Below are positions 1-64,000 of a stretch of 64,000 nucleotides of DNA, piece after piece. A program made the position numbers and the translations under genes. Positions within the stretch are counted from its first letter, which is position 1. Each line of letters opens with the position of its first letter. A model generated the notes under the pieces. That model had not been told where the DNA came from and did no database searches. It saw only the letters and a program-made list of their open reading frames with translations. The stretch comes from Curtobacterium aurantiacum (lineage in GTDB: Bacteria > Actinomycetota > Actinomycetes > Actinomycetales > Microbacteriaceae): assembly GCF_018598555.1 (NCBI RefSeq), contig NZ_JAHEWN010000005.1:124001-188000 (forward strand), read 5' to 3'.

Positions 1-146
1 ACCAGGAACGTGGCGCCGAACATCGCGACGACGTGCTGCACGCCGAGGCCGATCGTCCGGGGCCAGGTGAGCCGTTCGTCCGGTGCCACGATCGTCGTCG
101 CGGAGACGGTCTTGCCGTCTCCGTGCAGCTTCCACGGAAGTCCCAT
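1..146 (-). CDS. Uracil/xanthine permease (NCS2 family), N-terminal fragment
   Basis: Only the first 48 or so codons are in the window; the gene runs off the left edge. The translated start is a short hydrophilic leader followed by a segment reading GLGVQHVVAMFGATFLV. This is the signature of the first membrane helix of nucleobase:cation symporter-2 proteins such as UraA. The family imports uracil or xanthine with protons across the cytoplasmic membrane. The ATG at 146 is the best start seen. The gene is divergent from the M13 peptidase, with about 80 bp between them for both promoters. Substrate (uracil versus purine) cannot be decided from this fragment. Confidence 0.75.
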   Translation of the reverse strand, partial: MGLPWKLHGDGKTVSATTIVAPDERLTWPRTIGLGVQHVVAMFGATFL

Positions 147-227
147 GCGATGACCGTACCGGCAGCCGTCCACAGCAGGCGACCCGGATCGACCTGCCCC
201 ATGGGGTCGGTGGCTATCGTGGACCGC

Positions 228-2192
228 ATGACCGACGTCGCACGTGCCTCCGGCATCCACACTGACGAACTCGACCCCGCGGTGCGCCCCCAGGACGACC
301 TGTACCGCCACGTGAACGGGACCTGGATCGAGGCGACGCCGATCCCCGACGACAAGGCCCGGTACGGCTCCTTCACGGTGCTGGCCGAAGCCGCCGAGAT
401 CGCCGTGCGCGACATCATCGAGCGCTCGCAGCAGGCCGCCCCCGGCACCGAGGAGCGCAAGGTCGGTGACCTCTTCACCTCGTTCACCGACGAAGCGCGG
501 CTCGAGGAGCTCGGCACCGCACCGATCGAGCACCTGCTCGCCGAGATCACCGAGATCCAGTCCACGCGAGAGGTCATCGCTGCCGTCGGCCGCTTCGAGC
601 GCCTCGGCCTGCCGAGCTTCCTGCAGCTCTTCGTCGACAACGACCCGGGCGACCCCGAGTCCTACGTCGTGTTCCTCGAGCAGTCCGGCCTCGGGCTGCC
701 CGACGAGTCGTACTACCGCGAAGAGCGCTTCGCCGACATCCGCGAGAAGTACCGCGAGTTCGTCGCGGCGATGTTCCCGCTCGCCGGCCTCGACGACGGC
801 GGTGCCCGCACCGAGCACGTCATCGCGCTCGAGACGGCGCTCGCCGCGAAGCACTGGGACAACGTCACCACCCGTGACAGCCAGAAGACCTACAACAAGC
901 TGCCGTGGGCCGAGGTCGCCGCGCTCGCGAAGGGTGTCGACCTGCAGCTCTGGTGGCAGGCCATCGACGCCCCGGCCGGCGCCTTCGAGACCGTCGTGGT
1001 GCGCGAGCCCTCGTTCATCACCGGCCTGGCCGACCTGCTGAACGACCAGCCGCTCGAGGTCTGGAAGGACTGGCTGCGCTGGCAGGTCATCCGTGGCTCC
1101 GCCGCCTACCTGACGAGCGCGTTCTCGGCCACGAACTTCTCGTTCTACGGCACCGCGCTGACCGGTGCGCCCAAGCAGCGTGAGCGCTGGAAGCGCGGCG
1201 TCTCGCTGGTCGAGGGTGCGATGGGCGAGGCCGTCGGGCGCATCTACGTGCAGGAGCACTTCGACGAGACCTCGAAGGCCAAGATGGACGACCTCGTCGC
1301 CAACCTGGTCGAGGCGTACCGGCAGAGCATCACCGCGCTCGACTGGATGACCGACGAGACCCGTGCCCGTGCGCTCGACAAGCTCGACAAGTTCACGCCG
1401 AAGATCGGCTACCCGGTGAAGTGGCGCGACTACTCGGCACTGCCCGTCCGAGCCGACGACCTGGTCGCCAACGTCCGCGCCGTCGCCTCGTTCCAGGTCG
1501 ACCGCGAGCTCGGCAAGATCGGCAAGCCGATCGACCGCGACGAGTGGTTCATGACCCCGCAGACGATCAACGCGTACTACAACCCCGGCTTCAACGAGAT
1601 CGTGTTCCCGGCAGCCATCCTGCAGTTCCCGTTCTTCGACGCGAACCGCGACGCCGCCGCGAACTACGGCGCGATCGGTGCCGTCATCGGGCACGAGATC
1701 GGCCACGGCTTCGACGACCAGGGCTCGCAGTACGACGGTGACGGCAAGCTCGAGAACTGGTGGACCGAGGCCGACCGCGCCGCGTTCGAGGAGCGCACGA
1801 AGGCCCTCATCGCCCAGTACGACGCCCTGGTGCCGACCGAGGTGCCCGACAGCCACGTGAACGGTGCCCTGACGATCGGCGAGAACATCGGTGACCTCGG
1901 TGGCCTGTCGATCGCGTGGAAGGCCTACCTGCTGTCGCTCGACGGCCAGGAGCCCCCGGTCGTCGACGGACTGACCGGTGCCGAGCGCTTCTTCCTGAGC
2001 TGGGCACAGGCCTGGCGCATGGCGATCCGCCCGGAAGAGGCGGCTCGTCTGCTGAGCATCGACCCGCACTCGCCCAACGAGTTCCGCTGCAACCAGGTGG
2101 TCCGCAACATCGACGTCTGGTACGACACCTTCGGCGTGACCGAGCAGGACGCGATGTACCTCGACCCCGCCGAGCGCGTCGCCATCTGGTGA
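228..2192 (+). CDS. pepO: M13 family zinc metallopeptidase (neprilysin/PepO-like)
   Basis: A 654-residue oligopeptidase, the usual length for bacterial M13 enzymes. The zinc motif HEIGH is at residues 489-493, followed by the family sequence GFDDQGSQYD. The third zinc ligand is in ENIGDLGG at about residue 552. The substrate-binding NAYYNP motif lies near residue 447, and the C-terminus has the typical CNQVVRNIDVWYDTF stretch. No signal peptide is visible, so a cytoplasmic role in peptide degradation is likely. The frame is open upstream to position 33, but homology begins just after the ATG at 228 and the extension overlaps the divergent permease, so 228 is chosen. The stop overlaps the next gene's start (TGATG). 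Confidence 0.93.
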   Translation: MTDVARASGIHTDELDPAVRPQDDLYRHVNGTWIEATPIPDDKARYGSFTVLAEAAEIAVRDIIERSQQAAPGTEERKVGDLFTSFTDEARLEELGTAPIEHLLAEITEIQSTREVIAAVGRFERLGLPSFLQLFVDNDPGDPESYVVFLEQSGLGLPDESYYREERFADIREKYREFVAAMFPLAGLDDGGARTEHVIALETALAAKHWDNVTTRDSQKTYNKLPWAEVAALAKGVDLQLWWQAIDAPAGAFETVVVREPSFITGLADLLNDQPLEVWKDWLRWQVIRGSAAYLTSAFSATNFSFYGTALTGAPKQRERWKRGVSLVEGAMGEAVGRIYVQEHFDETSKAKMDDLVANLVEAYRQSITALDWMTDETRARALDKLDKFTPKIGYPVKWRDYSALPVRADDLVANVRAVASFQVDRELGKIGKPIDRDEWFMTPQTINAYYNPGFNEIVFPAAILQFPFFDANRDAAANYGAIGAVIGHEIGHGFDDQGSQYDGDGKLENWWTEADRAAFEERTKALIAQYDALVPTEVPDSHVNGALTIGENIGDLGGLSIAWKAYLLSLDGQEPPVVDGLTGAERFFLSWAQAWRMAIRPEEAARLLSIDPHSPNEFRCNQVVRNIDVWYDTFGVTEQDAMYLDPAERVAIW

Positions 2193-3130
2193 TGACGGAG
2201 CCGGACGCGGCCCGGTCGTCGCGCCGCCGGCGACCGGACGACCGCCCAGCAGGAGGCGGCCGTGGTCGTGGGCGGCACAGCGGCCGGTCCGACGACCGCT
2301 TCACCGCCACCACGGAGGCCCTCGGTGCGCTCGCGATCGAGGGCGCCGGGGTCAGTGCCTCGGTGATCGACACCTCCAGCGGCAAGGCCCTGCTCGGGAT
2401 CGACGACACCCTGGTGCAGCCGGTCGCGAGCCTGGGCCGCGTCCTGCTGCTCATCGAGGTCGCCGCCCAGCTCGAGGACGGCCGCCTGCACGGTGACCGG
2501 CTGCAGCGGATGGCCCGGGACACCGCGACCGGCGCCGGCCTGTGGCAGTTCCTGCAGGAGCCGACCATGCAGGTGCCCGACCTGGCGACCCTGGTCGGGG
2601 CCACCGCCGACGCCTGGGCCATGAACGCGCTGCTGACCACGGTGGGCATCGACGCCGTCAGGGAGCGTGCGGAGTCCCTGGGCATCGAGCGCACGGCGTT
2701 GATCGACCGGGTGCGGGACCGACGCGGGCCGGACGACGCCCCCGACGCCTCCGTCGCACCGACGGGGGAGCTGTCGTGGGTGATGCGCGGGCTGGCGCTC
2801 GGCGAGGTCGTCGACGAGGCGGTGTCGAACCGGGTGCTCGGCTGGCTGTCCCTGGCGAGTGACCTCACCCTGGTCGCCGGGTCGTTCGGGCTCGACCCCC
2901 TGGCGCACCGTTCGCTCGACCACGGGTTGCAGGTCGTCGCGGTCACCGGGTCGAGCACGGGCGTGCGGGCCGAAGCGGGGATCCTGCGGGGGCCCGGGTC
3001 GTCGGTCAGCTACGCGGTCACGGTGACGTTCGACGACGCCTCGTTGCAGCGGCGGTTGGCCGTGGTCGAGGCGCTGCGGACCATGGGGACCGAGGTGCTC
3101 GAGGCCGTGCACGCGCCTGCGCGGCGCTGA
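2192..3130 (+). CDS. Class A beta-lactamase/serine hydrolase-like protein, probably catalytically dead
   Basis: A 312-residue protein coupled to pepO by a TGATG overlap. The fold signature of class A beta-lactamase-like serine hydrolases is recognisable: the order of helices, a segment PVASLGRVLLLIE where the SxxK motif should be, ATADAWAMN where SDN should be, and RAEAGIL where KTG should be. All three catalytic motifs are altered: Ser80-Leu-Gly-Arg83 has Arg in place of Lys, and the KTG triad is absent. Family knowledge says the Lys is needed for acylation, so a binding or regulatory role is more likely than hydrolysis. The first 35 residues are arginine-rich and low complexity, and the true start may be later. 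No signal peptide is visible. Confidence 0.6.
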   Translation: MTEPDAARSSRRRRPDDRPAGGGRGRGRHSGRSDDRFTATTEALGALAIEGAGVSASVIDTSSGKALLGIDDTLVQPVASLGRVLLLIEVAAQLEDGRLHGDRLQRMARDTATGAGLWQFLQEPTMQVPDLATLVGATADAWAMNALLTTVGIDAVRERAESLGIERTALIDRVRDRRGPDDAPDASVAPTGELSWVMRGLALGEVVDEAVSNRVLGWLSLASDLTLVAGSFGLDPLAHRSLDHGLQVVAVTGSSTGVRAEAGILRGPGSSVSYAVTVTFDDASLQRRLAVVEALRTMGTEVLEAVHAPARR

Positions 3131-3230
3131 CGGCGCTGACGGCGCTGGCCGGTCGCCGCTGGCCGGTCGTCGCTCGTTGCTCGTCGCTCGTTGCTCGCCG
3201 TTCGCCGCTCGCCGCTCGGGAGCTTGGACG
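3131..3230. repeat. Low-complexity tandem repeat between convergent genes
   Basis: The 100 bp between the convergent hydrolase-like and LuxR genes are almost entirely degenerate short repeats. First come two copies of a CGGCGCTGA unit and two of GGCCGGTCG-type units, then about ten copies of a 7-8 bp GCTCGTT/GCTCGCC unit. No hairpin terminator is obvious. The pattern suggests slipped-strand expansion of a short unit. Confidence 0.6.
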
Positions 3231-4799
3231 CTACGGGCGGCTGATGCCCGCGCGGTGCGCGATCTCGGCGGCTTCGCGGCGGGAGTTGATGTTGAGCTTC
3301 CGGTACATCCGGTGTGCGATGGTCTTGACCGTGTTCACGCTGATGAACAGCTGCTCGGCGATGCTGTCGAACGACGCCGGCGTTGCGAGGAGCCCGAGGA
3401 CCTCCCGTTCTCGTCTGGTGAGGGAACTGAGCGCGATGCCGAGCACGGCCGGTTCTGCTCGGTGCTCGGCGGGGATGTCCCGACCGATCGCGGTGGCGAG
3501 GTCGTGGAGCGCCTGCGGCGGCAAGATCCGGTACGGGGTGCTCATCCCCTCGTGCTCGAGGATCGCGTGGGCACGGCGGAAGTAGCCCTCGGCTGCACCA
3601 CGTTGATCGAGGGCCAGTGCCGCCATCGCGGACAGCAGGAGTCCGTTGCCACGGACGCGCGGCACGGTCGCGTCGCCGGCCGGTTCGCGGCTGATCTCGA
3701 GGGCCTCCCGGAACGCGCCACTCGCAAGCGCCTCGACAGCGTCCAGGAGTCGGTCGAACACCGTCGTCGTCCTCGGCGTGCTGCCGCGCGGAGCGACGCC
3801 GATCGTGAGGCGGGTGGCGCGGAGGTAGCGGGCGTCGACCGGACTCAGACGCGTGCTGCCGTGGCGCTCCACCTCGCCCGCGAGTTCCGTCTCCACCTGG
3901 GTGATCTCCGCCGCGGACAGTGCGTGCAACGCGCGGAGCCAGAGGGCACCGGCCCAGTACTCCCCGGCGGGGTAGGCCCGAGCGCGCGCGAGCTCGACCC
4001 CGGCGCCGGCGCGGTCCCCCTGCTCCAGGAGGACCAGGGCCGCGGCGAGGTGCGTGGTGGCTTCGTAGCGAGGGTTCGGCTCACCGGCGGCGCGGGCCCG
4101 TTCCACCCAGTCCGCCGCGAGGTTGACGCGCCCGCGTTCGCCGTGGTGCCAGGCGAGGTGGCCTGCTGCGCGGCGTGCGATCTGCGGCTGCTCCGTGACG
4201 AGTGCTAGATGGTGTGCTTCTTCGTACTCGTAGGCGGCGCCGTCGGTGTCCGACACCTCGAGTGAACGTCCCCACTGCACGAAGAGGTGCGGCAGGTTCC
4301 GTTTCGCTGCCTCGACGTCGGCCGATCGTGCTCCGTCGTGGAGCGCCTGATCGATCAGGCGTCGCCCCTGCTTCGCAGCCTCGCGGCTGACGCCGACGTC
4401 GCCCTCCGTGCGTGCACGGGCAGCGGCTCCGGTGAGCAGGATGAGCTGCTCGGCCAGCGACTCCGATCCGGACGTGTGGAACGCCGAGAACCTCCGGTCG
4501 TGGTCGAAGCGGTGCGGGGCCGTGTCGGCGGCGACCTGACGGAGGTAGTTGGCGCCGACCACCAGCCCCGAGTTCGACAGCAACACGTCCCCGGGCAACG
4601 CCGCGATCGCGGCGAGCAGATGCTGCGGGTGTGTCGTGGCGTAGCGGTCCCAATGATCACCGATCACCGCTGCTGCGGCATCCCATCCCTCGCGCCGTCC
4701 GACGTACGTGACGACACGAGCGAGCTCACGTGACGGAACGGCATCATCAGCAGCAGCAAGTGGGTCCTGATCATCCGGCGCAGCCCCCGCGGGGTGCAT
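3231..4799 (-). CDS. LuxR-family transcriptional regulator with large N-terminal helical region
   Basis: A 522-residue regulator. The last 65 residues are a LuxR/GerE helix-turn-helix: SLTRREREVLGLL, then SIAEQLFISVNTVKTIAHRMYRKL. The upstream 450 residues are alanine-rich and helical, resembling TPR/MalT-like sensor regions. No P-loop is visible, so this is not a complete LAL-type ATPase regulator. The ATG at 4799 is chosen because AGAGGAGG lies just upstream; the frame stays open to 4886 without a ribosome site. It is divergent from the DUF11 surface-protein gene with a 278-bp shared control region, so it may control that gene. The ligand is unknown. Confidence 0.85.
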   Translation of the reverse strand: MHPAGAAPDDQDPLAAADDAVPSRELARVVTYVGRREGWDAAAAVIGDHWDRYATTHPQHLLAAIAALPGDVLLSNSGLVVGANYLRQVAADTAPHRFDHDRRFSAFHTSGSESLAEQLILLTGAAARARTEGDVGVSREAAKQGRRLIDQALHDGARSADVEAAKRNLPHLFVQWGRSLEVSDTDGAAYEYEEAHHLALVTEQPQIARRAAGHLAWHHGERGRVNLAADWVERARAAGEPNPRYEATTHLAAALVLLEQGDRAGAGVELARARAYPAGEYWAGALWLRALHALSAAEITQVETELAGEVERHGSTRLSPVDARYLRATRLTIGVAPRGSTPRTTTVFDRLLDAVEALASGAFREALEISREPAGDATVPRVRGNGLLLSAMAALALDQRGAAEGYFRRAHAILEHEGMSTPYRILPPQALHDLATAIGRDIPAEHRAEPAVLGIALSSLTRREREVLGLLATPASFDSIAEQLFISVNTVKTIAHRMYRKLNINSRREAAEIAHRAGISRP

Positions 4800-4898
4800 G
4801 CTGCCTCCTCTGCAGTGGGGTGGATGCGTCGGGTCCGCATGAGGGCGCAGGTGCGTTCGATCGGTTCTACCGCACAGATGAGCCATCTCTCAAACAGC

Positions 4899-4912
4899 GG
4901 CAACGCGTTGCC
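4899..4912. promoter_or_regulatory. 14-bp perfect palindrome in divergent control region
   Basis: GGCAACGCGTTGCC lies 87 bp upstream of the LuxR-type regulator and 165 bp upstream of the DUF11 gene. It is followed at 4920-4938 by a 7-bp GC hairpin (CACCCCC/GGGGGTG). The position fits an operator for the divergent pair, but no binding data can be inferred from sequence alone. Confidence 0.4.
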
Positions 4913-5077
4913 AGAAGAGCACCCCCCGAACGGGGGTGGTGTCGGGCGCGAGGGATGACTTCGGGGGATGACAGTCGAGTCCTGCTCTCGGAGAACGCTC
5001 AGCCCGTCTGTTGACTGAGCGCAACCATCGCTCGTCTCGGTCCCGCAGCGGGGCTGCATCTCCTAGGGGAAGACTCT

Positions 5078-7714
5078 GTGTCCGTAACTGACACCCTTCG
5101 ACGCCGGCGCAACGGTGCGCCTCCGAGCAGGACCGGCGCTGGCTCGCTGCCGGCCTTGCGCTCCCGTGGCCTGCGTGTCGCAGCCTCTGCTGGCGTCCTC
5201 GCGTTGACGGTGTCGACGCTCGCCGCAACGTCGTTGCTCGCCGGCCCTGCTGCTCCGGCCCAGGCGGCACCGGGGAACCCGGGCACCCCGTCGGATCCGA
5301 CGACGGTGTACACGGAGGACTTCCAGAACGTCCCCGGCACGAGCCCGGTGCAGACGCTCACGGACTACACGGGCACGAGCGGACAGAAGTACACGGCGAA
5401 CGACGCGTGGCTGACCTACTGCAACGGTCTCGTCGCGTCGACGTCGCAGTCCCCGACCGACGCGGGCGCGGTCGCGGCATGCGGGAACGAGAGCAACGGG
5501 GCGAACGGCCAGGTGAACTGGAACCGCACCCAGCAGCTCTCCTACGCGCTCGGCCTCTACCGGGGCGGGACCCCCGCAGCCGGCAACAGCAACTACGCCG
5601 ACTCGGCCTACACGGCCAACAACCCGGGCGCCGGCCTGGTCGAGTTCGAGACGGCCACCAACATCCCGTTCGCGGCGAGCAACCGCTTCATCACCTTCAG
5701 CGCCGACGTCGCCGCGATCAACTGTGCCGTGTCCGCGCCCCAGCTGCAGTTCCAGCTCCTCAACGACGCAGGCGTGGCGACGAACGTCGGCACGCAGGTC
5801 AACGCGTGCACCTCGACCGACGTCGTGAACGTCCCCGCGGTCGGAGCGGTGCAGGCGCTGACGGCCAACGTGGGCACGACGAGTGCGAACAGCGCGCTCC
5901 TGTTCTCGGGGACCTCGATCGGTGTCCGGATGCTGAACAACAACGGCTCCGGTGCCGGGAACGATCACGCGATCGACAACATCCGGATCCTCGACGTCAC
6001 CCCGCAGCTGGACAAGCAGTTCAGCCCCGCCCGCGTCGAGACCGGCGGTACCTCGACGCTGACGTTCACCGTCACGAACACGAGCGAGCTCGGCTCGAAG
6101 GCCGGTTGGACGTTCACGGACGACCTGCCGGACGGCCTCACGCTGGCGAACTCGACGGTGGGCGGCACGTGTGACGCGGACACCGCGGCAACGGCTGGTG
6201 CGACGTCGGTCGCGATCACCGACGGCAACCTCGCTGCGGGGGAGACCTCCTGCACGATCACGGTGCAGGTCACTGCAGCTGCAGCCGGCAGCTACACCAA
6301 CGGCCCGGACAACATCACTCCGAACGGACTCGTCCCGCCGGCCGACACCACCGTCACCTTCACGGACCCGTCCTACACGGTCGCGAAGACCGCTGACGTC
6401 GCCTCGGCGCACCCCGGTGACACCGTCACCTACTCGGTCGTGGTGACCAACACCGGCGAGTGGGCGTACACCGCCGACGCGCCGGCTCCCTTCACGCAGG
6501 CATCGTTCACCGATGACCTGTCCGAGGTCCTCGACGACGCCACCTACGTCGACGACTCCGCAACGCAGGGCGCCGTCGTCGACGGGGACACCTTGTCCTG
6601 GGCCGGTGACCTGGGCGTCGGTGAGTCGAAGACCATCACGTACGCGGTCACGGTGAACAACCCCGACACGGGCGACGAGGTGCTCGAGAACACGGTCACC
6701 ACCCCGCCGAACACCGGCGGCACCTGCGCAGCCGACGGATCGTGCGGTACGAACACACCCGTGCAGTCGTACAGCGTGGCGAAGACCTCGGCAGCAGCGG
6801 GCATCGTCCACGCCGGCAGCACCGTGTCCTACACCGTCACCGTGACCAACACGGGCGTCGTGGACTACACGGACGCGGCACCTGCATCATTCACCGACGA
6901 CCTCTCCGAGGTCCTCGACGACGCCGCCTACAACGGCGACGCGTCCGAGGGTGCCACCGTGGACGGCGACACCCTGTCCTGGTCCGGCCCGCTGCAGGTC
7001 GGCGAATCGGTCGACATCACCTACTCGGTGACCGTCGGCACTCCGGATGCCGGTGACGGCTCGATCGAGAACGCGGTGACCGTCCCCACGGGCAACGGTG
7101 GCGGCTGCGCCACCGAGGGCGGGTGCCGGACGACGGATCTCGTCGGTGCGTTCACCGTCCAGAAGACGTCCGACAAGGCCGAGGTGGGCCCCGGCGGCGT
7201 GGTGCACTACGAGGTGACGGTGACGAACACCGGCAAGGTCGACTACACGACGACGGACCCGGCCTCGTTCACGGACGACCTGTCGAAGGTCACCGACGAC
7301 GCCACCTACAACCGCGACGCGTCCTCCGGCGCCACGGTGCGGGGCGACACCCTCTCGTGGGCAGGTGCGCTCGCGCAGGGCAAGAGCGTCACGGTGGCGT
7401 ACTCGTTCACGGTGAACAGCCCCGACACCGGTGACCGCGAGCTCACCAACGTCGTCGACGCCGGCGAAGGCGGATCCTGCGCGACCGCGGGCGGCTGCAC
7501 CACGAACACCACGGTGGACGTCCCGCCGACGCTCGTCACTCCGATCGGCGACCCGGCTGCCCCGGCCGGTCCTTCGGTGGCCACCGGTGGGACCGTCGTC
7601 TCCCCGGCTCCGGTGTGGCCGTGGATCGGCTCCGGCATCGTGGCACTGGCCGGCATGGTCACGCTCGGCGTGATGGTGCTCCGTCGTCGTCAGGACACGA
7701 CCGCCGGTGACTGA
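5078..7714 (+). CDS. Secreted DUF11-repeat surface protein with C-terminal membrane anchor
   Basis: An 878-residue predicted cell-surface protein. A long basic leader and hydrophobic segment end near residue 63 (AQA-A), consistent with a signal peptide. A lectin-like, GEVENT-free N-terminal domain covers residues 65-300. Four DUF11 repeats of about 125 residues follow, starting near residues 306, 430, 561 and 690; each carries a VTNTG motif and ends with a GGxCxxxGxC cysteine pair. A proline/glycine spacer leads to a membrane helix (about 847-867) and an RRR tail. The usual LPxTG or LAxTG signal is replaced by SVATG. The GTG start has AGGGGA upstream. The stop overlaps the sortase start, so the two are co-translated. 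Adhesion or wall-structure roles are inferred only from the architecture. Confidence 0.85.
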   Translation: MSVTDTLRRRRNGAPPSRTGAGSLPALRSRGLRVAASAGVLALTVSTLAATSLLAGPAAPAQAAPGNPGTPSDPTTVYTEDFQNVPGTSPVQTLTDYTGTSGQKYTANDAWLTYCNGLVASTSQSPTDAGAVAACGNESNGANGQVNWNRTQQLSYALGLYRGGTPAAGNSNYADSAYTANNPGAGLVEFETATNIPFAASNRFITFSADVAAINCAVSAPQLQFQLLNDAGVATNVGTQVNACTSTDVVNVPAVGAVQALTANVGTTSANSALLFSGTSIGVRMLNNNGSGAGNDHAIDNIRILDVTPQLDKQFSPARVETGGTSTLTFTVTNTSELGSKAGWTFTDDLPDGLTLANSTVGGTCDADTAATAGATSVAITDGNLAAGETSCTITVQVTAAAAGSYTNGPDNITPNGLVPPADTTVTFTDPSYTVAKTADVASAHPGDTVTYSVVVTNTGEWAYTADAPAPFTQASFTDDLSEVLDDATYVDDSATQGAVVDGDTLSWAGDLGVGESKTITYAVTVNNPDTGDEVLENTVTTPPNTGGTCAADGSCGTNTPVQSYSVAKTSAAAGIVHAGSTVSYTVTVTNTGVVDYTDAAPASFTDDLSEVLDDAAYNGDASEGATVDGDTLSWSGPLQVGESVDITYSVTVGTPDAGDGSIENAVTVPTGNGGGCATEGGCRTTDLVGAFTVQKTSDKAEVGPGGVVHYEVTVTNTGKVDYTTTDPASFTDDLSKVTDDATYNRDASSGATVRGDTLSWAGALAQGKSVTVAYSFTVNSPDTGDRELTNVVDAGEGGSCATAGGCTTNTTVDVPPTLVTPIGDPAAPAGPSVATGGTVVSPAPVWPWIGSGIVALAGMVTLGVMVLRRRQDTTAGD

Positions 7715-8339
7715 CACCGTCCAGGGTGGGCGGCGTCGACGGTGGGTGTTCCTCGTCGTCGGCGCCGCCACCGCGCTCGCCCTCACGGGCAGCATCGTCG
7801 GCTACGTCGCCACCCGGTCCGGGCCCGTCGACCTGCAGGGCAACCGGGTGCAGGCGGAAGACGTCCCAGCCGCGGCTGCCCCGGCGTCCGCGGTGCCGGA
7901 CGCCGGAGGACAGTTCGTCGTGAAGTCCGTCGGTCTCGACGTGCCCCTCGGTGCTCTGAACGCCGTCGACGGGACGGTTGAGCCTCCCGGGTTCACCTCC
8001 GCGTACAGGATCCGCAACGAAGGCGTCCCGACGAAGGCCGCGGCGAAGGGGACCGTGTTCGTGGTCATGCACTCACTCCGCAACGGCGGTGTCGCGCCCG
8101 GTAACGCCCTGATCGACGTCGAGCACCAGACGGCGAAGGTCGGCAGGGGGACGAAGATCCAGGTCGACGGGGTCACGTACGCCGTCACCGGGTCGCAGGC
8201 CATCGAGAAGGCCGCCCTGTCGAAGTCGTCCACGATCTGGGCCGACACCCCGAACCGACTCGTCATCATCACCTGCCTCCAACGACCGCAGGGTGGGCCG
8301 TCGGTCGACAACCTGGTCATCCAGGCCGTCAGGGCCTGA
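7707..8339 (+). CDS. Single-pass membrane sortase (class E/F-like)
   Basis: A 210-residue protein starting at a GTG that overlaps the DUF11 stop by 8 bp. A basic N-terminus and one signal-anchor helix (about residues 12-32) precede an extracellular sortase domain. The catalytic His is probably H122 in VVMHS and the Cys is C190 in the VIITC motif. The conserved Arg is not certain: R193 is close to the Cys, and the position normally occupied by Arg before DNLVI is SV. Sortases cleave sorting signals and attach proteins to the cell wall. The adjacent DUF11 protein is the obvious substrate, although its signal is degenerate. Confidence 0.82.
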   Translation: MTDTVQGGRRRRWVFLVVGAATALALTGSIVGYVATRSGPVDLQGNRVQAEDVPAAAAPASAVPDAGGQFVVKSVGLDVPLGALNAVDGTVEPPGFTSAYRIRNEGVPTKAAAKGTVFVVMHSLRNGGVAPGNALIDVEHQTAKVGRGTKIQVDGVTYAVTGSQAIEKAALSKSSTIWADTPNRLVIITCLQRPQGGPSVDNLVIQAVRA

Positions 8340-8834
8340 AGGACCCCAAGACCCTGCTCGCCGACCGGGGGGCGGCGGGGAGGGGCCGGGACGACACCTC
8401 CCGGCCGACAAGAAGGCGTGGGGCTGCCGTCCCCGAGCGGCAGTCCCACGACTTCGATCCGCTACCCTGCGCGACCGGGGGCCGGCGACCGGCGAGTCGC
8501 GCCGATGGGTCCCTTGACGCCCGGACCGATCCGGACGAGCATCGCTGCTGGCGACGCGTGGGGGCCCAGCGTCGCCTCGCACACGATGACGTGTGAAGTG
8601 AGCGCCGTCGTGTTGACCCGAATCCCCACGACGGCGCTCCCTGGCGTGCCCGTACCCTCGGTCACTCCAGGACATGCAGCGGGTGATGCCTCTGCTGCAT
8701 GGTGATCCGGGGAGTATCGCTCGCGTGCCTGGGGGTCTCGTCCGTGCAGACGGTTCGCGGCGCCCCCAAAACGGGGCCCCCACTCCGCGGCTGTCGAGCC
8801 CCGCCCGCGATCACCACGCGGACGGGACCGCAGC
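8340..8834. other. 495-bp non-coding region between convergent genes
   Basis: Between the sortase and the convergent SGNH hydrolase no open frame has a ribosome site or recognisable protein. The region holds GC-rich low-complexity sequence, a small hairpin at 8580-8595 (CACAC/GTGTG) and the long terminator hairpin at 8600-8639. It could hide an untranslated RNA, but nothing in the sequence shows one. Confidence 0.5.
8600..8639. terminator. 13-bp perfect-stem hairpin, bidirectional terminator candidate
   Basis: GAGCGCCGTCGTG is followed by a 14-nt loop and its exact complement CACGACGGCGCTC. It lies between convergent genes, 260 bp after the sortase stop and 195 bp after the SGNH stop. There is no T-run, as is common in high-GC actinobacteria. 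Confidence 0.6.
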
Positions 8835-10106
8835 TCAGGCCGGCGTCGACGTCAGGTAGGCGTAGAGGATCGCCGCGATGACGTCGTAGCCCGTGTCGTT
8901 CGGGTGGATCCCGTCGTACATGTACGTGTTGCCCGCCGTGCCGGTCTGCCCGAAGTACGGCGGTACGTAGGCACCGAGATCGAAGAAGCCGATCGCGACG
9001 CCCGGGTTCGCGGACCGGAACGTGGTCACCGCCTGCTGCTGAGCGGTGCGGTACTTCGCCCACTCGGTGGTCGACGCCTTTCCCAGCTGGAACGGCATGA
9101 TCACGAGCAGCGCCGAACCCGGGCTCCGGTCGTGCACGAGGTCCAGGTAGTTGACCGTCTGCTGCGTCAGGACCGCGGGGGTGACCACGCCGTAGTCGTT
9201 CGTCCCCCACATCGACGTGATCAGGTCGGGGGAGAAGCGACGGAGCGCGTCCGCCCAGGTGTCGTTGCCGTTGGCGGCCGAGGACGCGAGGGAGAAGCCC
9301 TCGGTCCGCGAGGTCGACTGCGACGCCTCGAGGACGTGGAACCCGCCGCCCTCGTCGCCGTCGAAGAGCTGCCAGCCCTCGACGAAGGGCTCGCCGCTCT
9401 GCCACGTCACCGTCACGGTGCGGGTCGCGGAGGCCGACCGCGGGCTGGTCCAGGTCTGCTCACCGCTGGACACCGCGGGCAGGGTGACCCTGGTGCCGTC
9501 GATGGTGACCGAGATCGCGTCACGGTTGCTCGTCGCCCGCCACGACAGCACGAACGACGTGAAGGCCTGCGTGAACGAGGCGGACCGGACGCTGGTGCCG
9601 GTCAGTGCGACGGCGCGTCGGCCGAGCCCGGACTTCGTGCTCCGGGCACCGGCGTAGGTGGCGGAGCGGAGGTCGATCGCGGCGCCGTTCGCGCCCGTGT
9701 ACGAGACGTAGGTCACCGTGGTCGGAGGCTTGTCGACCGTGGCGTACTGCGAGCGAGCGGGGACGTAGTCGAGTCCGCCGGGCGCCTGCCCGGCACCGTT
9801 GCGGAGTCGTGCCCGCACCCGTGCCGGGTACCCCTTCTGCGGCGAGGCAGCGCCGAACGCCTCGGTGATGGAGTCGCCCGCCGTGACGATGGTCGCGGTG
9901 CCGGCGGCGACCTTGCGGAAGAACCCGGCGAGCGGGTCGTTGGCCGGGTACGTCAGCCCGGACGGGATGAACGGCTTGGTGGCTGCCGCGGACGCCGGTG
10001 ACGCCGCTGCGCCGGCCAGGGCCGAGCCACCGATCGTGACGGCGGCGCCCTGCAGCAGACCCCGCCTCGAGATCCCTCGGCCGCTCTTCGAACTGTGATC
10101 CGTCAT
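8835..10106 (-). CDS. Tat-exported SGNH/GDSL-family esterase or hydrolase
   Basis: A 423-residue exported protein. The N-terminus has a twin-arginine signal (SRRGLLQGA, residues 13-21) and a hydrophobic stretch ending ASPASA near residue 40. The GDSI block places the nucleophile at Ser79. The second catalytic block is DGIHPND with Asp398 and His401, and MWGTNDYG supplies the block III Asn. A beta-rich insert of about 130 residues separates the halves of the SGNH core. The family cleaves ester bonds in lipids or acylated polysaccharides; the substrate here is unknown. The ATG at 10106 is preceded by CTGGGGGAAAC. Confidence 0.88.
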   Translation of the reverse strand: MTDHSSKSGRGISRRGLLQGAAVTIGGSALAGAAASPASAAATKPFIPSGLTYPANDPLAGFFRKVAAGTATIVTAGDSITEAFGAASPQKGYPARVRARLRNGAGQAPGGLDYVPARSQYATVDKPPTTVTYVSYTGANGAAIDLRSATYAGARSTKSGLGRRAVALTGTSVRSASFTQAFTSFVLSWRATSNRDAISVTIDGTRVTLPAVSSGEQTWTSPRSASATRTVTVTWQSGEPFVEGWQLFDGDEGGGFHVLEASQSTSRTEGFSLASSAANGNDTWADALRRFSPDLITSMWGTNDYGVVTPAVLTQQTVNYLDLVHDRSPGSALLVIMPFQLGKASTTEWAKYRTAQQQAVTTFRSANPGVAIGFFDLGAYVPPYFGQTGTAGNTYMYDGIHPNDTGYDVIAAILYAYLTSTPA

Positions 10107-10296
10107 GTTTCCCCCAGGAGCATCGATGCGTGGTCACGGCACGAGCGTGCTCCCCGGTCCTGCCGACGTGCGGCGACCGGAGAAGACCCCCATCCCACGA
10201 TGACCATAGGTCAGATCCGTCGCGAGCAACAGACCTGTCCACCCCCGAACGACGAGCGTGCCCCGCGCCCGACAACCGTCGTCGAACGTCCGACCG

Positions 10297-10983
10297 CTAC
10301 GAGGTCGCCTGCCCCTCCGGCACGAACCCCTGCACGGACAGCAGCGAGGCGTCGGCGGACGCACACGCCTGGTAGTCGGTGTCCTTCACGAACAGGGACT
10401 GCTTCGACCCGGGCGGGTACACGCGGAAGCCGTCCGGGGTCTGCGGCGAGCAGTCGCCCGCCGAGTAGTTCTCGGCCCGGACGATCTTGAGCGGAGCGAC
10501 GGCGGTCTTGCCGGGCGCCAGGGTGACGGTGGGGTGCGGCGAGCTCTTCTCCGCGACGGCGGCCGCACCGATCTGCTTGCCGGTGCCACCCCCGACGAAC
10601 GAGACGCCGGGCCACCCCTGCACGGTGCAGGTCGTCGAACCAGTGTTCTCGAGCACCAGGTGCACGATGACGCTGCCGGCGGCGCCACCGCTGCCCGCCT
10701 CGATGCGTCCGGCGAGCGACGACACCGCGCACCGGTCGCCGGAAGCCTGGCCAGTGGCACCGGATCCGGCGGACGACCCAGAACCGGACCCGTCCGATGG
10801 TGCGGCCGAGGCGGACTCCTCCGACGACTGCGGTGTGGACGCCGACGCGGACGGCGACGGCGCGGGCGCCGTGACGGTCTCGGTGGCGGCGGGCTGCCCG
10901 TCCGAGGCGCACCCCGCCAGCGTCCCGACGGCGACGAGCCCGGTCACGACGAGCAGGAACTTCGATCGGCTGCTGCGTTGCAT
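10297..10983 (-). CDS. DUF4232-type secreted lipoprotein
   Basis: A 228-residue lipoprotein. The lipobox LAGC with Cys25 follows a basic, hydrophobic signal. A Ser/Ala/Pro-rich linker covers about residues 30-80. The C-terminal domain contains CAVSSLAG, VLENTGSTTCTVQGWPG and a C-terminal pattern typical of DUF4232 proteins, with four cysteines probably forming two disulfides. Function is unknown; such proteins are common on actinobacterial membranes. The ATG at 10983 is chosen because it begins the signal peptide; the frame is open further upstream without signal features. Confidence 0.82.
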   Translation of the reverse strand: MQRSSRSKFLLVVTGLVAVGTLAGCASDGQPAATETVTAPAPSPSASASTPQSSEESASAAPSDGSGSGSSAGSGATGQASGDRCAVSSLAGRIEAGSGGAAGSVIVHLVLENTGSTTCTVQGWPGVSFVGGGTGKQIGAAAVAEKSSPHPTVTLAPGKTAVAPLKIVRAENYSAGDCSPQTPDGFRVYPPGSKQSLFVKDTDYQACASADASLLSVQGFVPEGQATS

Positions 10984-11082
10984 GGTGCACAGGCAACCAC
11001 CGAACGCCGCATCCGGTTCGGTCGGCGTCCAGGGACCGCGGGCACACTCCGAGGCAAGCAACCCGAGCAGCGGAGGTCGGAC

Positions 11083-11358
11083 ATGACGGGCAAGCACGAA
11101 CAGGCACGAGGCGACGAGGGACGTGCGGACGGGGTCGAGCCCCGCGCCGGAGCCTTCACGGACAGCGAGATCCCGGGCGAGGAGCACGTCGAGTCGACGG
11201 AGCCGGTCGGCGAGTTCGTCTCGAGCGACATCCCCGGCGAGACCCGTCCCGACGGAGCCGGACCCGACGGTGAGTACGTCGACTCGGACATCCCCGGCGA
11301 GGCCGAGCCGGCCCAGAACGGCGAGGTCGGGGAGTACACCGACACCGACAAGGTCTGA
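11083..11358 (+). CDS. Small acidic protein with three SxIPGE repeats
   Basis: A 91-residue, strongly acidic, probably disordered cytoplasmic protein. The unit FxxSxIPGE occurs three times: DSEIPGE near residue 27, SSDIPGE near 47 and DSDIPGE near 68. A degenerate last copy (GEYTDTDKV) ends the protein, and the repeat spacing is about 20 residues. CGGAGG lies upstream of the ATG. No known domain is recognised. The repeats may be docking motifs, but this is conjecture. It is divergent from the lipoprotein and convergent with the NUDIX gene. Confidence 0.75.
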   Translation: MTGKHEQARGDEGRADGVEPRAGAFTDSEIPGEEHVESTEPVGEFVSSDIPGETRPDGAGPDGEYVDSDIPGEAEPAQNGEVGEYTDTDKV

Positions 11359-11375
11359 CGAACCCGAGCGGAAGC

Positions 11376-11419
11376 GAGCCCGTACTCAAGGATGAGTACT
11401 CATCCTTGAGTACGGGCTC
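11376..11419. terminator. 44-bp perfect palindrome between convergent genes
   Basis: Two 19-bp arms (GAGCCCGTACTCAAGGATG and its complement) flank AGTACT, itself a palindrome, so all 44 bases are self-complementary. It starts 17 bp after the IPGE-protein stop and 28 bp from the NUDIX stop, as expected for a bidirectional terminator. The absence of a loop is unusual. Confidence 0.75.
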
Positions 11420-11447
11420 CTCTGTGTCGTCGCTCTGCGCCTGACGG

Positions 11448-11846
11448 TCAGTCGATCAGCGCCGCCGCCACCAGGCGGCGGAGCGTCTCCACGCCCGCAG
11501 GTGGGCAGCGGTCCGCGTCGGCCGAGGTGACCCACTCCACTTCGTCCACCTCCGCCGAGGCGACGGGCGTGGCGGAGTCCAGCGGGCCTCCAGGCCGGAC
11601 CAGGAACAGCGTCATCGCGACCATGGTCCCCGGAGCCTGCCCGTGGGCGGGCTCGAGCACGACGCCGAACGGGTCGACGTCGGCTGCGGTGAGCTGCAGG
11701 CCGGTCTCCTCGTACGCCTCGCGGACGGCCGCTTCGACGTCGGTCTCGTGCGGCTCCGCCTTGCCCCCGGGCAGGTAGAGCACGTCGCGCGCCCGCGCGC
11801 GCACCATCAGGACACGTCGGTCACGCACCAGCAGCAGCGCACTCAC
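11448..11846 (-). CDS. NUDIX hydrolase
   Basis: A 132-residue protein with a complete Nudix box: GGKAEPHE, then REAYEETGL (about residues 27-50), matching GX5EX7REUXEEXGU. Nudix enzymes hydrolyse nucleoside diphosphate derivatives; the substrate cannot be assigned. The GTG at 11846 is the only normal start near the domain; its ribosome site is weak. It lies 35 bp downstream of hemA on the same strand and is probably co-transcribed with it. Confidence 0.88.
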   Translation of the reverse strand: MSALLLVRDRRVLMVRARARDVLYLPGGKAEPHETDVEAAVREAYEETGLQLTAADVDPFGVVLEPAHGQAPGTMVAMTLFLVRPGGPLDSATPVASAEVDEVEWVTSADADRCPPAGVETLRRLVAAALID

Positions 11847-11881
11847 GCGCAGCGTGGGTGGTTGCGGAGCGGCCTGGAGGC

Positions 11882-13204
11882 TCAGCTCGCGTCCGCCTGG
11901 TCGTCGCGATCCGAGGCGGTCGGGTCCAGTGCCGTGCGGTCGGCCAGCGGGACGACGGGCGCCGGCAGCTCCGCCTCGGCCTCGGGGCGGACGCCGTACA
12001 GGGAGTCGATGGCCCCGACGAACTCCTCGCCGCGACCGGCGCGACCGAGCTCACGGGCGCGCACCGAGGGGCGGTGCAGCAGGACGCCGACCAGGTGCCG
12101 GAGGGCCCGCTCGGTGTGCTCGACGGACTCGCCGTCGGCATCCGCGCGGCGCTTGGCCCGCTCGATCTCGTCGTCGAGGATGTCGAACACGTGCTTGCGG
12201 AACGCCACGAGCGCCGGCGTCGTCGACTGCTCCATCGCCTGCGCGCGGAACCGGGACACGGCGTCGTCGACCATCGCGCGGGCCTCGGACTCGGCATTGA
12301 GCTCGGAGATCGGGGCGTGGATGCTGATGGTCTCGAGGTCGAGCAGCTCGACGCCGTCGACACCGGCCGCTGCGGGGTCGACGTTGCGGGGGAGCCCGAG
12401 GTCGATGACGATGCGGCGGACCCCGTCGTCGAGGTCGTCCGGTGCGACGACCGGGACCTCGCTCGAGGTGCAGGTGATCAGGACGTCGCTCTCGCCGATG
12501 GCCTGGCGCAGGTCACGGGCGGCGACGAGGTCGTGCTTGGCGGCGAACCAGGGCGCCCGGCCCGAGGGCGAGAACACCTGGATGTTCGTGGCGCCGCGGT
12601 CGCGCAGGGCGGCGATGGTGGTGGCGGCGTAGCTGCCGGTGCCGACGAGCAGCACGCGGGTGCGGGCCCAGTCGGTGACGCGGGACGACGCGAGTTCGAG
12701 GCCGAGGCGCACGAGTGACCGACCGGCGGCGCCGATGCGGGTGCGGGTCTTGACGCCGCGGGAGGTGTGCGCGGCCTCCTGGAACAGGCGCTCGAGGTCC
12801 GAGGTGGTGGTGCCGTTCGACCGGGCGTCCTCGAGCGAGCGACGGACCTGGCCGGAGATCTCCGTCTCGCCGACGACGACGGACTCGAGACCGCTCGACA
12901 CGGCGAACAGGTGCTGCACGACGTCCTTGCCGCCGAGCACGTTGACGGATTCGAGGACCTCGGTGGCGTCCAGGTCGCTCGCGGCGGCCACGGCCTGCAC
13001 GGTGGCGGAGACGGCGGAGTCGCTCTCGTCGCCCGCGATGTCGAGGTACGCCTCGAACCGGTTGCAGGTCGCGAGGACCACTGCACCGTCCAGGACGCCG
13101 GCATCCGTGACGAGTCGGCTGGCTGCCGCGGGTGCACCGATGCTCAGTCGCTCCAGGAGATCGAAGCTGGCGTTGCGATGCGACGCCGTGAGACAGATGA
13201 GCAC
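11882..13204 (-). CDS. hemA: Glutamyl-tRNA reductase
   Basis: A 440-residue enzyme that reduces glutamyl-tRNA(Glu) to glutamate-1-semialdehyde, the first step of the C5 haem route. The catalytic cysteine is Cys47 in ATCNRFEAYL. GETEISGQV, the NADPH-binding VLLVGTGSYA region and the helical dimerisation tail are all present. The GTG at 13204 (VLICLTASHRN) is chosen because family homology begins there; longer frames would overlap the divergent hemE start at 13243. Only 38 bp separate the two starts, so hemA and hemE share a control region. The partner HemL is encoded at the far end of the cluster. Confidence 0.95.
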   Translation of the reverse strand: MLICLTASHRNASFDLLERLSIGAPAAASRLVTDAGVLDGAVVLATCNRFEAYLDIAGDESDSAVSATVQAVAAASDLDATEVLESVNVLGGKDVVQHLFAVSSGLESVVVGETEISGQVRRSLEDARSNGTTTSDLERLFQEAAHTSRGVKTRTRIGAAGRSLVRLGLELASSRVTDWARTRVLLVGTGSYAATTIAALRDRGATNIQVFSPSGRAPWFAAKHDLVAARDLRQAIGESDVLITCTSSEVPVVAPDDLDDGVRRIVIDLGLPRNVDPAAAGVDGVELLDLETISIHAPISELNAESEARAMVDDAVSRFRAQAMEQSTTPALVAFRKHVFDILDDEIERAKRRADADGESVEHTERALRHLVGVLLHRPSVRARELGRAGRGEEFVGAIDSLYGVRPEAEAELPAPVVPLADRTALDPTASDRDDQADAS

Positions 13205-13242
13205 GTAGTCAATGGTAACGCGCTCGATGGGAGAATCATCCG

Positions 13243-14379
13243 GTGACCGAAGCGACGACCACATCCCTCCCCGACTCCCACCCCCTGGCATCAGGGCGGA
13301 CGAGTGGTTCCCGCCTGGTACGGGCCCTGCGGGGTGACCGTCCGGAGACGCTCCCGGTGTGGTTCATGCGGCAGGCCGGTCGCTCCCTGCCCGAGTACCG
13401 GGAGCTTCGGATCGGCACAGCCATGCTCGACGCGTGCCTCGACCCGGAGATGGCGTCGGAGATCACGCTGCAGCCGGTGCGCCGGCACGCCGTCGACGCG
13501 GGCATCTTCTTCAGCGACATCGTCGTGCCGATCAAGCTCGCGGGCGTGGACGTCGAGATCGTCCCCGGCCGTGGCCCGGTGCTCTCGTCGCCGATCCGCA
13601 CCCCCGCCGACGTCGACGCCCTCGAGCAGCTCGACCCCGCGGCCCTCGCCCCCATCGAGCAGGCCGTCCGGCGCACGGTCGAGCAGCTCGGTGACACCCC
13701 GCTGATCGGCTTCGCGGGGGCACCGTTCACCCTCGCCGCCTACCTGGTCGAGGGCGGCCCGTCGAAGGACCACATCCGGGCCCGCACGCTCATGCACGCC
13801 GACCCGGAGAGCTGGTCGCGGCTGCTCGCCTGGGCCGCCGAGGTGTCCGGGATGTTCCTCCGGGCCCAGGTGCTCGCCGGGGCCTCGGCCGCGCAGCTCT
13901 TCGACTCGTGGGTCGGGTCGCTCTCCCGCGCCGACTACGTCCGCTACGTCGCACCGCACTCCGCCCGGGCGATGTCGCACGTCGCCGAGCTCGGGGTCCC
14001 GCGAATCCACTTCGGCGTCGGCAGCGGCGAGGTCCTCGCCGACATGACGACCTTCGGCACGGGCACCGTCGGCGTCGACGCGGTCGGGGTCGACTGGCGC
14101 CTGCCCCTCGACCAGGCGGTCCAGCGCGTCGGCACCGGCGTCAGCGTGCAGGGCAACATCGACCCGGCGATGCTCTCGGCGCCGTGGGATGTCCTCGAAG
14201 CGCACGTCCGCGACGTCGTCCGTCGGGGCGGTGCTGCACGGGCCCACGTCGTGAACCTCGGCCACGGCGTCCCGCCCGAGACCGACCCGGACGTCCTGAC
14301 CCGCGTGGTCGAGCTGGTCCACTCGCTCGGCGACGGCCGAGCGGACGACGCTGCAGCGCAGGACGGAGCCGGCGCGTGA
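13243..14379 (+). CDS. hemE: Uroporphyrinogen decarboxylase
   Basis: A 378-residue enzyme removing the four acetate carboxyls of uroporphyrinogen III to give coproporphyrinogen III. Diagnostic sequences are PVWFMRQAGRSLPEYR near the N-terminus, FAGAPFTLAAYLVEGG in the middle and QGNIDPAML near the C-terminus. The GTG start is followed by about 20 variable residues. The end overlaps the hemG start (GTGA), so the two are translationally coupled. Confidence 0.96.
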   Translation: MTEATTTSLPDSHPLASGRTSGSRLVRALRGDRPETLPVWFMRQAGRSLPEYRELRIGTAMLDACLDPEMASEITLQPVRRHAVDAGIFFSDIVVPIKLAGVDVEIVPGRGPVLSSPIRTPADVDALEQLDPAALAPIEQAVRRTVEQLGDTPLIGFAGAPFTLAAYLVEGGPSKDHIRARTLMHADPESWSRLLAWAAEVSGMFLRAQVLAGASAAQLFDSWVGSLSRADYVRYVAPHSARAMSHVAELGVPRIHFGVGSGEVLADMTTFGTGTVGVDAVGVDWRLPLDQAVQRVGTGVSVQGNIDPAMLSAPWDVLEAHVRDVVRRGGAARAHVVNLGHGVPPETDPDVLTRVVELVHSLGDGRADDAAAQDGAGA

Positions 14380-15692
14380 CCGACGTCGTCGTGGTCGGCG
14401 GTGGTGTCGCCGGGCTCGTCACCGCCCGTGACCTCGCGAAGGGCGGCGCCCACGTGGTGCTCGTCGAGTCCTCGGGCGAGCTCGGGGGCATGGTCCGTCG
14501 GCACACCGTCGGCGGGATCGACCTCGACATGGCGGCGGACTCCTTCGCCACCCGCACGGACGCCGTCGGCCGTCTGGCGATCGAGCTCGGCCTCGGCAAC
14601 GACGTCGTCGCCCCCGACCCCCGCGGCGCCTGGCTTATGACCCGTGACGGCCGGACCTCCCCGATCCCCGCGACCGGGCTCCTCGGCATCCCGAGCACCC
14701 CGATGGCGGCGGACGTCCTCGCCGTCGTGGGCCAGAAGGGCGGACTCCGCGCCCAGATGGACTCGCTGCTGCCGGGGCCGGTCGGCGCCAAGGCCACGTC
14801 GCTCGGCGAACTCGTCCGGCGGCGCATGGGGGAGCGGGTGCTCGACGACCTCGTGGTGCCGATCGCCGGGGGCGTGCACTCCACCCACCCCGACCAGCTC
14901 GACCCCGACCGGGTGGCTCCGGGCCTGCGCGCCGCACTGCTGCGCGAGGGCTCACTCGCCCGGGCCGTCCTGTCGCTGCGGGCTCGTGCGGCCGCCGGCA
15001 CCCCGGTGCAGGGGATCCGGGGTGGGACGGTGCGCCTGGTGGACGAGCTCGTCGCCGACCTGGAGACCTACGGGGTGGACGTCCGGCTGCACAGCCGGGC
15101 GACCCGCATCGAGGCGCACGCGGTCGAGATCGTCAGCGCCGACGGCACGACCGAACGGCTACCGGCCCAGCACACCCTGTCCTCCGTCGCCGACCCGGAG
15201 CGCACCGCCGCCCCCGACCGGACCGGCATCCAGCTCGTCACCCTCGTCGTCGACCAGCCCGAGCTCGACGCCGCCCCACGTGGCACCGGGATGCTCGTGC
15301 ACCCGGACGCGCAGGCGGTGTCGGCGAAGGCCCTCACGCACGCGACGGTGAAGTGGCCGTGGCTGGCCGAGGTGACGGACGGACGCCACGTCCTGCGACT
15401 CAGCTACGCGACCACCGCGACCGATCCGGCGGGCGTCGCCACGAGCCTCCCGGTCGACCCGACCGACCCCGTCGGGTCCCGCGCCCTGCAGGATGCTTCG
15501 ATCCTGCTCGGTGTGCCGATCACGGCCGACCGCGTCAGCGGCGCCGCGCGCGTCGGGTGGTACGGACCGGACCTCGCCGCCGCGGGGCTGGCCGAGGGTG
15601 TCGTCGGGATCGGAGAAGCCTCCACGGGACGGGGCCTGGCGGGCATCATCGCGGCCGCTCGGACGGCAGCCGGGCAGATCCTCGGATCCTGA
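14376..15692 (+). CDS. hemG: Coproporphyrinogen III oxidase (HemY/HemG-type FAD enzyme)
   Basis: A 438-residue FAD-dependent oxidase. The N-terminal Rossmann motif VVVGGGVAGLVTARDL is at residues 4-19, and ESSGELGG follows. The C-terminal FAD-binding part contains GIGEASTGRGLAGIIAAAR. In Gram-positive bacteria this family (CgoX) oxidises coproporphyrinogen III to coproporphyrin III, consistent with hemQ and hemH in the same cluster. The gene starts with GTG overlapping hemE and is followed by about 100 bp before the next gene. Confidence 0.92.
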   Translation: MTDVVVVGGGVAGLVTARDLAKGGAHVVLVESSGELGGMVRRHTVGGIDLDMAADSFATRTDAVGRLAIELGLGNDVVAPDPRGAWLMTRDGRTSPIPATGLLGIPSTPMAADVLAVVGQKGGLRAQMDSLLPGPVGAKATSLGELVRRRMGERVLDDLVVPIAGGVHSTHPDQLDPDRVAPGLRAALLREGSLARAVLSLRARAAAGTPVQGIRGGTVRLVDELVADLETYGVDVRLHSRATRIEAHAVEIVSADGTTERLPAQHTLSSVADPERTAAPDRTGIQLVTLVVDQPELDAAPRGTGMLVHPDAQAVSAKALTHATVKWPWLAEVTDGRHVLRLSYATTATDPAGVATSLPVDPTDPVGSRALQDASILLGVPITADRVSGAARVGWYGPDLAAAGLAEGVVGIGEASTGRGLAGIIAAARTAAGQILGS

Positions 15693-15792
15693 GCGGACCG
15701 CGCAGCGTCCGAGGGCTACTGTTGGTGAGACCGCCGGACGTATTCCGTTCGGTGCATGACCACCGCACAACCAATGCACGGAGGAATCGCAC

Positions 15793-16047
15793 ATGCGCGG
15801 AAAGCTCCTGTTCGTCGCCGGCGCCGCACTCGGGTACGTCCTGGGATCGCGAGCCGGACGGGCGCGGTACGAGCAGATCAAGACCGTCAGCGGCAAGGTC
15901 TGGAACAGCAACGGCGTCCAGAAGGGCGTGCACGTCGCCGAGGACTTCATCGCCGACAAGACGCCGGACGTCGCCGAGTTCATCGGTGAGACGACCAAGA
16001 AGGCCGTCCGCAAGGTCGGCCAGAAGAAGGACACCACCACCTCATGA
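15793..16047 (+). CDS. Small YtxH-like membrane-associated protein
   Basis: An 84-residue protein with a short N-terminal hydrophobic segment (LLFVAGAALGYVLGSRAG) and a charged C-terminal region. The GYVLGSRAGRxRYEQI pattern is common in actinobacterial YtxH-like proteins. CGGAGGAATC precedes the ATG. It overlaps the next gene by ATGA. The three-gene group 15793-16774 is a frequent actinobacterial arrangement of small membrane proteins, function unproven. Confidence 0.8.
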   Translation: MRGKLLFVAGAALGYVLGSRAGRARYEQIKTVSGKVWNSNGVQKGVHVAEDFIADKTPDVAEFIGETTKKAVRKVGQKKDTTTS

Positions 16048-16502
16048 CGGACACCCGCGATCGCAAGTCGCGTTCGCTGTTCGGCCTGGTCGGTGACGTC
16101 CCGAAGCTCGTCAAGGGCCTGGTCAAGGGCGAGATCGACCTGCTCAAGGCCGAGATGCTCGCGAAGGCGAAGATCTTCGGCCTGGCAGCCGGCCTGCTGG
16201 TCGGGGCGCTCGTCGTCGTGCTCTACGCGATCGGCGTCCTGCTGACCGCAGCCGTGATGGGTCTCGCGACCGTGATGCCCGCGTGGCTGGCCGCCCTGGT
16301 GGTCGCCGTCGTCATGCTCATCATCGCCGCGATCCTCGGGCTGATCGGCTGGAAGCGGCTGAAGAAGGGCCTGCCGATCACGCCGAAGCGCACGATCGAC
16401 AGCGTGAAGAACGACATCAACGCGGTCAAGGGCCTCGGCAAGAAGCCGACCCCGCCGACGCAGTACGGCAGCCGCAAGCCGGACGTCGACGGCCGCTCCT
16501 GA
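16044..16502 (+). CDS. Phage-holin-family/DUF1469 membrane protein
   Basis: A 152-residue protein with a basic N-terminus and two central hydrophobic helices (about residues 47-75 and 78-105). An amphipathic, Lys-rich tail follows. The layout SLFGLVGDVPKLVKGLVKGEIDLLKAEM plus two helices matches the actinobacterial holin-superfamily III/DUF1469 group. Despite the name, no phage genes are nearby. It is coupled to the preceding gene by an ATGA overlap. Confidence 0.82.
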   Translation: MTDTRDRKSRSLFGLVGDVPKLVKGLVKGEIDLLKAEMLAKAKIFGLAAGLLVGALVVVLYAIGVLLTAAVMGLATVMPAWLAALVVAVVMLIIAAILGLIGWKRLKKGLPITPKRTIDSVKNDINAVKGLGKKPTPPTQYGSRKPDVDGRS

Positions 16503-16543
16503 GCGCCGACAGCCTCGACAGCCGCACCACCGACGGAGGAACC

Positions 16544-16774
16544 GTGACCGATCCGCACGACGATCTCGCTGCCCGCGTCGCCGCGACCCGAGCCCAGTTG
16601 TTCGACACCCTCGACGCGATCGAGGACAAGCTCAACGTCCCGAAGCAGATCGGGATCGCGGCCTCGAAGGTCAAGCGCGGCCTCGACGAGAAGCCGGTGC
16701 CCTACCTGGCCGGTCTCGCAGCCGGCGTGGCGGTGGTCGGGGGTATCGTCGTGATGGTGCTCCGACGGCGGTAG
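16544..16774 (+). CDS. DUF3618 small membrane protein
   Basis: A 76-residue protein starting at a GTG with CGGAGGAACC upstream. The soluble N-terminus (DLAARVAATRAQLFDTLDAIEDKLNVPKQ) and single C-terminal helix (LAGLAAGVAVVGGIVVMVL) followed by RRR match DUF3618. It closes the three-gene membrane group, with 41 bp between it and the preceding gene. No biochemical role is known. Confidence 0.8.
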   Translation: MTDPHDDLAARVAATRAQLFDTLDAIEDKLNVPKQIGIAASKVKRGLDEKPVPYLAGLAAGVAVVGGIVVMVLRRR

Positions 16775-16842
16775 ACCGCCCGAGCGCGGTCCACCGGATG
16801 CGGGGCGGCCAACACCCTGGCAACCGATAGGACAATGGATCC

Positions 16843-17595
16843 ATGAGCTCCGACGCGCCCTCGCACGCGAACGACCACCCCCGCACCGAACCCGCCGAGA
16901 CCGGTCACCCGGACTCCGGGATCGACCCGAACCTCCTGACGGCGTACGCCCTCTGGGCGGTGTTCCGCCGGCCCCTCGGTCCGGTCCACCGCGTCGGCGA
17001 CGACGCCGTGGCCGAACTCGACACCGTGATCGCCAGCGCCGCCGAGCGCGGTGTCACGATCCGTGGCTTCTACGACGTCTCGGCCTTCCGTGCCGACGCC
17101 GACGTCATGGTCTGGCTGCACGGCGACGACGCGCAGGCCATCCAGGCCGTGCTGCGCGAGATCCGTCGCACCGGGCTGTTCCAGGACGCCGAGCCGGTCT
17201 GGCACGTCATGGCCATGCACCGCGAGGCCGAGTTCAACAAGCGGCACACCCCCGCGTTCCTGCGCGGCAAGGACCCCGAGGCGTGGATCACGGTGTACCC
17301 GTTCGTCCGCTCCTACGAGTGGTACCTGCTGCCGGAAGAGGAGCGCTCGAAGATGCTCCGCGACCACGGCATCGCCGGCGCGAAGTACCGCCGCGTGCTC
17401 ACGAACACCATCGCGACCTTCGCCCTGAGCGACTACGAGTGGATCCTGCCGCTCGAGAGCCCGGACCTCGTCGACCTCGTCGACCTGATGCGCGACCTGC
17501 GCTACACCGAGGCGCGCATGCACGTGCGCGAAGAGGTCCCCTTCTTCACGGGTCGTCGCGTGACGACCGCCGAACTCCCGGAGGTGCTGTCATGA
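16843..17595 (+). CDS. hemQ: Hydrogen peroxide-dependent haem synthase (coproheme decarboxylase)
   Basis: A 250-residue member of the chlorite-dismutase-like superfamily. It performs the last step of the coproporphyrin-dependent pathway, decarboxylating coproheme to haem b. Family hallmarks are HVMAMHREAEFNKRH, the active-site segment WITVYPFVRSYEWYLLP and LRYTEARMHVREEVPFFTGR. The N-terminal 25 residues are variable. The ATG at 16843 follows a short AT-containing intergenic stretch that could be a promoter. The end overlaps hemH (ATGA), so the oxidative and metal-insertion steps are co-translated. Confidence 0.95.
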   Translation: MSSDAPSHANDHPRTEPAETGHPDSGIDPNLLTAYALWAVFRRPLGPVHRVGDDAVAELDTVIASAAERGVTIRGFYDVSAFRADADVMVWLHGDDAQAIQAVLREIRRTGLFQDAEPVWHVMAMHREAEFNKRHTPAFLRGKDPEAWITVYPFVRSYEWYLLPEEERSKMLRDHGIAGAKYRRVLTNTIATFALSDYEWILPLESPDLVDLVDLMRDLRYTEARMHVREEVPFFTGRRVTTAELPEVLS

Positions 17596-18824
17596 CCGAC
17601 ACCAGCATGATCACGAACGGCCAGGTCCTCGCCGCCACCCCCGCGGCGGCGTCCGGTCCCGAGCACGTCGAGACCCCGACCGCGTACGACGCGATCCTGC
17701 TCGCCGGCTTCGGTGGCCCCGAGGGCCAGGACGACGTCATCCCCTTCCTGCGGAACGTCACCCGTGGCCGCGGGATCCCGGACGAGCGTCTCGAAGAAGT
17801 GGCGCACCACTACCGCCACTTCGGCGGCGTGAGCCCGATCAACGCGCAGAACCGTGCGCTCAAGGCCGCGCTCGAGGCCGAGCTGGCGTCGCGCGGCATC
17901 GACATGCCCGTGCTCTGGGGCAACCGCAACTGGGCGCCCTACCTCGAAGAGGCCTTCACCGAGGCGGCCGACAAGGGGTACACCAAGCTCGTCGCGATCG
18001 CCACGAGCGCGTACTCGTCGTTCTCGAGCTGCCGGCAGTACCGCGAGGACTACGCCCGCGTGCTGAACGAGACCGGCCTGATCGACACGATCCAGATCGA
18101 CAAGATCCGCCAGTTCTTCGACCACCCCGGCTTCGTCCGTCCGTTCATCGACGGCGTCCGCGACGGCATGGCCCGCGCGATCGCCGAGAACGAGGGCCTC
18201 GACGTCGCGACCGAGCTGCAGGTGCTCTTCTCGACGCACTCGATCCCCTCGACCGACGCCGCCCGCTCGGGCCCCGACTACCGCGGGTTCGACGAGCACG
18301 GCGCGTACGAGGCGCAGCACCTGGCCGTCGGCGAGGTCGTCCTCGACCAGGCCTGGGCCGAGCTCCTCGAGCAGCCCGAGCACGCCCACCTGCAGGGCAC
18401 GTCGAAGCCCGCCTGGAAGCTCGTCTACCAGTCGCGCTCCGGCCCCCCGACGCAGCCGTGGCTCGAGCCCGACATCAACGACTACATGAACGAGGACCTC
18501 AAGGGCGGCCCGACCCGTGCCGTGCTGATCGTCCCGCTCGGCTTCGTCAGCGACCACATGGAGGTCATGTGGGACCTCGACGAGGAAGCCACCGAGACCG
18601 CCGGTGAGCTCGGCTTCTGGTCGCTCCGCACGCAGACCCCCGGCATCGACCCGGCCTACGTGTCCGGTCTCGTCGACCTGGTGCTCGAGCGGGTCAACGG
18701 CACGCCGAAGGCCGAGCGTCCGCACATGACCGACATCGGCCCCTGGTACGACGTGTGCCGTCCGGGGTGCTGCGAGAACGTGCGAGCGGGGTTCAAGCCC
18801 GCCGCCGCGGGCGTCGCTCCGTGA
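17592..18824 (+). CDS. hemH: Ferrochelatase (coproporphyrin III type, CpfC)
   Basis: A 410-residue ferrochelatase. Recognisable blocks are LLAGFGGPEGQDDVIPFLRNV, HYRHFGGVSPIN, STHSIPSTD, VYQSRSGPPTQPWLEPD and the C-terminal DVCRPGCCENV. Actinobacterial enzymes carry a [2Fe-2S] cluster. The C-terminal CRPGCC and the internal SSCRQYRED cysteine are the likely ligands here. The N-terminus has about 30 extra variable residues. In this pathway it inserts iron into coproporphyrin III. The stop overlaps the hemC start (GTGA). Confidence 0.95.
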   Translation: MTDTSMITNGQVLAATPAAASGPEHVETPTAYDAILLAGFGGPEGQDDVIPFLRNVTRGRGIPDERLEEVAHHYRHFGGVSPINAQNRALKAALEAELASRGIDMPVLWGNRNWAPYLEEAFTEAADKGYTKLVAIATSAYSSFSSCRQYREDYARVLNETGLIDTIQIDKIRQFFDHPGFVRPFIDGVRDGMARAIAENEGLDVATELQVLFSTHSIPSTDAARSGPDYRGFDEHGAYEAQHLAVGEVVLDQAWAELLEQPEHAHLQGTSKPAWKLVYQSRSGPPTQPWLEPDINDYMNEDLKGGPTRAVLIVPLGFVSDHMEVMWDLDEEATETAGELGFWSLRTQTPGIDPAYVSGLVDLVLERVNGTPKAERPHMTDIGPWYDVCRPGCCENVRAGFKPAAAGVAP

Positions 18825-19873
18825 CCGACACGACCGCGAACGACCCCAGCGCCACGGCGCCCGGCGGTCCGACCCCGATCCGACTCGGCACCCGTGCCAG
18901 CCGGCTCGCGGTCGCGCAGTCGCAGGACGTCGCCGACCGCCTCGCGAAGGCGGCCGGTCGTCCCGTCGAGCTCGTCACCGTCACCAGTGAGGGCGACACG
19001 AACCGTGCGTCCCTGGCCTCGCTCGGCGGCACCGGCGTCTTCGCCAGCGCCCTGCGTGAAGCCCTGGTCGCCGGTGAGGTCGACGTGCTCGTGCACTCGC
19101 TCAAGGACCTGCCGACCGCGCCGTACCCGGGCCTGACCATCGGTGCCGTGCCGAAGCGCGCGGACGCCCGTGACGTCCTCGTCGCGCGGAACGGCGCCAC
19201 CGTCGAGACCCTGCCCGAGGGCGCGAAGGTCGGCACCGGTTCGCCCCGCCGTGCGGCGCAGCTCCGTGCGACGCGTCCGGACCTCGACGTCGTCGACATC
19301 CGCGGCAACATCGACACCCGCCTCGGCCGGGTGGACGACGACCTCGACGCCGTGGTGCTCGCCGCCGCCGGCCTCGGACGCATCGACCGCCTGTCGGCCG
19401 CGACGGAACTGCTCGACCTCGGCTTCTGGCCGAGTGCTCCCGGACAGGGTGCGCTCGCGGTGGAGATCCGCACGGACGAGACCGACCGCGGGTTGCTCGC
19501 CGCGCTCCGCAAGATCGAGCACGCCCCCACCCGCCTGACGGTGACGGCCGAGCGCGAGGTCCTCGCCAAGCTCGAGGCCGGCTGCTCCGCCCCGATCGGT
19601 GCGACGGCCGTGGTGGACGCCGAGCTCCTGCTGGTGTCCGCGACCGTCTACCGCCCCGACGGCACCGAGTACCGGACGGCATCGCACGCTGCCGTGCTCG
19701 ACGGCTCGGCGCAGGACCGCCTCGACGAAGCGCTCGCGGTCGGTGGCCGTGTGGCGACCGAGCTCCTCGAGAACGGCGCTGCGGACCTCGCCGACCTGGC
19801 GACCACCGTCGCCGAGGACACCACGGACGGGCCGCACACCGCGGGTCCCGGCCTCGCGACGCCGGCGGAGTAG
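18821..19873 (+). CDS. hemC: Hydroxymethylbilane synthase (porphobilinogen deaminase)
   Basis: A 350-residue enzyme that polymerises four porphobilinogens to hydroxymethylbilane. The N-terminal RLGTRASRLAVAQSQDVAD block, the HSLKDLPT block and the cofactor-binding Cys255 in LEAGCSAPIGA are present. The GTG start overlaps the hemH stop. The last 25 residues (EDTTDGPHTAGPG) are a non-conserved tail. It ends with TAG in the same frame as the following hemD coding sequence, an unusual arrangement. Confidence 0.95.
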   Translation: MTDTTANDPSATAPGGPTPIRLGTRASRLAVAQSQDVADRLAKAAGRPVELVTVTSEGDTNRASLASLGGTGVFASALREALVAGEVDVLVHSLKDLPTAPYPGLTIGAVPKRADARDVLVARNGATVETLPEGAKVGTGSPRRAAQLRATRPDLDVVDIRGNIDTRLGRVDDDLDAVVLAAAGLGRIDRLSAATELLDLGFWPSAPGQGALAVEIRTDETDRGLLAALRKIEHAPTRLTVTAEREVLAKLEAGCSAPIGATAVVDAELLLVSATVYRPDGTEYRTASHAAVLDGSAQDRLDEALAVGGRVATELLENGAADLADLATTVAEDTTDGPHTAGPGLATPAE

Positions 19874-19876
19874 GCG

Positions 19877-20713
19877 GTCACCACGGAACCCTCCACCCCC
19901 GCGACGGACGAGGCGCGACCCCCGGTCGTCCTCGTCCCACGCGGCGGTGCGTGGGGGGACCGGGTCGCCGAAGCGGCGCGGGCCCGCGGGCTCGCCCCCG
20001 TCGTCGTCCCCCTCATCACGGACGCTCCGCCGTCCGACCCCTCCGCGCTCGACGCTGCGGTCCGCCGCCTGGTCGCCTCCGGTGCGGCCGGGAGGAACGG
20101 ATCACCGCGTTCCATCGGTGACCGAACCCCTGTGGCTGGTTACGCGTGGGTGGTGGTGACCAGTGCGACGGCCGTGACGGTCCTGTCGGAACGCGTGGCG
20201 GGCCTCCCGGCCGGGGTGCGTGTCGCCGCGGTCGGCGAGCCGACCGCCCGTGTCGCCCGTGCCGCGGGCTGGGTCGTCGACCTGGTGCCGGACGAGACGT
20301 CCGCCGCCGGCCTGGTGCAGGAGTTGCCGGACACCGACGGCACCGTCCTGTTCCCCCGCTCGGAGATCGCGGCACCGACACTCGTCGACGGGCTCCGCGC
20401 CCGCGGCATCGACGTCGACGACGTGGTGGCGTACCGTACCGTGGGGACCGGCGACGAGCCGATCACCCTCGACACGGCGCCCGCAGCGGTGCTCGTGACG
20501 AGCGGCAGCGTCGCCCGCGAGATCGCCCGCCGGATGACCCCGCTCGACCCCCGCACCGTCGTGGCCTGCATCGGGCCCGGAACCGCCGACGACGCCCGTG
20601 CCGCCGGACTGCCCGTGCACGCCGTCGGGCGCACCCGGTCCGCAGAAGCCCTGCTCGACGCCGTCGTCGAGGCACTCAACCCCACCACCCCCCACCAGGA
20701 AGGTCACCCGTGA
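19877..20713 (+). CDS. hemD: Uroporphyrinogen-III synthase, start codon apparently lost
   Basis: The enzyme cyclises hydroxymethylbilane to uroporphyrinogen III. HemD-like coding sequence runs in one frame from just after the hemC stop to 20713. It begins [20 protein letters not shown], continues [15 protein letters not shown], then [18 protein letters not shown] and [13 protein letters not shown], and ends [12 protein letters not shown]. The only canonical start in frame is GTG at 20132. That start would remove about 85 N-terminal residues, including the first strand of domain 1. At 19877 the codon is GTC followed by ACC; most neighbours begin GTGACC or ATGACC, so this looks like a GTG start changed to GTC. 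Between the halves is an unusual insert ([17 protein letters not shown], about residues 73-89). Overlap with hemB is normal. Confidence 0.7.
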
Positions 20714-21765
20714 CTGGACGCTTCCCCCAGGTCCGCCCCCGTCGGCTCCGCGCCACCCCCGCGATGCGACGACTCGTGGCCGAGACCCGGCTCCACCCCG
20801 CCGAGCTCGTGCTGCCGATGTTCATCCGCGAGGGCGCGACCGACGCCGTCGACATCTCGAGCATGCCGGGCGTGCAGCAGCACTCCCTGGACTCGTTCCG
20901 CCGCGCGCTGGTCGAGGCTGCGGAGGTCGGGGTCGGCGGTGTGAACCTGTTCGGCGTCCCGACCACGAAGGACGCCGAGGGCTCGGGTGCCACCGACCCC
21001 GACGGCATCCTCAACGTGGCGATCCGCGTCGCTCGCCAGGAGGTGGGGGATGCCCTCGTGGTGCAGTCCGACCTGTGCCTCGACGAGTTCACCGACCACG
21101 GACACTGCGGTGTGCTGGCCGCCGACGGCTCCGTCGACAACGACGCCACCCTGCTGCGCTACCGCGACATGGCGGTCGCGCAGGCCGAGGCCGGCGCAGA
21201 GCTCGTCTGCATGAGCGGGATGATGGACGGCCAGATCGCCGCGGCACGTGACGCGCTCGACGGCGCCGGGCACAGCGGCACCGCGCTGCTCGCGTACGCG
21301 GCGAAGTACGCCTCGGCGTTCTACGGGCCCTTCCGCGAGGCCGTGTCGTCGTCGCTGGTCGGTGACCGCCGCACCTACCAGATCGACGCGGCGAACGGTC
21401 GCCAGGGCCTCCGCGAGGTCGAGCTGGACGTCGACGAGGGCGCCGACATCGTGATGGTGAAGCCCGCGATGAGCTACCTCGACGTGCTCGCCGAGACCGC
21501 GGCCACCTCGCCGGTCCCGGTCTGGGCGTACCAGATCTCCGGCGAGTACGCGATGATCACCGCAGCAGCGCAGAACGGGTGGATCGACCGCGACGCCGCC
21601 GCCATGGAGTCGCTCGTCGGCATCAAGCGGGCCGGTGCCGACGCGATCCTCACCTACTTCGCCGTGGACATCGCGCGGAAGCTCAACGAGGAAGCGGGCC
21701 TCCGCACCTCCGGCAGCACCGCGGACGTCGCCGGCATCGCCTCGACCGGGAAGGCCCCCGAATGA
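20710..21765 (+). CDS. hemB: Delta-aminolevulinic acid dehydratase (porphobilinogen synthase)
   Basis: A 351-residue enzyme condensing two 5-aminolevulinates to porphobilinogen. It contains [10 protein letters not shown], the metal-binding loop [31 protein letters not shown] and the Schiff-base region [12 protein letters not shown]. The metal loop keeps the first and third cysteines of the zinc type but has Asp at the second, an intermediate form. The GTG start overlaps the hemD stop. The gene overlaps hemL by ATGA. Confidence 0.95.
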
Positions 21766-23093
21766 CCACGAACGACCAGCTCTTCGGCCGCGCCAAGAAC
21801 GCGATCCCCGGCGGCGTGAACTCCCCGGTCCGCGCCTACGGATCGGTCGGCGGCACCCCGCGCTTCCTGGTGTCCGCGAAGGGCGCCTACGTCACCGACG
21901 CCGAGGGTCGCGAGTACGTCGACCTCGTCGCGTCGTGGGGCCCCGCGATCCTCGGGCACGCGCACCCCGGCACGGTCGAGGCCGTGCAGCAGGCCGCCGC
22001 TCGCGGGCTGTCGTTCGGGGCGTCGACCCCGGGCGAGACCGAACTGGCCGAACTCGTCAAGCAGCGGGTGTCGGTGGACGGCGACGGCCCCATCGAGAAG
22101 CTCCGCATGGTGTCGACCGGCACCGAGGCGACGATGACCGCGATCCGGCTGGCCCGCGGGTACACCGGCCGCGACCTGCTCGTGAAGTTCGCCGGGCACT
22201 ACCACGGGCACTCGGACTCCCTGCTGGCCGAGGCAGGCTCGGGCGTCGCGACCCTGGCGATGCCGGGCAGCGCGGGCATCACCGCCGAGACCGCCGCGCA
22301 GACCCTCGTGCTGCCGTACAACGACCTCGACGCCGTCCGCCGGGCGTTCGACGAGCACTCCGAGCGCATCGCGGCCGTCATCGTCGAGTCGGCCGCCGCG
22401 AACATGGGCGTCCTGGCACCCGATCGCGGCTTCAACCGGGCACTCGCGCAGATCGTGCAGTCGCACGGTGCGCTGCTCATCGTCGACGAGGTCCTGACCG
22501 GGTTCCGCGTCGGCGCCGCCGGCTGGTGGGGCCTCGAGGCGTCCAAGGTCGTCCCCGACGGTGCCGGCTGGAAGCCCGACCTCATCACGTTCGGCAAGGT
22601 CATCGGCGGCGGCATGCCCCTCGCCGCCCTCGGTGGTCGGCGCGAGGTCATGGACTTCCTCGCCCCGCTCGGGCCGGTGTACCAGGCGGGAACCCTGTCC
22701 GGTAACCCGCTGGCCGTCGCCGCCGGGACCGCCACGCTCCGTGCGGCGACGGCCGAAGTGTACGAGCACCTCGACCGGACGGCCTCGACGATCGCGACCG
22801 CCACGAGCGAGGCGCTGTCGGCCGAGGGCGTCGCGCACACCGTGCAGCACGCCGGCAACCTGTTCTCGTTCGCGTTCACCGAGCAGGCACCTCGGAACTA
22901 CGACGACGTGCGGGCACAGGACGTGTTCCGCTACGCGCCGTTCTTCCACGCGATGCTCGACGCCGGGGTGACGCTGCCGCCGAGCGTGTTCGAGGCCTGG
23001 TTCGTCACGGCCGCCCACGACGACCGCGCGGTCGGCCGGATCCTCGACGCCCTGCCCGCGGCCGCGAAGGCTGCTGCCGCCGCGACCGCCTGA
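21762..23093 (+). CDS. hemL: Glutamate-1-semialdehyde 2,1-aminomutase
   Basis: A 443-residue PLP enzyme that converts glutamate-1-semialdehyde to 5-aminolevulinate and is the partner of HemA. Typical blocks are [55 protein letters not shown] and the PLP lysine K279 in [14 protein letters not shown]. It is the last gene of the overlapping hemQHCDBL run. Its stop codon lies inside a 26-bp tandem duplication. Confidence 0.96.
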
Positions 23094-23131
23094 CGGGCGT
23101 CGGGGCCGCGACCGCCTGACGGGCGTCGGGG
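23081..23131. repeat. 26-bp tandem duplication across the hemL stop
   Basis: The 25-bp sequence starting CGCGACCGCCTGACGGGCGT occurs twice, at 23081-23105 and 23107-23131, period 26. The first copy encodes the last Ala-Thr-Ala of HemL and its TGA. The second is non-coding and ends 2 bp before the stop of the convergent gene. It looks like a recent slippage duplication. Confidence 0.8.
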
Positions 23132-23132
23132 C

Positions 23133-23789
23133 TCAGGAGCAGTCGGCCTTCGTGAACGTCGTGTCGACGGTCTTCGACGAGCCCTCGAACGCGTAGGTGT
23201 ACCGCATGTCGACGTCCTCGTCGAGGAGCTTCTTGGTCTCGCTGTTCGAGCAGAGGTTCGGCCCGACGGCGTCGCGGATGACCGTCTCGGTGATCGAGGC
23301 CGGGTCGACGTCGGTCGAGACCGTGTAGTCGTAGTGGATCGCGGAGCCCTCGGCCTCGATCGCGGTCCACGTCGTGACGGAGTCGACCTGCTTGGGCAGG
23401 TTGCTCTGCTCGCGGATCTGCTCGACGGCCTTGGACACCTTCTCCTCGGTGGAGTCGCTGAAGGCTGCGTTCAGGCCCTGGCGGACGAGGAACGCCACCA
23501 CCACGGCCACGACGACGCCGAGCACGGAGATCAGGACGCGCTTGCCGCGGGATGCCTTGGGCGGGGGTGCGTAGGGCGCGCCGGCGGGGGCTGCCTGGGC
23601 GGAGGGCTGCTGGGCCTGCTGCTGGCCGGAGTACGGCTGCTGCGCGTACGCCTGCCCGGCGGGCTGCTGCGCGTACGGCTGCCCGGCGGGCTGCTGCGGG
23701 TACTGCTGGCCGTTCGGCTGGCCTGCGTCGGGCTGCCCGTCGTTCGGCTGCGGCTCGGACCCCGGGTAGGGCGGCGGCGTGTTCGTCAT
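23133..23789 (-). CDS. Proline/glutamine-rich membrane protein with extracytoplasmic C-terminal domain
   Basis: A 218-residue protein. Residues 1-80 are Pro/Gln/Gly/Tyr-rich with repeats of QQPAGQPYA; one membrane helix (about 83-103, VLISVLGVVVAVVVAFLV) and an external domain of about 115 residues with two cysteines follow. The arrangement (PQ-rich cytoplasmic tail, one helix, small external domain) is common in actinobacteria, but the domain is not recognised. CAGGGGGAACC precedes the ATG. It is convergent with hemL. Confidence 0.78.
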   Translation of the reverse strand: MTNTPPPYPGSEPQPNDGQPDAGQPNGQQYPQQPAGQPYAQQPAGQAYAQQPYSGQQQAQQPSAQAAPAGAPYAPPPKASRGKRVLISVLGVVVAVVVAFLVRQGLNAAFSDSTEEKVSKAVEQIREQSNLPKQVDSVTTWTAIEAEGSAIHYDYTVSTDVDPASITETVIRDAVGPNLCSNSETKKLLDEDVDMRYTYAFEGSSKTVDTTFTKADCS

Positions 23790-23890
23790 GGTTCCCCCTG
23801 GTGACGGTCCGCGGCGTGACACCGTGGTGCGCGGTGCCGGGTCCCTCCCCGACACGGGCCGCGGACACTGAACGGCCATTCAAGCACGCG

Positions 23891-24688
23891 TCAGGCGGAT
23901 CGGCGCGCGGCCCACCGGCCCTCAGCCCGCAGGATCGCGAGCGGGAAGTCGAAGGCGTGCGAGACCGCCGACGACGTGATGACCTCGTCCGAGGTGCCCT
24001 GGGCCACCGCGGTGCCGTCGCGGAGCAGCATCGCGTGCGACGTCGAGGCCGGCAGGTCCTCCAGGTGGTGCGTCACCATGACGCTGCCGAGTTCGGGGTG
24101 CCGGTGCCGGAGCGCGTCGACGGTCTCGAGCAGGTGTTCCCGCGCGGCGACGTCGAGCCCCGTCGCCGGCTCGTCGAGCAGCAGCAGTTGCGGTTCGGAC
24201 ATCAGGGCCCGGGCGATGAGGGCCCGACCCCGCTCGCCCTGCGACAGCACCGGCCACCGGGCGTCCCGTCGCGGGGTCAGCCCGACGTCGGCGATGTGCT
24301 GCTCGGCCAGGGCGACCTGCTCGGCGGAGGGCTCCCACCGCATCATGAGGTCGGTCGTGCCGGTCAGCCCGGTGAGCACCGTCTCGAGCACGGTGAGCGG
24401 GGAGAGCATCCGGTGGCGGGGATCGACGTGTCCGATGTGCTCGCGGAGTTCGCGCACATCGACGCGACCCAGTCGGCGACCGAGGACCTCGACGGTGCCG
24501 GCGGTGGGGTGTCCCATCGCGCCGAGGACGGCGAGCAGCGTGGACTTGCCGGCGCCGTTCGGCCCGAGCAGTGCCCAGTGCTCACCGCGTCGGACGGTCA
24601 GGTCGACGTCGTGCAGCAGGTCGCGGCCGGAGCGCGTGACGCGGACCCCGGTGGCGTGGATCAGGACGTCGTCGCTCGCGTCGGTCAT
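23891..24688 (-). CDS. ABC transporter ATP-binding protein (orphan, no permease adjacent)
   Basis: A 265-residue ATPase. The Walker A is GPNGAGKST at residues 42-50, the signature motif is LSQGERGR, the Walker B is LLLLDEPATGLD and the switch histidine lies in VTHHLED. The sequence most resembles ModF/YlmA-like single ATPases. No membrane subunit is encoded nearby, so the partner is unknown; a non-transport role is possible. The ATG at 24688 overlaps the end of the upstream GntR-like gene, which makes the three minus-strand genes from 26679 to 23891 a likely operon. Confidence 0.88.
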   Translation of the reverse strand: MTDASDDVLIHATGVRVTRSGRDLLHDVDLTVRRGEHWALLGPNGAGKSTLLAVLGAMGHPTAGTVEVLGRRLGRVDVRELREHIGHVDPRHRMLSPLTVLETVLTGLTGTTDLMMRWEPSAEQVALAEQHIADVGLTPRRDARWPVLSQGERGRALIARALMSEPQLLLLDEPATGLDVAAREHLLETVDALRHRHPELGSVMVTHHLEDLPASTSHAMLLRDGTAVAQGTSDEVITSSAVSHAFDFPLAILRAEGRWAARRSA

Positions 24689-26007
24689 GCCCCCATCGTG
24701 CCCCACCGCGCCGTGACGTCGTCCACGTGTGCCCGTGCGACGCCGACGAACAGACGAGCAGCGAACCGGGCGGTCCCGACGTCCCCGCTGCCGGCGGCGC
24801 TGTCCAACGAGAGCCAGAGCGCCTCCGCGTCCCACTGCCGGAACGCCGGAGCCTCGGGGAGCGCGTAGGCAAGCCGCGCCATCACGAGGCGCAGGGCCTC
24901 ACGCGTCCAGCGGTTGCCGGACTGCTCGGACAGGAACCGGGTGACGGCGAAGGCGCTCTCCGTGTACCGGTGGTCGCGGACCTGGCCGTCGGCGCGGGCT
25001 CGTTCCACCAGTCGTCGGAACTCGTCGAGCTCGGGTCCGTGGAGCCCGGGAAGCACGTGGACGGTCGCGTGGGTGAAGACCCCGGTGAGCAGTTCCATCG
25101 TGTCCCGCCAGGTCGCGAGCGATGGTTCGACGACGCGGAACCGATCCCCGTCGCTCTCGACCAGGCCCAGGTCGTGCAGCCATCGGACTGCCTCGAGGAC
25201 CGCCGGGAACGGGGCACCCGTCCGGACCACCAGGCCCTCGAGCGAGTGCGTCGACCCGATGGGCAATGCCCTCGAGCGGAGGTCGCGGAGCAGCGCACGG
25301 TGCACCGCACCCGCACGGCGGTCGGTGGCGTCGGCGACTGGTCGGCTCGTCCGCGGGATGCCGACGTTCCGACGGTGGGCCTCGAACAGACCGTCGAGGA
25401 CCTCCGCCGCGGCGGTGGCCACGGCCGGGTCCCCGGTGTCGACGGCCCGGGCCGTGGTGGCGAACCACGCGCGGACCTCGTGGACCGACCAGAGCTGCGT
25501 CGGGACCCGGGCCCACCGCATCCGTTCGAAGGCGCGCAGGCCGAGGTCGCGCACGAGGGCGTTCGGGCAGTGTTCGAACCAGAACTGACAGGCGGCCGAG
25601 AACGCCGTCGGGTACTCCGGCAGGCGCAACGCCGCGCTCGTGCGGGCTCGGGCGACCCGGCGGTCGAGCTCGCCGCGCAGCTCGGGGGTGAGTGCCGGGA
25701 CAGTGGCGCGGAGTGCCGGCCCGATCAGTGTGACCCAGAAGTCCAGGGTGTCCGACAGGTCGGCGTCGGACAGCTCCTCGTACTGCCACGTGCCGTCCTG
25801 CCCGCGTGACAGGATGCCGAGGTCCTCGAGCCGGGCTGCCGCTGCACGGACGTGGCCGCGGGAGGTGTCCCACTCCCACGCCAGTGCGTCGAGGTCGACC
25901 GGCACCGGACCGCGGGGGCCGGCGCGGACGTGGGCGAGCAGGGAGGCGTAGGCATCGTCGTGCACAGCCGCCCAGGGATCGGCGGCACCCCACTCGCCGG
26001 CGACCAC
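24685..26007 (-). CDS. Duplicated GntR/FCD-like transcriptional regulator (two halves in tandem)
   Basis: A 440-residue protein made of two similar halves of about 220 residues. Each half has a winged-helix region (LAWEWDTSRGHVRAAAARLEDLGIL near residue 42, and SLEGLVVRTGAPFPAVLEAVRWLHDLGLV near 265) followed by a helical FCD-like domain (WVTLIGPALRATVPALTPEL, and LLTGVFTHATVHVLPGLHGPEL). It appears to be an internal gene duplication of a GntR regulator like its neighbour. The GTG start is 3 bp after that neighbour's stop and its end overlaps the ABC ATPase start, so it is co-translated with both. DNA target and ligand are unknown. Confidence 0.75.
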   Translation of the reverse strand: MVAGEWGAADPWAAVHDDAYASLLAHVRAGPRGPVPVDLDALAWEWDTSRGHVRAAAARLEDLGILSRGQDGTWQYEELSDADLSDTLDFWVTLIGPALRATVPALTPELRGELDRRVARARTSAALRLPEYPTAFSAACQFWFEHCPNALVRDLGLRAFERMRWARVPTQLWSVHEVRAWFATTARAVDTGDPAVATAAAEVLDGLFEAHRRNVGIPRTSRPVADATDRRAGAVHRALLRDLRSRALPIGSTHSLEGLVVRTGAPFPAVLEAVRWLHDLGLVESDGDRFRVVEPSLATWRDTMELLTGVFTHATVHVLPGLHGPELDEFRRLVERARADGQVRDHRYTESAFAVTRFLSEQSGNRWTREALRLVMARLAYALPEAPAFRQWDAEALWLSLDSAAGSGDVGTARFAARLFVGVARAHVDDVTARWGTMGA

Positions 26008-26010
26008 GGG

Positions 26011-26679
26011 TCAGCCGCGGTCGGCGCGGACCGCCTCGATGTGCTGCTCGAAGTTGCGGGTGAGGGCGCGTCCGGCCTCGGCCGCACCTTCGCCGTCGCG
26101 CTCCGTGAGGGCCTCGCGCAGGATCGAGAAGAACGCCTCGGACCCGTACTGCTCGAACGCCGGCGTGGGGTTGAGTGTGAAGCGCACCCGTTCCATGGCA
26201 CCGACTGCGGCGTTCTGCACCAGCGGGTTGCCGGAGTGCTCGACAGCGAACTCGATGATCTCGGTGAGGGCGCCGCTGAAGCCGTAGTCCCGCACCTTGC
26301 GCATGCGGTCGGCCTTGTCGAGCAGCGCACTGAGGGCTTCGACGTCCTCGTCGCTGTACTCGGGGACGCCCCAGCGGAGGCTGAGCTCGAAGAACCCCGC
26401 GGTCGCGCGGGTCGCGGTGACCCAGTCCTCGAAGGTCGGGGTGGCGACGCGGGTGTACCGGTTCGCCTCCATCTCGACCAGGCCGATGTCGACGAGCTTC
26501 GCGATCGCCTCGCGGATCGGGGTGCGACTCACACCCAGCCACTGGACCAGCTCGTCGTCGTTCAGGCGTTCGCCGTGCTGCAGTGTGCCGTCGCGAAGGG
26601 CCGCGAGCATCTTGTCGTACACGACGTCGCGCAGGAGCTTCCGGGGAGAGCTCTCCACGGTGGACTTGGGGACCGGCAT
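26011..26679 (-). CDS. GntR-family (FCD-type) transcriptional regulator
   Basis: A 222-residue regulator. The N-terminal winged helix reads LNDDELVQWLGVSRTPIREAIAKLVDIGLVEME, matching the GntR signature. The C-terminal part is all-helical and acidic, like an FCD effector domain. AGGAGATGAC precedes the ATG. It is the first gene of a likely three-gene operon with the double GntR protein and the ABC ATPase. A 12-bp palindrome lies 52 bp upstream. Confidence 0.9.
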   Translation of the reverse strand: MPVPKSTVESSPRKLLRDVVYDKMLAALRDGTLQHGERLNDDELVQWLGVSRTPIREAIAKLVDIGLVEMEANRYTRVATPTFEDWVTATRATAGFFELSLRWGVPEYSDEDVEALSALLDKADRMRKVRDYGFSGALTEIIEFAVEHSGNPLVQNAAVGAMERVRFTLNPTPAFEQYGSEAFFSILREALTERDGEGAAEAGRALTRNFEQHIEAVRADRG

Positions 26680-26730
26680 GTCATCTCCTCGAGGACGAAA
26701 TCGACACTCGAAATCCTAGCGTGCCAATAT

Positions 26731-26742
26731 GCAAACGTTTGC
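26731..26742. promoter_or_regulatory. LacI-type operator-like palindrome upstream of the GntR operon
   Basis: GCAAACGTTTGC is a perfect 12-bp palindrome within the AT-rich stretch CAATATGCAAACGTTTGCTA. It is close to the LacI/GalR-family consensus with the central CG step. It lies 52 bp upstream of the GntR start and 30 bp downstream of the MDR stop, so it probably controls the GntR operon. A LacI-type protein would have to come from elsewhere. Confidence 0.55.
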
Positions 26743-26771
26743 TAAAAAACACGCCGTCCCAGCGCAGGAGT

Positions 26772-27749
26772 TCATCCGGCCACGGCGACGACCGTTCGCC
26801 CGTGCACGCGCCCCGCGACCACCTCGGCCCCGACCACGATCGCCTGCTCCGGAGTGACCGTCCGCGTGACGTCGGCCAGCAGTGCCGCATCGAGGTCGGT
26901 CGCGAGCCGGTCCCATGCCCGACGACGGAGCTCCAGCGGGGCGTCGACGGAGTTGATGCCGAGCAGGGACACCGACCGCAGGATGAACGGCAGCACCGTC
27001 GTCGGCAGCGCGGAGTCCTGCGCCAACCCGCACGCGGTCACCGCCCCGCCCCACCGGGTCGAGGCCAGCACGTTCGCCAGGGTGGCCCCGCCGACGCTGT
27101 CCACCGCACCGGCCCAGGTCGCCCGCTGCATCGGCCTGCCCGGATCGGCCAGGGTGCTGCGGTCGATCACGTCGGTCGCACCGAGCCGGCGGAGCGACGC
27201 CGCGTTGGCCGTCCGGCCGGTCGACGCCGTGACGCGGTACCCGCGGGCCGCGAGCAGGGCGATGGCCACGGTGCCGACACCGCCCGACGCTCCGGTCACG
27301 AGCACCGGTCCGTCGTCCGGCGCGACGAAGCGCTCGAGCGCCAGGACACTGAGCATCGCCGTGAACCCCGCGGTACCGATGGCCGCTGCGAACGAGTCGT
27401 CGATCGTCTCGGGCAGGACCACGAGCGAGCCGGACGGCACCACCGCCTGCGCCGCCCACCCTCCGTGCCGGGTCTCACCGAGTCCGGCACCGTTCAGCAC
27501 CACCCGGTCGCCGATCGCGACCTCGTGCACTCCCGGCCCGAGCCCGGAGACGGTGCCGACGACGTCGATCCCCGGCACGAGGGGGTCGAGCCGGGCGACG
27601 CCGGGGTTCCTGGCGAGCGCGAGTCCGTCCTTGAAGTTGACGCTCGAGTACGTGACGTCGACGAGGGCCTCGCCCTCGGCCGGATCCGGCAGGTCGACGT
27701 CGGTGACGGTGGGCGGGGCTGCACGGGACACGAGGACGGCGCGGGTCAT
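26772..27749 (-). CDS. MDR-family oxidoreductase (YhdH/acrylyl-CoA reductase-like)
   Basis: A 325-residue zinc-independent medium-chain reductase. The N-terminal TYSSVNFKDGLAL, PLVPGIDVVGTV, the nucleotide-binding VTGASGGVGTVAIALLAARG and the C-terminal ILRSVSLLGINSVDAP are diagnostic of the YhdH/YhfP group (acryloyl-CoA or quinone reductase, NADPH). The reductase is complete from the ATG at 27749. The frame stays open far upstream only because the 99-bp repeats happen to lack stops in it. Confidence 0.9.
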   Translation of the reverse strand: MTRAVLVSRAAPPTVTDVDLPDPAEGEALVDVTYSSVNFKDGLALARNPGVARLDPLVPGIDVVGTVSGLGPGVHEVAIGDRVVLNGAGLGETRHGGWAAQAVVPSGSLVVLPETIDDSFAAAIGTAGFTAMLSVLALERFVAPDDGPVLVTGASGGVGTVAIALLAARGYRVTASTGRTANAASLRRLGATDVIDRSTLADPGRPMQRATWAGAVDSVGGATLANVLASTRWGGAVTACGLAQDSALPTTVLPFILRSVSLLGINSVDAPLELRRRAWDRLATDLDAALLADVTRTVTPEQAIVVGAEVVAGRVHGRTVVAVAG

Positions 27750-27783
27750 GCGCCGGACGCTACCCCGGGCCTCCCGGCCAGCG

Positions 27784-28017
27784 GTCCGTTCTTTCCCAGA
27801 ACGCGCGCGATGCCTGGTGGATCCGGGCGTACCGGGTCGGAACAACAGACCAGGTACGCCCGATTCGACCAAGTACGCCCGATCTGACCCGGCGCAGAGT
27901 CGACGGGTCCGGCGGCCTGTCCGTTCTTTCCCAGAACGCGCGCGATGCCTGGTGGATTCGGGCGTACCGGGTCGGAACAACAGACCAGGTACGCCCGATT
28001 CGACCAAGTACGCCCGA
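27784..28017. repeat. Two 99-bp near-identical direct repeats
   Basis: Copy 1 is 27784-27882 and copy 2 is 27919-28017, 135 bp apart, with one mismatch (GGATCC versus GGATTC). Each copy starts GTCCGTTCTTTCCCAGAACG and contains GGGCGTAC once followed by its complement GTACGCCC twice, so part of it can fold. The unit fills the space between the MDR gene and pfkA. It resembles no insertion sequence I know and has no coding signature. Confidence 0.9.
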
Positions 28018-28047
28018 AACAGCCCAGCCCAGCCCGCCCCGCCCCAC

Positions 28048-29076
28048 TCAGCCGAACATGATCGCGGCCTCGTCGAACCGCGCCTGCGGCACCGTCTTGA
28101 GCTCGCCGAGCGCCTCCTCGAACGAGACGTGCTCGATCTCGGTGCCCCGGAGCGCCACCATGCGGCCCCAGCGCTCCTCGACGACCGAGTCGATCGCCGC
28201 CAGCCCGAGCCGCGTCGACAGCACCCGGTCGTACGCCGTCGGGGTCCCACCGCGCTGGATGTGCCCGAGGGTCGTGGCCCGCGTCTCGATGCCCGTCATC
28301 TCCTCGATGAGCGGCGCGAGGCGCTCGCCGATGCCACCGAGTCGCGGGCGCCCGAATGCGTCGAGCCCGCGCTCCGTGTGCGCGGTGTCCTCGTGGTCGG
28401 GCACGAAGCCCTCGGCGACCACCACGAGCGGTGCGCGACCGCGGTCGTAGGCTGCGCGCACCCACTTCGCGATCTGCTCCATGCTCGTCTTCTGCTCGGG
28501 GATGAGGATCGCGTGCGCGCCCGCGGCCATGCCCGAGTGCAGGGCGATCCAGCCCACGTGCCGGCCCATCACCTCGGCGACCATGCAGCGGGAGTGCGAC
28601 TCACCGGTGGTGCGCAGGCGGTCCATCGCCTCGGTCGCGATGGCGACGGCGGTGTCGAACCCGAACGTGTAGTCGGTCGCGCCCAGGTCGTTGTCGACCG
28701 TCTTCGGCACGCCCACGATCTTCAGGCCGGCGTCGGTCAGGCGCTTCGCGGCGGCGAGCGTGCCCTCGCCACCGATCGCGACGACGGCGTCGATGCCGTG
28801 GCGCTGCAGGGTCGCGGAGATGTTCTCGACGCCGCCGTTGGCGCCTTCGAACGGGTTCGTGCGGCTGGTGCCGAGGATCGTGCCGCCCTGCTTCGCGATG
28901 CCCTGGATGTCCTTGCGGCCGAGCGGGACGATGTCGCCGTCGACGACGCCGCGCCACCCGTCGCGGAAGCCGACGAAGTCGTGTCCGTAGATGGCGATGC
29001 CCTTGAGGACGATCGCGCGGATGACCGCGTTCAGGCCGGGGCAGTCGCCTCCGGAGGTGAGGATGCCGATGCGCAT
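28048..29076 (-). CDS. pfkA: 6-phosphofructokinase
   Basis: A 342-residue group-III type phosphofructokinase of glycolysis. The N-terminal GILTSGGDCPGLNAVIR, the IGGEGTL block at residues 101-107, PKTVDNDLGATDYTFGFDTA at 124-143 and VMGRHVGWIALHSG are conserved. Glycine at the residue after the acidic position in GGEG points to ATP rather than pyrophosphate as phosphoryl donor, since PPi enzymes usually have Asp there. It is divergent from the DNA glycosylase gene. Confidence 0.94.
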   Translation of the reverse strand: MRIGILTSGGDCPGLNAVIRAIVLKGIAIYGHDFVGFRDGWRGVVDGDIVPLGRKDIQGIAKQGGTILGTSRTNPFEGANGGVENISATLQRHGIDAVVAIGGEGTLAAAKRLTDAGLKIVGVPKTVDNDLGATDYTFGFDTAVAIATEAMDRLRTTGESHSRCMVAEVMGRHVGWIALHSGMAAGAHAILIPEQKTSMEQIAKWVRAAYDRGRAPLVVVAEGFVPDHEDTAHTERGLDAFGRPRLGGIGERLAPLIEEMTGIETRATTLGHIQRGGTPTAYDRVLSTRLGLAAIDSVVEERWGRMVALRGTEIEHVSFEEALGELKTVPQARFDEAAIMFG

Positions 29077-29149
29077 GGGAACTCCGTCGTCGGGTGGTGG
29101 GGATCAGTGCCCATCATGACTGACGGTGGTTCCGCATTACCATCCCCGT

Positions 29150-30148
29150 GTGTCCCTGCTCGCTTCCGCCTCGTCGCCTGCTGCCGCAGGCGCGTCCGGC
29201 GACGCGACGGCAGCAGCTTGTGCGTCCGGCGACGCGACTCGCGTCGACACGGTGTACCGGCCTGGAGGCGCGGTGGACGTCGCGTCGACCCTGCGGCCCC
29301 TGCAGCGCGGCTCCGGCGACCCGGCCTTCCAGGTGGCCGGCGGCGTCGTGTGGCTCGCGCTGTGCACGCCCTCCGGTCCCGCCTCCGTCGCGATCCGGAG
29401 GGCCGGCGACACCATCGCGGTGTCGGCGTGGGGGAGCGGGGCGGCGTGGGCGGTCGAGCACGCCCCCGACCTGCTCGGGCGCGGTGACGACTGGTCGTCG
29501 TTCGACGTCTCGGGCCACGAGTTCCTCGCCGAGGCACGGCACCGGCAGCCCGGGCTCCGGCTGCTCCGCACGAACACCGTCGTCGCGATGCTCGTGCCGG
29601 CGATCATGGAGCAGAAGGTGACCTCGCGACAGGCCTGGGGCGCGTGGCGGTACCTGCTCCGTCGGCACGGTACCCCGGCGCCCGGTCCGGCACCCGCGGG
29701 CATGATGGTGCCGCCGGACGCCCCGACGTGGGCGCGGATCCCGAGCTGGGAGTGGCACCGCGCCGGCATCGAACCGGGGCGCTCGGCCACCGTGATGCGT
29801 GCGGTGAAGCTGGCGCCCGCACTCGAGCGGACCCTGGCGCACGGGCGTGGGGGAGCCGAGGTGTCCGCGAAGCTGCAGTCGATCCCCGGGGTCGGCCGGT
29901 GGACCGCAGCCGAGACCGCGCAGCGCTCCCACGGCGACCCGGACTCGCCGAGCGTCGGGGACTTCCACGTGCCGGCGCTCGTCGGGTGGGCGCTGACCGG
30001 TGCTCCCGTGGACGACGACGGGATGCTCGAGCTGCTCGAACCCTGGCGTGGGCACCGTGAGCGGGTCGTGCGGTTGATCGGCGGCTCGGGCTTCCGGAAG
30101 CCGGCGTTCGGGCCCCGGATCACGATCCAGGACCACCGCGGGCACTGA
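29150..30148 (+). CDS. DNA-3-methyladenine glycosylase 2 family (HhH-GPD) protein
   Basis: A 332-residue base-excision repair glycosylase. The C-terminal helix-hairpin-helix LQSIPGVGRWTAAETAQRS is followed by the catalytic aspartate in PSVGDFHVPALVGWALTG. LVPAIMEQKVTSRQAWGAWR is the family's helical core. This AlkA-like family removes alkylated bases. The N-terminal 35 residues contain a duplicated ASGDAT segment and are not conserved. The GTG at 29150 is preferred; GTG at 29126 is an alternative that adds eight residues. Confidence 0.88.
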   Translation: MSLLASASSPAAAGASGDATAAACASGDATRVDTVYRPGGAVDVASTLRPLQRGSGDPAFQVAGGVVWLALCTPSGPASVAIRRAGDTIAVSAWGSGAAWAVEHAPDLLGRGDDWSSFDVSGHEFLAEARHRQPGLRLLRTNTVVAMLVPAIMEQKVTSRQAWGAWRYLLRRHGTPAPGPAPAGMMVPPDAPTWARIPSWEWHRAGIEPGRSATVMRAVKLAPALERTLAHGRGGAEVSAKLQSIPGVGRWTAAETAQRSHGDPDSPSVGDFHVPALVGWALTGAPVDDDGMLELLEPWRGHRERVVRLIGGSGFRKPAFGPRITIQDHRGH

Positions 30149-30237
30149 GCGCGAGCGACGCTTCCTCAACGTCCGTTCGTGCTGGTCCGCCTACCGTGAC
30201 CGCCGGTCCGGGGCGCGCCCGGCACGGAGAGGACGCG

Positions 30238-31725
30238 ATGACGACGACGACCGACGAGGACGACCACGGGAACGTCCCCGGAGTCCCTCCCGCGATCCCC
30301 GACGACACCGGTTCGGCCGAGACCGCCCGCGCGACGAAGCGGCACGTCACCCGGGTCGCGTTCGTCGCCGCACTCGGCGGGCTGCTCTACGGCTACGACA
30401 CCGGTGTCATCTCGGGCACGCTCATCGAGATCGGCAAGGAGTTCTCGATCGGCTCCGGCGTCAAGGAGTTCATCACCGCGTCGATCCTGGTCGGCGCGAT
30501 CCTCGGTGCCCTCGTCACGGGTCCGATCTCGGCGAAGATCGGCCGGCGGCGGACCATCCTGCTCATCGCGGGCGTCTTCGGCCTGGGCGTGCTCTTCGCC
30601 GCGGTGTCGCCGAGCCCGGTGTTCCTGATCCTCAGCCGGCTGTTCCTCGGCCTGGCGGTGGGTGGTTCGACCCAGACGATCCCCACCTACATCGCCGAGA
30701 TCGCCCCGGGTCCCCGCCGCGGCAGCCTGGTCACGGTGTTCAACTGCGCGATCGGCGTCGGCATCCTGTCCGCCGCCGTCGTCGGGGTGACCCTGAACGG
30801 CGTCGTGTCCTGGCGCTTCATGATCGGGGTCGCCGCCGCCCCCGCCATCGTGTTGCTGCTCGGGATGCTCCGCCTGCCCGAGAGCCCGCGCTGGTTCGTG
30901 TCGCAGGACCGCATCGGTCCGGCCCGTCGGGTGCTGCGCTGGCTGCGGCCCGACCACCGTGCCGCCGAGGACGAGCTCGACGACATCCGCAAGCTCGACG
31001 AGGCCGAACCGAGCGCCGGTGCCGGGCAGTGGGCCCAGCTGCGCAAGCCGTGGGTCCGGCCGGCCCTGATCGCGGGGCTCATCGTCGCCGCGTTCACGCA
31101 GCTGACCGGCCTCGAGATGATGATCTACTACACGCCGACGATCCTCACCGACGCCGGCTTCCCGCACGTCTACTCCCTGTGGGCGAACGTCGGTGTGGGG
31201 GTCGTCTACCTCGTGATGACGTTCGTCGGGTCGCGACTGGTGGACCGGATCGGGCGTCGACGGCTGACCCTCGTGATGCTGCCGGGTGCCGCGGTGAGCA
31301 TCGGCCTGTTCGGTGTGCTCTTCTACGTGCAGGACGGCAAGCCCTCACCGGTGCTCACGCTCGTGCTGATCCTGGCGTTCATGTTCTTCCAGGCCGGCGG
31401 CATCCAGGTCGTCGGGTGGCTCGTCGGTTCCGAGATGTACCCGCTGCGGATCCGAGCCGCCGCGACGAGCCTGCACGCCATGGTGCTCTGGGGTGCCAAC
31501 CTGCTGGTGACCTCGACCGCGCTGACCCTGACCGGCTGGATCAGCCTCGGCGGCACGATGCTCGTCTACGCCGCGCTGAACGTGCTCGGCTGGGTGCTGG
31601 TGTTCCTGCGGGTGCCGGAGACGAAGGGCAAGTCCCTGGAACAGATCGAGCAGTCCCTGCGGGACGAGACGTTCCTGCCGCACCGGGGCGGACGCGAGCG
31701 TCGCGCAGTGGACCGGACCGCCTGA
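30238..31725 (+). CDS. MFS sugar porter (sugar:proton symporter)
   Basis: A 495-residue twelve-helix transporter of the sugar porter family. Diagnostic motifs are GGLLYGYDTGVISG in helix 1, ISAKIGRRRTILL after helix 2, LPESPRWFV after helix 6, VDRIGRRRLTL after helix 8 and PETKGKSLEQIE at the C-terminus. It imports hexoses, pentoses or polyols with protons; the exact sugar is unknown. The ATG at 30238 has GGAGAGGA upstream. A 20-bp hairpin ends transcription one base after the stop. Confidence 0.93.
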   Translation: MTTTTDEDDHGNVPGVPPAIPDDTGSAETARATKRHVTRVAFVAALGGLLYGYDTGVISGTLIEIGKEFSIGSGVKEFITASILVGAILGALVTGPISAKIGRRRTILLIAGVFGLGVLFAAVSPSPVFLILSRLFLGLAVGGSTQTIPTYIAEIAPGPRRGSLVTVFNCAIGVGILSAAVVGVTLNGVVSWRFMIGVAAAPAIVLLLGMLRLPESPRWFVSQDRIGPARRVLRWLRPDHRAAEDELDDIRKLDEAEPSAGAGQWAQLRKPWVRPALIAGLIVAAFTQLTGLEMMIYYTPTILTDAGFPHVYSLWANVGVGVVYLVMTFVGSRLVDRIGRRRLTLVMLPGAAVSIGLFGVLFYVQDGKPSPVLTLVLILAFMFFQAGGIQVVGWLVGSEMYPLRIRAAATSLHAMVLWGANLLVTSTALTLTGWISLGGTMLVYAALNVLGWVLVFLRVPETKGKSLEQIEQSLRDETFLPHRGGRERRAVDRTA

Positions 31726-31769
31726 CGGACTGGAGGCCCGTGGCGGTGTCGCCACGGGCCTCCAGTCCG
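31726..31769. terminator. 20-bp perfect-stem terminator hairpin
   Basis: The arms 31726-31745 and 31750-31769 are exactly complementary (CGGACTGGAGGCCCGTGGCG) with a GTGT loop. It lies directly after the MFS stop and 22 bp from the stop of the convergent reductase, so it probably works in both directions. Confidence 0.88.
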
Positions 31770-31791
31770 CCTGTGGTCGCGTCGGTGCGCG

Positions 31792-32649
31792 TCAGGGGTG
31801 GCGGGTGCCCTCGCCGGCCAGCACGGCGCGGTAGCCCTCACGGAACGTGGGGTACTGCGGCGTCCACCCGGTGGATCGCAGCAATCCGTTCGACAGGCGC
31901 TTGTCGCCGCCGGCCTGCCGCGCGTCACCGTCGCCCGTCGACGGCTCGGCGACGTGGAGTTCGTCGGCCAGGAACCGCAGCACGTCGTCCAGCCGGCTCG
32001 GCTCGTCGTCCGTCCCCAGGTAGAGCGGCGCCGGGTCGGGCAGGGCCGCCAGGTGCACGAGTGCGGCGGCGGCGTCGTCGCGGTGGATGCGGTTCGTGTG
32101 CGGTGAGGTGCCCGGGGCCAGCCGTGCGGACCCGGACCGGACCTGGTCGATCAGTCGCTCGCGGCCGGGGCCGTAGACGCCCGACAGCCGGGCCAGCACG
32201 GCGCCGGGAGCGCGCTCGCGCAGCAGGACCTCGGCCTCGACCAGGACCTCGGCGGTCGGCGTCGCCCCGCGCGCCGGGGTCTCCTCGGTGACCTCGCTGC
32301 CGTCCGAGACGTCGTAGACGGCGGTCGAGGACACGACGAGCACCCGGGGGTCGGCCTCCGAGGCGTCGATGCCGTGGAGCACGTTGCGCAGGCCGTCGAC
32401 GTAGGTGGCGCGGTACTCGTCGACGTCGCGGCTGCCGGCGGCGAAGGCCACGACGACGACGCTCGTGTCGGCGGGGATCTCGGGGACCTCGTGGCGCAGG
32501 TCGACGCTCCGGCCAGTGATCGGTGCGGGGACCAGCTCGGCACGGCGGCGGAGGCCGAGCACGTGGTGGCCCTGGTCGGCGAAGCGCAGGCCGGCTTCGG
32601 TCCCGAGGTCGCCGCATCCGGCGATGACGACTGTCGTGGAGTTCTGCAC
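31792..32649 (-). CDS. NAD(P)-dependent epimerase/dehydratase-like protein (YeeZ type)
   Basis: A 285-residue short-chain/epimerase-like protein. The dinucleotide motif IAGCGDLGTEAGLRFADQGHHVLG is at residues 9-32; VVSSTAVYD and LARLSGVYGPGRERLIDQV follow. The active-site Tyr-xxx-Lys is not clear, as in YeeZ-like proteins. The C-terminal region with STGWTPQYPTFREGY is typical. The GTG at 32649 begins the conserved strand; longer frames lack homology. Substrate unknown. Confidence 0.82.
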   Translation of the reverse strand: MQNSTTVVIAGCGDLGTEAGLRFADQGHHVLGLRRRAELVPAPITGRSVDLRHEVPEIPADTSVVVVAFAAGSRDVDEYRATYVDGLRNVLHGIDASEADPRVLVVSSTAVYDVSDGSEVTEETPARGATPTAEVLVEAEVLLRERAPGAVLARLSGVYGPGRERLIDQVRSGSARLAPGTSPHTNRIHRDDAAAALVHLAALPDPAPLYLGTDDEPSRLDDVLRFLADELHVAEPSTGDGDARQAGGDKRLSNGLLRSTGWTPQYPTFREGYRAVLAGEGTRHP

Positions 32650-32721
32650 GGCTCGACCCTGGCACGGCCGGTTGGTGGAAGGCGGGGAGGCACGCACATC
32701 GCGGATCACTAGGGTCGGCGC

Positions 32722-33054
32722 ATGGGGCGGCAGCGGCGACGGGTGGTGCGTGACGTGGCGATCGCCCTGCCCCCGGTCGTCGAGATCGTGCTCGTCGTCG
32801 CCGGCTCGATCGTCTCCGTCGGAGCCGTGGGGGAGAGCGCGGAGTCGTGGGCGCCGCTGTCGTGGCCGATGTACGCCGTCCTCGTGACGTTCCCGTTCGC
32901 GGTCGGCGCGCTCGTCGCGGCGGTGCGGCTCCGCGGACTCGAGGCCAGGACACCGGCGATCTGCTTCGCTGCCCTGTCGGTGGCCGTGGGTGCCATCCCC
33001 TTCGTCGGGATGCTGAGCGTCTTCGTACCGTTCTGGAGCGCCTCGTTTAGATGA
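32722..33054 (+). CDS. Small three-helix membrane protein, unknown function
   Basis: A 110-residue hydrophobic protein with three predicted helices (about residues 12-36, 48-70 and 80-105). It starts at an ATG divergent from the epimerase gene, 72 bp away. No domain is recognised. Its stop codon lies inside the palindrome at 33048-33070. Confidence 0.65.
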   Translation: MGRQRRRVVRDVAIALPPVVEIVLVVAGSIVSVGAVGESAESWAPLSWPMYAVLVTFPFAVGALVAAVRLRGLEARTPAICFAALSVAVGAIPFVGMLSVFVPFWSASFR

Positions 33055-33070
33055 GAACGGTTATCGTCTA
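33048..33070. promoter_or_regulatory. Zur/Fur-like 11-1-11 inverted repeat before the secreted-protein gene
   Basis: TAGATGAGAAC, a central G, then GTTATCGTCTA: 9 of 11 bases are symmetric. The core GATGAGAAC-G-GTTATCGTC resembles the GATAAC/GTTATC boxes of Fur-superfamily zinc regulators. It ends 34 bp upstream of the ATG at 33105, a normal operator position. The assignment to Zur rather than another Fur-type protein is an inference. Confidence 0.5.
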
Positions 33071-33104
33071 GGCGACCGTCATCCGACACGCACCCAGGAG
33101 CCCC

Positions 33105-34469
33105 ATGTCCGCTCGACCTCCACGTCTCCTCCCCGCCCTCGTCCTCGCGGGGCTCGTCCCCCTCGTCGCCACCGCGATCGCCGTCCCCGCGTCGGCTGCA
33201 TCCGCCGTGACCCGGACCGCCCACCACAGCTGGCTCGTCACGGCTGACCCGACGGCGAAGCGCGTGTACGTCAACGACGCCGTGACCGGTCGGCGGACCG
33301 CCACCCTGAGCGGGATCGAGTTCGGCACCCACGCGGGCTCCGTGCAGCTCGGCCACGGGCGGATCGCGTTCATGGACGAGTCGAAGCCGCAGCTCGACGT
33401 CCTGGCCATCGGCCCCCGCGGCACCGCTCGCATCGCTCAGCACTACGCGATCCCGAACGCTGACGGCCGCTGGGAGCGTGCCGGTTGGCTGTCGACCGAC
33501 ACCGCGCGCCGACACCTGGCGGTCGGCTCCGACTTCGACGGCTCCGAGCGGCAGCGGGTCACCGTCATCGACCTTCGACGGAAGACGGAGCGGACCGCCC
33601 GGATCGACACCTCGGCGGTTCAGCTCGCCACGACGGGCAAGCGCGGCACCGAGGAGCTCGAGACGTTCCTGGTCGGCAGCCCCCTGCGCCTGGTCGTCAC
33701 CGCGGGCGGACGCCTCGACGCCTACTCCGTCTCCGCGATCATGCAGGGCGCGACGCACCCGCGCCCCGTGGCGACCACGCCCCTCGGCGCCTATCCGCAC
33801 GGGCCGATCGTCAACGCCACCGGCACCGTGATCGGCTCCGACCTGGCCGCCGGCGTGCAGACCGTCCGGGTCACGCGGACCGGCTTCACGGGCTCCCGGT
33901 CCGTCGCCTACCCGAAGCCGAGCGTGCAGAGCTACCGACCCCGCATGGCGCCGGACGGCACGACCGTGGTCGGCACCCAGGCCGGCAGCACAGCAGCCGG
34001 CACCCCGTGGAACGCCGTCCCCGCGTACCTGACCACCTCGTCGACGTCGTCCAGCGGGATCAGCAGCGTCGACCTCGGCACCGGATCCTTCACCCGGGTC
34101 GCCGTCACCGCCCGGTTCGCCGCCGTCGCGCTGACGTCGGGCGCCGGGGACTCGCTCGTCCTGGTGCGGAAGCAGGCCGACGGCGTCTACTCCGGCCCGA
34201 CGACCTCGGTCGCGCTCACGTCGCTGCGGAAGGGCCCCGTCGCCGGACAGCCGGCCACCGGGGCATCGGTGCGGTTCACCGCGGCGACCGACGACGGCCG
34301 CAGTGTGTTCGTGACGCGGGGCGACGAGGGGAAGATCACCCAGATCGACACCACCGGTGCGACGCCGTCCGTGGTCCGCACCATCACGCTGCCCACGGCG
34401 CTCGCCGGGGGTGGGTACCTGACGACGGTCGACTCGGCGGTGGCCCCGTACGACCTCAGCGGTCGCTGA
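33105..34469 (+). CDS. Secreted repeat/propeller-like protein, unknown function
   Basis: A 454-residue exported protein. The signal peptide covers about residues 1-31 (LVLAGLVPLVATAIAVPASA). The rest is beta-rich with repeated strands such as VYVNDAVTGRRTATLSG, LDVLAIGPRG, VTVIDLRRKT and ITQIDTTGATPSVVRTITL, reminiscent of a YncE-type beta-propeller. Histidines near the N-terminus (AHHSW, GTHAG, LGHG) could bind metal. With the upstream palindrome this suggests a zinc-responsive exported binding protein, but this remains a hypothesis. CAGGAG precedes the ATG. Confidence 0.7.
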   Translation: MSARPPRLLPALVLAGLVPLVATAIAVPASAASAVTRTAHHSWLVTADPTAKRVYVNDAVTGRRTATLSGIEFGTHAGSVQLGHGRIAFMDESKPQLDVLAIGPRGTARIAQHYAIPNADGRWERAGWLSTDTARRHLAVGSDFDGSERQRVTVIDLRRKTERTARIDTSAVQLATTGKRGTEELETFLVGSPLRLVVTAGGRLDAYSVSAIMQGATHPRPVATTPLGAYPHGPIVNATGTVIGSDLAAGVQTVRVTRTGFTGSRSVAYPKPSVQSYRPRMAPDGTTVVGTQAGSTAAGTPWNAVPAYLTTSSTSSSGISSVDLGTGSFTRVAVTARFAAVALTSGAGDSLVLVRKQADGVYSGPTTSVALTSLRKGPVAGQPATGASVRFTAATDDGRSVFVTRGDEGKITQIDTTGATPSVVRTITLPTALAGGGYLTTVDSAVAPYDLSGR

Positions 34470-34558
34470 CAGGCCGACCGGCCGGCCGAACCGCTGACTG
34501 CCCGGCCGACCCCAGCCGCCGACCGCCCCTCGGGGTGGCTGGCGGCTAGGGTCCTCGT

Positions 34559-35086
34559 GTGATCGTCTGGTTGAACGGAACCCACGGGGCGGGCAAGACG
34601 ACGACGAGCCGACTCCTCCAGCCGCTGCTGCCCGGGTCGCGGATCCTCGATGCCGAGAAGGTCGGCGAGGTGTTGATGGACGTCACACCGGGGCTGCCGG
34701 AGAGCGACAACTTCCAGCACTGGGACCCGTGGCGGCCGCTCGTGGTCGAGACCGCTCGCCGGGTGCACGAGTACGTGGGCGGGCCGCTCATCATGCCGAT
34801 GACGGTCCTGGTCGAGGCCTACTGGCGCGAGATCGCCGCGGGGCTCGCAGTCCACGCGATCCCGGTCCGGCACTTCGTGCTGCACGTCGACGGCCAGACG
34901 CTCCGCGACCGGATCCAGAACGACCCGGTCGTGGGTCCGTCGACCTTCCGGTTCGCGTACGTCGACGCCTACGCCGAGGCGGCGCGCGGCTGGCTGCACG
35001 CCGAGGCCGAGGTCATCGACGCCACCGGCGTCCCCGCCATCGAGGTCGCCCGGGCCGTCGCGGACGCGGTGGCGTCAGAGCGCTGA
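34559..35086 (+). CDS. TmrB-like P-loop ATP-binding protein
   Basis: A 175-residue P-loop protein. The Walker A GTHGAGKT is at residues 7-14. The arrangement MIVWLNGTHGAGKTTT, then DAEKVGEVL, DNFQHWDPWRPLV and GPLIMPMTVLVEAYWREI, closely parallels Bacillus subtilis TmrB, a membrane-associated tunicamycin-resistance protein. Whether this homologue gives resistance is unknown; related AAA_33 kinases phosphorylate small molecules. The GTG start is the only one before the P-loop. Confidence 0.82.
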   Translation: MIVWLNGTHGAGKTTTSRLLQPLLPGSRILDAEKVGEVLMDVTPGLPESDNFQHWDPWRPLVVETARRVHEYVGGPLIMPMTVLVEAYWREIAAGLAVHAIPVRHFVLHVDGQTLRDRIQNDPVVGPSTFRFAYVDAYAEAARGWLHAEAEVIDATGVPAIEVARAVADAVASER

Positions 35087-35204
35087 CAGCCGGCTCTGTC
35101 CGCAGCACGCAGCCCCCGGGTTCGCCACCGCCTGGATCATGCCGGAGACTGGTGCGGGTCGCTCACGAAGCGGCCCGCCCCACCACCAGCAAGGAAGGCT
35201 CCGC

Positions 35205-36278
35205 ATGCCCGAGCTCCCCGTCGTGTTCGAAGTCGGCTCGATGATCGCGCTGGTCGCGATCCTCCTCGCCGACCTGCTCATCGTCGCGCGCCGCCCGCAC
35301 GTGCCGACGCTGCGTGAATCCGGCATCTGGGTGGGCATCTACGTCGGGCTCGCCCTGATCTTCGCGGTCCTGATGCTGGTCTTCGCCGACGGTGACTCGG
35401 CCGGGCAGTTCCTGGCGGGCTGGCTGACGGAGTACAGCCTGAGCATCGACAACCTGTTCGTGTTCGTGATCATCATGGCGCGCTTCTCGGTGCCGAAGAA
35501 GATCCAGCAAGAGGTGCTGTTGCTCGGCATCATCATCGCGCTCGTGCTCCGCGGGATCTTCATCCTGGTCGGCGCGCAGCTCATCGAGAACTTCTCGTGG
35601 ATCTTCTACATCTTCGGCGCCTGGCTGATCTGGACGGCGATCCAGCAGCTCCGCGGCGAGGACGAGGACGAGCAGAAGGACACCTTCGTCGTCCGGCTGC
35701 TGCGCCGTCGAGTCCGTCTCACCGACACGTACGACGGCATGAAGTTCCGCACCCACCACGACGGTGTCCGGCACTTCACGCCGCTGCTCATCGTGCTCAT
35801 CGCGATCGGCACCACCGACCTGTTGTTCGCGCTCGACTCGATCCCGGCGATCTTCGGCATCACCGAGAGCCCCTTCATCGTGTTCACCGCGAACGTCTTC
35901 GCGCTGATGGGCCTGCGCCAGCTCTACTTCCTGCTCGGCGGACTGCTCGAGCGTCTGGTCTACCTGAAGTACGGCATCGCCGTGATCCTGGCCTTCATCG
36001 GCGTGAAGCTCGTCCTGCACGCGCTGCACGACAACGAGCTGCCGTTCCTGAACGGTGGCGACCACATCGCGTGGGCGCCGGAGATCAACACGTGGGTGTC
36101 CCTGCTGGTGATCGTCGCGGCGATGGCCGTGTCGACGCTGGCGAGCCTCGTCCGGATGCGCGGGGAGACCCCGGCGAACGACGACGACGCCGTGACCGCA
36201 GACGACGCAGCGGCCGACGACGCAGCGGCGGTCGACCAGCACCGCTCCGACGAGGAACGTGCTCGCACCGTCGACTGA
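35205..36278 (+). CDS. TerC-family integral membrane protein
   Basis: A 357-residue membrane protein with about nine helices. Conserved TerC features are YSLSIDNLFVFVIIMARF, FALDSIPAIFGIT and a second pair of acidic residues in membrane helices (ADLLIVARR). The family is linked to metal (Mn/Ca) export and tellurite resistance. An acidic tail (DDDAVTADDAAADDAAA) ends the protein. AAGGAAGG precedes the ATG. The stop directly abuts the stop of the convergent bacteriocin-transporter ATPase gene, with no bases between. Confidence 0.92.
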   Translation: MPELPVVFEVGSMIALVAILLADLLIVARRPHVPTLRESGIWVGIYVGLALIFAVLMLVFADGDSAGQFLAGWLTEYSLSIDNLFVFVIIMARFSVPKKIQQEVLLLGIIIALVLRGIFILVGAQLIENFSWIFYIFGAWLIWTAIQQLRGEDEDEQKDTFVVRLLRRRVRLTDTYDGMKFRTHHDGVRHFTPLLIVLIAIGTTDLLFALDSIPAIFGITESPFIVFTANVFALMGLRQLYFLLGGLLERLVYLKYGIAVILAFIGVKLVLHALHDNELPFLNGGDHIAWAPEINTWVSLLVIVAAMAVSTLASLVRMRGETPANDDDAVTADDAAADDAAAVDQHRSDEERARTVD

Positions 36279-36935
36279 TCACCGCCCGGTCGTCGTGAGT
36301 TCGAGGCACTCATCGGCCCAGCGCGCCACGGCCGGATCGTGGGTCGCGACGACGACTGCAGCCCCAGCCTCGCGGAGCGTCGACAGCTGATGGATGATCG
36401 CTGCTCCCGTCGCTTCGTCGAGTGCTGCCGTCGGTTCGTCCGCGAACACCACCTCGGGCTGTCGTATGAGGAGCCGCGCGATGGCCAGACGCTGGCGCTC
36501 ACCCCCGCTCAGCGTGTGCGTCCGTGTCCGTTCTGATCTGGCGATCTCGACCCGCTCGAGTGCTGATCGTCGGACCTGTCGGCGATCAGCGTGCCGGATG
36601 GGCGACCCGATGAACGCGACGTCGAGGTTCTGACGCACGGTCCAGTTGTCCTCGAGCGCGCCGTTCTGGAACAGGTGCCCGACGGTCGATCGGTAGAGCT
36701 GTGTCCGCCGCCGCGCGGTGACCCGGGTCACGTCTTCGCCGTGCAGTCGGATCTCGCCGCCGTCGACCCGCTCCAGCAGGCCGAGGCACCGCAACAACGT
36801 GGACTTGCCGCTCCCGCTGCGCCCGGTGACGGCCAGCGCGGATCCGGCAGGAACGGTGAGGCTCACTCCTTCGAGGAGCGCATGGGAGCCGTGTGATCGT
36901 CGGATACCGCTCGCGGAGAGGACCGGACTGTGCAT
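36279..36935 (-). CDS. Lactococcin-972-associated ABC transporter ATPase
   Basis: A 218-residue MacB/LolD-like ATPase. Walker A GRSGSGKST is at residues 38-46, the signature is LSGGERQRLAIARLL and Walker B is VVFADEPTAALD. It lies 16 bp downstream of the large membrane subunit on the same strand, the standard gene order of lactococcin-972-type loci (bacteriocin, integral membrane protein, ATPase). Such transporters are thought to give immunity or secretion. It is the last gene of the operon. Confidence 0.9.
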   Translation of the reverse strand: MHSPVLSASGIRRSHGSHALLEGVSLTVPAGSALAVTGRSGSGKSTLLRCLGLLERVDGGEIRLHGEDVTRVTARRRTQLYRSTVGHLFQNGALEDNWTVRQNLDVAFIGSPIRHADRRQVRRSALERVEIARSERTRTHTLSGGERQRLAIARLLIRQPEVVFADEPTAALDEATGAAIIHQLSTLREAGAAVVVATHDPAVARWADECLELTTTGR

Positions 36936-36951
36936 GGGGTTGCTTTCTCGT

Positions 36952-38928
36952 TCAGGGACGACTCGTGGCGCGGGTGCGGCGAGCGGTGCGGAAGATCGCG
37001 GTCGCCGCGATGACGATGACCACGTCGAGCGCGACGCAGCCGATGGCTGTGACCCGGTCCGGCTCCCGACCGACCAGCAGGGCTCCGGCCGTGACGAGCG
37101 CGGCGACCGGGAGCGCGAGCAGGCCTGCCGTCACACGGACGGCGGACATCCCGTGCGTCCAGGAGATCGTCGCGCGGCGGTGGCCGATCATCGTCACTGC
37201 TCGGGCGGTCACCGCAGCGGAAGCGGCGAGCCCGAGGACGAGGACCCCCATCGCGGCGAGGTCCTGGTGCAGGTCGCGATCGATCACCGTGGACCGGTAG
37301 GAGACCGGGTCACGGAGCGGCTCGATGGTCGCCACGCTCTCCGTCAGGCGGTGCTGCTCGAGGTCGGACCGGAGTCCGACGGGGTCGGTGAAGACGACTT
37401 CCCCGGTCGTCATGTTCGAGATGATGAAGTTCTCGGAGACGGACGGTGTGGCCGACGGCAGGACCGCGACGACTGCGTCGCTCTGTGTGCTGGTCGCACC
37501 GAGGTCGTCGGTCGCGTAGGTGAACACGCGTTGCGCCTCCATCGGCCGGAGGTCGAGCTCGATGGCGGTGGGGATCCTGCTCGGATCGGCCGAGTTGCTG
37601 CGCTGGAAGCGCAGGAACGCACGCCATGCCTCTTGGTCGGACGCCGTGACCGCCGCGCCCTCGGGCACGAGCAACGTGAGCGCGCGCGGGTCGAGGTCCG
37701 CAGGCAGGAGGCGGGTCCCAGCATGTGACCGCAGCGTCTGCTCCACGAGGTACTGCGCGTTGACGATCACGACGTTGCCCGCGTCGGGGTCGTGACTCGA
37801 GCGATCTGCCGCGATCGCGTGGTCGGCGAGGACGGCGCTGCCGGCTCGGTCGAGGCGGTCGTACATCGCTGCCAGTTCAGGTTGTGCTGCATCGAGTTCG
37901 CTGTTCGACGACTCGAAGGTGAGCCGGACGTCCTCGAGCGACGGGGCCCACATGCTCCGTTCGGCAGCGTCGTCACGAGCCAGGGTGATGCTCGCGCTGG
38001 CGGATGCGGCTGCTGCCGTCGAGAGCGCGAGGACGAGGACGTTGCTGACCAACGACACGGTGAGCACACGTTTCCAGGGCCGTGCACCGTCGATCCCGCG
38101 CGTCACCGACCCGGACGTGCAGACTGCGGCCACGAGGGCAGCGGCAGCGGCGAAGGCGATCGTGCCCGTCAGGACGACTGCGCCGGCCCCGAGGAACAGG
38201 TCGAGCCGATCAGGTCGTCCGCCGAGCGCGAGGAGCGCGACGGACAGGGCGAGGCCTCCCGCTCCGGTCGCTGCGATCGCGGAGGACAGCACGCCGAGGT
38301 CCCTGCCGACGGACGCGCTGGTCGGTCGACCGAACACCGTGGTGACGGAGCGGATGTTCCGCCGAGATCCTTGCCACGCGACAGCTCCGACGACGATGAC
38401 GAGGAGCATCGTGCCGCTGATCGGGACGAGCGGGGCTTCCGACGTCGCCCAGAGCAGGAGCGACATCGGCGAGAGTGGGTGCACGGTCACCGTGACGCCC
38501 TCGGCGGTGAGCGCCGATGCGAAATCCCTGGCTGCTCCGGTCCCCGCGTCGGTCAGGTAGGTCCCGTTGATGCGGTTGGACGGGAGGTCCGAGAACGGAC
38601 GGAACCGGGTCACGAGGGTCGGATCGAACCCGGGGACGTCGTCCTGCGAGAGCTGGAACGTCCTCGCCGCGTCGGGGTTGACCACGTACTCGTGCCGCAC
38701 CACGCCCGACGACCCCTCGGTCCTCGACTCCTTGAGGACGGACATGTCGTGCGCGGCGGCTGCGCGTTCGACGAGCGCTCGGAACGAAGCGGAGTGCGAC
38801 GACGGGTGGTCCCACACCGTGATCACGTCGGTCGAACCAGCTGGTGCGAGCTCATCGAGCACCTGCACGAGGAGGAACGTGATGCCGAGGACCAGGGCGA
38901 CGGTGCCCCCGACGAAGAGACGGAACAT
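36952..38928 (-). CDS. Bacteriocin-associated integral membrane protein (immunity/transport permease)
   Basis: A 658-residue protein. One N-terminal helix (LFVGGTVALVLGITFLLVQVL), a first external domain (about residues 30-160), a central group of about four helices (160-320), a second external domain (330-540) and three C-terminal helices (about 560-650) follow one another. This layout matches the bacteriocin-associated DUF1430/MacB-like permeases found next to lactococcin-972 genes. It starts 18 bp after the bacteriocin stop and is followed by the ATPase, so the three genes form one operon. Confidence 0.85.
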   Translation of the reverse strand: MFRLFVGGTVALVLGITFLLVQVLDELAPAGSTDVITVWDHPSSHSASFRALVERAAAAHDMSVLKESRTEGSSGVVRHEYVVNPDAARTFQLSQDDVPGFDPTLVTRFRPFSDLPSNRINGTYLTDAGTGAARDFASALTAEGVTVTVHPLSPMSLLLWATSEAPLVPISGTMLLVIVVGAVAWQGSRRNIRSVTTVFGRPTSASVGRDLGVLSSAIAATGAGGLALSVALLALGGRPDRLDLFLGAGAVVLTGTIAFAAAAALVAAVCTSGSVTRGIDGARPWKRVLTVSLVSNVLVLALSTAAAASASASITLARDDAAERSMWAPSLEDVRLTFESSNSELDAAQPELAAMYDRLDRAGSAVLADHAIAADRSSHDPDAGNVVIVNAQYLVEQTLRSHAGTRLLPADLDPRALTLLVPEGAAVTASDQEAWRAFLRFQRSNSADPSRIPTAIELDLRPMEAQRVFTYATDDLGATSTQSDAVVAVLPSATPSVSENFIISNMTTGEVVFTDPVGLRSDLEQHRLTESVATIEPLRDPVSYRSTVIDRDLHQDLAAMGVLVLGLAASAAVTARAVTMIGHRRATISWTHGMSAVRVTAGLLALPVAALVTAGALLVGREPDRVTAIGCVALDVVIVIAATAIFRTARRTRATSRP

Positions 38929-38946
38929 GAGCCCGACAGCGATGTG

Positions 38947-39336
38947 TTACCGGACGAACCGGTAGTAGGCGTGGTTGCCGGCGTAGGTCTTCCGGATCGA
39001 CGACTTGGCGGTCGCTCCACCGGCGGTGTCCCTGCTCCGAGAGAGGTTCCCGGCACCGTTCTCGACCGACGATCCGTGCTTGCGGGTCTTGTGGTAGAAG
39101 TTCGAGTAGGCCGTGTTGTTCGCCCCGTTGGTCCCGTAGCTCCAGCTCCCACCACCCTCCGGCGTGATCGTGTACGACGGGGTGATCGCGCCGCCTCCGG
39201 GAATGGGTGCACCGTGCTCCTCGACCGCCACGTCGGCCGCCCTGACGACAGGCGTTCCCGCGTGGGCGACGGAGGGGGAAGCGAATGAGCCAGCCGTGAG
39301 GACGGCTGCCAGGACAGTGGCGAATCGAGCGTTCAT
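38947..39336 (-). CDS. Lactococcin 972 family bacteriocin precursor
   Basis: A 129-residue secreted peptide precursor. A Sec signal peptide ends at SVAHA-G (residue 26). A spacer of about 33 residues precedes the lactococcin-972-like domain (about 61-129): GGSWSYGTNG, TAYSNFYHKTRKHGSSV, then RDTAGGATAKSSIRKTYAGNHAYYRF. These match the WxxG, AYSNYHH and K-T-H-x-x-x-V features of lactococcin 972, which binds lipid II and blocks septum formation in related cells. The start is the ATG at 39336; the ribosome site is weak. Confidence 0.9.
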   Translation of the reverse strand: MNARFATVLAAVLTAGSFASPSVAHAGTPVVRAADVAVEEHGAPIPGGGAITPSYTITPEGGGSWSYGTNGANNTAYSNFYHKTRKHGSSVENGAGNLSRSRDTAGGATAKSSIRKTYAGNHAYYRFVR

Positions 39337-39438
39337 GGTGCTCAAATATGCCGGTGAAATGCCAGATGCACAACCCGTAGTCGGACCTCGCAGAAAACCG
39401 GTTTGAACGATCCGCCCTGCCGTCTCGTCGTTGAGGGT

Positions 39439-40128
39439 ATGGCACTCCGCAAACGAACCAAGGTCATCATCGGGATCTCCGCCGGCGTCGTCGTCGTGGC
39501 GGCAGCAGCCGTCATCGCCGGCCCGGTCATCTACGCGAACACCGTCAACGGCCAGGCCGCCGCAGCACCCTCGCTGTCGGCGTCCTCGTCCGGCACCCTC
39601 GACGCGAAGGACGCCGACGGCACCTGGACCAGCAAGGGCACCTCGTACGCCGGGTACCGGGTGCACGAGGTCCTGCAGGGGAATGATGTGAACGTGGTCG
39701 GTCGCACGAAGGACGTCAAGGGCACCGCCGTCGTCGACGGCGGCTCCCTCACCAAGGCGACCGTCACCGTCCAGGTCGGCAAGATCACCACGCCCGAAGC
39801 CGCCCGCGACGAGTACTTCCGCTCCACCGCGCTGCAGACCGACAAGTACCCGACGGCGACGTTCGAGCTCACGAAGCCCATCGACGTCACGAAGGCGCTC
39901 GACGGTTCCACGCAGGACGTCACCCTCACCGGCACGATGGACCTGCACGGCGTCGAGAAGCCGGTCACGGCCGACGCCCAGGTCGCGGTCGGCAAGGGCG
40001 GGACCGTCCAGGTCGCCGGCACCGTGCCGATCACCTTCGCCGACTACGGCGTGAAGGCCCCCTCGCTCGGCTTCGTCACCGTGGACGGGAAGGGCTCCGT
40101 CGAGTTCTCCCTCGACCTCGGGAAGTGA
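39439..40128 (+). CDS. YceI-family exported protein
   Basis: A 229-residue protein with an N-terminal membrane/signal segment (VIIGISAGVVVVAAAAVIAGPVIYA, residues 9-33) and a YceI lipocalin-like domain. The domain shows GTWTSKGTSYAGYRVHEVL, VTVQVGKITTPEAARDEYFRSTALQTDKYP and VTLTGTMDLHGVEKPV. YceI proteins bind isoprenoid-type lipids. The end overlaps the sigma-factor start (GTGA), so it is co-translated with an ECF sigma/anti-sigma pair that may control it. Confidence 0.92.
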   Translation: MALRKRTKVIIGISAGVVVVAAAAVIAGPVIYANTVNGQAAAAPSLSASSSGTLDAKDADGTWTSKGTSYAGYRVHEVLQGNDVNVVGRTKDVKGTAVVDGGSLTKATVTVQVGKITTPEAARDEYFRSTALQTDKYPTATFELTKPIDVTKALDGSTQDVTLTGTMDLHGVEKPVTADAQVAVGKGGTVQVAGTVPITFADYGVKAPSLGFVTVDGKGSVEFSLDLGK

Positions 40129-40640
40129 CCGTGACGAGTCGTTCCGCGGACGAGTTGCTCGCGACGTTGTACCGCGAGCACGGCGACGCGCTCACGCGGT
40201 ACGTCCGGCACCTCACGCGGGACGGCTCGACGGTCGAGGACGTCGTGCAGGAGGCGATGGTCCGCGCCTGGCAGCGTCCGGCCGTGCTCGAACGGGCACC
40301 CGACAGCGCGCGGGCGTGGCTGTTCACGGTGGCGCGCAACCTGGTCGTCGACGAGGCACGGTCGGCACGCAACCGCCGCGAGCGCAGCACCGAACACCAG
40401 GTGGAGCGGATCGAGTCGGACAGCACGGACGCCGTGCTGGACCGGATCGTGGTCGCTGACGCACTCGCGTCGCTGACCCCGGACCACCGCCGCGTGGTGG
40501 TGGACGCGTACTGGCTCGGGCACACGGTGCCGGAGATCGCACGACGACACGACATCCCGGAGGGCACCGCCAAGTCGCGGCTGCACTACGGGCTGCGAGC
40601 CCTCCGGCTCGCCCTGCAGGAACGAGGAGTGACCCGATGA
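40125..40640 (+). CDS. ECF-subfamily RNA polymerase sigma factor
   Basis: A 171-residue sigma-70 family protein. Region 2 covers residues 13-80 (LYREHGDALTRYVRHLTRDGSTVEDVVQEAMVRAW) and region 4 covers about 115-165 (LTPDHRRVVVDAYWLGHTVPEIARRHDIPEGTAKSRLHYGLRAL). The arrangement is close to actinobacterial SigL/SigK-like factors. It overlaps yceI upstream and the anti-sigma gene downstream. The promoter it recognises cannot be read from the window. Confidence 0.93.
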   Translation: MTVTSRSADELLATLYREHGDALTRYVRHLTRDGSTVEDVVQEAMVRAWQRPAVLERAPDSARAWLFTVARNLVVDEARSARNRRERSTEHQVERIESDSTDAVLDRIVVADALASLTPDHRRVVVDAYWLGHTVPEIARRHDIPEGTAKSRLHYGLRALRLALQERGVTR

Positions 40641-41344
40641 GCGACGACAAGTACGCGGAGTGGGATGCGGCGTACGTCCTGGGGTCGCTCCCGGCCGACG
40701 AACGACTCGAGTACGAGCGGCACCTCGAGACGTGCGACCGCTGTGCGGCCGCAGTCGCCGAGCTGGTCGGTCTGCCGGGTCTGCTCGGCAAGCTGCCGGC
40801 CGACCAGGCGATCGAGATCGCAGAACCGGACGGGAGGCCCGACACCGGTTCCGAGAGCGACCTCGCCTCCGTCGCCCACCGCGTCCGACACCGCCGCCGC
40901 CGTCGCCGGGTGTGGGTCGCTGCCACCGCGGGGCTCGCGGTGGTCGCCGCCGTCCTCGGCGGGCTCGCGGTCGGGGCAGCGGGGGAGCGCACCACGGTGC
41001 AGGCCGGTGCCGCTCCGACAGCAGCGGCCACCGCTGACCGGTTCGACATGACCGGCGTGCAGGGACTCGACGTCGAGCTCGCCATCAGTGGCGAGCAGTG
41101 GGGCACCCGTTTCGACTGGGGGTGCTCGTACGGCGGCAAGGAGTGGTCCGCCGACGGCTCGATCCTCTACGACCTCGTGGTCGTCCGGACCGACGGTTCG
41201 GCCCAGACCGTGGGGTCGTGGACGGCTGCCGGTGCCGACGCGCGCGGACTGTCGGCCTCGACCGACATCCCGCGTGACGAGATCAAGAGCGTGCAGGTCC
41301 GGCTGCGCGGTGAGCGCGGCGCGCTCGCCGTCGTCGAGCTCTGA
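40637..41344 (+). CDS. Zinc-binding anti-sigma factor (ZAS, RskA/RslA-like)
   Basis: A 235-residue membrane protein. The N-terminal zinc-binding anti-sigma motif is H29-xxx-C33-xx-C36 (HLETCDRC). A helix near residues 92-115 crosses the membrane, and the C-terminal part is an extracytoplasmic sensor domain with WGTRFDWGCSYGG. It overlaps the sigma gene by ATGA. Release of the sigma factor by proteolysis or oxidation of the zinc site is the expected control. Confidence 0.92.
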   Translation: MSDDKYAEWDAAYVLGSLPADERLEYERHLETCDRCAAAVAELVGLPGLLGKLPADQAIEIAEPDGRPDTGSESDLASVAHRVRHRRRRRRVWVAATAGLAVVAAVLGGLAVGAAGERTTVQAGAAPTAAATADRFDMTGVQGLDVELAISGEQWGTRFDWGCSYGGKEWSADGSILYDLVVVRTDGSAQTVGSWTAAGADARGLSASTDIPRDEIKSVQVRLRGERGALAVVEL

Positions 41345-41374
41345 CGCTCGTCGAACGCTCGCCGGCACCGTGCA

Positions 41375-41851
41375 CTAGCCGGCGTCGGCCTCGTCCGCGT
41401 CGTCCGGGCCGATCGCGTCCTGGACGCGCGCGCTGACGGACCGCAGCGTCTCGGCGTCGGTCCCCACGGGCCTCCAGAACAGGTCCTCCAGCGCACCGGT
41501 GTGCGCTCGGATGCCGGCGAGCACCGCGCGACGACCGTCCGTGGTCATCACCACCCAGCTGCCGCGGCCGTCGCTCGGGCAGTCCGCCCGCTCGACCAGG
41601 CCACGGGAGACCATGCGCGTGACCTGGTGGCTGACGCGCGACTTCTCCCAGCCGATGCCGGCGGCGATGTCCCGGACGCGCAGACGGTGGTCCGGGTCAC
41701 GGTGCAGGCCGATCAGGATCTCGAACTCGGGGATGGAGATCCCGGCTCCGGCCTGCACGGCCTGGTCGAGCGCCCGGTCCAGGCGTCGCCAGACGTCGTG
41801 GTACGCGTCCCAGGTGGCCCAGTCGTGGCCACCGTTGCCCTCCGTCGACAT
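41375..41851 (-). CDS. MarR-family transcriptional regulator
   Basis: A 158-residue winged-helix regulator. The core reads LRVRDIAAGIGWEKSRVSHQVTRMVSRGLVERADCPSDGRGSWVVMTTDG, typical of MarR. The N-terminal helix (WDAYHDVWRRLDRALDQAV) forms the dimer interface. ATG at 41851 is preferred; GTG at 41869 would add six residues. It is divergent from putA with 128 bp between, and may control it. Confidence 0.88.
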   Translation of the reverse strand: MSTEGNGGHDWATWDAYHDVWRRLDRALDQAVQAGAGISIPEFEILIGLHRDPDHRLRVRDIAAGIGWEKSRVSHQVTRMVSRGLVERADCPSDGRGSWVVMTTDGRRAVLAGIRAHTGALEDLFWRPVGTDAETLRSVSARVQDAIGPDDADEADAG

Positions 41852-41979
41852 GCCGACCAGCGTATCCACCGGGCGGACGGTCGGTCCGCGGCGGCAGCGC
41901 TTTCATCCGCTCGGATGACTCCTGGCCGACGTACGGCGCGCTCCGAGGTCGCGTCGGACGTCCGGCATACGATCGGAGG

Positions 41980-44900
41980 ATGCCGAGTGCTCGCCTCCAG
42001 GACACCACCGACGACGCCGTCGCGCTCGTGCGCCGGTGGCTGGCGGCCTCCGCCGGGGTGAAGCCCGACCCGGGTGCGGCTCGTCTGGCCGAGGTCCTGC
42101 GCGACGAGCAGGGCCTCGGCTTCACCCGTGGTTTCGTGGACAAGGTCATCCGCCCCGAAGACCCGCGCGTCGCCGCGCGCAACCTCGAACAGCTGAGCCG
42201 CGACGTCCCCGACTTCCTCGCCTGGTACCTCCGCGGGGCGGTGACCCTCGGTGGCGGCTTCGCCACCATGGCGCCGTGGGCCGTGATCCCCACCGCGCGC
42301 CGGATCCTGCGCCGGATGACGGGGCACCTGGTGATCGACGCGAGCACCAGCAAGCTCGGGCCGGCCCTCGCCAAGGTGCGCGGGCCGGGCACCCGGCTCA
42401 ACGTCAACCTGCTCGGCGAAGCCGTCCTCGGCACTGCCGAGAGCGACCGCCGCCTGCAGGGCACCATGGACCTGCTCGCCCGCGACGACGTCGACCACGT
42501 GTCGATCAAGGTCAGCTCGGTCGTGCCACAGACGTCGGCGTGGGCCTTCGACCAGACGGTCGAGCGCGTCGTCGACCGACTCGTCCCGCTGTACCGCTCC
42601 GCCGCGGCGCCGATGGCCTCCGGCCGACCCGCCAAGTTCATCAACCTCGACATCGAGGAGTACCGCGACCTCGACGTCACCCTCGCCGTGTTCCGGGCGC
42701 TGCTCGACCGTGACGAGTTCGCCGACCTGCCGGCCGGCATCGTGCTGCAGGCCTACCTGCCCGACGCCGCGGGAGCACTCGACGCGCTGACCGAGTGGGC
42801 GCAGGAACGCCGGGCGCGCGGCGGAGCCCCGATCACGGTGCGGCTCGTCAAGGGCGCGAACCTCGCCATGGAGCACGTCGACGCGATCCTGCACGGGTGG
42901 CCCCTCGCCACCTGGGGCAGCAAGCGCGAGACCGACACGGCCTACCTGCGGATGCTCGACGCCGCGCTGACGCCGGAGCGCACCGACGCCGTGCGCATCG
43001 GGGTCGCCGGGCACAACCTGTTCGACCTCGCCACCGCGTGGGTGCTCGCGCAGCGCCGCGGGGTCACCGACGCCGTCGACGTCGAGATGCTGCTCGGCAT
43101 GGCGTCGACGCACGCGCAGGCCGTCCGTGCCGACGTCGGGCAGATCCTGCTCTACACGCCCGTCGTGCAGCCGGACGAGTTCGACTCCGCCATCGCGTAC
43201 CTCGCCCGTCGCCTGCAGGAGAGCGCGAGCCCCGAGAACTTCATCGCCGCCGCGTCCGACATCGACCACGACGCCAGCGTGTTCGAGCGGGAGCACGCCC
43301 GGTACCTGGCGTCCGTCGCGGCGCTCGACGAGCCCGTCCCCGCGAGCCACCGCACGCAGGACCGCCACCGTGCGCTCGGCGAACCCGTCCTGCGGGACGC
43401 GTTCCGCAACGCCCCGGACACCGACCCGTCCGTCGCCGCCAACCGTGCGTGGGCGCTCGACGTCCTTCGCCGGGTGCCGCGCTCGCAGCTGGGTGCGCAG
43501 ACGATCCGCGGCGCGAAGGTCGCCGACCGCTCGAAGCTCGAACGGATCATGGCCCGCACGGCCCAGGCCGGTGTGAACTGGGGGCGGCAGGACCCGTCCG
43601 ACCGCGCCGAACTCCTCGACCTCATCGGACACGAACTCGAGACCCGCCGGGCCGACCTGATCGAGGTGATGGCTGCCGAGACCGGCAAGACCTTCGCCGA
43701 GGCCGACACCGAGGTCACCGGGGCCGTCGACGCCGCCCACTACTACGCCGAGAGCGCCCGTCGCCTGGGCGACATCGAGGGCGCGCAGTACGTGCCGCCG
43801 CGGCTGACCGTCGTCGTGCCGCCGTGGAACTTCCCCGTCGCGATCCCCGCCGGGGGTGTGCTGGCGGCACTGGCTGCGGGCAGCGGTGTCGTGCTGAAGC
43901 CCGCGCCCGAGGCCAAGCGCTCCGGTGCGGTGCTCGCCGACGTGCTCTGGGACGCCGGGGTGCCGCACTCGCTGCTGCAGCTCGTCGACCTGGCCGAGGA
44001 CGAACTCGGCCGCGACCTCATCGGCCACCCCACCGTCGACCGCATCATCCTCACCGGCTCGTCCGACACCGCCCGCTCGTTCCGCTGGTGGCGCGCCGGC
44101 CTGCCGCTCACCGCCGAGACGAGCGGCAAGAACGCGATCGTCGTCACGCCGAGCGCCGACCTCGACCTGGCGGTGCAGGACATCGTGCAGTCCGCGTTCG
44201 GGCACGCGGGACAGCAGTGCTCGGCGGCGTCCCTCGTGATCCTGGTCGGGTCGGTCGGCGAGAGCGAGCGGTTCCAGCGGCAGCTCGTCGACGCCACCCG
44301 CACACTCCGGGTCGCGTGGCCCGACGACCCCACGGCGCAGGTCGGCCCGCTCATCGCCGAACCGCAGGGCAAGCTGCGCCGGGGCCTGACCGAGCTCGGG
44401 CCGGGGGAGTCCTGGCTCGTGCAGCCCGAGGCGGTCGACGACTCCGGCCGGCTCTGGTCGCCGGGCATCCGCGACGGCGTCCGCCCCGGCAGCGACTTCC
44501 ACCAGACCGAGTTCTTCGGCCCGGTGCTCGGCATCATGCGCGCCGAGACCCTCGAGCAGGCGATCGCGATCCAGAACGGCACCGACTTCGGGCTGACGGC
44601 GGGCATCCACTCGCTCGACGTGGACGAGGTGTCCGAGTGGCTCGCCCGGGTCCGTGCCGGCAACCTGTCCGTCAACCGCGGCATCACCGGTGCCGTCGTG
44701 GGACGCCAGCCGTTCGGCGGCTGGAAGGGCTCCTCGGTCGGCACCGGCACCAAGGCCGGCGGCCCGATGTACGTCGCCGCGCTCGGCCGCTGGCTGCCCA
44801 CGCCCCGCACGGTGCACCGGAGCATCCAGCTGCACGGCCTGCCTCCGCGCGTGACCGCCGTCATCGAGGCGGCACGCAGCGGGCTGTCGTTCGAGGAGTT

Positions 44901-45549
44901 CGACCGCGTCCGCGCGGGGGCCCTGAGCGACGTCCGCGCACGAGAGACCCTGTTCCGGTCGCAGGACCTGTCCGGGCTCGTGGTGCAGCGGAACGTGCTG
45001 CGGCACCGCCCCCAGTCCGTCATCGTCCGCCAGGCCGAGGACGCCTCGACCGTGGACCTCGTCCGGACGCTCGTCGCAGCGACCTCGGCACGTGCGCACA
45101 TCCTGCTCAGCACGGCTCGACCGCTGCCTGGTCCGCTCACGCAGCTGCTGGCGTCGAACCGGTCCCCGCTCGACGTCGTCGACCACCTGGTGGAGTCCGA
45201 CCAGGACTTCCACGCCCGCGCATCGTCGGGGGCCGTGTTCCAGGCGGACTGGTCCAGTGGCCAGGACGAACAGCCCGTCGACGCGCTCGAGGCCGTGTTG
45301 TCACAGGGGCAGGACCGCCCGGCGCACACGGCGTTCGGTGGTCCCGGTGCACGCATCCGGTTGCTCGGCGGCGACCCCCTCGCCCTCGAAGAAGCCCTGG
45401 GTGCGAGCATCGACGTCGCGATCCACGACGCCCCCGTGGTCGAGGCCGGAGTGATCGAGATGCTGCCGTACCTGCGCGAGCAGTCGGTGTCGATCACCGC
45501 GCACCGGTTCGGCGACGTCGACAGCGACTTCTCCGAGCTGCGGGTCTAG
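41980..45549 (+). CDS. putA: Bifunctional proline dehydrogenase/L-glutamate gamma-semialdehyde dehydrogenase
   Basis: An 1189-residue enzyme that oxidises proline to P5C and then to glutamate. The FAD-dependent PRODH barrel covers about residues 50-450 (IEEYRDLDVTL, VRLVKGANLAME near 287, and the EMLLGMA block). The aldehyde dehydrogenase domain covers about 500-960: VPPWNFPVAIPAGG, TAETSGKNAIVV with the Glu base near 712, and catalytic Cys near 747 in GHAGQQCSAASLV. A C-terminal region of about 190 residues completes it. There is no ribbon-helix-helix DNA-binding domain, so it is not a repressor-type PutA. A 19-bp hairpin follows. Confidence 0.95.
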   Translation: MPSARLQDTTDDAVALVRRWLAASAGVKPDPGAARLAEVLRDEQGLGFTRGFVDKVIRPEDPRVAARNLEQLSRDVPDFLAWYLRGAVTLGGGFATMAPWAVIPTARRILRRMTGHLVIDASTSKLGPALAKVRGPGTRLNVNLLGEAVLGTAESDRRLQGTMDLLARDDVDHVSIKVSSVVPQTSAWAFDQTVERVVDRLVPLYRSAAAPMASGRPAKFINLDIEEYRDLDVTLAVFRALLDRDEFADLPAGIVLQAYLPDAAGALDALTEWAQERRARGGAPITVRLVKGANLAMEHVDAILHGWPLATWGSKRETDTAYLRMLDAALTPERTDAVRIGVAGHNLFDLATAWVLAQRRGVTDAVDVEMLLGMASTHAQAVRADVGQILLYTPVVQPDEFDSAIAYLARRLQESASPENFIAAASDIDHDASVFEREHARYLASVAALDEPVPASHRTQDRHRALGEPVLRDAFRNAPDTDPSVAANRAWALDVLRRVPRSQLGAQTIRGAKVADRSKLERIMARTAQAGVNWGRQDPSDRAELLDLIGHELETRRADLIEVMAAETGKTFAEADTEVTGAVDAAHYYAESARRLGDIEGAQYVPPRLTVVVPPWNFPVAIPAGGVLAALAAGSGVVLKPAPEAKRSGAVLADVLWDAGVPHSLLQLVDLAEDELGRDLIGHPTVDRIILTGSSDTARSFRWWRAGLPLTAETSGKNAIVVTPSADLDLAVQDIVQSAFGHAGQQCSAASLVILVGSVGESERFQRQLVDATRTLRVAWPDDPTAQVGPLIAEPQGKLRRGLTELGPGESWLVQPEAVDDSGRLWSPGIRDGVRPGSDFHQTEFFGPVLGIMRAETLEQAIAIQNGTDFGLTAGIHSLDVDEVSEWLARVRAGNLSVNRGITGAVVGRQPFGGWKGSSVGTGTKAGGPMYVAALGRWLPTPRTVHRSIQLHGLPPRVTAVIEAARSGLSFEEFDRVRAGALSDVRARETLFRSQDLSGLVVQRNVLRHRPQSVIVRQAEDASTVDLVRTLVAATSARAHILLSTARPLPGPLTQLLASNRSPLDVVDHLVESDQDFHARASSGAVFQADWSSGQDEQPVDALEAVLSQGQDRPAHTAFGGPGARIRLLGGDPLALEEALGASIDVAIHDAPVVEAGVIEMLPYLREQSVSITAHRFGDVDSDFSELRV

Positions 45550-45594
45550 GCACTTCCGCTTCGCGCGTTGCGCTGCGTGCGTTCCGGGTCGTGA

Positions 45595-45637
45595 GCAGAA
45601 GAGGTCGGGTCCCGTGTGGGGACCCGACCTCTTCTGC
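45595..45637. terminator. 19-bp perfect-stem terminator after putA
   Basis: GCAGAAGAGGTCGGGTCCC (45595-45613), a 5-nt loop GTGTG, and the exact complement (45619-45637). It lies 45 bp after the putA stop and 20 bp from the convergent small acidic gene's stop, so it is probably bidirectional. Confidence 0.85.
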
Positions 45638-45656
45638 ACACGAAGTGACCCGAGGA

Positions 45657-45854
45657 TCAGTCCTCGCCGTCCCCGCCCTCTTCGTCCTCGACGCCGGTCT
45701 CGTCCATGCGGTCCCGGAGGTGGTCCGCCATCGCGCCGGCACCTTCACCCGCGTGGTCGTGGTCGACCTGCTCGATCAGGCCCTGCAGCTTCTCGTGGTT
45801 CGTGGCATCGGTGGCACCGTCCATGACGGGCTCGGTCTGCTCGTTGTCGCTCAT
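45657..45854 (-). CDS. Small acidic protein, unknown function
   Basis: A 65-residue acidic protein (MSDNEQTEPVMDGATD...). It holds a predicted helix HEKLQGLIEQVDHDHAG and a Glu/Asp/Gly-rich C-terminus. No domain is recognised. Similar short acidic proteins are common in Microbacteriaceae, as far as I recall. The ATG at 45854 is 10 bp after the dihydrofolate-reductase-like gene's stop, so they may be co-transcribed. Confidence 0.6.
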   Translation of the reverse strand: MSDNEQTEPVMDGATDATNHEKLQGLIEQVDHDHAGEGAGAMADHLRDRMDETGVEDEEGGDGED

Positions 45855-45864
45855 GCTCCGGACG

Positions 45865-46407
45865 CTACGCCGCGGTTGCTGCGGAACGGTAGTGGAGCTC
45901 GACCGCTCCGCCGTCGAACGGCGTGGTGCCCACGAGCTCGAACACCGGGGTCGGTGCGGCGACCGGCAGCAGGGGTGCTCCGGCACCGAGCGCGACCGGC
46001 ATCACGGTGACGCGCAGCTCGTCGAGGATGCCCGCCTGCTGGTACTGCGCCGCGAGCAGTCCGCCGCCGACGACCCAGACGTCACGGCCGTCGGCGACAC
46101 GCTCGAGGTCGGCCTGGTGGTCGCCGACCGCGCCGGACACGAACCGCACGTCGGCTCCGTCGGGCACCGGCAGGTCGCGGGTCGTGAACACCCAGGTCGC
46201 CCGGTCCGGGTACGCCCACGTGTCGTCGTGTTCGAGCAACCACTCGTACGTCGTCGACCCCATCGCGATCGCGCCGACGCCGGCGAAGAACCGGTCGTGG
46301 TGCTCCTGGAACGGCTCGAACCCGAACTGCAGCAGCCAGTCGAGGTCGTCGTCGGGCGCTGCGACGAAGCCGTCCAGCGAGGACGCGACGGAGTAGATCG
46401 TGCTCAT
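45865..46407 (-). CDS. Dihydrofolate reductase-like protein (RibD C-terminal family)
   Basis: A 180-residue NADPH-dependent reductase-like protein. Features are IYSVASSLDGFVAAPDDDLDWL at the N-terminus, AIAMGSTTYEWLL, WVFTTRDLP and the nucleotide-binding VWVVGGGLLAAQY. ILDELRVTVMPVALGAGAPLL closes the fold. Members of this DHFR/RibD_C family are of mostly unknown substrate. ATG at 46407 is preferred; the family starts a few residues before SLDGF. Confidence 0.9.
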   Translation of the reverse strand: MSTIYSVASSLDGFVAAPDDDLDWLLQFGFEPFQEHHDRFFAGVGAIAMGSTTYEWLLEHDDTWAYPDRATWVFTTRDLPVPDGADVRFVSGAVGDHQADLERVADGRDVWVVGGGLLAAQYQQAGILDELRVTVMPVALGAGAPLLPVAAPTPVFELVGTTPFDGGAVELHYRSAATAA

Positions 46408-46440
46408 GCCGGGGACGCTACCGAGCACCCCCGACAGGAC

Positions 46441-46785
46441 TCAGCGGCGTCCTCCGCGACCGACGACCGCTGCCTCGGCGATCGCGAGCACCGCGGCGAT
46501 CCAGAGCTGGTCGAACGCGAACCGACGGCGACGGGGATCGGCGACGGCCAGCGGCACCATCGTCGCACCGTGCAGGGTGTCCACGACGGCGCTCAGGGTG
46601 TGCGCGTTGCCGGAGCCAGCCCGCGCGACGAGCACCGCCTGTGCGACCTGCCGGACCCCGAGCACGCCGTGCAGGATGGCCTGGTCAGACCCTCGGGCCG
46701 CACGGCTCAGGTGCCACAGGCCGAGCCCGGCCCGGGCCAGCTCGACGACGGCTGTCCCGCTCACGGTCGACGACCGGCGGCTCAT
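46441..46785 (-). CDS. Small membrane protein, unknown function
   Basis: A 114-residue protein with hydrophobic segments (ILHGVLGVRQVAQAVLVA, LWIAAVLAIAEAAVV). It begins at an ATG overlapping the SDR stop by 4 bp, so it is co-translated with it. The pattern of HGVLGVRQ and HTLSAVVDTLHGATM resembles DUF4267-like small membrane proteins, with low certainty. Confidence 0.6.
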   Translation of the reverse strand: MSRRSSTVSGTAVVELARAGLGLWHLSRAARGSDQAILHGVLGVRQVAQAVLVARAGSGNAHTLSAVVDTLHGATMVPLAVADPRRRRFAFDQLWIAAVLAIAEAAVVGRGGRR

Positions 46786-47777
46786 CGTCGGCGTCCCGCG
46801 ACGAGTGCGACGGCCCCGGCGACACCGAGCACGGCCCCGATGATGCCGTTGCCGACACGGCGGTGCTCCACCCACCACGTCTGCGGCGACCAGGCGTGTG
46901 CGGACTCGTCGAAGACACCGTGCGCACCGTGGTCGCCCGGCACCGGCTCGTACAGGTTGTCGCGCATCTCGAGGCCGTCCTTGTCGGGTGCCTGCTGCCC
47001 GTCGACCAGGGTCTTGGCGGCGTACCAGTCGGCGAAGCGTCCGCTGATCCGGTTGCCGAGGATCGTGTAGACCGTCGACTCGCCCACCCAGGTGCGGCTG
47101 CGCGGTCGTTCCGCCACGGCGGCGATGGCGCGGGCACCGACCTCGGGCTGGTAGATCGGGGCGACCGGCTGCGGGTGGTGCGGCAGCTTCGACTTCACCC
47201 ACTGGAACTGGATCGTGTTGAGCGCCGGCATGTCCACGCGGGACACCTTCACCTTGCTGCCCTGTTCGCGCAGCTCGGAGACGACGGACTCGGTGAACCC
47301 GACGATCGCGTGCTTCGCGCCGCAGTACGCGGCCTGCAGGGGGATCCCGCGGAACCCGAGCGCGGAGCCGACCTGGATCACGTGGCCGCGGCCGCGGGGG
47401 ACCATCCGCGACAGCGCCGACCGGGTGCCGTTCACGAAGCCGAGGTAGGTCACGTGCAGCGCCCGCTCGAAGTCCTCCGGGGCGGTGTCGAGGAACTTCC
47501 CGAACACCCCGACCATCACGCCGTTCACCCACAGGTCGATCGGTCCGAGCTCCTGCTCGACCCGGTCGGCTGCGGCCTCGACGGCGTCGCGGTCGGAGAC
47601 GTCGGCGACCAGGGCCAGCCCGCGACGCCCGGCGGCCTCGACCTCGGCGACGGCGGCGTCGACGCCCTCCTGCCCGCGGGCCAGGACGGCCACGTCCCAC
47701 CCCCGTGCGGCGAGCTCCCGGACGGTCGCCCGTCCCAGTCCTGCGGATCCACCGGTCACCACTGCCACTCGAGTCAT
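46782..47777 (-). CDS. SDR-family NAD(P)-dependent oxidoreductase with C-terminal membrane helix
   Basis: A 331-residue short-chain dehydrogenase. The Rossmann motif TGGSAGLGRA is near residue 8, and the active site is S-x12-Y-x3-K with QVGSALGFRGIPLQAAYCGAKHAI. After the catalytic core the protein extends about 80 residues and ends with a hydrophobic helix (IIGAVLGVAGAVALVAG) and RRR, so it is probably membrane-tethered. Similar long SDRs act on lipid-like or ketone substrates. The specific substrate is unknown. Confidence 0.88.
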   Translation of the reverse strand: MTRVAVVTGGSAGLGRATVRELAARGWDVAVLARGQEGVDAAVAEVEAAGRRGLALVADVSDRDAVEAAADRVEQELGPIDLWVNGVMVGVFGKFLDTAPEDFERALHVTYLGFVNGTRSALSRMVPRGRGHVIQVGSALGFRGIPLQAAYCGAKHAIVGFTESVVSELREQGSKVKVSRVDMPALNTIQFQWVKSKLPHHPQPVAPIYQPEVGARAIAAVAERPRSRTWVGESTVYTILGNRISGRFADWYAAKTLVDGQQAPDKDGLEMRDNLYEPVPGDHGAHGVFDESAHAWSPQTWWVEHRRVGNGIIGAVLGVAGAVALVAGRRR

Positions 47778-47847
47778 GGCTCCCTTGTACCTGCGGTCGG
47801 CCGTGCACCACTCAGCCGCTGTCCCCCGATGCGGCAGCAGCCGGGCC

Positions 47848-48609
47848 TCAGCGCCCCCGACCGAACCGCGTCGTGACCCCCGGCGAGTAGAGCACCGAGT
47901 CCGGCTCGAGCTCGGTCAGCCCGAAGGGCAGCCCGGCAGCCCCGAGCAGGTCGTCCCGCAGCGACACCACCGAGGCCCGGTGCAACGGCCACGACTCGTG
48001 CTCGTTCGGCCAGAACCGCGTCCGCCCGGCCCGGTGCACGTGCATGCCCCACCGCGCCGTCAGGAACGTCTCGAGCGGCCCCGGCTCGTCGAGCACCTCG
48101 CCCACACGCACGTCGAGCATCGACCGCAGGTGGGTGCCGTGCCGACGCATCGCGTACCCGACGCGACCGTCAGCGCTGCGCGACTCCGCGACCGCCCACC
48201 GGTACGGCAGGCCGGTCGCGACGCGTGCGCCGATGGTCGGCAGGAGCTTGCCGGCGTCGAGCGACAGGAACACGACCCCGCGCTGCCCCTGTTCGTCGAC
48301 CGTGTAGACGCGGACGTTCAGCTCGACGAAGTCACCGATGCTCCCGGTCGAGAACGGCGGGAACCGGGTGTCCTCGAACCGGAACGCGATGAGGCCCACC
48401 CAGGTGGTCACCCCGTCGTCGGTGCCGTCGAGCGCCATCGTGTCGGGCCGCGTTCCGGCCGGCAGCAGCGGGGCCACCGCCGACACGTCGACGCGCCAGT
48501 GCACGAAGACGACGTCGAGCCAGTCCTGCGAGATCCAGGGGCGGCCCGGCAGGCCGGGGGCAACGGCCTGGAGGCCCGGGGTGCTCTGGGTTGGTCGGGT
48601 GTCGGTCAC
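47848..48609 (-). CDS. DUF2071 (YqjF-like) protein
   Basis: A 253-residue protein with the YqjF/DUF2071 pattern: [61 protein letters not shown] and a C-terminal [12 protein letters not shown]. The fold is beta-rich and its function is unknown. The GTG start overlaps the nitroreductase stop, so the two are coupled. Confidence 0.88.
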
Positions 48610-49439
48610 GATGTGGTCGCCTCCGGTTCGATGTGGGCTGCGACGGGTGCGTCGTCCCACCCCTGCTGCGGGGTGTCGCAGGTGCCGCGGAACACGTACT
48701 GCGAGGGACGCTTCCGCTCGCTCGACGTCCAGTCGATGGCCGGCCGTCGTCGTTCCGGGGGCAGGTACCCGATCCGGTAGACGGCCATCAGCTCGAGCGA
48801 CTCGGGCACGCGGAGCAGTCCCTCGATCTCCTCCCACGCGCCGGGGGTCTCCATCGGGAAGGACACGAACTGGATCCCCAGGCCGAGCTCGGTCGTCGCG
48901 AGCCAGATGTTCTCCATCGCCGCGCCCATGCTGAACACCGAGTAGAAGCCGGACAGCTCCTCCTTCCGGTACTCGTGGCGATCGAGCATCACGCCGAGCA
49001 GCAGCGGCGACTCGGCGACGAGCTTCCGGTTCTCCTCACCCAGGGTCTGCGGCACCCGGAGCGTGTTCATGAGCAGCTGCCCGCGCTTCGTGAACACCTG
49101 CTTCGTGAACGGCCGCAGCGGCCCGGGGAGCTTGTCGAACAGCATCCCGTCGCGCCGCTCGTCCATCTCGGCCTTCGAGAACCGGAAGTACGGCTTGTAC
49201 CGCTCGAAGAACGTGCCCTCGGCCATCGTGCGGGTCATCGAGCTGCCGCTGATCTCGGCGACGCGGTCGATCGTCTGGCGCTCCTCGATCAGCACGAAGC
49301 GCCACGGCTGGCTGTTGAGCTGCGACGGCGCCCGGCCGGCGAGCTCCATGAGCAGCCGCTGGTGCTCTTCCGACACCGGATCGGGCAGGAACGGCCCGTT
49401 CGTCGTGCGTCGTCGTCGGATGGCCTCGAACAGCTCCAC
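48606..49439 (-). CDS. Nitroreductase-family protein
   Basis: A 277-residue FMN-dependent oxidoreductase-like protein. FMN-binding blocks are [33 protein letters not shown] and [27 protein letters not shown]. The family reduces nitroaromatics, quinones or flavins with NAD(P)H. It begins at a GTG and overlaps the DUF2071 gene. The small membrane gene just upstream on the same strand is probably part of the same transcript. Confidence 0.9.
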
Positions 49440-49442
49440 TGC

Positions 49443-49823
49443 TCACCTCTCTGATCGCCTGCGTGCGAGCACGGCCCCCAGGTAGGACGGCGCGGCGGCG
49501 ACCGCGACCTTCCAGTGTGCTCCGGAGCGCGGGTTCGTGCGTGGAGCGACCGCCAGGGGCACCAGTGCCGGCAGCAGGAACAGTGCGGTGCGGTCACGCG
49601 TCCACACGGGGGTCGTCGCGGCGACGCCGGTCAGGGTGGCTGTCACGACGAACAGGCCGTGGTGCACGACGCGGAGCTTCTTCGTGCGGATCAGCCGCAC
49701 GGCGACCGCGGTGCCCCAGAGGCAGTTCGCGACGTAGGCGACGCTCGCGGCGGTGACCAGCTGCCGGGCCGGGCGCGATCCCGTGGGTGCCGAGTCGCGC
49801 CTCCAGACCGTCTTCCGTCCCAT
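49443..49823 (-). CDS. Small membrane protein, unknown function
   Basis: A 126-residue protein with four hydrophobic segments (about residues 25-45, 53-73, 78-95 and 100-118) and basic ends. No domain is recognised. It lies between the Lrp regulator and the nitroreductase gene, 3 bp before the latter's start, so these genes are likely one operon. Confidence 0.62.
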   Translation of the reverse strand: MGRKTVWRRDSAPTGSRPARQLVTAASVAYVANCLWGTAVAVRLIRTKKLRVVHHGLFVVTATLTGVAATTPVWTRDRTALFLLPALVPLAVAPRTNPRSGAHWKVAVAAAPSYLGAVLARRRSER

Positions 49824-49833
49824 GCGTGGGACG

Positions 49834-50271
49834 TTACGCGGTCTCTCGACTGACGAGCTTGGAGAGCACGATCGCGGAGCGGGTGTGGTCGACCTGGGGT
49901 GCGAGGCGGACCTTGTCGAGCGCCTCTTCGAGCGCTGACAGGTCCTTCGAGCGCATGTGCACGACGGCGTCGGCGCTGCCGGTGACCGTGCCGGCGTCGA
50001 TGACCTCGGGGACTGTGTCGAGCAGGGCACGCAGCTCGTCCGGCGAGACGGTGCCGCGGCAGTAGAGCTCCACCCAGGCCTCGGTGCCGCGGTCCTCGAC
50101 GGCGGGGTCGACCTTGATCGTGAAGCCCTGGATGACGCCGTCACCGACCAGCCGGTCGACGCGGCGCTTCACGGCCGAGGCCGAGAGTCCGACCACCGAC
50201 CCGATGTCGCCGTAGCCGGCGCGGGCGTTGTCCCGGAGCTGATCCAGGATGCGGTGGTCGAGCGTATCCAT
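49834..50271 (-). CDS. Lrp/AsnC-family transcriptional regulator
   Basis: A 145-residue regulator. The N-terminal winged helix reads LDHRILDQLRDNARAGYGDIGSVVGLSASAVKRRVDRLVGDGVI. The C-terminal RAM domain has GFTIKVDPAVEDRG and VTGSADAVVHMRS. AGGGGACAA precedes the ATG. It is divergent from the DDAH-rocD operon, 246 bp away, and is the obvious candidate to control arginine/ornithine catabolism. Confidence 0.92.
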   Translation of the reverse strand: MDTLDHRILDQLRDNARAGYGDIGSVVGLSASAVKRRVDRLVGDGVIQGFTIKVDPAVEDRGTEAWVELYCRGTVSPDELRALLDTVPEVIDAGTVTGSADAVVHMRSKDLSALEEALDKVRLAPQVDHTRSAIVLSKLVSRETA

Positions 50272-50517
50272 TTGTCCCCTATCGTACGCCGACTTCTTGC
50301 GAGCGCGGTGGTTCTCGCGCACGAAACGTGCGTCACCCGAACGGGTGTCAAGCCGTCCGAGCTCGGGTACTGCACTCCGTAGACGGTCTGTGGAAGGATC
50401 GACTCGGCGTCGACCTGGTCCGCTGCGGTGAGTGAGCCTGCATCTCACCGGAGCTCTTCTCCTCGTTCCGTTTCGGTTCCTGGCAGGCTCGGGCCCCGGT
50501 CCCTTCCAGGAGGACTG

Positions 50518-51420
50518 ATGTCGAACACCGCACCCTCGACCACCGATGCACCGGCCCGTACCGCGACCAAGCGGACGATCCTGATGTGCAAGCCGGACTT
50601 CTACACCGTGAGCTACCGGATCAACCCGTGGATGCACCCGGAGGAGCCGACCGACACGTCGAAGGCCGTCGAGCAGTGGGAGTCGCTCGTCGCCGTCTAC
50701 GAGCGGCTCGGCTTCGACATCTCGTACATCGACCCCATCGACGGCCTGCCGGACATGGTCTACGCGGCCAACGGCGGGTTCGTCCTCGACGGCATCGCGT
50801 ACGGCGCGAAGTTCCAGTACCCCGAGCGCCAGCCCGAGGGCCCCGCGTACATGGACTGGTTCCGTCAGGCCGGTCTGACCGTCGCCGAACCGGAGCAGAC
50901 CAACGAGGGCGAGGGGGACTTCCTGCTCATCGGGGACACCATCTTCGCCGGCACCGGCTTCCGGTCGGACAGCACCTCGCACGACGAGCTCGCGACGATC
51001 TACGGCCGCGAGGTCGTCACGCTCAAGCTCATCAACCCGAGCTTCTACCACCTCGACACCGCCATCGCCGTGCTCGACCCCGAGCCCTCCGTCGACGGGA
51101 CGAGCAACATCGCGTACCTGGAGAGCGCCTTCGACGAGCCGTCGCTGGCGATCCTGCGCGAGCGCTTCCCGGACGCGATCATCGCCACCGAAGAGGACGC
51201 CGCGATCCTCGGCCTGAACTCGTACTCCGACGGGTACAACGTCGTGATTGCCGCCCGGGCTGTTCGGTTCGCCGAGCAGCTGCGCGAGAAGGGCTACAAC
51301 CCGATCGGCGTCGACCTGTCCGAGCTGCTGCTCGGCGGTGGCGGCGTGAAGTGCTGCACGCTCGACCTGCACCCGGTCGGCACCGGCACCTCGGTCGCGC
51401 GTTCGCTCGGGGTCAGCTGA
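50518..51420 (+). CDS. ddaH: Dimethylarginine dimethylaminohydrolase/amidinotransferase-superfamily enzyme
   Basis: A 300-residue guanidino-modifying enzyme. Blocks LMCKPDFYTVSYRINPWM, MVYAANGGFVLDG, GEGDFLLIGDTIFAGTGFRSD and SFYHLDTAIAVLD (with the active-site His) are typical. The catalytic cysteine lies in GGGGVKCCTLDLHP (C279 or C280). DDAH converts methylarginines to citrulline; related enzymes act on arginine itself and could supply ornithine. Linkage to rocD by a TGATG overlap supports an arginine-to-ornithine or similar route. CCAGGAGGACTG precedes the ATG. Confidence 0.87.
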   Translation: MSNTAPSTTDAPARTATKRTILMCKPDFYTVSYRINPWMHPEEPTDTSKAVEQWESLVAVYERLGFDISYIDPIDGLPDMVYAANGGFVLDGIAYGAKFQYPERQPEGPAYMDWFRQAGLTVAEPEQTNEGEGDFLLIGDTIFAGTGFRSDSTSHDELATIYGREVVTLKLINPSFYHLDTAIAVLDPEPSVDGTSNIAYLESAFDEPSLAILRERFPDAIIATEEDAAILGLNSYSDGYNVVIAARAVRFAEQLREKGYNPIGVDLSELLLGGGGVKCCTLDLHPVGTGTSVARSLGVS

Positions 51421-52649
51421 TGTCGGCGGCAGCGGCGCTCGGGGTCAACACCGCGGCGGCGCTCGCCGTCGAGGACCGCGCCCTCGCGCACAACTACAGC
51501 CCGCTGCCCGTCGTCATCGCGTCGGGTGCCGGAGCCACCGTCACGGACGTCGACGGCAAGCAGTACCTGGACGGCCTCGCCGCGTACTCCGCGGTGAACT
51601 TCGGCCACGGCAACCCGCGGCTGCTCGACGCCGCACGGGCGCAGCTCGACCGTGTGACGCTCACGAGTCGCGCGTTCGTGAACGACCAGCTCGGGCCGTT
51701 CGCCGCAGCACTGGCGGCGTTGACGGAGACCGAGATGGTCCTGCCGATGAACACCGGTGCCGAGGCCGTCGAGTCCGCGATCAAGGTGGCCCGCGCCTGG
51801 GGTTACCGGGTCAAGGGCGTGCCGGCCGAGCGGGCGACGATCATCGTGGCGTCCGGGAACTTCCACGGCCGCACGACGACGATCATCTCGTTCTCCGACG
51901 ACCCCTCGGCCCGTGACGACTTCGGTCCGTACACGCCTGGCTTCCGCACGGTGCCCTACGGCGACGCTGCGGCCCTGCGCGAGGCGATGGACGAGACCGT
52001 CGTCGCCGTGCTGCTCGAGCCGATCCAGGGCGAGGGCGGCGTGGTCATCCCGCCGGAGTCGTACCTCGGCGACGTCCGCGCGGTCTGCGACGAGTTCGGT
52101 GCGCTGTTCATCGCCGACGAGATCCAGTCCGGCCTCGGTCGCACGGGGCACACGCTCGCGGTGCAGCGTGTCGGCGTGCGCCCCGACCTCATCACGCTCG
52201 GGAAGGCCCTCGGCGGCGGCATCGTGCCGGTGTCGGCGGTCGTCGGTTCGGCTGCCGTCCTCGGGGTCCTGCGTCCCGGCGAGCACGGGTCGACCTTCGG
52301 CGGCAACCCGCTCGCGGCGGCCGTCGGTGCCGAGGTCGTGGCGATGCTCGGCGAGGGCACGTTCCAGCAGCGGGCCCTCGACGGCGAACCGCTGCTGCGC
52401 GGCCTGCTCGACGATCTGCTCGGCAAGGGTGTCGTCTCGCACCGCGTGGCCGGACTCTGGGCGGGGATCGACATCGACCCCGCGCTCGGCACCGGCAAGG
52501 CGATCGCGAAGGACCTCGCCGACCGCGGGCTCCTGGTGAAGGACACCCACGGGTCGACGATCCGCTTCGCGCCGCCCCTGGTCGTCACCGACGACGAGGT
52601 GCGCTTCGCGGTCGGAACCCTGGCTGACGTCCTGACGGCGCGCGCCTGA
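51420..52649 (+). CDS. rocD: Ornithine aminotransferase
   Basis: A 409-residue PLP enzyme converting ornithine and 2-oxoglutarate to glutamate semialdehyde and glutamate. Typical sequences are HNYSPLPVVIASGAGATVTDVDG, NTGAEAVESAIKVARAWGY, ASGNFHGRTTTIISFS, FIADEIQSGLGRTG and the PLP lysine K262 in LITLGKALGGG. The start overlaps the ddaH stop, so the two are co-translated. The product could feed PutA via P5C. A 72-bp palindromic element follows 7 bp after the stop. Confidence 0.94.
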   Translation: MSAAAALGVNTAAALAVEDRALAHNYSPLPVVIASGAGATVTDVDGKQYLDGLAAYSAVNFGHGNPRLLDAARAQLDRVTLTSRAFVNDQLGPFAAALAALTETEMVLPMNTGAEAVESAIKVARAWGYRVKGVPAERATIIVASGNFHGRTTTIISFSDDPSARDDFGPYTPGFRTVPYGDAAALREAMDETVVAVLLEPIQGEGGVVIPPESYLGDVRAVCDEFGALFIADEIQSGLGRTGHTLAVQRVGVRPDLITLGKALGGGIVPVSAVVGSAAVLGVLRPGEHGSTFGGNPLAAAVGAEVVAMLGEGTFQQRALDGEPLLRGLLDDLLGKGVVSHRVAGLWAGIDIDPALGTGKAIAKDLADRGLLVKDTHGSTIRFAPPLVVTDDEVRFAVGTLADVLTARA

Positions 52650-52656
52650 TCTGATC

Positions 52657-52728
52657 CGCAAGACACCGGTGTTCGCGCGTTGAACCCCCGCATCCCGCGG
52701 TGCGGAGCGCGAACACCGGTGTCTTGCG
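52657..52728. repeat. 72-bp palindromic repeat element, copy 1
   Basis: Two exactly complementary 22-bp arms (52657-52678 and 52707-52728) enclose a 28-nt loop. Each arm contains the self-complementary core ACACCGGTGT. It sits 7 bp after the rocD stop and 14 bp before the convergent epimerase stop, so it can act as a bidirectional terminator. A homologous element of identical length lies at 55157. Confidence 0.85.
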
Positions 52729-52742
52729 TGCGGCGCCGCGAC

Positions 52743-53735
52743 TCACACCGCCCAGCGCGCCGCCAGCTCGTCCATCAGGGCATCGAGCCGCTCGTCGATG
52801 ACCTGCTCCTCGGGGTGCGCCTCGTACCAGGCGATGACCTCGCGCACACCCTGCCGGTAGGTCGTGCGCGGCCGGTACCACGGCACGAGCGACCGGACCT
52901 TGCTGTTGTCGAACACCGAGCTGTTCGCCTTGTCGCCGAGCAGTGCCGCGCCCCACTCCGCGTCCGCGGCGGCGATGGCATCCGCCGGCACGTGCACGAT
53001 GCGCAGGTCGTCGACTCCGGCCGCAGCAGCGATCTCGTGGGCGATGGCGTTCCAAGTCGGCGCCTCGTCGCTCGTGATCGTGAAGGGTTCGCCGATCGCC
53101 TCGGCCCGGTCGAGCAGCCCGGTGAACCCGACCGCGAAGTCACGGCTGTGCGTCAGGGTCCACAGCGAGGTGCCGTCGCCCGTGATGATGACCGGCTTCC
53201 CGGCGCGCATCCGGGCGACCGCGGTCCAGCCGCCGGTCAGCGGCAGCTTGGTCTCGTCGTAGGTGTGCGACGGCCGCACGATCGTCACCGGGAAGTCCTG
53301 CTCCCGGTACGCGTCCATCAGCAGTTCCTCGCACGCGATCTTGTCGCGCGAGTACTGCCAGTACGGGTTCTTCAGCGGCGTCGACTCCGTGATCGGCAGG
53401 TGCGTCGCCGGCGTCTGGTAGGCCGAGGCCGAGCTGATGAACACGTACTGCCGCGTCCGCCCCGCGAAGAAGTCGACGTCGGCCTGCACCTGGTCCGGCG
53501 TGAAGGCGATCCAGTTCACGACCACGTCGAAGCGCTGGTCGCCGAGTGCGTCCGCCAGTGCGCTGCGGTCCGAAACGTCGGCCTGGAGGCGCGTCACACC
53601 CTCCGGGATCGGCCTGCCCCCGGTGGTCCCCCGGTTGAGCACGGTCACGTCGAACCCCTGCTCGACGGCTTCCCGGACGCAGGCGGCGCTGATGACGCCG
53701 CTCCCGCCGATGAACAACACGCTCGCTCCGGTCAT
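52743..53735 (-). CDS. NAD-dependent epimerase/dehydratase-family protein
   Basis: A 330-residue extended short-chain dehydrogenase. The N-terminal LFIGGSGVISAACVREAVEQGFDVTVLNRG is the dinucleotide site. VFISSASAYQTP and YWQYSRDKIACEELL give the Ser and a YxxxK-like active site, followed by VTIVRPSHTYD. It resembles sugar-nucleotide epimerase-like or RNA-binding CSP41-type proteins. The ATG at 53735 has GAGGGAG upstream; the frame is open to 53945 and beyond without homology. Confidence 0.86.
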   Translation of the reverse strand: MTGASVLFIGGSGVISAACVREAVEQGFDVTVLNRGTTGGRPIPEGVTRLQADVSDRSALADALGDQRFDVVVNWIAFTPDQVQADVDFFAGRTRQYVFISSASAYQTPATHLPITESTPLKNPYWQYSRDKIACEELLMDAYREQDFPVTIVRPSHTYDETKLPLTGGWTAVARMRAGKPVIITGDGTSLWTLTHSRDFAVGFTGLLDRAEAIGEPFTITSDEAPTWNAIAHEIAAAAGVDDLRIVHVPADAIAAADAEWGAALLGDKANSSVFDNSKVRSLVPWYRPRTTYRQGVREVIAWYEAHPEEQVIDERLDALMDELAARWAV

Positions 53736-54139
53736 GGATGCTCCCTCGCTCTCCGCGGCGCAGCCCTGCGCCGAACCCCTGCGATCCTGCCCCTCAGATG
53801 CTGGGTCGGGCACCGAGCACGGCCGCCGTCTCCTGGTGACGGCAAGGCGTTCGACGGTGCGGAGGACGAACTCGCCGACGCGAAACGCGTGGAAGAGGAG
53901 ACGGAGGGTGCCGTCGAGATCGTCGGGCAATTGAAACGGTGTCATGACCTTGCCTATGCACCGCGCTCGGCGTTGTGGGAACGTAGTGCTGTAGACCCCG
54001 GAACAATCACTGGCCCAGGCCACATCGCCGGGGTGTCGTCCTGCCGCCCGGGACTGCCGCTGGGTCCCGGCATCGACCCGCGGACTACCGTCACCGTTCG
54101 GGTCGCACCGACGCGCCCCACGACAGGAGTGACACGCAC
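53736..54139. other. 404-bp divergent intergenic region
   Basis: The stretch between the divergent epimerase and aldo/keto reductase genes contains no convincing gene. A minus-strand frame beginning ATG at 53945 (MTPFQLPDDLDG...) runs into the epimerase frame and has an AAGG upstream, but no homology is recognised. The region should hold both promoters. Confidence 0.45.
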
Positions 54140-55150
54140 ATGGAGTACCGCTACCTCGGCAACTCGGGCCTCAAGGTCTCCGAGATCACCTACGGCAACT
54201 GGCTCACCCACGCATCCCAGGTCGAGAACGACGCGGCGATCGCCTGCGTCAAGGCTGCCCTCGAGGTCGGCATCTCGACGTTCGACACCGCCGACGTCTA
54301 CGCCAACACCGGCGCGGAGACGGTCCTCGGCGAAGCGCTCAAGGGGGAGCGGCGCCAGTCCCTCGAGATCGCCACGAAGGTCTTCGGGCCGACCGGTCCG
54401 AAGGGCCACAACGACACCGGGCTGTCCCGCAAGCACATCCTCGAGTCGATCGACGGCTCGCTGCAGCGGCTGCAGACGGACTACGTCGACCTGTACCAGG
54501 CGCACCGCTACGACCACGAGACCCCGCTCGAAGAGACGATGCAGGCCTTCGCGGACATCGTGCGCCAGGGCAAGGTCCTGTACGTCGGCGTCAGCGAGTG
54601 GACCGCGGACCAGCTGCGTGCGGGTGCTGCGCTCGCGAAGGACCTCGGCTTCCAGCTCATCTCGAACCAGCCGCAGTACTCGGCGCTGTGGCGGGTCATC
54701 GAGGACGAGGTCGTCCCCACCTCGAAGGAACTCGGCATCTCGCAGATCGTCTGGTCCCCGATCGCCCAGGGCGTGCTCACCGGCAAGTACAAGCCGGGTC
54801 AGCCGCTGCCCGAGGGCTCGCGTGCAACCGACGACAAGGGCGGCGCGGACATGATCAAGCGGTTCATGCGCGACGAGGTGCTGTCCTCGGTGCAGGAGCT
54901 GCAGCCGGTCGCCGACGAGCTCGACCTGTCGATGGCGCAGCTCGCCGTCGCCTGGGTCCTGCAGAACGACAACGTCGCGAGCGCGATCATCGGGGCGTCG
55001 CGTCCGGAGCAGGTGCACGACAACGCGGGCGCTGCCGGCGTCACGATCCCGGCGGAGCTCCTGTCGCGGATCGACGATGCCCTGGGCGCCGTGGTCGAGC
55101 GCGACCCCGCGAAGACGAACGACAGCAGCCCGAAGACCCGCGAGGCCTAG
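54140..55150 (+). CDS. Aldo/keto reductase (potassium-channel beta-subunit-like)
   Basis: A 336-residue NADPH-dependent reductase. MEYRYLGNSGLKVSEITYGNW starts the barrel. STFDTADVYANTGAETVLGEAL holds the catalytic Asp/Tyr, KVFGPTGP the Lys and DLYQAHRYD the His. The C-terminal WVLQNDNVASAIIGASRPEQVHDNAGA is typical of the AKR6/YghZ-like group. Substrate unknown. CAGGAGTG precedes the ATG. A 72-bp palindromic element and a strong terminator follow. Confidence 0.93.
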   Translation: MEYRYLGNSGLKVSEITYGNWLTHASQVENDAAIACVKAALEVGISTFDTADVYANTGAETVLGEALKGERRQSLEIATKVFGPTGPKGHNDTGLSRKHILESIDGSLQRLQTDYVDLYQAHRYDHETPLEETMQAFADIVRQGKVLYVGVSEWTADQLRAGAALAKDLGFQLISNQPQYSALWRVIEDEVVPTSKELGISQIVWSPIAQGVLTGKYKPGQPLPEGSRATDDKGGADMIKRFMRDEVLSSVQELQPVADELDLSMAQLAVAWVLQNDNVASAIIGASRPEQVHDNAGAAGVTIPAELLSRIDDALGAVVERDPAKTNDSSPKTREA

Positions 55151-55156
55151 CCGGTC

Positions 55157-55228
55157 CGCAGAACACCGGTGTTCACCCGTTGAACACGCGCGTGCCACGG
55201 TTCGACGCGCGAACACCGGTGTTTTGCG
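55157..55228. repeat. 72-bp palindromic repeat element, copy 2
   Basis: The arms 55157-55174 and 55211-55228 pair over 18 bp with one G-T pair. Each holds the 14-bp palindrome GAACACCGGTGTTC or most of it. Same length, outer arms and central GTTGAAC as the element at 52657, but with a diverged loop. It starts 7 bp after the aldo/keto reductase stop, the same distance as copy 1 after rocD. Confidence 0.85.
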
Positions 55229-55257
55229 ACCGACGTCACACCGGCCAGACAACGGAA

Positions 55258-55285
55258 AAGGCCCCCTGCCGAAGCAGGGGGCCTT
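55258..55285 (+). terminator. Rho-independent terminator hairpin
   Basis: AAGGCCCCCTGC, a CGAA tetraloop and GCAGGGGGCCTT form a perfect 12-bp stem 107 bp after the aldo/keto reductase stop. It marks the end of typical host sequence before the AT-richer region. Confidence 0.9.
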
Positions 55286-55740
55286 CACCGGTGGCTGGAC
55301 ACGGCATCGATCCGTGGACCTTTCGATTTTCAGTTGAAGTTCGAGTGAATTTCGAAAAGTGATTAGTCCTCGTTGGCCGTCACGCCGGGCGAGGCGCACG
55401 CGACTGGTGGTGGTTGGTAGCAGTCGGACCACATGACACCCCGGCACAACTCCGGCACCGAACTGGGCCCGCGGCGGCGCGACCGGCAATATGTCAGAGG
55501 GCAGGTCTGCCTGCGACGGGATGGCGTCGGCTGCAGCGGTAATCTTCTTCGGTGCCCCAACGACCAGAGCTACGCCGATGATCGCATGAGTAGACAACGT
55601 GTCTTTGCGCAGGTGTCGTCGGAGAGCGGTAGGAACCGCGGGGTCCCGGCACCAGCAGCGGCCACGAACGACTTCAGGCGCAGCGCGCCTCCCGGCGGGG
55701 TATCGCTTGGTCAGAACGCACGTTGCCAAGGAGTTTAGTA
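55286..55740. other. 455-bp junction region before the AT-richer island
   Basis: Host-like GC-rich sequence gives way here to lower-GC sequence. At 55318-55366 is an AT-rich stretch with the imperfect inverted pair CTTTCGATTTT/AATTTCGAAAAG, a candidate attachment or boundary site. No tRNA gene was recognised. The open frames on both strands have no ribosome site or homology. AAGGAG at 55728 belongs to the methylase gene. Confidence 0.4.
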
Positions 55741-57381
55741 ATGCCCGAATTGATGTGGGTCGGCAAGAGTAAGGTGCTTACGCACCACCTCGATGTCCCG
55801 TTTCGCCTTCTCGATAGACAGTACTCGTTTGATGAAGACGGTCTGCGGCAGGCCGACAACGGTTCCGCAAACATGATCATCCATGGTGACAATCTCGAAG
55901 CCCTGAAGGCTCTCTTGCCGCGGTACGAGGGTAGGGTAGACGTCGTCTACATAGATCCTCCTTACAACACTGGGGAGGAGCGTTGGATATACAACGACAA
56001 CGTCAATGATCCAGTGATCCGCCAGTGGCTTGGAGAAGTGGTGGGTAGGGAAGGTGAAGACCTATCCCGCCATGATAAGTGGCTCAGCATGATGTACCCG
56101 AGGCTACGTCTTTTGCATCGACTCTTGTCGGCGGACGGCCTATTCGCTGTGTCGATCGGCGACGCGGAGCTTCATAATCTCGGGGCCATGCTCGATGAGA
56201 TCTTCGGAGCGCGGAACAGACTGGCCACCGCCCCCGTAAGGTCCGAGCCAAGCGGCGGTAAGGATAAGTCGGCGCTACGTACAGGCCACGAATACGTCCT
56301 TTTCTATAGCAAGGGCGATCAGAGTCGGCTCGTGAAAGAGGAGAAATCCGCCGGACCTCTAACGCTGAAAGACTCAGCCGGCATGTATCGCAAGGGTAGG
56401 GAATTGCGCAAGTGGGGCGCCACCTCCGATCGGAAGGACCGGCCCAACCTCTGGTTTCCGATCACCGACCCGGATGGTCAACCGGCACTTCCTTTCAAGA
56501 ATGACGGAACCGAGGGGTACTGGCGGTGGGGTACCACTCACAGCGCGATGGCCGAGATTCTGAAAGACCCTTCTCGAGCACACTGGGAACGGGCGCCGTT
56601 CGACGCTGGGGTCAGTGTGAATGGTGCGACCTCACGGAACGTGCCCTATGAGAAAGTGCGAGACGTCAAGAAGTCGTTTGGGTGGAACACTTGGCTTGAC
56701 GGTTATGGCACCAATGCGGACGCAACTGCCGTAATCAAAGCCATCTTCGGAAGCAAGGAATTCGATACTCCAAAGCCCTTGTCCCTTATCGAATGGATCA
56801 TATCGCTGCATGATCGAGATGACGCTCTGGTCCTAGACTCCTTTGCTGGTTCCGGGACGACGGGGCATGCAACTCTCAAGCTGAACGCAACAGATGGCGG
56901 CACTCGCAAATTCATCCTGGTGGAGCTTGGAGAATACGCGGAGTCTGTTACTGCCGAGAGAGTCAGGCGTGTCATCTCTGGAAAGGTGGCGAAGCCCGAT
57001 TCGCTTCAGAAGACGGGTGGGGATTTTTCCTACTATGAGCTTGGGGAGCCCCTCTTCAACGGAGACGAACTCAATCCGTCCGTTCCTGTTGAAAGACTTC
57101 GTGACTACATCTGGTACACGGAGACGGCAGGCGTCAGTCCGCGCGAACAGGTCGAAGGTTTTCCGCACTACCTGGGGACCTTCGGTGGGACTGCCTATCA
57201 TTTACACTACGATGCGAACCAGGCCACCGTCCTCAATCACGAGTTCCTGGCCCCGTTTACCGGACAAGTCATTGCGGACACCATTGTAATCTACGCCGAT
57301 TCGTGCATACTGAGTAAAGCTGAACTGAGCCGAATGGGCTTGGTGTTCAAGAAAATTCCGCGGGACATATCGCGGTTCTAG
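55741..57381 (+). CDS. Type III-like site-specific DNA (adenine) methyltransferase, Mod subunit
   Basis: A 546-residue DNA methyltransferase. Motif IV DPPYNT is at residues 72-77 and the AdoMet-binding motif FAGSG is at about 368-372, so catalytic precedes cofactor motif, the beta order typical of type III Mod proteins. Between them lies the target recognition region. AAGGAG 8 bp before the ATG at 55741 decides the start. It is 9 bp upstream of the res gene, the usual mod-res order. Codon use is visibly AT-richer than the host genes. It would modify adenine and protect against the partner nuclease. Confidence 0.9.
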   Translation: MPELMWVGKSKVLTHHLDVPFRLLDRQYSFDEDGLRQADNGSANMIIHGDNLEALKALLPRYEGRVDVVYIDPPYNTGEERWIYNDNVNDPVIRQWLGEVVGREGEDLSRHDKWLSMMYPRLRLLHRLLSADGLFAVSIGDAELHNLGAMLDEIFGARNRLATAPVRSEPSGGKDKSALRTGHEYVLFYSKGDQSRLVKEEKSAGPLTLKDSAGMYRKGRELRKWGATSDRKDRPNLWFPITDPDGQPALPFKNDGTEGYWRWGTTHSAMAEILKDPSRAHWERAPFDAGVSVNGATSRNVPYEKVRDVKKSFGWNTWLDGYGTNADATAVIKAIFGSKEFDTPKPLSLIEWIISLHDRDDALVLDSFAGSGTTGHATLKLNATDGGTRKFILVELGEYAESVTAERVRRVISGKVAKPDSLQKTGGDFSYYELGEPLFNGDELNPSVPVERLRDYIWYTETAGVSPREQVEGFPHYLGTFGGTAYHLHYDANQATVLNHEFLAPFTGQVIADTIVIYADSCILSKAELSRMGLVFKKIPRDISRF

Positions 57382-57390
57382 GGGGAGTCG

Positions 57391-60069
57391 ATGGAGCTCA
57401 AGAAGTACCAGAAGCGCGTGGTGACGGACTTGGGAGATTACGTTCGGCATCTTTCGGAGCAGGACTCGCTTAGCAAGGCGTTCGAAAGCTACTGGGCGGA
57501 GCGTCAGATTCAGGTTGGCGTTCCCGGCATGAAGGCGTACCAGAACATCGTAGACCAGGTCCCAACGGTTTGCTATAAGGTGCCCACCGGGGGCGGGAAG
57601 ACTTTCCTGGCCTGCGCATCGATGAAGACCATATTTGGTGCAATGCCTTCTGTGAAGACAAAAGCGGTAGTTTGGCTCGTCCCGTCCGAAGCAATTCTCA
57701 GTCAAACGCTGAGCGCCCTCAAGAATCCATCGCATCCGTATCGGAAAAAACTGAACACCGATTTCGGGGCACGCGTTGAGGTGTACTCAAAGGATGAGTT
57801 GTTGGCGGGCCAAAACTTCTCTCCTGCGAACGTGGCGGATCAGGTCTCAGTGATGGTTCTATCCTATGACTCCTTCCGTGTGTCCAATAAGGATGGGCGT
57901 AAGGCGTATCAGGCCAACGGAGCGTTGCAAGGGTTCCAGACCATGCTCGGAGAACCTAGTGCTCCGATTGCAAACGCGGACGAGACGGCTCTGTTTCAGG
58001 TGATCAATCAGTTGAACCCAGTGGTCGTTGTCGACGAGTCGCATCATGCACGGACCGTGCTGTCAATCGAAATGCTTCAAAACTTCAACCCGGCGTTCAT
58101 TCTAGACCTGACAGCGACGCCAGGGCCCGAAGCGAACGTAATTTCGTACGTGGATGCGCTCGAGTTGAAAGCCGAGCACATGGTGAAGCTGCCGGTTGTT
58201 GTGTACAACCGCGCTTCCCAAGAGGACGTCATCGCAGATGCGATCGATCTGCGACGTTCTCTTGAGCAAGCGGCAATCAGGGAGGAGGAAGCGGGCGGTG
58301 CATATTTACGACCAATCGTCCTTTTTCAGGCCCAGCCGAAGCGGGATGAAGACGCGACGTCATTCGACAAACTGAAAAGCCGCCTGATCGATGCTGGCAT
58401 TTCGGCAGACCACATTGCGATCAAAACTTCGTCTATCAACGAACTCCGCAACATCGATCTTGCGAGCCCGGACTGCGACATACGTTACGTCATTACCGTC
58501 AACGCGTTGAAGGAGGGTTGGGACTGTCCGTCGGCCTACATCCTGGCTTCGCTCGCTAACCGCACGAGCAAGACAGAAGTGGAGCAAGTCCTGGGGCGGG
58601 TGCTGCGACAGCCCAATGCTCGCCGCCACGCAGAGGGGCTCCTCAATATGTCGTTCGTCATGACGTCCTCGATTGATTTTCAGGCGACCGTCGACCAGGT
58701 GGTTGTCGGGCTCAATCGAGCGGGGTTCACTGCACGGGATTATCGTGTCGTGGATCAGGGAGAGTACGCGGCGCACGGTATCGCGGAGGTCGATGAGGCG
58801 TCGGAGCTCGATCTTGCGGCACTAGACGCTGAGGTCGCTTCCGGGAAGTCCGCTGAGCCCCTGGAAAGTGAGCCGGCTGACCTTTCAGAGTTCGATCCGT
58901 TGCTCGTCGCTGAGGAGTTGAAGAGTCGGGAACAAGGGTCTGACGCGCCGTCGGAGAAGGTTGAGTCCCTGATATCGATTGCTGTAGAGAAGGCTCGAGA
59001 CTACGACTCCAAGGTGGAAGAGGCTGAGGTTGCGAGTGATGATGGTCGTGTCCCTGCAGATTTAGGAGACGTTGTGGAGCAGTACGCCATGAGTCCCGTG
59101 TTCGAAGAAGATGCTAGTTCTCTGCGCCTTCCTCAATTCGTAGTTCGAGTCCCTGAGTCCGTTTTTGCCGCAGATGCTGAGTTTGGTTCTGTCTATCTAG
59201 AGCGCGAGTCTCTGACCGAAAATTTCAGTCTCGAAGGGCGGGACTATTCGATCGACCTTGAGCACGCCTCCGAAGAAATGGTTGCGGTTGATGTTCGTGG
59301 ATCTAATCGCGACCAGCCGAAGGCGTTCCACATGAACTCCGTTCAGCAGCAGGAGATCCGGAAGTGGTTGGACTCACTCACTCCGGAGGCGCGAGTCGAT
59401 CAATGTGCAGAGATCGTCATGGCACGGCTTGATAGTTATGATTCGATCAGCAGTCAGGCGCTTCGGAAGTACGTGAAGCGCGTTGTTGAGAATCTGGATG
59501 GCCAGCAGCTGGTTGTTTTGGAGTCGTCTCCCCTAGCAGTCGCGTTAAAGATCAGGCGGAAGATTGATCAGTTTCTTAATTCCTATCGGGCGGAAGTTTT
59601 CGATCGATGGATTGACTCGGGTCGCATCGAGACGAAGCCTTTGTATAAACTGCCCCTGGCCATTTCCCCCATCGACGCGACGGCGACAGTAGGTGGTTCG
59701 CTTTACGAAGCCGAGGGTGCGATGAACAAAGACGAACGCGACCTGATCATGCAGATTGCCGGTTTAGACTCGGTTGAATGGTGGCACCGTGTAATCGAGC
59801 GTGCAGCTGGTTCATTCCGACTTAACGGCGCAATCACGCATTATCCCGATTTCATCGTGAAGATGAGGAGTGGGAAAGTAGTCCTAGTCGAGTTCAAGGG
59901 TGAAATGCTCAAGAATGATGACTCGCGACTGAAGATCGAGTTGGGTAAGAAGTGGCAGGCGGCGGCTGGCGGAAATTACCGCTACTACATGACGTTCAAA
60001 GACGGGGTCAGTCCGCTCTCCGGCGCTCTTTCGGTTCCGGACCTTTTAGGGCGGCTGGAGCAGCTGTAG
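57391..60069 (+). CDS. Type III-like restriction endonuclease, Res subunit (helicase-nuclease)
   Basis: An 892-residue protein. SF2 helicase motifs: Walker A PTGGGKT at 65-71, DESHH at 215-219, DLTATPGP, and motif VI-like EQVLGRVLRQP. A C-terminal PD-(D/E)xK nuclease is visible: YPDF with D820, then VEFKG with E834 and K836. This is the architecture of type III Res subunits, which translocate on DNA and cut when two unmethylated sites are met. It is directly after mod. All key residues are present, so the system looks functional. Confidence 0.9.
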   Translation: MELKKYQKRVVTDLGDYVRHLSEQDSLSKAFESYWAERQIQVGVPGMKAYQNIVDQVPTVCYKVPTGGGKTFLACASMKTIFGAMPSVKTKAVVWLVPSEAILSQTLSALKNPSHPYRKKLNTDFGARVEVYSKDELLAGQNFSPANVADQVSVMVLSYDSFRVSNKDGRKAYQANGALQGFQTMLGEPSAPIANADETALFQVINQLNPVVVVDESHHARTVLSIEMLQNFNPAFILDLTATPGPEANVISYVDALELKAEHMVKLPVVVYNRASQEDVIADAIDLRRSLEQAAIREEEAGGAYLRPIVLFQAQPKRDEDATSFDKLKSRLIDAGISADHIAIKTSSINELRNIDLASPDCDIRYVITVNALKEGWDCPSAYILASLANRTSKTEVEQVLGRVLRQPNARRHAEGLLNMSFVMTSSIDFQATVDQVVVGLNRAGFTARDYRVVDQGEYAAHGIAEVDEASELDLAALDAEVASGKSAEPLESEPADLSEFDPLLVAEELKSREQGSDAPSEKVESLISIAVEKARDYDSKVEEAEVASDDGRVPADLGDVVEQYAMSPVFEEDASSLRLPQFVVRVPESVFAADAEFGSVYLERESLTENFSLEGRDYSIDLEHASEEMVAVDVRGSNRDQPKAFHMNSVQQQEIRKWLDSLTPEARVDQCAEIVMARLDSYDSISSQALRKYVKRVVENLDGQQLVVLESSPLAVALKIRRKIDQFLNSYRAEVFDRWIDSGRIETKPLYKLPLAISPIDATATVGGSLYEAEGAMNKDERDLIMQIAGLDSVEWWHRVIERAAGSFRLNGAITHYPDFIVKMRSGKVVLVEFKGEMLKNDDSRLKIELGKKWQAAAGGNYRYYMTFKDGVSPLSGALSVPDLLGRLEQL

Positions 60070-60100
60070 GCCGGTAGCTGGTCAGTCTGTTGGCAGTTCG

Positions 60101-60180
60101 TGGGGTCCGGTGGCGCCGAGGAGCGCCCGGACCGCAGCGAAGCGAGGACCGGACGCACCGGAGCGCGGCACCGGACCCCA
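60101..60180. terminator. 12-bp inverted repeat with long repeat-rich loop between convergent genes
   Basis: TGGGGTCCGGTG (60101-60112) and CACCGGACCCCA (60169-60180) are exact complements. The 56-nt loop contains several further CGGACCG/CCGGACG copies. It lies 31 bp after the res stop and 44 bp before the convergent gene's stop. A bidirectional terminator is likely; an element-specific site is also possible. Confidence 0.55.
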
Positions 60181-60224
60181 TGACGACGGCCGTCAGGCCG
60201 TCCTTGAACGAGTAGAGAAAGTTC

Positions 60225-60704
60225 TCACAGGCCGGCCCGCGCACCCTCATCCGCTGCGATGAAGCGTTGGGCTGCGTCGCCGACGGGCCCGCCGAGGTCA
60301 CGCAGGTCGTAGAGGGAGAGCGAGGGGATGCCCGCCCGGACCGTCTCAATGTTCGGAGAGTCCGACACGAGCTGCTGCACCGCGGCCAGGGTGGCATCGG
60401 AGTACCGGCGGATGAATCCCTGCGATCCGGTGTCCTGAGCGCGCGCCAGGTCGGAGATCACGGGCCTCGGCTCGTGGACACGGTGCGCGTACGCCGAGAG
60501 CACTGCCCGGAGCTCAGTTCCGGCTTTCGAGATCTTGTGAGCGTCCGAGACGGCCGCACGGAGCTCGTCCTGGACATCGGCGGGGCCTTCGGGCCAGCGG
60601 ATCCGGCCAAGGTGCTCCGCGTCCTTCTTCGCCTTCTTGGCGAGCGTCGTGATGGCAGCAAGAAGTACTGGTGGGACGGTGCCCCACTCGATCGCTGACT
60701 CCAT
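60225..60704 (-). CDS. Hypothetical alpha-helical protein in the mobile region
   Basis: A 159-residue protein of helical character (LLAAITTLAKKAKKDAEHLGRI, DELRAAVSDAHKISKAGTELRAVLSAYAHRV). No domain is recognised. GGAGG six bases before the ATG at 60704 decides the start over an in-frame codon at 60719. GC content is nearer the AICE core than the R-M genes. It faces res and is divergent from the Pra-like gene. A regulator or defence-associated role is possible but unsupported. Confidence 0.65.
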   Translation of the reverse strand: MESAIEWGTVPPVLLAAITTLAKKAKKDAEHLGRIRWPEGPADVQDELRAAVSDAHKISKAGTELRAVLSAYAHRVHEPRPVISDLARAQDTGSQGFIRRYSDATLAAVQQLVSDSPNIETVRAGIPSLSLYDLRDLGGPVGDAAQRFIAADEGARAGL

Positions 60705-60854
60705 GCTTGCCTCCAGCACTCAGGCTACCGTCCGCCGTCGCGTGCTCAGGGGAGGAAACCGAGGCAACATCTGCGCTAGGGCCAAACATTTGGTGACAGG
60801 ATCAGCAAACGTGTGCAGACTGCGATCAACAGCAACGATCGAGAGGAGCCAGAC

Positions 60855-61253
60855 ATGGCGATCCAGTCAGCAATCCCGGTGAGCTTCGATGCGTACTTCC
60901 CGAAGGGCGCGTTCATGGTGGGTGAGGTCGAACCGGTCGTGAAGTGGTCTGATGACGGCCAGCGTCAGGGACAGGACCTCGACAAGAACTCCGGTCAGCC
61001 GATGTGGCAGGTGCGCGTGATCGACGCTGATCCTGACGCGCGCAAGGGCCAAAACGAGGTCACGGTCAAGATCATCAGCATCAGCGAGCCGGTTGCCCCG
61101 CCGGAGATCCAAGGCCTCCCGTTCCGGCCGGTCGTCTTCGATGGTCTGTCGGTCACCCCGTACGTGAAGGAGAACGGCGGTCGACCACGCGTCGCGTACT
61201 CGCTCCGGGCTCGCGAGATGAAGGCAGCCGCGAAGCCACGGGGTGGTGAGTGA
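60855..61253 (+). CDS. Pra-like plasmid replication/integration/excision activator
   Basis: A 132-residue protein. The start MAIQSAIPVSFDAYFPKGAFMVGEVEPV and the middle MWQVRVIDADPDARKGQNEVTVKI, then LPFRPVVFDGLSVTPYV and AYSLRAREMKAA, follow the pattern of actinobacterial Pra-type activators of pSAM2-like elements. These switch on replication, excision and transfer. GAGAGGAGC precedes the ATG. It begins the AICE core operon and overlaps the translocase gene by TGATG. Confidence 0.82.
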   Translation: MAIQSAIPVSFDAYFPKGAFMVGEVEPVVKWSDDGQRQGQDLDKNSGQPMWQVRVIDADPDARKGQNEVTVKIISISEPVAPPEIQGLPFRPVVFDGLSVTPYVKENGGRPRVAYSLRAREMKAAAKPRGGE

Positions 61254-62656
61254 TGAGTTGGTCGGTTCGTAAGGAGGTCCGCTACTGGGCTGACGCGTTC
61301 GAGGGGTTCGCCCGACGCTTCCGGCGGGTGCTGATCGGACTGATGATCCTCACCCTCGTGGATCTCTTGACCACCTGGTTGCCACTTGTGTGGTGGCTCA
61401 ACGGCTTCGTGGCATTGATCTTCGTGCTTCGCCGTCTGCGGGTGTGGGGCAACATCGACGAAGCCCTCCACCGAGCGCAGCAGCGCTCGATCTCCCGGCA
61501 CATCGGGGCCGCCTGGCCAGCTCTTGCGCAGACGCTCCGGTTCGAGGCGCATGGTCCGAGTGGATCGCGCATCGCGGCCGGTGTCGGATCACCGAGCTGG
61601 GACGCAGACGTATGTCTTGTACCGCTGTACCTCCCGAGCGGTCTCACTTCTGGGGACGTCGGAGCTCACCCGGACCGAATCGCGGCAGCATTCGGGGCGC
61701 GTCGCGCCACCTTGTCCGGGACCCGGATCGATCAGCTCGAACTTCGCCTGTACTACGCCGACCCTCTTGCCGAACCGTTCGTACTTGCTCCAAGCGATGA
61801 CTGGGACGGACGAGCGGTCACGATGGGCCGGACTGAAGAGGGCGACGATTGGAGGCTCCGTCTCGGCCCACACACGCTGGTTGCTGGCGCCTCGGGAAGC
61901 GGCAAAGCGTCGATCGTCTGGGCGCTCCTCTTGGGGCTCGCCGGCGCAGTCCGATCCGGGATGGTCGAAGTGTGGGGCGTCGACCTCAAGGGCGGCATGG
62001 AGCTTGGGATGGGTAGGCCTCTCCTGACTCGCTTCGCGAACGACTCGGTGCACGCGGTGACCATGCTCGAGGAAGCCGTCGCTCAGATGCAGGCACGGGC
62101 TCGCGACCTCGCCGGGACGACTCGGCAGCACGAGGCTTCCATTGAGGCTCCTCTCGTGATCGTCCTGATCGACGAACTCGCTGCTCTCACGGCGTACGAA
62201 TCAGACCGGGACCTGCAGCGCCGGGCTAACGCCGGCATCGCAACGCTGGCGTCACAAGGGCGTGCTGTCGGCTTCGTGGTGATCGCGTGCCTGCAGGATC
62301 CAAGCAAGGAGACGCTGCCCGCGCGGGGGCTCTTCACCCAGACGATCGGGCTTCGTCTCCGCGACCGGACCGAGACGTCGATGGTGCTCGGCGACGGCTC
62401 TGTCGCTGCTGGTGCGCTCTGCCACGAGATCCCGATCGGCGCGCCCGGCACCGCCTACGTCCTGTCCGACGAGCTTGCGACACCGCAGCGGGTGCGGGCT
62501 GGGTACGCGGACGATGCCCTGATCACGCACACGGCACGAGCCTTCGCAGCGCCGCGCTTCAAGCCGGTGGTCGTACCTGAGACACAAAGTGCACGTGAGC
62601 CCGCCCGTCCGCGACGTCGGACGCGGAGCGCTGCTCAATCGAAGGAGGAGTCATGA
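61253..62656 (+). CDS. FtsK/SpoIIIE-domain DNA translocase (TraSA/TraB-like)
   Basis: A 467-residue protein. Two N-terminal helices (about residues 30-60) anchor it in the membrane. The ATPase domain has Walker A GASGSGKAS with Lys218, the VWGVDLKGGMELGMG block and the Walker B VIVLIDELAALT, then FVVIACLQDPSKETLP. Such proteins move double-stranded plasmid DNA between mycelia or cells in actinobacterial conjugation. The residue after the P-loop Lys is Ala rather than Ser/Thr, a known variation in this group. It is coupled to neighbours by overlaps. Confidence 0.9.
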   Translation: MSWSVRKEVRYWADAFEGFARRFRRVLIGLMILTLVDLLTTWLPLVWWLNGFVALIFVLRRLRVWGNIDEALHRAQQRSISRHIGAAWPALAQTLRFEAHGPSGSRIAAGVGSPSWDADVCLVPLYLPSGLTSGDVGAHPDRIAAAFGARRATLSGTRIDQLELRLYYADPLAEPFVLAPSDDWDGRAVTMGRTEEGDDWRLRLGPHTLVAGASGSGKASIVWALLLGLAGAVRSGMVEVWGVDLKGGMELGMGRPLLTRFANDSVHAVTMLEEAVAQMQARARDLAGTTRQHEASIEAPLVIVLIDELAALTAYESDRDLQRRANAGIATLASQGRAVGFVVIACLQDPSKETLPARGLFTQTIGLRLRDRTETSMVLGDGSVAAGALCHEIPIGAPGTAYVLSDELATPQRVRAGYADDALITHTARAFAAPRFKPVVVPETQSAREPARPRRRTRSAAQSKEES

Positions 62657-63060
62657 AGAACATCGCACGATCCGCACTGGTCATCGTCGTCGCTGGGGTG
62701 CTCATCGCCGGCGGCGCGATCCTCGGTCACTTCACCGCAGCGGAACACGCTTCAGCCGCGGCCGAGGCAAGATCCTCGATGTGCAACCTGCGGATCTCGT
62801 GGGACACGACGAACGGTGTAGAGCACGCGATCTACGTCGCGCCAGATCTTTCAGACCGTTCACTCGTCCAGCGGTACGGCCACATCGCGAACCAGTCGTG
62901 CACTGACGCGCAGCTCACCGACTGGATCAATCAACGACGCAAGGAGCACGCCGCGGTCGACGTCTGCCGTCCAGTGTTGCGCACAGACGATGTGACTGGG
63001 TACGTGTACCCGATCGGATGCGCGGTCCCCGAACTGGTGGTGTCTGATGGGCCTCGCTGA
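62653..63060 (+). CDS. Small exported or membrane-anchored protein of the transfer operon
   Basis: A 135-residue protein with one N-terminal helix (ALVIVVAGVLIAGGAILGHFTA) and an external domain holding four cysteines (C44, C83, C104, C123). No domain is recognised. It overlaps the translocase stop (ATG at 62653) and the rep start, so it is co-translated with both. In pSAM2-like elements small Spd proteins of this type help plasmid spread, but that assignment is positional only. Confidence 0.7.
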   Translation: MKNIARSALVIVVAGVLIAGGAILGHFTAAEHASAAAEARSSMCNLRISWDTTNGVEHAIYVAPDLSDRSLVQRYGHIANQSCTDAQLTDWINQRRKEHAAVDVCRPVLRTDDVTGYVYPIGCAVPELVVSDGPR

Positions 63061-64000
63061 GTCAGTCGCGCGCCGTCTCCGTAGTCCGGAGTTCGACCGT
63101 TGGATGCGGGGTGCCGCCCGAGTGGGCTTCTGCACGAACCCGGTTCGGCTGGTCGGAGCATCCACGACCTTCGGATCTGAGACGGGGGAGGAGCGCGCCA
63201 GGTTCTCGTCTGCCGACCAGCCGGACCACGTCCTCTTCACTCGCTGCGGCAACCGCCGCGCGCAACGCTGCGCCTCGTGCAGCCACGAGTACAAGGGCGA
63301 CACCTGGCACATGATCATGGCTGGCGCAGCCGGCGGTATGAAGGGCGTTCCCAACTCAGTCGCGGCCCACCCAATGGTGTTCCTCACACTGACCGCTCCT
63401 TCGTTCGGAGCCGTACACGGCGCGGCCTGCGCTCGGGCCAAACCCTGCAGACACGGTCGTCGACCGGAATGCGGGACCGGACACGCAGGAGGCGGTCCCG
63501 AGCTCGGCGATGCGATCTGCCCAGACTGCTACGACTACGAGGGCCACGTCGTGTGGCAGTACTTCGCGTCCGAGCTGTGGAGGCGATTCACCATCCAACT
63601 TCGTAGGGAGCTCGCCAGAGTCCTTGGCATGAGTCAGCGAGAGGCTTCCACTCTCGTTCGACCACAGTTCGCGAAAGTGGCGGAGTTCCAGAAGCGGGGC
63701 GCCGTCCACTTCCACGCGATCGTCCGACTCGACGGTGTCGACACCGATGATGCTTTCCCAGCGCCTGATGATCGCATGACGACCGCTCACCTGACGCAAG
63801 CGATCCGCCAGGCTGCGCGTGCGGTGCGGTATCAACCGCCCAGCCTTCCCTCTGGACGCTTCCCGAACGTGCTCCGTTGAGGTCGGCAGATCGACGTGAC
63901 GCCGATCGTTCGAAGCGAGGGTCTCGATGGACGGCTGTCGGATCGTGCGGTCGCCGCCTACATCGCCAAGTACGCGACCAAGGCGACGGAGGACTTGGAT
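63047..64000 (+). pseudogene. RepSA-like HUH replication initiator, interrupted by an in-frame TGA (and cut by the window end)
   Basis: The reading frame starts with ATG at 63047. It has a zinc-like cluster (CGNRRAQRCASC near residue 67; CPDCYDYEG near 163) and the HUH motif HFH at 221-223 in GAVHFHAIVRLDG. At codon 278 (63878-63880) TGA stands where relatives have TGG: VLR-stop-GRQIDVTPI. The same frame then continues without interruption to the edge with IVRSEGLDGRLSDRAVAAYIAKYATKATEDLD. Y305 and Y309 in YIAKYATK would be the catalytic tyrosine motif. A protein ending at 277 would lack it, so the gene is a pseudogene unless the TGA is read through. Confidence 0.82.

Follow-up and report, generated by a model that had tools for sequence, protein, structure and literature searches.

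Does a single in-frame stop codon in the replication initiator gene of an integrated element mean that the element has lost its capacity to replicate, or that the stop is bypassed, or that it was never there? The question is raised by the rep gene of a pSAM2-type AICE in a Curtobacterium genome, which lies at the end of the analysed stretch of 64,000 nucleotides (hereafter, the window). The original prediction offered three options, namely a fresh nonsense mutation that would immobilise the element, a site of readthrough, or a sequencing error. The window ends inside rep, and the contig (G000:C31; 196,434 bases) runs on past it; positions in L002, the stretch of this contig that begins at window position 59000, equal the window position minus 58999.

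Structure and gene content of the element

The element is a pSAM2-type AICE of ~13.7 kb situated in the 3' end of a tRNA-Phe gene. Self-comparison identified a 62-nt direct repeat, identical at 56 of 62 positions, at 55277–55338 and at L002 9935–9996 (equivalent to window positions 68934–68995), with a 44-nt identical core that begins exactly at the tRNA-Phe 3' end. When the right junction was searched in a same-genus sample, each of the 13 genomes that lack this rep gave a best match beginning at query positions 820–850 (repeat start, 836); in the two carriers of this rep of that sample (G004, G005), the match reached into the element. The outer limits of the repeats (55277 and L002 9996), taken together with this comparison to empty sites, give the size stated above. 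The features outside rep are as follows; open reading frames that contained stops and were read in another frame or from the opposite strand were taken as non-genes.

55277–55338, no strand: attL, the left attachment repeat (self-comparison, tRNA-Phe edge, empty sites)
55723–57381, + strand: type III DNA methyltransferase, cargo (Pfam N6_N4_Mtase, 3.3e-32; PADLOC MTase_III, 5.4e-156)
57391–60069, + strand: type III restriction enzyme subunit, cargo (Pfam ResIII, 1.8e-16; PADLOC REase_III, 2.5e-86)
61250–62656, + strand: FtsK/TraB-type transfer protein (tra), open (Pfam FtsK_SpoIIIE, PF01580, 1.1e-12)
62653–63060, + strand: small conserved gene upstream of rep, open in three of three comparisons (no Pfam match)
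L002 5274–6737: integrase (int), no stop in three comparisons (Phage_integrase, 9.2e-26)

Between rep and int, a frame in the position of xis returned no Pfam match and is a putative Xis by position and appearance. A phosphoesterase-like gene near the right end, whose profile match falls under the cut-off, is open in comparison with three relatives. No drug-resistance gene was identified among the element genes scanned. The genes follow the order tra-rep-int and are flanked by att sites, with insertion at the 3' end of a tRNA gene, as in pSAM2-type AICEs (layout and Rep motifs described in PMC3218068). Of the features that define an AICE, the element has this tRNA-linked integration with direct att repeats, an integrase, and an FtsK/SpoIIIE-type Tra; its replication initiator gene is of the RepSA type but is interrupted by a TGA.

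Closely related AICEs occur in C. luteum NS184, Curtobacterium sp. UNCCL20, and a third genome (G005), with ~91–95% identical DNA over the conserved core; att copies lie at corresponding places in the UNCCL20 and G005 elements. All three differ from the present copy in having an open rep and other DNA in the left and right cargo slots. Against these relatives, tra (468 of 468 positions aligned without a stop in each of the three), the small gene, int, and the phosphoesterase-like gene are open, whereas rep is interrupted in all three comparisons. The two slots that differ between relatives span window positions 55339–60116 and L002 ~7120–9140. Here the left slot carries the type III restriction-modification pair, the methyltransferase gene of which matched no DNA in the related loci that were compared, and the right slot encodes a protein of 470 residues that matched neither a Pfam nor a PADLOC model. 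A separate direct repeat of ~100 bases (76% identical) was observed at window positions 52655–52755 and 55155–55248, the second copy just left of attL; it appears to hold inverted repeats, and related copies are present in L011.

Within the genus, a relative of this rep was identified in 5 of 66 Curtobacterium genomes, the present one counted; three are open at full length, one is the copy described here, and one (G070) matches over 167 residues. Across 398 genomes of the host family, 31 contained a match at an E-value of 0.001, many of them weak.

The rep reading frame and its in-frame TGA

Direct reading of the sequence places a TGA in frame in repSA at 63878–63880 on the + strand, at codon 278. 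The frame runs from an ATG at 63047 through 277 codons to the TGA, and then through a further 174 open codons to a stop at L002 5404–5406, beyond the window.

63047–63880, + strand: repSA 5' part, codons 1–277 and the TGA, with the HUH motif (reading of the open frame, Pfam, alignment)
63878–63880, + strand: in-frame TGA, codon 278 (sequence, alignment of relatives)
63881–64000, + strand: repSA 3' part inside the window, with YIAKY (Y305, Y309), extending to L002 5406 (Pfam, alignment)
63896–63898, + strand: GTG at codon 284, the first potential in-frame start after the TGA, with GAGG upstream; a candidate reinitiation site

The Pfam family RepSA (PF20199; 438 model positions) matches the 5' part with an E-value of 4.8e-96 (positions 2–265) and, within the window, the 39 whole codons beyond the TGA with an E-value of 2.2e-9 (positions 276–311). 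These matches are in register on both sides, so homology runs on in the same frame, as the original prediction had claimed. The family cut-off of 34 bits is exceeded by the 5' part alone (323 bits) and by the sequence read across the stop (468.5 bits); the stricter NCBIfam equivalog NF041486 gives the 5' part 260.8 bits, under its cut-off of 700. The predicted division of the catalytic motifs was likewise correct: the HUH motif VHFHA (H221, H223) precedes the stop and YIAKY (Y305, Y309) follows it, and H221, H223, Y305, K308, and Y309 are invariant in an alignment of 33 sequences. The gene thus resembles pSAM2 RepSA and other RepSA(SAM2)-type AICE initiators in its homology in both halves, its HUH motif, and its two-tyrosine YxxxY motif; unlike pSAM2 RepSA, it contains an in-frame TGA, and its 5' open frame ends ahead of the tyrosine motif. 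HUH and YxxxY do not share one open reading frame here, which makes this an interrupted member of the RepSA family. A profile search of the whole genome returned this single RepSA and no second copy that could act in trans.

A structure predicted for the C. luteum protein, which is the closest intact relative, has a mean pLDDT of 85 and places residue 278 just before a strand (residues 282–288) and the helix that bears the tyrosines (residues 299–309). A product ending at residue 277 would therefore lack both the tyrosines and the neighbouring strand. No relative among solved structures was identified by sequence; Foldseek returned weak matches to solved HUH Rep domains (best E-value 0.26 and above), which were not used as evidence. 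As PMC3218068 describes pSAM2-type RepSA, the protein nicks the origin, with its catalytic tyrosine in motif 3; the truncated product encoded here would presumably be unable to nick the double-stranded origin.

The same region of the gene bears on the idea of a split initiator, in which translation would restart at GTG 63896 to yield a C-terminal tyrosine piece that cooperates with the N-terminal HUH piece. The GTG lies in frame 16 bases past the TGA (63880 to 63896) with its upstream GAGG, and the C-terminal frame is open for 169 codons. However, the three intact close relatives use this GTG simply to encode Val, the break would cut one strand off from the remainder of the catalytic domain in the predicted fold, and no other locus covering residue 278 has a stop there. 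Reinitiation at this GTG is possible but unsupported, and a functional two-piece initiator seems highly improbable.

Codon 278 in related genes

The three nearest elements have TGG at codon 278; their Rep is 95–97% identical and their frame remains open through this codon. In a wider, profile-based count, an aligned stretch was obtained for 159 other loci, of which 144 (128 distinct aligned sequences) extend over codon 278; 90 encode Trp, 47 Phe, 4 Leu, and 1 Arg, 2 are ambiguous, and none has a stop. An earlier, smaller count, in which 72 of 92 loci covered the codon, similarly gave 53 Trp, 14 Phe, 2 Leu, 1 Arg, and 2 gapped, again with no stop. The expectation of a TGG is thus supported by the closest relatives, but Trp is not universal at this residue in the family. 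The genome searches covered one genome per species; within the set examined, the TGA is private to this genome. The two comparisons originally proposed, alignment with RepSA homologs and a search for the same TGA in related genomes, both find no stop at this codon in the relatives that cover it. A stop conserved at the same codon, as would characterize programmed readthrough, was found in 0 of the 144 loci.

Four of 102 distinct near-complete RepSA matches contain an in-frame stop: the copy in the window (TGA), G184 (TGA), G490 (TAA), and G1058 (TAG). These 102 matches were counted by hand from two 396-genome samples (38 and 67 matches, with G000, G184, and G605 shared), where near-complete denotes at least 400 of 438 model positions, shorter matches were left out, and at most four candidates were scored per genome. 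In G184 (L071, 1498–1560), the TGA is at residue 19 and an ATG comes immediately after it, at a point where relatives have Trp-Met; this ATG may simply be the true start of the gene. The G490 TAA is at aligned residue 31, and G1058 encodes Phe at codon 278, with its TAG outside the aligned stretch.

Several further interruptions were observed in other relatives. Stops are present at aligned residue 417 in L054, 449 in L052, and 208 in L061, and L062, L067, and L068 have several stops, with matches in broken frames. In L216 (G551, ~1761–1767) and L217 (G940, ~1616), a RepSA-like gene is split into two frames shortly ahead of the HUH motif; the split is at a G run in L216 and at a C run in L217, and these splits could be frameshift errors, real lesions, or slippage sites.

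Among plasmid records, 20 contained a relative, all below 60% identity, and viral contigs contained three (37–45% identity); the exact 30-base stretch around the TGA was absent from the viral contigs searched. No comparable RepSA stop came up in our literature search, which does not show that none has been described.

Decoding of the TGA

Readthrough had been put forward as one origin of the interrupted frame, and dedicated machinery for it was sought in the form of a UCA-anticodon tRNA, a tRNA-Sec, or an altered tRNA-Trp; none was found. A whole-genome search returned 46 tRNAs, none with a UCA anticodon. The nine matches to the tRNA-Sec model all fell under the cut-off and all at the places of ordinary tRNAs. 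According to PMC13092985, UGA can be read when the anticodon stem of the Trp-tRNA is shortened; the tRNA-Trp of this genome, inspected by eye, has a 5-bp anticodon stem and G24, and was rejected as such a candidate. The position alone, with Trp in the closest relatives, speaks for decoding of the TGA as Trp or selenocysteine; against this, the other conserved element genes compared contain no internal stop. Given the tRNA set, such decoding is very unlikely, and overall we assign it almost no probability. A dedicated or altered tRNA of the kind that would accompany programmed readthrough is thus not among the tRNAs of this genome.

A leaky stop would instead rely on the ordinary tRNA-Trp (CCA), which would misread UGA at a low rate; trace amounts of full-length RepSA would suffice for the element, and the stop would act as a brake on replication. 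Several observations are consistent with this: constraint after the stop is at the level of sense codons (see below), the other conserved element genes compared are open, and relatives have both Phe and Trp at residue 278, so substitution there is tolerated. There is also a precedent within the element class, as PMC3218068 reports that the Frankia AICE Faln1739 excises despite an in-frame TAA in int, which its authors credit to ribosomes passing the stop. The present element resembles Faln1739 in having a single in-frame stop in an AICE core gene with no suppressor tRNA found; it differs in that the stop is a TGA in rep and is known from sequence alone, whereas in Faln1739 it is a TAA in int and excision was measured. 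However, the sense codon in the three close relatives, the lack of a TGA in all 144 other covering loci, and the lack of a special tRNA make leaky decoding unlikely. A more specific form, in which a leaky stop throttles RepSA such that excision and replication are rare and the restriction-modification cargo is kept at little cost to the host, is a shade less likely again. If true, throttled RepSA would be the replication counterpart of the Frankia AICE, and database elements with "dead" core genes may still be mobile.

Substitution pattern and age of the stop

Changes unique to one of four sequences (this copy and its three closest relatives) were scored as private. Upstream of the stop, this rep has 4 nonsynonymous and 7 synonymous private changes; downstream, the counts are 2 and 7. 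Under neutrality, nonsynonymous changes would make up a share of 0.74, against which the downstream ratio of 2:7 gives a P of 0.002. Purifying selection is thus still visible downstream of the stop, with no relaxation seen. Most of the branch would then have passed under selection, and the stop probably arose late and is probably young. The constraint fits either a recent stop or some full-length or reinitiated product; these data do not separate the two. With 21 private changes and no selection, about 0.74 stops are expected, so one stop needs no special cause. The change from TGG to TGA is a single transition; in the rep of the closest relative, 44 C:G-to-T:A changes would create a stop, and this is one of them.

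The substitution pattern also bears on the possibility that the TGA is a sequencing or assembly error and the real rep is intact. The genome is a draft in 35 contigs, and the three relatives have TGG. On the other hand, the TGA differs from the codon of the relatives by a substitution and no long homopolymer adjoins it, the 20 other private substitutions on the same branch (one of them in the next codon) resemble real divergence, and the genome is rated 99.99% complete with 0.24% contamination. An error accordingly appears improbable.

Consequences for replication and mobility

We conclude with good confidence that the stop is a recent nonsense mutation in the RepSA of a pSAM2-type AICE, and that it probably abolishes Rep-driven replication. 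Of the three options initially raised, a fresh nonsense mutation is best supported; the stop is private, one transition away from the codon of its relatives, and accompanied by no downstream relaxation. The truncated Rep, without its catalytic tyrosines, would not nick the double-stranded origin, and the excised form would lose rolling-circle replication.

The further suggestion that the element is immobilised goes too far: replication is likely lost, but int and tra are open, so excision and low-level transfer may persist. As described in PMC3218068, AICE excision depends on the integrase and in most cases Xis, and in transfer an FtsK-like Tra moves unprocessed double-stranded DNA; the Frankia AICE excises even with a stop in int. 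Some indirect effect is conceivable, since repSA, xis, and int form one operon in pSAM2 (PMC3218068, PMC8584621); if the same holds here, the untranslated 3' half of rep may lower xis and int expression by polarity. Mobility may be reduced rather than abolished, and the element would be inherited mainly along with the chromosome.

A second element in the genus has a rep broken in a different way. In G070 (L155, G070:C1 6351–8400), the gene is cut at approximately residue 166 by a stretch with the transposase genes rve and HTH_Tnp_1, a pair that we take to be IS3-like; after the insertion, the rep-to-int stretch resumes only for its final 181 bases, and most of int is lost. This second, independent loss suggests that the loss of Rep in integrated copies recurs.

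The gene described here is an ordinary case, most likely a recently arisen pseudogene allele of a known initiator within an established class of element. It nonetheless offers a clean example of an AICE that loses its replication step while its integration, transfer, and defence cargo genes stay open, and element callers that need intact Rep open reading frames could miss or misjudge such copies.
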